From IMG/VR virus record IMGVR_UViG_3300024306_000085, positions 1 to 23,877 of that record: a DNA stretch of 23,877 bases; one strand, 5' to 3'. The position numbers and the translations under genes were made by a program. Below the pieces are notes generated by a model. The model worked only from the letters and a program-made list of their open reading frames with translations, was not told where the DNA came from and did no database searches. Positions 1-23,877 of the stretch are shown here, in pieces (positions within the stretch are counted from its first letter, which is position 1; each line of letters begins with the position of its first letter). The stretch comes from a virus.

Positions 1-153
1 CCGATGAACGACCCACACAGATTGGGGTGGGAAGGACCCGCAGCCGCGGCGGGGGGTACCGGGTGTGCGCAGCGCGGGGTGGGGGTGGACGTCGCGCCAG
101 CGGCGTTGCTCGAGGCAGTCACTCCCTCTACTGCCCCCAGCCGGTGCTGAAAA
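1..153. other. GC-rich left edge, no supported gene
   Basis: This stretch is very rich in G and C, with runs of G on the plus strand. Open frames cross the window edge on both strands, including a minus-strand frame from a GTG at 122, but none has a recognisable protein sequence or a well-placed ribosome binding site. It probably belongs to the next leftward gene or to the spacer before it. Confidence 0.3.
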
Positions 154-840
154 TTATTTCGCATTGCTCAGTGCTTTCTCAAGGCTGCTCATCAAGTAGT
201 CATTGAAGCGGCGCTCGATGACCTTGCCGGCGATGTCCGGCAGGTTGAACCGTGAGGTGTAGGTCGGCGCATCCTTCGCGATGAAGTAGGCGAACAGGCG
301 CTCGCGGCTGCGGCGGTAGATGCCAGGGGGTCGCGTGCCTGCACCCCGGGGGGTGCCGATGAAGAAGCCACCCCGGGGATTGCCGCCTAGCCCCTTGCCG
401 ATGGACTTCAGGGTGGCCAGGGATACGTTGCCGGAGGCATTGAGCTTGACGTTGCGGGTGGGCACCAAGGTGGTGCCTGGCGTGATTGTGCCGTCGTTGG
501 CTACACCAGCGAAGTAGCGCTCGAATCCTTTGGCTGGGCGTGCGCCGCCTTGGATGCCATAGCGCAGGTATTTGGCGCGGTTCTTGCCGGGTGCGTCGTT
601 GGCGTAGATGGCTGCGGTGAGGTCGCGCTTGGTGGACTTCTGAACCAGGAAGGCGGTTTGGGTGAAGCGGGTTGGTTTGTTGAACGCGCCAACGGTTGCG
701 CTGTTAGCTGCTGTGCGCCCATCGAAGGCGACGGCGTTAAGGGCGACGGAGGTGGCGAAGGGTAGTTGCTTTTGCACGGCCGAGCCAAAGCGCGAGAGCT
801 TCTCTAGCCCCTGCTGGTCGATCGTGAGAAGGATGGCCAT
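154..840 (-). CDS. Phage structural protein, minor tail protein Z-like
   Basis: This is a 228-residue protein if it starts at MAILLTIDQQ (840); an in-frame ATG at 918 adds 26 residues (SLGGRLVGRQVDK...) that look unlike the rest. The N-terminal helix with QLPFATSVALNAVAF, then NKPTRFTQTAFLVQKSTKRDL, then a YLRYGIQGG motif, matches the general plan of lambda gpZ-like tail-completion proteins. In those proteins a helix full of alanines is followed by 'T.RAI.v.KA.k..L.A.V...D....YL...v.GG'. The C-terminal half is basic. It lies downstream of the replication operon and is separated from it by an AT-rich repeat-bearing gap, so it probably has its own promoter. No ribosome binding site is evident before either start. 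The family assignment is by pattern memory. A structural role is likely, but the exact role (tail completion or head-tail joining) is uncertain. Confidence 0.55.
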   Translation of the reverse strand: MAILLTIDQQGLEKLSRFGSAVQKQLPFATSVALNAVAFDGRTAANSATVGAFNKPTRFTQTAFLVQKSTKRDLTAAIYANDAPGKNRAKYLRYGIQGGARPAKGFERYFAGVANDGTITPGTTLVPTRNVKLNASGNVSLATLKSIGKGLGGNPRGGFFIGTPRGAGTRPPGIYRRSRERLFAYFIAKDAPTYTSRFNLPDIAGKVIERRFNDYLMSSLEKALSNAK

Positions 841-878
841 GTGCCAAGGGTAGGCGGAGCGAAGGGTGGGCCAGCACT

Positions 879-961
879 TGTCAACCTGCCGACCTACCAA
901 CCTTCCTCCAAGACTCATGAGGGGATTAGTGGTAGGGGTTCGCCTGTCAACCTGCCGACCT
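879..961. repeat. 17-bp direct repeat, two copies
   Basis: The 17-mer TGTCAACCTGCCGACCT occurs at 879-895 and again at 945-961, exactly 66 bp apart. A partial third unit (TTGTCAACG) follows at 961. A 14-bp version with one mismatch occurs in the opposite orientation at 3159-3172, before the primase-helicase gene. The spacing is a multiple of three, but the preferred start of the adjacent structural gene (840) leaves both copies outside coding sequence. Confidence 0.7.
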
Positions 962-1005
962 TGTCAACGTTGCCCCTATAGCTCCTTTTACCCCTACTCC
1001 CTCCC

Positions 1006-1050
1006 TTTTATATATTTAATACTAAGGTTAGAAGGTTAGTAAGGTTAGTA
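1006..1050. repeat. AT-rich tract with three AAGGTTAG iterations
   Basis: An AT-rich core (TTTTATATATTTAATACT) at about 1006-1023 is followed by AAGGTTAG at 1024-1031, 1032-1039 and 1041-1048. The window is otherwise GC-rich, so the base composition stands out. Repeats next to an AT-rich element just behind a primase-helicase gene are what a replication origin with iterons would look like. On the minus strand the same tract also offers a TATATA-type -10 box for the structural gene to its left. I cannot choose between these from sequence alone. Confidence 0.45.
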
Positions 1051-1082
1051 AAGGGCTTGGGGTGCAAGGGATCTCAGCCTGA

Positions 1083-1102
1083 CAACCTCAGCCGAGAGGT
1101 TG
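1083..1102. repeat. 7-bp inverted repeat at the end of the primase-helicase gene
   Basis: CAACCTC (1083-1089) and GAGGTTG (1096-1102) are perfect inverted copies around a 6-nt loop, spanning the stop codon of the leftward primase-helicase gene. No T-run follows on the minus strand, so it is not a standard intrinsic terminator. Bases 1097-1106 (AGGTTGGCAG) also match the first ten bases of the 3159-3172 repeat. Confidence 0.4.
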
Positions 1103-3124
1103 GCAGTAAACCCATTTGGAGCGCCCATCGACCCATTGGCGCTGCTTGACGTAGCCGAGCTCGCGCATGATCGATGCAACCTGCATTTGGTCAGCGCGGC
1201 CCTGCCGTTCGACTGGTTTGCTGATGGCTTCGGTGAGCAGTAGCTCGCTGGTGATGGGTCGGCCGTCATTGCGGGGTGCGTTGAGCCATTCCTGAATGGC
1301 AGCCTTCCATGGGCTGTCGACGAGATAGGACTCGTTCTCGTGGTCGACCTGTGCGCTGTGCTCGCGTGAGAGGTGGTTGGGCTCGCCTGCGCGGTATGCG
1401 GCCACCGCTGCGCTCCAGATGGCATCACGCTCCAGCAGCAGGCCATCCACGGGGATATGCGGGGCGGCTGTGACGGGGATTACCCAGAAGCGACGGTTGC
1501 CGGTGTCATCGACCAGGAAACCGGTGTCGCGGTTGGTGGAGCCGACGATGATCGAGCGACGTGGGAAGGCTTCGGTGGTGCGTTGGTAGGGCGCACGGAA
1601 CATGTCCGTCTGTTGTGTGAGGAAGGCTTTCACCTGGCCGGCGTGCTTGCGGCCGGTGATGTGATCCAGCTCGGCCCACTCCATGAGCCAGGAGCGGTGG
1701 AGAACCATGAGGTCATCCTTTGAGCCGATGTCGCGCAGGGCATCGGAGAACCAGAGGCCGCCTAGGTTGCGCCAGAAGGTGGACTTACCGCAGCCTTGGG
1801 GGCCCATTAGGACGCAGGCTGAGTCGTGCTTGCAGCCGGGCTCAAAGATGCGGCGCACGGCGGCCACGAGCGTTGCCTTGAGCATGGCGTCGTAGAGGGT
1901 GCCGGGCTGATCGCCGGGGCGCAGGTAGGCGGTCGCTAGGTGGTCGATTGGGATGGGTGGGATCTGATCGGCTACGTGCTCGAGGTATTCGCGAACGGGG
2001 TCGTATGGGTTCTCAAGGGCGACGACGTGGACGGCATCAGCTGCTAGGTCTTTGGTGACCTTGACGCCTTGCTGCGAGAGGGCGAGGTAGAAGTGCTCGA
2101 TGTGATCGAGGGGTTGTTGATCGAGCTCGATGGTTTTGGTGAAGACGTTCCAGCGAAGGCGATCGGCCATCTGCTGGCGCAGGAGGGCAAGGAGCTCATT
2201 GGATTCGAGCTTCAGGAGTTTGCCGCCGTGGGTTGGCGTAGGGTTCGGTGCGCCATCTGGTGCATGGACGGACGGCCGCGCGGCTGAAGACGTGCGGCTT
2301 TTCTGATGGCCGGCTAGGTGGGCGAGGGTGCCGATGGAGACGCCACCAGCTGCGGCTGAGAATGTGCGCCACTTGGATTCGCAGGCGCCTGGTTCAAACT
2401 TGCCAGAGATGGTGGACCACTGGATCCAATCAGCGAGGAGAGAGTCGTCAACGCTGTGCAGTGCCATGCCGACACGTAGCCATGCGTCGTAGTCGTCTGC
2501 GTCTGCTGCCGGGACTGATGCGAGGTATGTGCGTGCGCGTTGGATGTCGGTGTCAGGCAACTGCAGGAGCGGGGCCGGCGCGGGCTTCTGGCGCTGCATC
2601 TGCTGCAGCAGGAGCGAGGGCGCTTCTGCAATGGGCAGCTCACCGGGTGCGCGACCTTTAAGCCAGCGGTAGGCGCCTGTGATGGGATGAGCGCCTGCTA
2701 CGACGGATTGGCAGCCAGCCCAGCGAAGTTCTAGCTGCTCGCCCTTGACGCTGCTGCGCAGCTTGGTGGTTTTGATGGTGGCCCAGAAGGGTTCTGGGAC
2801 TTGGTAGATGATCTGCACGCGGCCATCGCGGCCTGAGGTAACGGCCCAGGATTTGGGTAGGTCGCGGAGTGGTGCGCCGATCTGCTCGAGCACCTCCGAT
2901 GCGCCGAGGCCATCGTGATCAACGAAGAGAAGACCACCGGACTGGGGGCCAGCGATGACGCCGATCGCTACGGCGCGACCGGACTGGATCTCTGCGGTGA
3001 GATCAGCGCGTGAGATGGGGTGCTTTTGCCATTCAGGTTGATAGGGACGTTTGTCGTTGCCTACGGCTACCAGTGCCCAGTGATCGGGGATGTTGGCTAG
3101 TTGATCGAGGAGCTCGGCTACCAC
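1088..3124 (-). CDS. Primase-polymerase / VapE-like SF3-type helicase
   Basis: This 678-residue replication-initiation protein should prime and unwind phage DNA. Residues 1-170 form an archaeo-eukaryotic primase-type prim-pol domain with the metal-binding DHD at 69-71 inside LLFVDHDG. Residues about 194-272 resemble PriCT-2 (ending CESKWRTFSAA...SIGTLAHLA). Residues about 370-620 are a virulence-associated-protein-E ATPase with Walker A GPQGCGKST (441-449), a Walker B-like SWLMEWAELD and the distal GNRRFWVIP. The C-terminal ~60 residues resemble the small winged-helix end of such proteins (MRELGYVKQRQW...). The start is a GTG at 3124 with no clear Shine-Dalgarno. A 52-bp spacer holding a 14-bp repeat separates it from the nuclease gene upstream. 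It is the last replication gene of the leftward operon, and the repeat-rich gap lies just beyond it. No DNA polymerase gene is visible, so the phage probably uses the host replicase. Confidence 0.88.
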   Translation of the reverse strand: MVAELLDQLANIPDHWALVAVGNDKRPYQPEWQKHPISRADLTAEIQSGRAVAIGVIAGPQSGGLLFVDHDGLGASEVLEQIGAPLRDLPKSWAVTSGRDGRVQIIYQVPEPFWATIKTTKLRSSVKGEQLELRWAGCQSVVAGAHPITGAYRWLKGRAPGELPIAEAPSLLLQQMQRQKPAPAPLLQLPDTDIQRARTYLASVPAADADDYDAWLRVGMALHSVDDSLLADWIQWSTISGKFEPGACESKWRTFSAAAGGVSIGTLAHLAGHQKSRTSSAARPSVHAPDGAPNPTPTHGGKLLKLESNELLALLRQQMADRLRWNVFTKTIELDQQPLDHIEHFYLALSQQGVKVTKDLAADAVHVVALENPYDPVREYLEHVADQIPPIPIDHLATAYLRPGDQPGTLYDAMLKATLVAAVRRIFEPGCKHDSACVLMGPQGCGKSTFWRNLGGLWFSDALRDIGSKDDLMVLHRSWLMEWAELDHITGRKHAGQVKAFLTQQTDMFRAPYQRTTEAFPRRSIIVGSTNRDTGFLVDDTGNRRFWVIPVTAAPHIPVDGLLLERDAIWSAAVAAYRAGEPNHLSREHSAQVDHENESYLVDSPWKAAIQEWLNAPRNDGRPITSELLLTEAISKPVERQGRADQMQVASIMRELGYVKQRQWVDGRSKWVYCQPLG

Positions 3125-3158
3125 GCGGTTGGTGAGACGCCGGCAAAGTGTGGCGGAT

Positions 3159-3172
3159 AGGTTGGCAGGTTG
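3159..3172. repeat. Inverted copy of the repeat found at 882-895 and 948-961
   Basis: AGGTTGGCAGGTTG matches the reverse complement of the 882-895 and 948-961 elements at 13 of 14 positions. It sits in the 52-bp gap between the VRR-NUC stop and the GTG start of the primase-helicase. Copies of one motif on both sides of this gene suggest binding sites for a replication initiator or for an autoregulator. Confidence 0.5.
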
Positions 3173-3176
3173 CTAG

Positions 3177-3527
3177 TTATCTCACGAGATCGTTTGCGTC
3201 TTGGATTGAGCGCGCGATCCCTGCGATGCCACCAGCGCCCTGCACGGTGCTGAGCCATGCGTGCTGCTCTGGCCGGACCCTGCCACGCTCGGTTTTCACC
3301 TCGATGCTGGTGAACACGGCTACCTGCCGGCCCACCATGTCGGACGTGATGGTGATGGTGCGCCAGCCGATGAGGTCAGCGGAGCCGCGTGCGAGGCCGA
3401 ACTGCACGGGCCGGCCGGTGCGTGGATCTGGCAGCTGGCCGACTTGATTACGGAAGAGGCGGAGATCGGAGCGGGTGCCGAGTGCGAGGCGGATGCGTTG
3501 CTGTAGATCCGTCTCAGCGTTGGCCAC
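3177..3527 (-). CDS. VRR-NUC domain nuclease
   Basis: This is a 116-residue, single-domain nuclease of the VRR-NUC branch of the PD-(D/E)XK fold, a family that cuts branched or flap DNA in phage replication. It shows an N-terminal helix with AETDLQQRIRLALG and then FRNQVGQLPDPRTGRPVQFGL. The metal-binding core follows: ARGSADLIG supplies the Asp, and IEVKTERGRVRPEQHAWL supplies the Glu-x-Lys. The C-terminus is AGGIAGIARSIQDANDLV. I chose the GTG at 3527 because homology starts there and it overlaps the helicase stop by only 14 bp. An upstream ATG at 3623 would bury 110 bp in the helicase gene. Pairing with an SF2 helicase and a VapE primase is typical of phage replication modules. Confidence 0.85.
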   Translation of the reverse strand: MANAETDLQQRIRLALGTRSDLRLFRNQVGQLPDPRTGRPVQFGLARGSADLIGWRTITITSDMVGRQVAVFTSIEVKTERGRVRPEQHAWLSTVQGAGGIAGIARSIQDANDLVR

Positions 3528-4887
3528 GCGCCTGATGGATCCGATACGCCCAGCCGGGACTGTAACCGCGTTCCTTGGCCAGGGCGAGCAGTTGGGGGAG
3601 GGTGCGGGCTGCTTGGCGTTCACGTTTGGCGCGGTCGCGTTCTGCGATGCGCTGCTGCACCTGCTCGCGCTTGAGTTCTTTTAGCTCGCCCATGATCTGC
3701 CGGATCTTGGTGCTGCGGATCGGGGCGCAGTGAGCGCCGCATACCGGGCAGATGGGCTGCGGCTTGAACGCGGCGTAGCACTGCGGGCATGTGCGCACTG
3801 ATGGCGCTGCGGTCTCACGGCTGCGCACGACGCCCTCGGCCAGGCTCCACTGGCGCGGATCATCTGGGAAGCCGTGCCGGGTGACATTGCCCACATGGTC
3901 AAGGATCAGCGCGTGAGTCTTGCCTGGCGCAGGCCGCAGCACGCGGCCCACCTGCTGCAGGTAAAGCCCGAGCGATTGCGTTGGCCTGAGCAGGATCGCG
4001 CACGATGCGGCCGGCACATCGAAGCCCTCGCTGACCACATCCACGGTCACGAGCACGCGGGTGATGCCGGCTGCATACTGCGCCACCACCTGATCGCGGT
4101 CGGTTGTATTGCCCAGCAGCAGTGCCGCGCTGATCCCGGATGTCTTAAATGCGTCGCAGACTGAGACGGCATGGGTCACGTTGCAGCAGAAGGCGATGGC
4201 CTGCTGCCCTGCTGCTAGGCGTTGGTAATGGGCGATGGCGTCCCCTGTGACGGTGGGGCGATCCATGGCAGCTGCTGCCTGATCGTTGGCGTAGTCACCA
4301 GCGCGGCGGCGGATGCCGGACAGATCAGCAACGACCGGCGGCGCATAGATCCGCGCGGCGGATAGGAATCCCCAGAACACCAGATCAGCAACGCTGGGGC
4401 CCACCACCAGCTGATCGAACGCCTCGCCCAGGCCGCGGCCATCTAGGCGGCATGGGGTAGCTGTGACGCCAAGCCGGTAAGCATTGGGCCAGTGCTCGAG
4501 GATTTGGCGCCAGCTACCTGCTGCTGCGTGATGCGCCTCATCAATGATCACCAGCGATGGGCTCCATGCCATGCCGGCCATCCTGCGGACTAGCGTCTGC
4601 ACCGATGCCACCTGCACCGCGTGATCGGTTGCCGGATGGCCCGCGGCGATGATGCCGTGATCGAGTCCAACCCATTGCAGCTTGCTGGCGGTTTGGTGGA
4701 TCAGCTCGCGGCGATGCACGAGGATCAGCACCTGCCGGCCCTTGGCTGCTGCCTGTGCGGCGATGGTGGCGAGGATCACGGTTTTGCCGCCACCGGTCGG
4801 GAGACATAGCAGCGGTGCCTTGGCGCCCTGCTGCATGCCAGAGCGCAGATCGTTGATAGCTTGCTCCTGATACGCGCGCAGATTCAC
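3514..4887 (-). CDS. SF2 DEAD/DEAH-type helicase with C-terminal zinc finger
   Basis: This 457-residue ATP-dependent helicase has the type III restriction/RecQ-like ('ResIII') layout. Q-region LRAYQEQAI is at 3-11, motif I TGGGKT at 31-36, motif II DEAH at 116-119 and motif III GVTATP at 140-145. Motifs IV-VI lie in the second RecA-like lobe, which includes LVTVDVVSEGFDVPAA and QQVGRVLRP. A four-cysteine zinc-binding knuckle (CPQC...CPVC) follows. The tail is basic (ERDRAKRERQAARTL). The start overlaps the preceding gene's stop by 4 bp (ATGA), a sign of translational coupling. Such helicases occur in many phage replication modules beside VRR-NUC and VapE genes, where they probably remodel replication forks. 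Its placement directly behind the ibrA/ibrB-like genes leaves open a role with them instead. Confidence 0.88.
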   Translation of the reverse strand: MNLRAYQEQAINDLRSGMQQGAKAPLLCLPTGGGKTVILATIAAQAAAKGRQVLILVHRRELIHQTASKLQWVGLDHGIIAAGHPATDHAVQVASVQTLVRRMAGMAWSPSLVIIDEAHHAAAGSWRQILEHWPNAYRLGVTATPCRLDGRGLGEAFDQLVVGPSVADLVFWGFLSAARIYAPPVVADLSGIRRRAGDYANDQAAAAMDRPTVTGDAIAHYQRLAAGQQAIAFCCNVTHAVSVCDAFKTSGISAALLLGNTTDRDQVVAQYAAGITRVLVTVDVVSEGFDVPAASCAILLRPTQSLGLYLQQVGRVLRPAPGKTHALILDHVGNVTRHGFPDDPRQWSLAEGVVRSRETAAPSVRTCPQCYAAFKPQPICPVCGAHCAPIRSTKIRQIMGELKELKREQVQQRIAERDRAKRERQAARTLPQLLALAKERGYSPGWAYRIHQARGQR

Positions 4888-5132
4888 AGCGGCAGCTCCA
4901 GCTGTGTGCCATCAGCCGGTACACCATTCACTGCAATCTGGGCCATGGTCACAGCCCGGCGCTGCTGATCGTATGCGGGCTTTGCATAACCGAGCTGGTA
5001 TAGGTGCAGATCGTTTTGCAGCAATGCCACGGCCACTGCACGCCAGGATGGCGCGCGCCCGGTGGCTGCCACCTTGGCAGGCACTTCATCCGGGATCTCG
5101 TGCGAATAACAACGGGCTTGCCACGTCCGCAC
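4884..5132 (-). CDS. Small conserved phage protein of the ibrAB-like operon
   Basis: This is an 82-residue protein if it starts at the GTG at 5132 (VRTWQARCYSHEIPDEVP). The reading frame is open further up, to 5216. The pattern 'W..RCYS..IPDEVP..V....R.PSW..VA.ALL.NDL.L..LG' is one I recognise from uncharacterised phage proteins encoded behind DUF3440/IbrA-type genes. No enzymatic motif is visible. It ends GTQLELPL. The start lies 47 bp inside the preceding gene and the stop overlaps the helicase start by 4 bp, so it is coupled on both sides. The function is unknown; constant company with the PAPS-reductase-like and ParB-like genes suggests an accessory subunit. Confidence 0.65.
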   Translation of the reverse strand: MRTWQARCYSHEIPDEVPAKVAATGRAPSWRAVAVALLQNDLHLYQLGYAKPAYDQQRRAVTMAQIAVNGVPADGTQLELPL

Positions 5133-5511
5133 GTATTCCGAGACTCGTTCGGTAGCGCATCTCCCAGGACTGAATGGCTCTGTCTGCTTGGCGGTTCGCC
5201 AAAATCCTTTGCTCATCGGTCAAAAGTCCCCATGCTTGGCGAGTGATGTCTTCAGGGCATCGCAAGGCCAAGGCGCAGGCTGCATGGCCAATCCATGCCT
5301 TGCGGTTCAGGTTGTAGTCAGTCAGTGCATTGATGCAGCTGTTGGGCCATTCCACCGTGACCCTCTGCATGTACCGGCCATAAAGGCGGTGGTTGCCGGT
5401 AAAGATCACGGCCCGTTGCAGGAAGAGGCGGCGATTGGCCACCTCACCCCACATGTTGAAGCCGATCTCTTCCCAAGTATCAATCGGTAACCAAATCCTC
5501 TTCAGCTTCAC
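5086..5511 (-). CDS. Conserved phage protein of the ibrAB-like operon
   Basis: This is a 141-residue protein starting at the GTG at 5511. That start is preceded by GGAGG nine bases upstream, a better-spaced site than the TTG at 5517. Conserved-looking blocks are KRIWLPIDTWEEI, NMWGEVANRRLFLQRAVIFTG, LYGRYMQRV..EWP.SC.NALTD, LNRKAWIGHAACALA and CPEDITRQAWG.LTDEQ..LANRQADRAI. I associate this pattern with phage proteins next to IbrA/IbrB-like pairs, but no biochemical activity is known to me. The protein is helical, with no membrane segment. Its start overlaps the end of the EctC-IbrB fusion by 32 bp, which ties expression to it. Confidence 0.72.
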   Translation of the reverse strand: MKLKRIWLPIDTWEEIGFNMWGEVANRRLFLQRAVIFTGNHRLYGRYMQRVTVEWPNSCINALTDYNLNRKAWIGHAACALALRCPEDITRQAWGLLTDEQRILANRQADRAIQSWEMRYRTSLGIRADVASPLLFARDPG

Positions 5512-6421
5512 GCTCAAGATCCTCCGTTACGTCGTCGATCTGCTCAACGTCCCACGCCTTGCTGAAATCCTTGCCAAGAAATAGAGACGCAAGACCGGTC
5601 ACCTGCTTAAGGCGCAGCAGCTCATCCGGGCTCATGCCGATGTGCTTACAGATCCATGCGTCACCTTTACCCATCTCGATCAACTCGGCAACGATCACGC
5701 TCATCAGTTCGATGTTGTGCGAACCACGAGCGCGGTTGTGGCGGATGGTGGAGGCCATGCGGTCGTGCAGTTCTTTGCGAAGAACGACCACAGGCAAGCG
5801 GCCGCCTTCACGTTCACGGATACGCTGACTGTTTTTAAGCGTCAGGTATCGGTGAAAACCGTCAACGACCACATAAAGGTCGCGTTCGGCATCATGCACG
5901 ACAACGACAGGCTGTGTGTATCCGTCTTCCCAAATCGATGTTTCGAGTAGTGCCATTTCAGGCGGCGCCACAGAGTTGGGGTTGTAATCGTTGGCGGTAA
6001 CTTTCTCGATAGGAATACTGCGGACAGAGTAGACCGGGGATCGCCAAGGGTAAGAGTCGTTCTCATCGTGGAGTTCGTCGCCTTTTAGAGGTGGGTTAAA
6101 TACGCAGATCAGGGTTGTGGGCTCTAGCGCCTCAAACGTGTGAGCATCGTGCTTGTCGAGCACGTAGGTCACGTCAGGGTCAATGTCCGTGATCTCTTGC
6201 GTTGCTTCGTTGATTAGCACGCCTTTGCCGCTGACGCAGTAGCAGGTTTCGAGATGGTGCTGGTAGTGCCAGCGGTGTGGCTTGCCTGGGTGGATGACGG
6301 TCTTGGTCATGCTGTATCCCATGCCGTCGGTTTCAACGACTAGCCGATGGCTGGTGAAGCCACCGCGTGGGCATTGCACAACGCGGTCATCAGGAAGCTG
6401 AGCGGCGTTGAGGATCTTCAT
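5480..6421 (-). CDS. Ectoine synthase-like cupin fused to IbrB/ParB-like domain
   Basis: This is a 313-residue two-domain protein. Residues 1-126 align along their length with EctC (L-ectoine synthase, which closes N-gamma-acetyl-diaminobutyrate to ectoine). The blocks are DGMGYSMTKTVIHPG, HYQHHLETCYCVSGKG, YVLDKHDAHTF and CVFNPPLKGDELHDEN. The residues matching the iron ligands of Paenibacillus lautus EctC (Glu57, Tyr85, His93) are Glu58, Tyr86 and His94. Other pocket residues (Arg26, Tyr53, His56, Cys106, Phe108, Glu116, His118) also match; Trp21 is replaced by Phe22. Residues about 130-290 are a ParB/sulfiredoxin-fold domain of the IbrB type, with VVDGFHRYLTL and HNRARGSHNIELM, followed by a helical region (GMSPDELLRLKQVTGLASLF). 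The C-terminus is acidic. The start overlaps the ibrA-like stop by 4 bp. No ectA or ectB is visible. The domain reading is strong; the function is unknown. Confidence 0.85.
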   Translation of the reverse strand: MKILNAAQLPDDRVVQCPRGGFTSHRLVVETDGMGYSMTKTVIHPGKPHRWHYQHHLETCYCVSGKGVLINEATQEITDIDPDVTYVLDKHDAHTFEALEPTTLICVFNPPLKGDELHDENDSYPWRSPVYSVRSIPIEKVTANDYNPNSVAPPEMALLETSIWEDGYTQPVVVVHDAERDLYVVVDGFHRYLTLKNSQRIREREGGRLPVVVLRKELHDRMASTIRHNRARGSHNIELMSVIVAELIEMGKGDAWICKHIGMSPDELLRLKQVTGLASLFLGKDFSKAWDVEQIDDVTEDLEREAEEDLVTD

Positions 6422-7734
6422 TTGGCGGAACGGTTGAGAACTTGGCTGTACTTGCGTTGGATTGATCTCTGGCGGCGCTGCTGCTCTTGCGTTGGCGCCA
6501 GGCCAAGGTATTTACAGGTGTGGTCGTTCTTGAGAACAGTGATGGCAAAGCGCTTCCACGATGTGACCATGCTGTTGTGGCATGGCAGATCATCGAGATG
6601 ATCAGGAGGCACCTTGATCACGACACGGCGTAGGTTGTTGCCGCCGTGACGTGTGGTGCCATTGATGTAGAAGCGGATGCCGATACGGTTAAGAGCTTCA
6701 ATGATGGCCTCAGGAAGACCGCGCCCCACCCTGCCCCAGTAGCGGATTGATTGGATGAAGCGCTGCTTAAAATTTGCGCTTGACTGATCCGGCAAGGTGG
6801 CCAGCAGGAACTTCACAAAGGATTTCCAAGTGTGGCCGGGCGGGAGCCTAAAGGATTTGTAATCAAGTTGCTTGCCATAGGTGGCCATGAAGTTGGCACC
6901 GCCGACTCTGGCGCAAAGCCTTGCCCAGATCTGCGGGTCGATTACCCGATACATGGCAAGGCTGGATTTGGACTCTGACATAAACGGCGAGGCAACCCGC
7001 ATCTTCTTAATGGGGATGCCAGCCATGTAAAACACGTCGTACAGCTTGTTGTAATCCCACCCGAACTTGGCGTTTGCGGTCCAGATGTCCTCTGTTCGCC
7101 AGTCATAGATGGGATAGCAATTGTAAGTGTGTGCGGTGTTCTTCTTGGTCCACATGCGGCCAAGCATCGTCTCCTTGTCTTGGTTCAGGATCGCCCGGAA
7201 TCGGTTTAGCGACTCAACAGTGCGAATACCGATCAGGTTGGCGCACGGCTCACCCTGGCTGTACCACTCAGCGAACATGTCCCAAAAAGTGGCGTAGTCC
7301 ATGTTTTCAATGAACAGATCGCCAAAGGGCTGGTTCTGCAGGTTCACGATGTAATCCTGCTGCGGCATGGGCCGAATCCAGCGGTGACGGTCGGCCTCGC
7401 CCCAGCACTGCCAATCGATTTCGTAGGAGCTGACCGTGCAAGGCAACGTAATTGGAAGGCAGCACCAATAGATGTCGAGGATGTCTCGATTGGCCTCGAG
7501 GATGCGGTGCATGAACTCCTCGCTGTGGGTGTAGTTGGCTTCGTTGTCCATGATCTGGACGCCAACCTTGACCTGCAGCTTCCTGTCTCGGATGTAGTCG
7601 CAAACGAGATTCAAGAGAACGCCGCTGTCCTTGCCGCCCGAGAAGGAAACGTAGACCCGCTTGAAGTGGGCAAAGATGAAGTCCAGCCGCTCTATGGCGG
7701 CGTCATAGACGGATTGTTCGAGGTACTGGCGCAT
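6418..7734 (-). CDS. IbrA-like PAPS reductase-family protein (DUF3440)
   Basis: This is a 438-residue adenine-nucleotide alpha hydrolase-fold protein with the PP-loop SGGKDS at 32-37, as in PAPS reductases, DndC and tRNA thiolases. Downstream it has the features of the IbrA/DUF3440 family, such as WVRP-like WIRPMPQQDYIVNL, GIRTVESLNRFRA, NCYPIYDWRTEDIWTANAKFGWDYNKLYD and ASPFMSESKSSLAMYRVIDPQIWARL. IbrA and IbrB were described in E. coli as regulators of immunoglobulin-binding (eib) genes. Relatives are common in phages, but their substrates are unknown to me; the fold suggests ATP-driven activation or sulfur transfer, possibly on nucleic acid. It is the first gene of the leftward operon, diverging from the recE-like gene across a 77-bp region with tandem repeats. 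No clear ribosome binding site precedes the ATG. Confidence 0.85.
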   Translation of the reverse strand: MRQYLEQSVYDAAIERLDFIFAHFKRVYVSFSGGKDSGVLLNLVCDYIRDRKLQVKVGVQIMDNEANYTHSEEFMHRILEANRDILDIYWCCLPITLPCTVSSYEIDWQCWGEADRHRWIRPMPQQDYIVNLQNQPFGDLFIENMDYATFWDMFAEWYSQGEPCANLIGIRTVESLNRFRAILNQDKETMLGRMWTKKNTAHTYNCYPIYDWRTEDIWTANAKFGWDYNKLYDVFYMAGIPIKKMRVASPFMSESKSSLAMYRVIDPQIWARLCARVGGANFMATYGKQLDYKSFRLPPGHTWKSFVKFLLATLPDQSSANFKQRFIQSIRYWGRVGRGLPEAIIEALNRIGIRFYINGTTRHGGNNLRRVVIKVPPDHLDDLPCHNSMVTSWKRFAITVLKNDHTCKYLGLAPTQEQQRRQRSIQRKYSQVLNRSAK

Positions 7735-7811
7735 GGTGGGTGCCGTGGCCAGCCGAACCTAGCAGCATCTGGCCGCAAGTGCTAGCATCTGGCAGCAACC
7801 CGCAAGATCTT
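7735..7811. promoter_or_regulatory. Divergent promoter/operator region with a tandem repeat
   Basis: This 77-bp gap separates the leftward ibrA-like operon from the rightward recombination operon. AGCATCTGGCCGCAA (7764-7778) recurs as AGCATCTGGCAGCAA (7784-7798) with one mismatch and a 20-bp period, about two helical turns. The layout suits a repressor or activator that binds both copies on one face of the helix and controls both operons. No strong -10/-35 boxes stand out. Confidence 0.5.
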
Positions 7812-8651
7812 ATGGAAAACGCCGACTATCACCGGCATTGGGCGGTGAGCAAGTCCGGCCTTGATCAGATCGCTAAAAGCCCCCTCCACTACTGGGCACG
7901 CTTTCTAGATCCTGATCGAGTTTGGCCAGAGCCCACGCCATCAATGCGACTCGGCACTGCTCTCCACACCCACGTGCTCGAGCTGAGCAAATGGGATGAG
8001 CAAATCGCCGTTGCGCCCGGCGACATCAATCGCCGCACCAAAGAAGGGCGCGAGCAATGGGCAGCATTTGAAGCCGCTGCCAAGCGCAAGACGGTCATCA
8101 CCGCCGACGACGCCGCGCAGGTGCAGGCCATGGCCCGCTCGGTGTTTCGCCACCCTGCTGCAGCAATGCTGCTGGGGCTGCCGGGCAAGGCTGAAACCAC
8201 GCACATGTGGACGGATACCGCAACCGGGCTTGAGTGCAAATGCCGGCCAGACTGGCTGACCGATGACGGCAGCATCGTGGTGGATCTAAAGACCACCAAG
8301 GATGCGAGCCCGCGCGGGTTTAAGCAGAGCGTGGCCAACTATCGCTACCACGTGCAGGCTGCTTGGTATCTGCACGGGCTTGAGCAGGCCACCGGCAAGC
8401 GCCCGGATCAGTTCATCTTCATCTGCGTGGAATCAACTGCGCCGTATGCGTGCGCTGTGTATGCCGCCGATGCAGAGATGATCGAGCGCGGGCACGATCA
8501 GGCCATGCGCGATCTAGTCAAGCTCGCTGCGTGCAAGGCCGCTGATCACTGGCCGAGCTACAGCGATCAGATCGAAACGCTCAGCCTGCCGGGTTGGATG
8601 ACGGGCGCCACCAGCCAGCAGCAGGCCACCACTGAAATTGAGATGTACTAA
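7812..8651 (+). CDS. RecE-like exonuclease, PD-(D/E)XK family
   Basis: This is a 279-residue protein starting at MENADYHRHWAVSKSGLDQI (7812); an in-frame ATG at 7740 lies in the operator region and gives a low-complexity leader. The pattern 'YH....VSKSGLDQIAKSPLHYW', then SMRLGTALHTHVLE, then CKCRPDWL..DGSIVVDLKTTKDASPRGF and YHVQAAWYL, is that of the exodeoxyribonuclease VIII/RecE-like nuclease domain (DUF3799 type). These enzymes resect double-stranded ends to give 3' overhangs. The catalytic Asp is in PDWL, and the D-x-K core is in VDLKTT. It is followed without a gap by a RecT-like gene, so the two probably form a single-strand-annealing recombination pair. Confidence 0.85.
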   Translation: MENADYHRHWAVSKSGLDQIAKSPLHYWARFLDPDRVWPEPTPSMRLGTALHTHVLELSKWDEQIAVAPGDINRRTKEGREQWAAFEAAAKRKTVITADDAAQVQAMARSVFRHPAAAMLLGLPGKAETTHMWTDTATGLECKCRPDWLTDDGSIVVDLKTTKDASPRGFKQSVANYRYHVQAAWYLHGLEQATGKRPDQFIFICVESTAPYACAVYAADAEMIERGHDQAMRDLVKLAACKAADHWPSYSDQIETLSLPGWMTGATSQQQATTEIEMY

Positions 8652-9320
8652 ATGGACGCACAATCTGCCATCACAACCCAACCATCAGGCTCAGTGTTCT
8701 CTGGCATCCAAGCCTTTGAGGATGCGCAGCGGATCGCCAAGGCGCTTGCCAGCAGCACGTTGATCCCGCCGCAGTTCCAAGGTCAGCAGGGCTTTGCGAA
8801 TTGCCTGGTGGCGCTCGAGATCGCCAACCGAATGGGCATCAGCCCGTTTCTGGCCATGCAGCACCTGCATGTGATCCATGGGCGCCCCAGCTGGAGTAGC
8901 AGTTTCATCATTGCGATGGTGAATGGCTGCGGCCGGTTCAGCCCATTGCGGTTTGAGCTCAGCGGCCAAGGCGATTCGCTCGCTTGCTATGCGGTCGCTA
9001 AGGATCTCGCCAGCGGCCAGGAGCTGAAGGGCCCCACCATCACGATGGCAATGGCCAAGAAAGAAGGATGGGCCACCAAGACCGGTAGCAAGTGGCTGAC
9101 CATGCCGGAGCTGATGATCCGTTACCGCGCCGCGGCCTTCTGGGGCAGGCTGTACGCCAGCGACATGCTGCTCGGGATGCAGAGCCAAGAAGAGGTGCTG
9201 GATGTGCAGCCGGTCACTGTGACCGAAACCAGCGTGGCGGATCTCAATGCTGCCATCGCCCAGCCTGCACCCGAACCTGTTGCTCCATCAGTGGAGGCCG
9301 ATCAGGATGAGCTCTTCTGA
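8652..9320 (+). CDS. RecT-like single-strand annealing protein
   Basis: This 222-residue protein starts immediately after the exonuclease stop. FQGQQGFANCLVALEIANRMGISPFLAMQHL followed by HGRPSWSSSFIIAMVNGCGRFSPLRFE, PTITMAMAKKEGWATKTGSKWLTMPELMIRYRAAAFW and YASDMLLGMQSQEE is the pattern of a phage family that sits next to RecE-like nucleases. I regard it as a divergent RecT-superfamily annealing protein. The C-terminal 30 residues are a Pro/Ala-rich linker ending in EADQDELF, resembling the acidic, Phe-ended tail of single-strand-binding proteins. The last 14 bp overlap the next gene. The role follows from neighbourhood and pattern; I cannot confirm the fold. Confidence 0.75.
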   Translation: MDAQSAITTQPSGSVFSGIQAFEDAQRIAKALASSTLIPPQFQGQQGFANCLVALEIANRMGISPFLAMQHLHVIHGRPSWSSSFIIAMVNGCGRFSPLRFELSGQGDSLACYAVAKDLASGQELKGPTITMAMAKKEGWATKTGSKWLTMPELMIRYRAAAFWGRLYASDMLLGMQSQEEVLDVQPVTVTETSVADLNAAIAQPAPEPVAPSVEADQDELF

Positions 9321-9498
9321 GTATCTGACCGCACCGCAGCTTGCGCAGCGATGGGGCTTGCACCGCGACACGTTGAAGCGCTGGCGTGATGCCGGCAAGG
9401 GCCCTGCTTATTTCCGCACGCCCGGTTTCGTGCTCTACCCCTTGGCCGAGGTGGAGCGCTACGAACAGGCCAACACCATTACCCCCGGACAATCATGA
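9307..9498 (+). CDS. Small MerR/Xis-type helix-turn-helix protein
   Basis: This is a 63-residue protein starting at MSSSEYLTAPQLAQRWGLHRDTLKRW. The 'yLT..eLA.rw.l...TL.rWR..GkGP.yfr.gg...Y...ev..y' plan is that of helix-turn-helix_17/excisionase-like DNA-binding proteins, complete with the turn and wing (GPAYFRTPGFVLYPLAEVERYE). It overlaps the recT-like gene by 14 bp and the following gene by 4 bp, so it belongs to the recombination operon. It could be a transcriptional regulator or a recombination directionality factor. No integrase is in the window to support the latter. Confidence 0.75.
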   Translation: MSSSEYLTAPQLAQRWGLHRDTLKRWRDAGKGPAYFRTPGFVLYPLAEVERYEQANTITPGQS

Positions 9499-9830
9499 GC
9501 TTCAAACTGAATCTGAGCATCTTCAAGAGCACCAAGCCCGACTCAAAGGTGGATTTCAGCGGAATGATGAACGTGAAGGTCGAAGAGCTCGATGCCTTCT
9601 GCGCGTTTGTGATGAGCCAGACGCCGGATCAGTACGGCTCGGTGCAGGTGCCGATCAGCGGCTGGAAGAAGACCAGCCAGAAGGGGCTGGCGTATGTCAG
9701 TGCTGTTGCCCAGCCGCCTCGTGATTGGGTGCCGCCTGCATCTGCTGCTCAGGTGACCGCCGCGGCTCAGAATCTGGCAGCCGCCACCGATGGCGTGGTG
9801 AGCGAGTTCACTGAGGCGGATCTTTTCTAG
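9495..9830 (+). CDS. Small recombination-operon protein with SSB-like tail
   Basis: This is a 111-residue protein of unknown family. It starts at an ATGA overlap with the HTH gene. Residues 1-75 look like a compact, mostly beta domain (FKLNLSIFKS, GSVQVPISGWKKTSQKGLAYVSAVAQ). An Ala-rich linker and a final SEFTEADLF follow. A beta domain, flexible linker and acidic Phe-ended tail is the layout of bacterial single-strand-binding proteins. The position behind a RecE/RecT-like pair fits a ssDNA-binding role. That is inference; the sequence shows no clear OB-fold signature. Its 3' end overlaps the convergent gene at 9808 by 23 bp. Confidence 0.6.
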   Translation: MSFKLNLSIFKSTKPDSKVDFSGMMNVKVEELDAFCAFVMSQTPDQYGSVQVPISGWKKTSQKGLAYVSAVAQPPRDWVPPASAAQVTAAAQNLAAATDGVVSEFTEADLF

Positions 9831-10032
9831 GCCAGCCCATCAGCTCGCACTCAAGGCGAGCGATCTCGTTAACGGCCTGCTGCAGCAGCTGCTGCTGATA
9901 GCAGGCTTGCTTGAGCAATGCTGCTGCCATGAAGCCTGCATCCTCGCTTGCAATGAGGGTGCGGGCTTGTTTTTCGATCTGAAATTGCTGCTCGGTGGTG
10001 AGCTCTACCACCATCCACTCCCCGAAGTTCAT
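9808..10032 (-). CDS. NblA-like phycobilisome degradation protein (candidate)
   Basis: This is a 74-residue, all-helical protein, or 68 residues from the internal ATG at 10014. The start of the core, ELTTEQQFQIEKQA, resembles the NblA/ycf18 opening 'ELTPEQQFsl+.f'. The later AAALLKQACYQQQLLQQ resembles 'AqeLLv+ly.q.m.qq.l', the second helix of NblA. NblA binds phycobilisomes and delivers them to Clp protease. Cyanophages such as Ma-LMM01 carry nblA. Against this, the middle 'SR.QA' segment differs, and the C-terminus (ECELMGWPRKDPPQ) is longer than usual. It is a lone leftward gene wedged between two rightward operons, like an auxiliary metabolic gene. The coding frame is credible; the NblA identity is moderate. 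Confidence 0.5.
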   Translation of the reverse strand: MNFGEWMVVELTTEQQFQIEKQARTLIASEDAGFMAAALLKQACYQQQLLQQAVNEIARLECELMGWPRKDPPQ

Positions 10033-10068
10033 TGTGCCATAGTGACGGGGTACAGGTTCAGGTTACCT
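10033..10068. promoter_or_regulatory. Short divergent spacer
   Basis: This 36-bp spacer lies between the leftward NblA-like gene and the rightward zinc-ribbon gene. It contains GGTACAGGTTCAGGTTACC (10049-10067), in which CAGGTT is repeated at a 6-bp step and the ends (GGTA/TACC) are inverted. It is too short for two full promoters, so one of them must overlap a coding region. Confidence 0.35.
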
Positions 10069-10302
10069 ATGGAGTGCCCGCGTTGCGGTAGCAGTGAGAT
10101 AAGGGCGATCAGCACCAATGGGAAGGAAGCCGACAAAGTGACGCGTCAACGGAGGTGCGTGCAGTGCAGGCATGTTTGGTACACGGTGGAACTGCCGGTA
10201 CACGTGGCCGTGATCGGCTGGCAGCGCACGCCGGATACCAATAAGAGCGTGCCGGTGCTGCGCGTGCCGGTGGACCTCGCGGTCGGCAGTCAGGCAGTGT
10301 GA
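10069..10302 (+). CDS. Zinc-ribbon protein, NrdR-N-terminus-like
   Basis: This 77-residue protein opens with MECPRCGSSEI and has a second cysteine pair, CVQC (30-33), after a basic stretch KVTRQRRC. This C-x2-C...C-x2-C ribbon with an intervening RRRxC resembles the zinc ribbon of NrdR ('CP.CG....V...R....iRRRReC..C'). The ATP-cone that NrdR uses to sense dATP is missing, and a short C-terminal part follows (YTVELPVHVAVIGWQ). Such stand-alone ribbons occur in phages as small DNA- or RNA-binding regulators. A role in transcription control is plausible. The start at 10069 is chosen because the ribbon begins there; upstream in-frame codons run antisense to the NblA-like gene. Confidence 0.7.
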   Translation: MECPRCGSSEIRAISTNGKEADKVTRQRRCVQCRHVWYTVELPVHVAVIGWQRTPDTNKSVPVLRVPVDLAVGSQAV

Positions 10303-10384
10303 AGAACTGTCACAGGCTGCTAGCAGGGTGAACCGTCGACGGGGCATACTAACGGCACGCCCGCAAGGGCATCGCAACCAACCC
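10303..10384. other. Intergenic spacer with two small hairpins
   Basis: TGTGA (10298-10302) and TCACA (10310-10314) are inverted around seven bases, overlapping the stop codon of the zinc-ribbon gene. The arms match the CRP consensus, but the spacer is one base longer than the six expected. GCCC-GCAA-GGGC (10359-10370) is a short stem with a GNRA-type loop, 14 bp before the next ATG. Either could act as an operator, attenuator or RNA element. No T-run follows, so I do not call a terminator. Confidence 0.3.
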
Positions 10385-10579
10385 ATGATCACCACCACTC
10401 TTTTGGTGATCTGGAAGCTGCTCCTACCGCTGCTGTTCGTAGTGGCGGTAATCGACTGGATCACAGCTTCTGACGATCGCCGCATCAGCATCCTGCGCCG
10501 CGCTGGCCTCAGCCAGCAGCAGATCGCAGCCCGTCTCAACCTATCCCGCTATCGCGTCCGTCGGGCGCTTGCCTCATGA
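10385..10579 (+). CDS. Membrane-anchored helix-turn-helix protein
   Basis: This is a 64-residue protein starting at MITTTLLVIWKLLLPLLFVV (10385). Residues 3-25 form one strongly hydrophobic segment that should span the membrane. After a short charged linker (TASDDRRISILRRAG), LSQQQIAARLNLSRYRVRRAL (43-63) is a clear helix-turn-helix of the resolvase/Trp-repressor type. The predicted layout is membrane anchor first, DNA-binding domain at the C-terminus. It overlaps the next gene by 4 bp and heads the cluster of small genes. The role is unknown; membrane tethering of phage DNA or a membrane-linked regulator are possibilities. Confidence 0.7.
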   Translation: MITTTLLVIWKLLLPLLFVVAVIDWITASDDRRISILRRAGLSQQQIAARLNLSRYRVRRALAS

Positions 10580-10704
10580 TCAACCGCATTAACAACGCCA
10601 TCTGCCTGCTGATCGCCGCGGCCGTGTTCGCGATGATCGGCATCGAATCCGGCGCACATCACAGTTCCACCCATTCCGGCACGCAGCAGGTGGTGCGGAA
10701 ATGA
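10576..10704 (+). CDS. 42-residue membrane peptide
   Basis: A short frame of 42 codons begins MINRINNAICLLIAAAVFAM and ends GTQQVVRK. Residues 8-22 form a transmembrane-length hydrophobic stretch (ICLLIAAAVFAMIGI) followed by a polar His/Ser-rich tail. It starts in an ATGA overlap with the HTH gene and ends in a TGA/ATG overlap with the next gene. That exact nesting in a gapless array is the main support for its being real. The function is unknown. Confidence 0.55.
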   Translation: MINRINNAICLLIAAAVFAMIGIESGAHHSSTHSGTQQVVRK

Positions 10705-10877
10705 CTAAACCCCGCCGCTACTACTTTCGCATCGAGAGCGCCAACGTGTACGAGTGCGTTACGGCCCATAGCCTGACCGAAGCAAAACTGATCGCGGCAG
10801 ATCACTGGCTGCCGTGGTGGTCAGAGCTCGAGTGGATCAACGTCGAAACCGTCACCGAAAGCATCATCCATGGGTAA
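10701..10877 (+). CDS. 58-residue hypothetical phage protein
   Basis: A 58-codon frame starts MTKPRRYYFRIESANVYECV and is rich in aromatic residues (ADHWLPWWSELEWINVE). It overlaps the preceding membrane peptide by 4 bp and the following gene by 8 bp. No motif is recognised. The composition suggests a small folded soluble protein. Confidence 0.55.
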   Translation: MTKPRRYYFRIESANVYECVTAHSLTEAKLIAADHWLPWWSELEWINVETVTESIIHG

Positions 10878-11103
10878 GGAAGTCGCTGCCTTCCAATGGC
10901 GCACCGATCCTGAGCAGGTCGGCAACTATGGCGAAGGTGTCAGCCGCCCGCGCCACAATGCTCGCGTGCGTGATTACACCGTCATCGTCTACCCCAAAGG
11001 CGCACGGCCAGTCACGTGGTACACCCGCGCCGAATCCAAACGCGCTGCTGAGCGCTATGCCCGCAACCGCTGGCCAGATGCCGCTGCAGTGGAGGTGGCG
11101 TGA
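10870..11103 (+). CDS. Hypothetical phage protein, 77 residues
   Basis: Starts MGKEVAAFQWRTDPEQVGNY. A central beta-like segment (VRDYTVIVYPKGARPVTWYT) is followed by a helical, basic stretch (AESKRAAERYARNRW), a plan common to small phage proteins of unknown role. It is nested by short overlaps with both neighbours (8 bp and 4 bp). No catalytic motif is visible. Confidence 0.62.
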   Translation: MGKEVAAFQWRTDPEQVGNYGEGVSRPRHNARVRDYTVIVYPKGARPVTWYTRAESKRAAERYARNRWPDAAAVEVA

Positions 11104-11288
11104 GCACCATCCGCGACCGCATCAATCAGTTGATCACAGACTCCGGCGCATACCAGCAAGGGCGGCAGGATGAGCGCGAGCGCCTGCAGCATCTGATCGA
11201 TTTCAGAATCCAGCAGCTTCGTGCCATACCCCGCACTCAGCAGCTCTGCGCTGAGCTGCTCCACATTCGCCAACAACTCGAACCATGA
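11100..11288 (+). CDS. Small coiled-coil-like phage protein, 62 residues
   Basis: This gene starts at a GTG that overlaps the previous stop (GTGA). The whole chain is predicted helical and charged (GRQDERERLQHLIDFRIQQL, ELLHIRQQLEP), so it may form a coiled coil or helical hairpin. It overlaps the next gene by 4 bp. No family is recognised. Confidence 0.55.
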   Translation: MSTIRDRINQLITDSGAYQQGRQDERERLQHLIDFRIQQLRAIPRTQQLCAELLHIRQQLEP

Positions 11289-11554
11289 GCGAAGCAGTCA
11301 AGCTCGACCAGATGCGCGCCGACATGATGGAGGCGCTCTACCAACGCAGCGGCCGCACCTGCTGCACCTACACCGGCCTGTGGCAGGAGTTTGCCCTTGA
11401 TCTGGCTGCTAACTTCCGCGACAGCAGCTATCCCGATCTGTTCGCTCGCGTGTGCTGCGCGATGGATGAGGCAGAGTCGGTGATGACGGAGAAGAACGCC
11501 CAGCGCGCGATCCAGGTCTGCCGTCAGGAGCTGCTGGGAGATAAATGGGGATGA
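11285..11554 (+). CDS. Hypothetical phage protein, 89 residues
   Basis: Starts MSEAVKLDQMRADMMEALYQ at a 4-bp overlap. It contains SGRTCCTYTGLWQEFALDLA, NFRDSSYPDLFARVCCAMDE and MTEKNAQRAIQVCRQELL. The conserved look of 'SGRT..TYTGLW.E.ALDLA..FRDSSYPDLF' suggests a distinct phage protein family. I do not know its role. It is helical, cysteine-rich for its size, and has no membrane segment. Confidence 0.62.
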   Translation: MSEAVKLDQMRADMMEALYQRSGRTCCTYTGLWQEFALDLAANFRDSSYPDLFARVCCAMDEAESVMTEKNAQRAIQVCRQELLGDKWG

Positions 11555-11898
11555 AGGCCGATACGTTCACGGCGCCCGGCCTGCTGGTCGTGCGCCAGTG
11601 GGATCGGTGGAATGGTGCGCTGTTCATCGCTTGGAAGCCGAACGTGAGCATGGCCTTCCGGGAGCGCAAGCTGTTATTGAAGTTTGTGGCGTGGCCGATC
11701 AAGACACCCACCGGCGACCGCTTCCGCGAATGGCTGAACAGTTTTGAGCAGCAGCCACACGCAACGGAGCCTTTAACAAGCGCGCCTGTTGTTCAAGGTG
11801 ATGAAGCCAGCCTTTCACAAGAATTGCTAGCCACCGGCTTCGGACCTGAGTGCCACGACGAAGAAGATCCAGCACTCAGCACCAAGATGATCATCTGA
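11545..11898 (+). CDS. Hypothetical phage protein, 117 residues
   Basis: Starts MGMKADTFTAPGLLVVRQWD. The ATG at 11545 has GGGAG five bases upstream; the second ATG at 11551 makes the usual 4-bp ATGA overlap, so either may be used. The first half is a compact domain (RWNGALFIAWKPNVSMAFRERKLLLKFVAW). The second half is low-complexity and acidic (ECHDEEDPALSTKMII) and may be disordered. No family is recognised. Confidence 0.58.
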   Translation: MGMKADTFTAPGLLVVRQWDRWNGALFIAWKPNVSMAFRERKLLLKFVAWPIKTPTGDRFREWLNSFEQQPHATEPLTSAPVVQGDEASLSQELLATGFGPECHDEEDPALSTKMII

Positions 11899-11927
11899 CC
11901 CAGAAGATCTACACACTTCTCTTCCTC

Positions 11928-12254
11928 ATGACTAACAACATCTACCCACCCGATCACCTCCTTAAAAAGTGGGAGGAATTGATCATCGATGAAGAACAAA
12001 ATGTCGATCTGGTGCTGTACGAAGCCTTCCAAGCTGGCGCTGATCAGGAGCTGGAGGCGTGTTGTGAGTGGTTCATTCGGGACTGGACGGACATTGAGAC
12101 CGCTGACAGGCTCCGCGCCGCCCGACGCCCCAAACCGCCGAGCTTGAAGGAGCAGGCGCTTGAGGCGTTGCGTGAAGCTGAATCCAGCGGGTGCCTTTAT
12201 GCCAACGGTCGCAGTGACACCATCCGCCGCGCATTGGAGCAACTCGATGACTGA
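11928..12254 (+). CDS. Cyanophage-type small protein (ACCEW/RAARRPKPPSLK family)
   Basis: This is a 108-residue protein starting MTNNIYPPDHLLKKWEE. The blocks FQAGADQELEACCEWF, LRAARRPKPPSLKEQALEAL and SDTIRRALEQL are a combination I recognise from many uncharacterised proteins of Synechococcus and their phages. The first part is acidic, the middle basic and the end helical. It overlaps the next gene by 8 bp. An upstream in-frame ATG exists but adds an unconvincing leader overlapping the previous gene. The function is unknown; its main value is as a marker of a picocyanobacterial host. Confidence 0.7.
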   Translation: MTNNIYPPDHLLKKWEELIIDEEQNVDLVLYEAFQAGADQELEACCEWFIRDWTDIETADRLRAARRPKPPSLKEQALEALREAESSGCLYANGRSDTIRRALEQLDD

Positions 12255-12762
12255 CTACAAAGCAACCCCCGAGCAGTGGGCACAGTGTGAAGACTGGGTT
12301 AAAAGTTCCGTTGTAGGAGCCAGTGATGCTTGCATCCTTGAACTCCGCGCCAGGGTCGAGACACTAGAAGCTGCGGCTCACAAGCACATTGTCGAAACCA
12401 GCGACAACATCTTGAAATTGGCCAGTCGGATCGAATCACTGGAAGCCGCCGAACGTGAAGCATCAAAGGTTTACCAAATTAGTAAACCGTTAAAACTCAC
12501 TTCAAAACAACAAGATCAGTTAAACGCATTGCTGCGGCCCAACTCCAGCCCCACCCCTAATTCTTCTCAAAGTGGTAGGTCACTGGTGAAGCGCGTGGCA
12601 CTCGTCATTAGCGGGATTGAGTATGGCTCGGAAACAGATGAAGAAGCCGTCAACTGGTCACCTGAAGCTCGCGCCGCGATTCGCGAGGTGGCAATGTGGA
12701 TGCGTGAGAACGAAGTCGGCTATACAGCCGCTCGCTGGCTGGAGCAGGAGGCAAATCAATGA
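12247..12762 (+). CDS. Cyanophage-type coiled-coil protein (ATPEQW family)
   Basis: This is a 171-residue protein starting MTDYKATPEQWAQCEDWVKS. Residues 30-75 are a coiled coil (LELRARVETLEAAAHKH..., ASRIESLEAAEREA). A more AT-rich, Lys/Ser/Asn-rich segment follows at about 76-115, and then a terminal domain: SLVKRVALVISG...NWSPEARAAIREVAMWMRE. The opening and the ending match a protein type I recall as frequent in Synechococcus and their phages, whose middle part varies between members. It overlaps both neighbours. The role is unknown. Confidence 0.7.
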   Translation: MTDYKATPEQWAQCEDWVKSSVVGASDACILELRARVETLEAAAHKHIVETSDNILKLASRIESLEAAEREASKVYQISKPLKLTSKQQDQLNALLRPNSSPTPNSSQSGRSLVKRVALVISGIEYGSETDEEAVNWSPEARAAIREVAMWMRENEVGYTAARWLEQEANQ

Positions 12763-12941
12763 CTGACTACAAGTTTGTGCCACTGGACACGCTGGAGAAT
12801 CGCCTTGGCGATGCTTTGGGCTTGGCAATCAGCATAATCCGCAAGCCTGAAACCATTGACAACAAAGCCATGGCTCAGATTGAAGCACCGTTCAAGGAAT
12901 GGTGTGATGCTCTCGTTGATGGAGGTCTACTCAATGACTGA
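12759..12941 (+). CDS. Hypothetical phage protein, 60 residues
   Basis: Starts MTDYKFVPLDTLENRLGDAL, sharing its first five residues, and 14 identical bases at the start codon, with the preceding gene. It is helical and acidic (ALGLAISIIRKPETIDNKAM, FKEWCDALVDGGLLND). It overlaps both neighbours (4 bp and 8 bp). No family is recognised. Confidence 0.55.
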   Translation: MTDYKFVPLDTLENRLGDALGLAISIIRKPETIDNKAMAQIEAPFKEWCDALVDGGLLND

Positions 12942-13155
12942 CCAGATCAACCCCGACCACTACAAACACGGACCGGCAGAAGCGATCGACGTGATCGAGG
13001 CTGCCATCGCCCGCGCGCCCAATCCGGTGCTCGGCAACTGCCAAGGGCATGTCCTGCGCTACATCCTGAGGATGTGGGACAAGGGTGATCCAGCGGTGAA
13101 CGCTGCCAAGGCCCGGTGGTATTTGAACCGCCTGCTCGGCAAACTGGAGGGATGA
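12934..13155 (+). CDS. DUF3310 protein
   Basis: This 73-residue protein starts MTDQINPDHYKHGPAEAIDV. It shows the DUF3310 signature 'NPDHYK.G..EaIdvIE', then GHVLRYILRMWDKGDPAVNAAKARWYLNRL. This family is widespread in phages and is often labelled nucleotide-kinase-like, from a domain in T7-like phages. No P-loop is present, so catalysis is doubtful. An in-frame ATG at 12856 is ignored because the family begins at NPDHY. It overlaps the next gene by 4 bp. Confidence 0.85.
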   Translation: MTDQINPDHYKHGPAEAIDVIEAAIARAPNPVLGNCQGHVLRYILRMWDKGDPAVNAAKARWYLNRLLGKLEG

Positions 13156-13385
13156 TGCAACAGCTGCCAGGTCTGAACATCCTCGAGCGCATTGCGCTGC
13201 GCATCCTCACGCGCAGCCGCAATACCGGGCTGGTGGTGGTGAAGCCCTACGGCTACTCCTGCATTTACGTTGCATCAGACGGCACTGATCCGGTTGCCGC
13301 CTACGTGACTGATACGCCGAGCGAGCCGGCTTCAATGCTGCTCGAGCGGATCTATCACCAGCCAGCGGCAGGCGAGGTTGAATGA
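13152..13385 (+). CDS. Hypothetical phage protein, 77 residues
   Basis: Starts MMQQLPGLNILERIALRILT. Two ATGs in a row (13152, 13155) follow GGAGG at 13146-13150, and spacing favours the second. A short amphipathic N-terminal helix is followed by a beta-rich core (NTGLVVVKPYGYSCIYVASD, VAAYVTDT). No family is recognised. It overlaps the DUF3310 gene and the next gene by 4 bp each. Confidence 0.6.
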   Translation: MMQQLPGLNILERIALRILTRSRNTGLVVVKPYGYSCIYVASDGTDPVAAYVTDTPSEPASMLLERIYHQPAAGEVE

Positions 13386-13723
13386 TCAGTTTGCACGGCG
13401 GCCGATTGTTGCTGCTGTGCAGTCGATCTGACCGCACCTGGCACGCCCGGGTAATTCTTGGCCCGAAGCCCGAACATCAGATCGAGATGGATACCGGCGC
13501 CATTCACTTGCAGGCTGCACTGCTTAAGGCGCAACAGTTCTATCAAGCGGCCAGACGCAAGCTACGGCCTGCGGATGAGCCGCTGATGTGCTGGGATTGT
13601 CAGCAGTGGGATATGGGCAGGCAGCGCTGCGCATTTGAGTTGCCAGAATCAAAGAGAAGCGGTGGCCGTTATGCGGCCAGGTGTGAGCTGTATGTTCGGC
13701 ACGGAAGTCATCAGCCGCACTGA
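13382..13723 (+). CDS. Hypothetical phage protein with cysteine motif
   Basis: This is a 113-residue protein starting MISLHGGRLLLLCSRSDRTW. The C-terminal third carries four cysteines in CWDC...RC...RC, which could bind zinc. The N-terminal part is a small beta-helix domain (DMTG-like MDTGAIHLQAALLKAQQFYQAA). It overlaps the previous gene by 4 bp and the next by 32 bp. The function is unknown. Confidence 0.62.
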   Translation: MISLHGGRLLLLCSRSDRTWHARVILGPKPEHQIEMDTGAIHLQAALLKAQQFYQAARRKLRPADEPLMCWDCQQWDMGRQRCAFELPESKRSGGRYAARCELYVRHGSHQPH

Positions 13724-13862
13724 TCGAGATGGCGGCTACATCGAAACCCTGATGCCAGTGCAGGGTGAGGTTTACTACCGCAGCTGTGTCGGTAGTGTCT
13801 GCCGGTATTCCAGCGATCTGTGGCAGGCCGAGCTGTACCTCGATCACCTGCTGGCCCGCTGA
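13692..13862 (+). CDS. Hypothetical phage protein, 56 residues
   Basis: Starts MFGTEVISRTDRDGGYIETL (13692), preceded by AGGTG about nine bases upstream. An ATG at 13671 would add seven residues. The pattern (VYYRSCVGSVCRYSSDLWQAELYLDHL) is that of a small beta-sheet protein. It overlaps the previous gene by 32 bp and abuts the next by one base. No family is recognised. Confidence 0.5.
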   Translation: MFGTEVISRTDRDGGYIETLMPVQGEVYYRSCVGSVCRYSSDLWQAELYLDHLLAR

Positions 13863-13948
13863 TGCTGCGCGATGTGCTGATCCTGGTCGTTGAGTATTGG
13901 GCGACGTGTCTGATCGCCCTATGGGTCTGCAGTCGCATCCTGCCCTAG
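13862..13948 (+). CDS. 28-residue membrane peptide
   Basis: A very short frame (MLRDVLILVVEYWATCLIAL, ending CSRILP) starts on the last base of the previous stop (TGATG) and is almost wholly hydrophobic, enough for one membrane span. It closes the rightward array and its end overlaps the convergent HNH gene by 30 bp. It is supported only by position and hydrophobicity. Confidence 0.35.
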   Translation: MLRDVLILVVEYWATCLIALWVCSRILP

Positions 13949-14236
13949 CCATCGCGCTATGGCCGATTCGCCCAACGCTGTCCAGAACGGCTGAGCGCGA
14001 TACCAGTCAACCCATGGCTTATGGCCCTTGCTTGAGTTGCACGCCCAGCAACAGGCAACCATGTTGCTGCGCACCGTAAGACCGCCATGCGCCTTGGGGA
14101 TGACATGATCGAGCGTTGGTGAGCGGCCCAGCTGATCGCCGCAGTAGGCGCAACGATAGTTCCATGCCAAGAGGATCTGATCGCGTGCCGAGCGCCGTGT
14201 GATCAGGCGCGTCTCTTCAATGTGGTGTCGATCCAC
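13919..14236 (-). CDS. HNH endonuclease
   Basis: This 105-residue HNH nuclease has CAYC at 29-32, the catalytic LDHVIPKAHGG (Asp43-His44) and CWACNSSKGHKPW (63-66 with the second zinc pair). The N-terminal RRSARDQILLAWNYR is the usual helix before the zinc knuckle. Such McrA-like HNH proteins act in phage DNA packaging or as nicking or homing enzymes. There is no terminase gene next to it in this window, so packaging is not supported by context. It runs opposite to the small-gene array on its left and overlaps the end of that array, which suggests independent acquisition. Confidence 0.85.
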   Translation of the reverse strand: MDRHHIEETRLITRRSARDQILLAWNYRCAYCGDQLGRSPTLDHVIPKAHGGLTVRSNMVACCWACNSSKGHKPWVDWYRAQPFWTALGESAIARWLGQDATADP

Positions 14237-14402
14237 TGAGATCCGGCGGCAGGGGTACAGCGTTCACCTCGATCTCGATGATGTCCTCATCGTTTGGGAT
14301 CCACTCGCTGAGTTGCGAGTAGATGTCCGCTGGCAGATCGTCAGGATCAGAATCGGATCGGATGATCAGCTTGGCGGAGATCTCTAGGTAGAACGCCCGC
14401 AT
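14217..14402 (-). CDS. Small acidic phage protein, 61 residues
   Basis: Starts MRAFYLEISAKLIIRSDSDP and contains DDLPADIYSQLSEWIPNDED and EIEVNAVPLPPDL. A beta-strand, helix, strand plan with many acidic residues is seen. It is the first gene of a two-gene leftward unit and overlaps the HNH gene by 20 bp. I recall similar 'YL.I.A.L.I.....D' proteins from cyanophages but know no function. Confidence 0.6.
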   Translation of the reverse strand: MRAFYLEISAKLIIRSDSDPDDLPADIYSQLSEWIPNDEDIIEIEVNAVPLPPDLSGSTPH

Positions 14403-14506
14403 GGGCTAGCCGCCGCTTGGCTAACGGTAGCGATCGCAACTGAGTCTCATGGGATTACAGGATTGCTCTGGGATTGCAACGCAATAATCGCGCTAGCGTC
14501 CCGCGC
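14403..14506. promoter_or_regulatory. Divergent intergenic region with a HIP1 octamer
   Basis: This 104-bp gap lies between leftward and rightward genes. It holds GCGATCGC (14429-14436), the HIP1 palindrome that is abundant in many cyanobacterial genomes. GGGATT is repeated at 14451 and 14471 (GGGATTACA, GGGATTGCA) with a 20-bp step. CAATAATC at 14482-14489 could be part of a -10 box for the rightward gene. No tRNA-like structure was seen. Confidence 0.4.
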
Positions 14507-14707
14507 ATGACCTACATCCTCCGCATCGGCCCCTGGCACGTCGGGCCGTTTGATACGCACCAAGGCGCCCAATACTGGGCCGAGCGCCATGGCTGCGACG
14601 ATTACACAATGGTGCCGCTTGACGATCCTGCGGAGGCGCCCGCAGTGCTCCACCGGATGCGCATGGCACCGTTGGCGCACCCCATGAAAAAGGCGTCGGT
14701 TACATAA
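14507..14707 (+). CDS. Hypothetical phage protein, 66 residues
   Basis: Starts MTYILRIGPWHVGPFDTHQG (14507). The protein has the plan of small cyanophage proteins (strand, then AQYWAERHGCDDYTMVPLDDP). Two internal Mets and a basic tail (MKKASVT) end the chain. Its last codons and stop lie inside the stem-loop that terminates the opposite operon, an economical overlap. It is the only rightward gene between two leftward units. The function is unknown. Confidence 0.55.
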   Translation: MTYILRIGPWHVGPFDTHQGAQYWAERHGCDDYTMVPLDDPAEAPAVLHRMRMAPLAHPMKKASVT

Positions 14708-14717
14708 AACCGACGCC
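14687..14717 (-). terminator. Intrinsic terminator of the dcd transcript
   Basis: GGCGTCGGTT (14692-14701) and AACCGACGCC (14708-14717) form a perfect 10-bp stem with a 6-nt loop. Read leftward, the stem is followed by TTTTT (complement of 14687-14691). This is a textbook intrinsic terminator 26 bp after the dcd stop. On the plus strand there is no T-run, but the loop contains the stop codon of the rightward gene. Confidence 0.85.
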
Positions 14718-14742
14718 CTGACCTCAGCTCTCCGATTGAACG

Positions 14743-15258
14743 CTAGCCCTTGGATGCAGTGACGCCAAGGTCTGCGTTATATCTTCCAGATTCCGCGTAG
14801 CTGCGCTCCACAGTGCCACTCACGAGGATGAATTTCATCTGACCGAACTTCATGCCAGGCCAGATGCCGAGAGGGTGCAGGCGGCGCTGATTGCAGATCT
14901 CCATCGTGAGTCTGCTGCCATACCATCCTGGATCGCACCAGCCGGCCTCAGCATGATCCCAGCCCTCGCGTGCGCGGCTTGATTTGAGCACGAATTGAGC
15001 GCCGACGTGATTCGGCAGGTTGAAGATCTCGCGCGTCTCAGCCAGGAAGAACTCACCCGGCTGGATCAGATACGGATCATCCGCCGTATGGCCAAGGATG
15101 TCCACCACCTGCAGCTCAGGCGTCTCTGGCACCTCGATCATGATCCGGCTGCCCAGCGTCACGTCCAAGCTGGCCGGGTTGAGCAGTTCTTCATCAAACG
15201 GCATCACCATGGCGTGCTGCTTGCACAGCCGCCGGATTTCGTGGTCAGGTACCAGCAC
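14743..15258 (-). CDS. dcd: dCTP deaminase
   Basis: This 171-residue enzyme of the dCTP deaminase/dUTPase superfamily converts dCTP to dUTP (or to dUMP in bifunctional forms) for dTTP synthesis. The family motifs are NPASLDVTLGSRI (27-39), PGEFFLAETREIFNLPNHVGAQF, the substrate-binding KSSRAREG (92-99), HAEAGWCDPGWYGSRLTMEI with Glu120 at the place of the catalytic base, and GIWPGMKFGQMKFI. The GTG start at 15258 is followed directly by the family's N-terminus. A strong terminator lies downstream. It is common in phage nucleotide-metabolism sets. Deaminase is more likely than plain dUTPase because of the SSRAREG/GW.DPG motifs, but bifunctionality cannot be told apart here. Confidence 0.88.
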   Translation of the reverse strand: MLVPDHEIRRLCKQHAMVMPFDEELLNPASLDVTLGSRIMIEVPETPELQVVDILGHTADDPYLIQPGEFFLAETREIFNLPNHVGAQFVLKSSRAREGWDHAEAGWCDPGWYGSRLTMEICNQRRLHPLGIWPGMKFGQMKFILVSGTVERSYAESGRYNADLGVTASKG

Positions 15259-15333
15259 AGGTTTTGCGACTAAGATTTAGGTGCCCCAGCGGGTTGCCGC
15301 CCCTGGAGCGTGACCACCTGCAAGACCCAGGCG
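15259..15333. other. Short spacer between dcd and the HNH gene
   Basis: 75 bp separate the divergent dcd and NUMOD4/HNH starts. I see no convincing promoter box; TAAGATTTAGG at 15272-15282 is the only AT-rich patch. An ATG at 15310 is in frame with the HNH gene and would shorten the spacer. Confidence 0.3.
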
Positions 15334-15834
15334 ATGACCACCAGCGTAGAGGTGTGGAAGCCCGTTGTCGGCTACGAAGGGCTTTACGAAGTGTCAAACC
15401 AAGGCAGGGTGCGCAACCTGCAAACCACGAGAATACTCAGCACTAAGCCAAGCAAGCATCTTGGATACGTTCTCTGCAACTTGAGACGTCAAGGTGTAGT
15501 GCAAGGGTGCTATGCCCATTCTCTTGTACTTGAGGCTTTTGTTGGCTTAAGGCCAAGTTCAAATCATCAAGCCTGTCATGGCAACGGAAACAGAGCAGAC
15601 AATCGACTGCAAAATCTTCGATGGGGTACACGTGCCGAAAACTACGAAGATGCCCGACGACATGGCACCAACTCAAAAGGCAATCGCCATGGCAGTGCAA
15701 AGTTGACTGAGGATGCGGTCCTAGCCATCAGAGCAGACAAGCGCCTGCACCGTGAAATCGCCTTGGACTATGGAGTCAGCAGGTCCCGAGTGACCACTAT
15801 TAAAAACCGCAAGGACTGGGCTTGGCTGCCCTAG
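15334..15834 (+). CDS. Free-standing NUMOD4/HNH homing endonuclease
   Basis: This is a 166-residue protein from MTTSVEVWKPVVGYEGLYEV (15334, AGG three bases upstream); an ATG at 15310 adds eight residues. NUMOD4 is seen in VEVWKPVVGYEGLYEVSNQG. The HNH core has AHSLVLEAFVG, HQACHGNGNRADNRLQNL and WGTRAENYEDARRHGT. The C-terminal HTH-like REIALDYGVSRSRVTTIKNR should bind DNA. Enzymes of this kind nick or cut a neighbouring allele and spread their own gene. It is more AT-rich than its neighbours and runs against the leftward late operon, overlapping the endolysin stop by 4 bp. These are signs of insertion by homing. Confidence 0.85.
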   Translation: MTTSVEVWKPVVGYEGLYEVSNQGRVRNLQTTRILSTKPSKHLGYVLCNLRRQGVVQGCYAHSLVLEAFVGLRPSSNHQACHGNGNRADNRLQNLRWGTRAENYEDARRHGTNSKGNRHGSAKLTEDAVLAIRADKRLHREIALDYGVSRSRVTTIKNRKDWAWLP

Positions 15835-16910
15835 TAGTCCCATCTGATGCGAGGCCGCCCTTGGCGGATGCCTAGGTGAATGAACTGAGGCGCTGCATAG
15901 CCGAGGCTATAGGGCCAGTTTTGATTACACCAGCGCTGCACGGCCATCATGTCGGCGTCTTGAATCACGAAATCAACGGCGCCAACACCCGGCGCGTTGT
16001 ACAAATGCTCCGATCCGCTGGCGCCACCCACTGATTTGTTGATCTCTGGTGGTCGGTAACCACTCGTGATCACGATGGGCTTCCCACCGAACTGCGTCCG
16101 CACGCGCTCGAGGAACGCTGCCAGCTCTGCTGCGGTGTCGATCTGATGCTGCGCGGTGAAACGACGAGCCTCCTGATCCAGCGCAAACTCTCCCAGTCTG
16201 ATGTGCGGCGTGATGCGTGCAGTGAATGGACTGCCAGGGCGTAGCTTGGCGGTCTCTGGCTCGGCCGCGGCCTGATGCTGCCCCCAGAGTTTGCCCTCGG
16301 CGCGACGACGCCGCAGCAGGCCAGCCTCAACATTGGTGCCGGGATTGCGGTAGAGCTCGAGTGCTGCTGGCACTGCGGCCCAATCACGCTCACGCAGACA
16401 CTTGCTGATGGTCTCGAATCCAGCGGAGCCGTAGAAGCCAGCGCCGAGGTTGTAGGCGAAGCTCACCAGCACACTGCGCTGATTGTCATCCATCACATTC
16501 CAGTGCGGGATGGTGGTGCGCAACTTGTCGGTGATGCGATCAATCTCGAGGCGCAGCAGCATGTCGGCCTCGATTACGTTGATCATGTCACCACGCTTGA
16601 CGGGCCGCCCGTCGCTGTAGCGCGTGGTGCCGTAGCCGATGGTCCACGGATCGCCACCTGACAGCGGGTCAGGGTACGCGCTGAGGTGGCAGCCCTCGAA
16701 CTCCTTAATCAGCTTGATGGCGCCGGCGAGGTCTGTCTGCTTGCCGTCTTGGCTCCAGGTTTGAAACCATGCGCGGTCTCTGCGCATCGCGGCGGCGTAG
16801 CCGTTGGCGGAGAGATCGGACTCGAGCTGCTGAATCGCGGCGGTTTGATGCGGCTGGCCCTTGTAATACTTGAAGAGCTGCTGCAGGGTGATTGGCGCGT
16901 CGTTCGCCAT
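15831..16910 (-). CDS. Two-domain endolysin: GH24-type lysozyme plus M15 peptidase
   Basis: This 359-residue lysis enzyme should cut peptidoglycan at two kinds of bond. Residues 62-210 resemble phage lysozyme (LIKEFEGCHLSAYPDPLSGG, DPWTIGYGTT), with Glu72, Asp81 and Thr90 at the places of the T4 triad, and RRRAEGKLW at the end. Residues 225-359 resemble the M15_3 D-Ala-D-Ala/L-Ala-D-Glu peptidase family, with SGYRPPEIN, SGSEHLYNAPGVGAVDF and FIHLG giving the zinc ligands His302, Asp313 and His345. An N-terminal ~60-residue helical part precedes them. No signal peptide is seen, so it needs a holin; small membrane proteins lie directly upstream. It starts 3 bp after a 48-residue membrane peptide's stop. 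Confidence 0.9.
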   Translation of the reverse strand: MANDAPITLQQLFKYYKGQPHQTAAIQQLESDLSANGYAAAMRRDRAWFQTWSQDGKQTDLAGAIKLIKEFEGCHLSAYPDPLSGGDPWTIGYGTTRYSDGRPVKRGDMINVIEADMLLRLEIDRITDKLRTTIPHWNVMDDNQRSVLVSFAYNLGAGFYGSAGFETISKCLRERDWAAVPAALELYRNPGTNVEAGLLRRRRAEGKLWGQHQAAAEPETAKLRPGSPFTARITPHIRLGEFALDQEARRFTAQHQIDTAAELAAFLERVRTQFGGKPIVITSGYRPPEINKSVGGASGSEHLYNAPGVGAVDFVIQDADMMAVQRWCNQNWPYSLGYAAPQFIHLGIRQGRPRIRWDY

Positions 16911-16913
16911 GAT

Positions 16914-17060
16914 TCAGCGACGCTGCTTTGGGAACATCAGCCGCAGCGCTTGAAATAGCAGCTGCAGCCAGCTGTTGGATTTGAGTGGGCTGATGGCGAT
17001 GATTTCAGAGCCAGCGGCGACGATGATCGCGACGACGGCGAGGGTTGCTGCCTGATCCAT
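16914..17060 (-). CDS. 48-residue membrane protein, holin candidate
   Basis: A short frame starts MDQAATLAVVAIIVAAGSEI (ATG 17058-17060), followed by SPLKSNSWLQLLFQALRLMF and a basic tail (PKQRR). One membrane span at about residues 5-24 is followed by an amphipathic helix. The 'SPLKSNSWLQL' segment looks like one I recall from small membrane proteins of cyanobacterial phages. It lies between the 82-residue membrane protein (2-bp gap) and the endolysin (3-bp gap), a normal position for a holin. The function is inferred from position and topology only. Confidence 0.6.
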   Translation of the reverse strand: MDQAATLAVVAIIVAAGSEIIAISPLKSNSWLQLLFQALRLMFPKQRR

Positions 17061-17062
17061 GG

Positions 17063-17311
17063 CTAGCGGTTTGGAGCTGCCTCCAACCTAGAGACACGCT
17101 GCTCTACCGTCGATAGCCGGGTGAATGTTTCCTTGCGATCTTCCTTGATATCAGTGTGAAGCACCTCGAGCTGAGAGGCGATGTGCTCTACAGCGGAGGT
17201 AAGGCGTATTACAGCCTCGCGGGCTTCATCTGACTTGCGACTGAAACCGGCAGCGCCCATGGCAGCGACCGAGATTGAAGCGCCTGCAACGGCGGCGATG
17301 ATTTCGATCAT
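17063..17311 (-). CDS. Membrane-anchored coiled-coil protein of the lysis cassette
   Basis: This is an 82-residue protein with an N-terminal membrane segment (MIEIIAAVAGASISVAAMGA) and then a long charged coiled coil (AVIRLTSAVEHIASQLEVLH, KEDRKETFTRLSTVEQRVSRL). Such one-span coiled-coil proteins next to endolysins include XhlA-type holins and spanin-like factors. Here the anchor is N-terminal rather than C-terminal as in XhlA. It is followed by the 48-residue membrane peptide after 2 bp. A role in lysis is likely from context; which one is unclear. Confidence 0.65.
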   Translation of the reverse strand: MIEIIAAVAGASISVAAMGAAGFSRKSDEAREAVIRLTSAVEHIASQLEVLHTDIKEDRKETFTRLSTVEQRVSRLEAAPNR

Positions 17312-17336
17312 GGCGCCATGGGGCTACCTGTCCAGC

Positions 17337-17474
17337 TTATCGGCCCTGACCGCGTAAGGGCTTCTTACCGCGGCGGCGTGGGCGTGAGTGCTGGCCGAAT
17401 CCAGCGCGGGTCGTCTTAGGCGGCCCTGGCTGATGATCAATCCGAGCGGTGCCGGTTTTCGATTTCACTGCCAT
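17337..17474 (-). CDS. 45-residue basic cyanophage peptide
   Basis: A short frame starts MAVKSKTGTARIDHQPGPPK and ends with a strongly basic run (SRPRRRGKKPLRGQGR). I recognise the 'VKSKTGTARI..Q.GP.KKTRQG.G..S' plan from small proteins of many cyanophages. It is Arg/Lys-rich and lacks a hydrophobic core, so it may bind nucleic acid or a virion component. It overlaps the end of the DUF7936-like gene by 10 bp in another frame. The real function is unknown. Confidence 0.7.
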   Translation of the reverse strand: MAVKSKTGTARIDHQPGPPKTTRAGFGQHSRPRRRGKKPLRGQGR

Positions 17475-17803
17475 GGCACACCTGCAGCCTTCGACGGTGC
17501 GCGCTGCTCATCAATCTGCGCTTGCAGGGCGGCTTCAATTTCAGCCACCTTCTCAGCACCGCCGAGCTTCTCCTGCACCCAGCTCACGCATTGCTCAGGC
17601 GTGAGGTCGGCATACGGCACCATCGAGGCTGGATCAGCAGGCTCCAGACCGACAGAGCCATAGGCGCCAGAGGTATAAGCGCCATCACCCGAGCGGGCGT
17701 CCACCACATAGTGAATGGTCTGCACCATGCCATCGGCGGTGTTGCGCTCCAAGTTGGCAATGCCCCAGGTGAATGTGGTGGGGGCTGGCGAGGTTTTGGC
17801 CAT
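17465..17803 (-). CDS. DUF7936-like cyanophage protein
   Basis: This is a 112-residue protein with FTWGIANLERNTADGMVQTI, then HYVVDA...GAYTSGAYGSVGLEPADPASMVPYADLTPEQCVSWVQ and EIEAALQAQIDEQRAP. This pattern is that of a protein family (DUF7936) found in cyanophages near tail and lysis genes. The family's function is not known to me. The first part is beta-rich; the end is helical and carries a Gln-rich stretch. It follows the tail fibre gene after a 76-bp spacer with hairpins, so it probably has its own promoter or is controlled separately. Confidence 0.75.
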   Translation of the reverse strand: MAKTSPAPTTFTWGIANLERNTADGMVQTIHYVVDARSGDGAYTSGAYGSVGLEPADPASMVPYADLTPEQCVSWVQEKLGGAEKVAEIEAALQAQIDEQRAPSKAAGVPWQ

Positions 17804-17879
17804 GGGTGATGTGGCGATAGTTCAGGTTATTGGTGGTGCAACCTGTTGAGTAGGCCGGTTGCCCGCCTAGTGAAGGGGA
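17804..17879. promoter_or_regulatory. Spacer with two inverted repeats behind the tail fibre gene
   Basis: CAGGTT (17823-17828) and AACCTG (17840-17845) form one inverted repeat. TAGGC (17851-17855) and GCCTA (17865-17869), with two more pairs inside, form a second stem. Neither is followed by a T-run on the minus strand, so they may be weak terminators, processing sites or operators between the tail and lysis parts of the late operon. Confidence 0.4.
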
Positions 17880-20153
17880 CTACGCGCTCTCAAGAGCAGA
17901 CAAGCGAGCTTCCATTGCTTCGATCTGCTCCTTTTGGCGTTTGATCAGATTCAGGAGATGAGGTACAAAGCGTTCGTACTGGACGCCTTCAGGCTCAGGA
18001 GTGCAAGGCGTTGAAACAGCGGCCCCGTTCTCGTCGTGAGTAATCTCAGTTGTTTTCCAGTGAACAAGACGAGGATCAATAGAAGCTACTTCTTCTGCAA
18101 TGAAGCCCCAGTAGCTGTGTTCAGAGCAGTCGTGCTCGCAGGTAGAGCGATACCAGACAGGGCGACAAGCCAATAGCGCATCGGCGTATTGATCATCAAG
18201 AGTTTCAACGTCAGTCTTGTATTTAATGGATGACGTACTTCTTTGTAGATAACCACTGGAGTCAACATTAACATTGGCGGCATTGCCTGTCGTAAAGGTG
18301 TAAACTCCGCCGATTGAGGTTAGCCCACCATTGCCAATCCTCATCCGCTCCGTCGGAGAACTCGCCCCATCCGCAGTAGTGGAGAACACTAAACGCCCTG
18401 GCATGTCATTAGTGCCAGGGGTGCCGTCTACGAAAACATCAATCAACGCAGCAGTTCTAGTTGCTGTTCCATCTGTTCCTTGGAACTCAAGACGGCCAAG
18501 CCTATCTTCGGCATTAACAATGGTATTGCTTCCTGCGGTGGTTCCTCTAGTCTTTGCAAGCACAACTCCCGGAGATACGGCGTTATCACCGAATCTTGTA
18601 AAACGTGGCGATGAAAGTTCGTAGTTTGAACCTTCGATCTGGAATACATGATCTCCACGCGCACTAGACGTACCAACTAGGAGCCTGCCGGAGCTGTCCA
18701 GCCGCGCTTTCTCGCTGCCGGCTGGCTCAAATGTAATGCCAGTGCCAGTTTTGGAACGTAAACCTAAAACAGTGCCACCGTAGACAAGATGATCGCCATT
18801 AGTTCCACGGTCACTATTGCCAAAACGAACAGCAACATACCCGCCCGCATTTGGGTTGTTGATAAAGATGCCACTTTCTGCCGCTTGATCACGTTCAACG
18901 TGGAGAACAGCCTGCGGGCTCGTGGTTCCGATGCCGACGAAGCCAGCCGAGGTGATTCGCAGGCGTTCCTGAGGGGTGGTGGAACCAGATGGTGTTGTTG
19001 CTACCGAAACATATGCAGGCGAAGAAGTAGATGTAACTGCTCCATCGGTGCTGATAGTTATATTGGCGCCGACTCTGTATGACGAACCGTCGTAACCCCT
19101 TGCTTGTACAACGCCAATGAGTTGTGAACTGTTTATCGCTGCAGGAGAAGAAATCGTACCTCCAGCACCATCTAGTTGAATTGCTCCGCCATTTCCATAC
19201 CTAACCGACCTATAAAACCCGCCGTTAATATCAAAGAGTGCTTGCGGAGAACTGGTTGCAACACCAACATTCCCACTCGCATCCACAAACAACCGACCAG
19301 ACCCACCAGTGCTGATGGCTACTTGGTCTGCGCCGGGGCTGTAGATGCCGGTGTTTTCGTCGCCAGTGAACGTCAGCGATGGTGATGCTGCACTGCCCAG
19401 TGGCACGCTGAACCGTTCGCTGCTGGTCCACGCATCGGTCGCATCGTACCAGTTGATCGTCTTGTCGGTCGCACCTTTGAGCGTGATACCGCCACCGTCG
19501 GCGGTTGTATCGCTCGGCGTAGCAACATCACCGAGGATGATGTTCTTGTCTTCAACGACAAGATTCTGAGTATTGATGTTAGTGGTTGTGCCGTTGACGG
19601 TCAGATCACCAGCGACCGTCACAGCACCGTCAAACGTTGCTGCACCTGTCACGTCAAGCGTGCCAGGAATGTCCACGTTGCTGGTCCACTCCACACCAGT
19701 GCCAGCTGCATCGGTCTGCAGCAGTTGACGCGCAGCGCCATCAGCCAGCTTGCTAACGGCGATCTCGGCATTGGCTGCGATATCAGCATCAACGATGCTG
19801 GCATTGCCGCTCACCACAACAGTGCCGGACTGATTCGGCAGCGTGATGGTGCGGTCGGCCGTTGGGTTGGTGACCGCCAGCGTGGTTTCGAATCCGTCAG
19901 CAGTGCTGCCCTCAAAGGTCAGCGTGCCGGTGGTGCCGATCTCAAGGTTGCCGAGCACCGTGCCACCGCTCACGATGCTTGGGAAGTAGGCGAGGCTATT
20001 CCACGCGCTGCTGCCGTTGCCTACCTTGAGTTTCTTGGTGTCAGTTTCTAGCCCTACCTCATTCGCCAGCAGCGTCGGATTTGCCGCAGTCCAGTTCGCG
20101 GCTGTATCAGCACGCAACTGCAGCCGAACGTTGACGGTGGTAGGTGTTGTCAC
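17880..20153 (-). CDS. Tail fibre protein with C-terminal S74 chaperone
   Basis: This is a 757-residue host-recognition protein. The N-terminus (VNVRLQLRADTAANWTAANP, LLANEVGLETDTKKLKVGNG, SAWNSLAYFP) is the trimerising/attachment module common to phage fibres. Repetitive beta segments follow, including DLTVNGTTTNINTQNLVVED and GITLKGATDKTINWYD, which recur in marine and freshwater cyanophage fibres. Then come GIGTTSPQAVLHVER-type repeats. Residues about 641-757 form an S74 intramolecular chaperone (SSIKYKTDVETLDDQ, WGFIAEEVASIDPRLV) with a final coiled coil (LIKRQKEQIEAMEARLSALE). Such domains cut themselves off after trimer assembly. The start overlaps the upstream tail gene by 4 bp. The middle is more AT-rich than its neighbours, as expected for a region exchanged between phages. 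Confidence 0.88.
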   Translation of the reverse strand: MTTPTTVNVRLQLRADTAANWTAANPTLLANEVGLETDTKKLKVGNGSSAWNSLAYFPSIVSGGTVLGNLEIGTTGTLTFEGSTADGFETTLAVTNPTADRTITLPNQSGTVVVSGNASIVDADIAANAEIAVSKLADGAARQLLQTDAAGTGVEWTSNVDIPGTLDVTGAATFDGAVTVAGDLTVNGTTTNINTQNLVVEDKNIILGDVATPSDTTADGGGITLKGATDKTINWYDATDAWTSSERFSVPLGSAASPSLTFTGDENTGIYSPGADQVAISTGGSGRLFVDASGNVGVATSSPQALFDINGGFYRSVRYGNGGAIQLDGAGGTISSPAAINSSQLIGVVQARGYDGSSYRVGANITISTDGAVTSTSSPAYVSVATTPSGSTTPQERLRITSAGFVGIGTTSPQAVLHVERDQAAESGIFINNPNAGGYVAVRFGNSDRGTNGDHLVYGGTVLGLRSKTGTGITFEPAGSEKARLDSSGRLLVGTSSARGDHVFQIEGSNYELSSPRFTRFGDNAVSPGVVLAKTRGTTAGSNTIVNAEDRLGRLEFQGTDGTATRTAALIDVFVDGTPGTNDMPGRLVFSTTADGASSPTERMRIGNGGLTSIGGVYTFTTGNAANVNVDSSGYLQRSTSSIKYKTDVETLDDQYADALLACRPVWYRSTCEHDCSEHSYWGFIAEEVASIDPRLVHWKTTEITHDENGAAVSTPCTPEPEGVQYERFVPHLLNLIKRQKEQIEAMEARLSALESA

Positions 20154-20677
20154 TGGTCGGCGCCTCCGCCTTTGAGAATCAGTGTTGCCTCTGGATCCTC
20201 AGGATCAGCGGCATTTGCATCAAGGATAAACGGGGCGTTGCCTGTGAAAGCAAACGACTGGAACGCCGCAACTGCTGCCAGCGTTGCAGTGCCGCCGTAC
20301 AACACATAAAGCAGATTGATGCCAAACAGCATCCGCAGCGTGACCGTGACATTGAAGAACACGCCAAAGTGTTCTTCCTCTGGCGGCTCCTCATAGCGGA
20401 AGACTGATGTGGTTTCGCCAACGGGTGCGCCACCCCATACGGCGACAGGCACTGCGAAGTAGCGGTGCGTGCCATCGCTACCGGTCCAGTGGTCGCGGAT
20501 CTGCTGGATTTGCGTCTGCGTGAGGTTGGTGTATTCCAAGCTCACTAAGCCGCCGGTGGTGCGCAGCGAATGACGGAAGCGAATCGGCCCCGCGCCGATC
20601 GTCGCCTCCTCGCTCATATTCAGCGCACCGATGTCATAAGTGATCCGATCGGCGTAGAGGGCAGGGAAATCAGCCAT
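20150..20677 (-). CDS. Phage tail protein
   Basis: This is a 175-residue protein starting MADFPALYADRITYDIGALN. The blocks RFRHSLRTTGGLVSLEYTNL, QIQQIRDHWTGSDGTHRYFA and VFRYEEPPEEEHFGVFFNVTVTL resemble phage baseplate/tail proteins of the 'FPAL...S...Y.D..' kind, as does its upstream neighbour. It probably forms part of the tail tip between the tip protein and the fibre. No catalytic motif is seen. It overlaps the fibre gene by 4 bp, and the previous gene ends 1 bp before it. Confidence 0.65.
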   Translation of the reverse strand: MADFPALYADRITYDIGALNMSEEATIGAGPIRFRHSLRTTGGLVSLEYTNLTQTQIQQIRDHWTGSDGTHRYFAVPVAVWGGAPVGETTSVFRYEEPPEEEHFGVFFNVTVTLRMLFGINLLYVLYGGTATLAAVAAFQSFAFTGNAPFILDANAADPEDPEATLILKGGGADQ

Positions 20678-20678
20678 C

Positions 20679-21353
20679 TCAGTAGGTGCAGCCGATGGTG
20701 TAGTTCCATTCTGTCCCGGCGGTCGGTGCTTCCACGGTCACGTAGATGTAGCGGTCTGTGGTGGTCTTGGTGATTGGAACGGTGACATTGGTGCCGCTGA
20801 CAAAGCCGGAGTCGTAATCTGCAGCGCCGGTGATGATGATCCGATCGGCAACAGTGAAAGTGCTGTAGGTCAGGTTGAAGGTGCCTGCACCTGGGCCAAT
20901 GTCAAAGGTCTGCGTGAATGTGCCTTGCGTGCCGGACTGCTGGCCAGCGGGGCAGGTAAGGATTGGCAGCGATCCACCGCCACCGGTGAAGGGTTGCGGC
21001 GGGATTAGCTCCAGCTCAACGCTGCAGACGATCTGCCCGCAGATCTCCTCAGTCTCTGGCGGACTCACATAGATCCATTGGTAGCCAGATGGGAAGGTAA
21101 GGCCGGAACCTGCGAGCGGTTCAGATGGCAGATCAAACGCTTCGAATCTGCCATGCAACGCGTAGTGGCTGATCAGGCTGTAATGGTCAGCGCGGCTGAT
21201 CTGCTGAAAGCCCATGCGCAGGCGATGGCCAACGCTGCTGCTGCTGTGGCGCACGCTGGATTCGTAACCCGTCAGCACCCGCAACGCGGTATTCGGGCTA
21301 CTGGCCGGGGTGTAGGTGCGGCTGCTGGGCGTAAGCGCGGGGAAGGTGGCCAT
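20679..21353 (-). CDS. Phage tail protein
   Basis: This is a 224-residue protein starting MATFPALTPSSRTYTPASSP. The first domain (residues 1-115) has GYESSVRHSSSSVGHRLRMG, QQISRADHYSLISHYALHGR and FDLPSEPLAGSGLTFPSGYQ. The N-terminal plan resembles that of the next protein, so the two may be a duplicated pair. Residues 120-224 look like a beta-sandwich (TFTQTFDIGPGAGTFNLTYS, DRYIYVTVEAPTAGTEWNYT), as in carbohydrate- or surface-binding tail modules. It overlaps the tip gene by 1 bp. Confidence 0.68.
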   Translation of the reverse strand: MATFPALTPSSRTYTPASSPNTALRVLTGYESSVRHSSSSVGHRLRMGFQQISRADHYSLISHYALHGRFEAFDLPSEPLAGSGLTFPSGYQWIYVSPPETEEICGQIVCSVELELIPPQPFTGGGGSLPILTCPAGQQSGTQGTFTQTFDIGPGAGTFNLTYSTFTVADRIIITGAADYDSGFVSGTNVTVPITKTTTDRYIYVTVEAPTAGTEWNYTIGCTY

Positions 21354-23734
21354 CAGCTGATTGGGGGCACGATCTGGCCGCTAGATTTGTATTTTAATCC
21401 GACAAATGGAAGTGGGAACGTGTCCTCTGGATAGTCGTACTGCCAGAAGAATGTTGGAATCACATCCACAACAGTTCCACCCGGCTCAGTCCATCGCAGC
21501 CTTAATTGCCTGTTGTGAATAATACTGGGATTGCTGTGATCCACATAGCTTCCTTGCTTAAAGTAGAATACTGGGCCGGTGATGGATGTAATGTATCTGT
21601 ATTGGGTATAGGTTTCGGCTGTTAAGACTTCGTACTCAGTGGCAGACGGCGGATCTGCATAGATGGATGACTCGCCCCCATCGCCGACAGGATCCGTCGC
21701 CGTAGCCCCAGTTGCCGGGCCAAAACCATCCGGCTGTGACGGATCAGGACAACGACCAATAGCGACAATGTGCTTACCTTGAGCCGCAGCAGTGACAAGG
21801 TATTCGGAGCCTTCATCAACAAGCTCGCAGGCTCCTGTCAGATTCTCCTCAAGCACGCCAACATTGTTCGCCACATAGGCAGGCGGGCAGATCCACCACT
21901 CGGTTTTGTAGCCAGGGCACAAGTAGGTGGGTGAGGTGAGTGTGTCGCCAGGCAGGACTGGCCTGTCACCGGGGATCCCGCCAATCGTGCCGCCGCCACC
22001 CACGTCGGTATCCGTTGCGCTATCAATCGGATCCGCCGGGTTATTGATCCCACCCACTGGCTGCCCCTCACGCCCGGCCTGATTGTTCGGATCATCCGGG
22101 TCGACGGTGTTATCAGGCCACGATGGATCCGGCACCGTCGGCGGCCAAGTCGGCAGGTCAGGATCCACCGGCGTTTCGTCGGTATCCGTAGGCGGCAGGC
22201 CAGGGGGATCACCACCCTCATCCGGTATCGGATCGTCGTCTGTATCACGCCCTGGAATGTCGCAGGTGAAATCACTGCGCCCGGTGTCGTACACATAGCC
22301 CTTCACCGATGCAGCCTGCACATACAGCGCAACAACGCTGCGGCCGCTCGCATCAATCGGAAAGTGGATCAGATCCAGCTCAACGGCACCGCTCAGCGTC
22401 TTATTGATCCGCTCCACTTCATAGAGGTAGTCATGGAACGTGACCGAGCTGAGGTCAGTCTCGCGGCGGAGCTTGACGCGCACAATGTCGCCCAGTGCCA
22501 GCGTGGTGTTGTAGGCGTCAGGCTTGACGCGGATACGCAGCGTATGGGTGACAAATGCACGCCGTGCTGCAAGGTACGCGCCAACCTTGACGGCGTGGAG
22601 CTCTGAGCTGCAGAACTGGCTCAGATCATGCTGCTCAGTTGGCTGATCGGTAAAGGCGTCAACGATGTTCACCAAGCTGGTGCGGATCAGTCCGATGTCA
22701 TCGTCCGGCTGCTGCCGCCATACCATCTGCATGATGGTGGGTCGACGATCAGCGAACGGGATCCATTCGATCTCAAAGCCATCCGGCAGGAGATGATCCT
22801 CAGTGAATCCAAACTCCCACGCCGCCACGCCAGTATCAATGGCATAGGCGCCGGTAATTGGCAGCCGTGGCCTGAAGGCTTTCTTGCCGTTCTTGTCGCT
22901 GACGCGCAGTAGGAAGTAGGTGCTGATGTCCTGCAGCCAATCCTCTAGGTTTTGGCTTTCACTGAACTCGCCGTTGTAGTAGAGCTGCTGCGTCTCGGTG
23001 AAGTTGGCCGCTGTGGTGAATGTGGCCGTATCAATCAACGCATCCGGGAACCGGCTTGATTGTTTGATCAAGTAGACCGCCAGATCGCAGACGTTATTGC
23101 TGCTGCCAGCGGTGCCCTCGATCAATCGATCAACGATGATGCCCTCGCGCACGAAGCAATGCACTTGGCGATCCCAGGTGTCGTCGCCATCGGCGTGGGT
23201 GTTCTCATAGCTCAGCGTCGTCAGATCGTCGTAATAGCCCGACGTGCCACAGAAGATCGGGCAATCCCATAGCTGCTTGCCAGCCACTGCTGTGATGAAG
23301 TTGCCCGGCGTCCACGTGCCGGCGCGGCGATCGTAGGTTTGCTTCCATGTGCCAACACGGCAGGCACGTTGAAAGACATCACGCACCTGCAACTGCGGCA
23401 TGTCGCCTTGACTGAGCACGAGGTGCAGTTTGACGCTCAGTTCATTGGTGGTCGCGTTATTGCTAAACCGGCCCTCAGTGGCGCCGGGTGATACGAACAC
23501 GCCGCCCACGTCGTAAACGACGGCAGTAGAGACATCGCCGTTCCACTTGTATGTCGTTCGCTCAACCCGCTTGCCGAACACGATCGGGATCGGCTCACCG
23601 ATCACAATCGCCCGCTGGCGGCTTTCAAGTGCGCTGCTGCCCTGCGCAGCTGACTCAGTTGTTGGTGCATCAGATTCCGATAGGAGCACCATCGGCCCGC
23701 CGATCGGAATGTTGACGGGAATGATGCTGCTCAT
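21353..23734 (-). CDS. Tail tip / host-attachment protein (gpJ-like)
   Basis: This is a 793-residue protein. An Ala/Ser-rich leader is followed by VIGEPIPIVFGKRV, a typical opening of phage tip-attachment proteins. Residues up to about 480 form the hub part (EDWLQDISTYFLLRVSDKNG, GDIVRVKLRRETDLSSVTFHDYLYEVERI). Residues about 490-605 are an Asp/Pro/Gly-rich low-complexity linker with GDPPGLPPTDTDETPVDPDL. A C-terminal domain with several cysteines (CPGYKTEWWICPP, CELVDEG) ends the chain. It overlaps the preceding tail gene by 4 bp. It should sit at the tail tip and contact the host. The assignment is by size, position and motif order. Confidence 0.78.
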   Translation of the reverse strand: MSSIIPVNIPIGGPMVLLSESDAPTTESAAQGSSALESRQRAIVIGEPIPIVFGKRVERTTYKWNGDVSTAVVYDVGGVFVSPGATEGRFSNNATTNELSVKLHLVLSQGDMPQLQVRDVFQRACRVGTWKQTYDRRAGTWTPGNFITAVAGKQLWDCPIFCGTSGYYDDLTTLSYENTHADGDDTWDRQVHCFVREGIIVDRLIEGTAGSSNNVCDLAVYLIKQSSRFPDALIDTATFTTAANFTETQQLYYNGEFSESQNLEDWLQDISTYFLLRVSDKNGKKAFRPRLPITGAYAIDTGVAAWEFGFTEDHLLPDGFEIEWIPFADRRPTIMQMVWRQQPDDDIGLIRTSLVNIVDAFTDQPTEQHDLSQFCSSELHAVKVGAYLAARRAFVTHTLRIRVKPDAYNTTLALGDIVRVKLRRETDLSSVTFHDYLYEVERINKTLSGAVELDLIHFPIDASGRSVVALYVQAASVKGYVYDTGRSDFTCDIPGRDTDDDPIPDEGGDPPGLPPTDTDETPVDPDLPTWPPTVPDPSWPDNTVDPDDPNNQAGREGQPVGGINNPADPIDSATDTDVGGGGTIGGIPGDRPVLPGDTLTSPTYLCPGYKTEWWICPPAYVANNVGVLEENLTGACELVDEGSEYLVTAAAQGKHIVAIGRCPDPSQPDGFGPATGATATDPVGDGGESSIYADPPSATEYEVLTAETYTQYRYITSITGPVFYFKQGSYVDHSNPSIIHNRQLRLRWTEPGGTVVDVIPTFFWQYDYPEDTFPLPFVGLKYKSSGQIVPPIS

Positions 23735-23877
23735 AACCTGATCGGTGCGCCCACTAGGTGGTTGTTGAACTTACGCGGTGGCACCTGCGCACCCACTGGC
23801 GCAAGCGTAGAACCCAGCCGCACGGTCAGCAATGAGAAGCTGCCGCCCATGCTGATCACCTCGCCAACGTAGACGCC
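23731..23877 (-). CDS. Tail protein, partial (C-terminal end)
   Basis: A minus-strand frame is open from the right edge to a TGA at 23731-23733, giving the last 48 residues (GVYVGEVISMGGSFSLLTVR, then LGSTLAPVGAQVPPRKFNNH). It overlaps the tip-protein start in an ATGA, the same coupling used by the rest of the cluster. The N-terminal part lies outside the window, so the family cannot be named. Confidence 0.7.
   Translation of the reverse strand, partial: GVYVGEVISMGGSFSLLTVRLGSTLAPVGAQVPPRKFNNHLVGAPIRL

Follow-up and report, generated by a model that had tools for sequence, protein, structure and literature searches.

Why should a phage gene join an ectoine synthase (EctC) to a ParB-like domain of the IbrB type, and what could such a protein do during infection? 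The question was raised by a viral contig from IMG/VR (IMGVR_UViG_3300024306_000085), which was analysed over its whole length of 23,877 nucleotides and is called here the window. Nearly every phage ectoine synthase found sits in one and the same cassette, composed of IbrA, EctC, IbrB and two small proteins, p143 and p110, with EctC either fused to IbrB or encoded separately; the fusion is one state of this larger unit. The cassette and its nearest neighbour are arranged in the window as follows.

5480–6421, minus strand: EctC-IbrB fusion protein, 313 aa (list of open reading frames; Pfam, PHROG and NCBIfam profiles; PDB sequence and fold matches)
6044–6382, minus strand: EctC-type metal cupin domain of the fusion (PF06339 placed by genome search; ligands E58, Y86 and H94; Phe22; Trp51)
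5483–6043, minus strand: IbrB-type ParB/Srx-like domain of the fusion, residues 127–313 (phrog_2159, 263 bits; family alignment; profile match to ParB/Noc)
6418–7734, minus strand: IbrA, PP-loop ATP-pyrophosphatase/DUF3440, PAPS-reductase-like, 438 aa, EctC-associated subtype (Pfam, SGGKDS loop, clade test)
5086–5511, minus strand: p143, orphan all-helical module protein (GTG at 5511 taken as its start by comparison with homologues)
4884–5216, minus strand: p110, stand-alone copy of the C-terminal tail of IbrA/DUF3440 (PHROG match and homologues)
3514–4887, minus strand: SF2 (ResIII) helicase, next in the same overlapping gene run (profile matches)

IbrA, the fusion, p143, p110 and the helicase form one run of overlapping minus-strand genes, after which come a VRR nuclease and a VapE-type primase. 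The helicase is probably a replication neighbour and not a member of the module. The open reading frame of the fusion starts with the ATG at 6421 and shares 4 bp with the end of IbrA upstream (6418–6421), IbrA being the direct neighbour of the gene that holds the IbrB part. The endolysin of this phage is 77% identical to that of S-CBS3 and its primase is 50% identical to that of S-LBS1; judged from its genes, it is a phage of the Synechococcus siphophage kind, living on freshwater or estuarine cyanobacteria. In S-LBS1 itself an annotated “DNA modification methylase” (L372, 9533–10429) adjoins the SF2 helicase at the place of the module, which was seen in this one case only. Elsewhere the window encodes a dCTP deaminase-like protein (14743–15258, minus strand; PF22769, 95 bits; phrog_1663), a NUMOD4-HNH homing-type endonuclease adjoining the endolysin gene (15310–15834, plus strand) and a tail protein with the N-terminus of a major tropism determinant (Mtd_N) and a Peptidase_S74 end (17880–20153, minus strand).

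The initial annotation, which did not give the strand, took the EctC-type and IbrB-type domains for parts of one true fusion gene, and this is borne out. Since EctC and IbrB are two genes in Pseudoalteromonas phage XCL1123 and in the locus L126, one might suspect that two genes were joined here by assembly (a join would lie near 6030–6050) or by gene calling. Full-length fusions were found, however, in many independent IMG/VR contigs, with the same module as their gene context, and in the cultured Mycobacterium phages Gaia and Nebkiss, while both halves are under strong purifying selection (median dN/dS 0.066 for EctC and 0.011 for IbrB). Because independent copies exist, the artefact is refuted in practice and its probability is negligible.

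Residues 15–126 are EctC by every test applied. They score 126.7 bits against the Ectoine_synth profile PF06339 (cut-off 27), six times more than against Cupin_2 (20.7 bits, under the cut-off of that family), and the NCBIfam profile of ectoine synthase NF009806 is matched with 134 bits at a cut-off of 128. The top sequence matches in PDB are four ectoine synthases with E-values about 1e-22. In the AlphaFold2 model pLDDT exceeds 90 across most of the EctC domain, the IbrB half being less confident, and all of the top eight PDB folds are ectoine synthases (E from 6e-14 to 7e-13), while the best cupin fold of another kind follows at 4e-8, about five orders of magnitude weaker. A general cupin family, which had been named as the outcome that would speak against EctC in the N-terminal part, is thus ruled out by profile score and fold match.

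The active site was compared in 70 phage EctCs, each below 85% identity. Metal ligands of EctC are Glu57, Tyr84/85 and His92/93 (PMC6344544); they correspond to E58, Y86 and H94 of the fusion, in the exact register proposed initially, and are present in 70/70, 70/70 and 69/70 phage proteins, respectively. Invariant in all 70 are S24, R26, T41, Y53, H56, E116 and H118, and F108 is kept in 69. The initial annotation saw a single deviation, Phe22 in place of Trp21. This replacement is real, but it does not stand alone, as Thr39 also differs from Asn38 of the P. lautus enzyme. In bacterial EctCs that site holds N, H or T, the last being common there too, which rules it out as a phage-specific mark and leaves only the change of Trp as diagnostic. 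Trp21 is reported to be fully conserved among 437 operon-encoded EctCs, and the substitution W21A leaves 9.7% of activity (about 90% is lost) in P. lautus EctC (PMC6344544). Some phage proteins align here in the alternative register that solitary EctCs of bacteria also show (V-x-W-G-N-G-x-S-R-R), and Phe stands clade-wide in both registers with the exception of one locus, L236. A new Trp51, two residues before the substrate-contacting Tyr, is found in 69 of the 70 phage EctCs at a place occupied by Ile, Leu or Met in bacteria; judging from strand alternation, its side chain should face the pocket. With the metal and catalytic set conserved, the loss of Trp21 and the gain of Trp51 point to a changed pocket. 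Phage EctCs also differ from bacterial ones by Phe96 and Cys60, and they form one clade apart from both operon-linked and solitary bacterial enzymes (SH-aLRT 99).

That the C-terminal part is an IbrB-type ParB domain, as had been supposed, was confirmed by the match of residues 127–306 to the ParB-like family phrog_2159 (E 9e-78, 263 bits). It carries the conserved motifs ANDYNPN, DGFHR and TIRHNRARG. The IbrB family profile matches structures of ParB/Noc (1e-7) and, less closely, of SbnI/free serine kinase (1e-3), while the score of ParB_N (PF02195) against this half, 22.7 bits, is below the cut-off of 26.3. IbrA scores 183 bits with PF11922 and 35.7 bits with PAPS_reduct, and the SGGKDS loop of ATP-pyrophosphatases is conserved in it. 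According to the tests run, it appears to be neither assimilatory CysH (TIGR00434, 16 bits against a cut-off of 165; ECGxH is absent from its sequence) nor DndC (TIGR03183, 19.7 bits against a cut-off of 290.4). The IbrAs of EctC modules make up one clade with support 100, set apart from those of EctC-less modules and marked by dozens of diagnostic residues, some of them next to the PP-loop and to the D63/E65 motif. For p143 a confident model was obtained (pLDDT 91), consisting of helices only; homologues occur in Gaia, XCL1123, Amjad_SA, Mwe-JY13 and L126, and neither profile nor fold search gave a Pfam, PHROG or PDB match.

Phage EctCs were gathered from IMG/VR with four kinds of queries: the fusion, phage EctC domains, distant phage EctCs together with bacterial ones, and bacterial EctCs alone. 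The loci share descent, and the counts given here are not numbers of independent events. In all, the queries yielded 129 distinct EctC genes of phages, 77 fused to IbrB and 52 separate, and IbrA together with IbrB was found at all of them except at contig ends and in L123. The latter contig (IMGVR_UViG_3300022707_002010) is apparently a chimera, in which a segment of some 55 bases is repeated and breaks IbrB behind the EctC domain. Protein p143 is present at 124 of 126 distinct loci, and a separate p110 accompanies EctC at 117 of 127 loci, but occurs at only 1 of the 88 IbrAB loci that lack EctC. The content of the module is conserved while its gene order is shuffled (IbrA-EctC-IbrB-p143-p110, p143-p110-IbrA-EctC-IbrB, IbrA-EctC-p143-p110-IbrB and EctC-IbrB-p143-p110-IbrA were all seen), which argues for a joint function. 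Bacterial EctC as a query, which cannot favour IbrAB, gave the same result: among 69 newly fetched viral loci, many of them on contigs met before, IbrB was found at 68 and IbrA at 68. One of the two exceptions is a contig end; in the other, L373, the contig breaks off within p143, after EctC and IbrB, and IbrA is absent from the 4.9 kb upstream. Against 50,697 phage records the same query returned the two Gaia records, Nebkiss, XCL1123 and, as the only other match, a fragment of bacterial DNA with ectB under a wrong label. This fragment, MT835761 (L442, “Bacteriophage sp.”, UNVERIFIED), was the sole candidate for an EctC of a cultured phage outside the module, and it was discarded as bacterial ectB-ectC.

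IbrAB modules devoid of EctC are common and mostly contain p143, in some cases fused to IbrB, so that EctC can be regarded as an added part of IbrAB. In a tree of 67 modules, thinned by identity, EctC is separate in 42, and the distribution of fused and separate states requires at least two changes. The module was found across Synechococcus-type, Mycobacterium and Pseudoalteromonas phages and on one Saprospiraceae-associated contig, and the only neighbours that recur around it are genes of replication and recombination. On these data EctC almost certainly belongs functionally to the IbrAB module.

The closest known relative is Mycobacterium phage Gaia (gp103–gp107, KJ567043), in which IbrA, the EctC-IbrB fusion and homologues of p143 and p110 follow in the order of the window and the fusion gp104, shared with Nebkiss, is 68% identical over 94%; unlike the window, Gaia has another host and an extra gene, gp105, between the fusion and the p143 homologue. 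Phage XCL1123 (MN313256) retains IbrA, EctC, IbrB and p143 in the same order, but with EctC and IbrB as two genes. With bacterial EctCs (5ONO, 5BXX) and the solitary ones the domain of the window has in common the fold, the metal ligands and nearly all substrate residues, while it is set apart by its own clade with the residue changes described above, by the lack of ectAB and by fusion or linkage to IbrAB. Adjacent IbrA and IbrB, as in the window, are also encoded by YbdN-YbdM of E. coli and by phages of Streptococcus, Lactobacillus and Flavobacterium, and many phages with IbrAB only also have p143; these systems differ in that they lack EctC, almost never have a separate p110 and carry IbrA of another clade. 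Dnd and Dpd systems resemble the pair in that PAPS-reductase-like DndC or the ParB-superfamily proteins DndB and DpdB belong to the set, but DndD/E, cysteine desulfurase and TGT were not seen in the window, and IbrA is far under the DndC cut-off. The join of EctC with IbrB is not new as an annotation. It is named in GenBank entries of Gaia and XCL1123, gp104 of Gaia being called “ectoine synthase/ParB multidomain protein”, so that the initial statement that no link between EctC and ParB-like proteins had been described holds for papers only: none discussing the fusion, and no functional study of that of Gaia and Nebkiss, was found in the open-licence literature. Nothing was found there either on the module as such, on the association of EctC with p110 and the IbrA clade, on the change from Trp to Phe with Trp51 or on a function, though a subscription paper may exist; for the biochemical function of IbrAB the same literature gave nothing decisive.

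The most obvious role for such a gene would be production of a solute. Ectoine genes of viruses are reported in two papers of 2026, where they are proposed to aid the host osmotically, one such suggestion concerning an estuarine viral ectoine synthase (PMC13079714, PMC13288924), and conservation of the catalytic residues agrees with phage-made ectoine acting as an auxiliary metabolic product against osmotic stress. Absence of ectA and ectB, already pointed out for the vicinity of the gene, extends to the entire window, to all phage EctC loci and to 22 of 22 phage records, among them the complete genomes of Gaia and XCL1123. Supply of substrate by EctA and EctB is not strictly required, as solitary EctCs exist and that of P. 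syringae complements an ectC mutant (PMC5924519). However, the loss of Trp21 across the whole clade, the strict tie to IbrAB, p143 and p110 and the diversity of hosts all speak against an osmolyte, which we consider very improbable as the purpose of the gene. Phage EctC is very likely not for making ectoine, and in view of the module data the published reading of viral ectoine synthase as an osmoprotection gene is doubtful, as judged from the EctCs gathered here.

The best explanation overall, to which we assign a probability of about 0.4, is that EctC may be an active cyclase with a changed substrate, joined with IbrA and IbrB in nucleic-acid modification. Judging from its residues, the domain would be a working metal-dependent cyclase of EctC type with an altered substrate pocket. 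IbrA, an ATP-pyrophosphatase of the DndC/PAPS-reductase kind, could adenylate and thereby activate a carbonyl or phosphate group; EctC would perform cyclodehydration on the same pathway, turning an amide into a cyclic amidine as in ectoine synthesis, and IbrB as a ParB/Srx-type protein may bind a nucleotide or nucleic acid and couple the step to DNA, much as DpdB does in the system for 7-deazaguanine. What is made would most likely be a nucleic-acid modification, formed early in infection, and not ectoine, an assignment that is tentative, with low confidence as to the substrate. Among the possibilities listed initially, a cupin retooled to modify nucleic acid or protein thereby becomes the favoured one, in the form of an enzymatic step of the IbrAB module. 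A narrower version gives EctC the part of a tailoring enzyme, which would close into a cyclic amidine an amino-acid-like group that IbrA and IbrB have attached to, or activated on, phage DNA (or RNA). It is rather unlikely; if true, it would, to our knowledge, show ectoine-synthase chemistry at work for the first time in something other than compatible solutes. The link to nucleic acids is supported by the likeness of IbrA to DndC/PAPS reductase in profile search. In DNA modification the ParB-superfamily proteins DpdB and DndB act as the ATPase for dPreQ0 insertion and as a regulator, respectively (PMC12839542). IbrA and IbrB adjoin a methyltransferase in phages RHph_I4 and 031MP004, and in Microbacterium phage Hendrix (L215, 3854–5146) IbrA directly follows genes of a glucosyltransferase, a methyltransferase and an N-acyltransferase, a neighbourhood that looks like a modification island. 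The annotated “DNA modification methylase” adjoining the helicase of the related S-LBS1 counts in the same direction. Against the nucleic-acid step it counts that evidence of this kind is thin, DNA methyltransferases being near only 9 of 127 distinct modules, that the ParB_N score of IbrB does not reach the Pfam cut-off, that this half is weaker in the AlphaFold model and that the step is in large part argued by analogy. In E. coli K-12 the homologous ybdN-ybdM pair lies close to the genes of citrate lyase and is controlled by a metabolic regulator (PMC9068703), a setting that gives no hint of DNA modification.

Two other readings have to be weighed against modification. EctC and IbrA may produce a diffusible metabolite, such as a cyclic amidine or a modified nucleotide, which serves anti-defence or host takeover and is attached to no nucleic acid. 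Co-occurrence in the module and the IbrA clade fit this equally, and EctC of H. elongata also cyclises glutamine to ADPC (PMC5924519); the ParB-like partner and the position among replication and recombination genes point to nucleic acid instead, and no transporter or acceptor gene recurs near the modules, so such a product is conceivable but doubtful. The name IbrA/B stands for “immunoglobulin-binding regulator”, and annotators treat these proteins as co-activators of prophage gene expression. The cupin could hence be a sensor which binds a small metabolite (a diaminobutyrate derivative, glutamine or ectoine) and switches IbrAB as activators of phage or prophage genes, the more so as EctC could be crystallised with substrate and product bound (PMC6344544). 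This version, in which the cupin was initially supposed to switch the ParB-like domain fused to it, is weakened by EctC being free-standing in about 40% of distinct modules, and in most of those placed in the tree, with positions shuffled, and by retention of the whole metal and catalytic set including the lid residues E116 and H118, which a pure sensor would not need. We regard the sensor as unlikely; phage EctC would more probably be an enzyme.

Pairs of IbrA and IbrB occur widely, in phages and plasmids as well as in enterobacteria. A partner with understood chemistry, the metal-dependent cyclodehydration of EctC, gives a handle on what they make. The IbrAB setting, together with absence of EctA and EctB, calls into question the current claim that viral ectoine synthase relieves salt stress. 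Availability of cultured Gaia and Nebkiss (M. smegmatis mc2 155) and XCL1123 (P. marina) allows the question to be tested directly.
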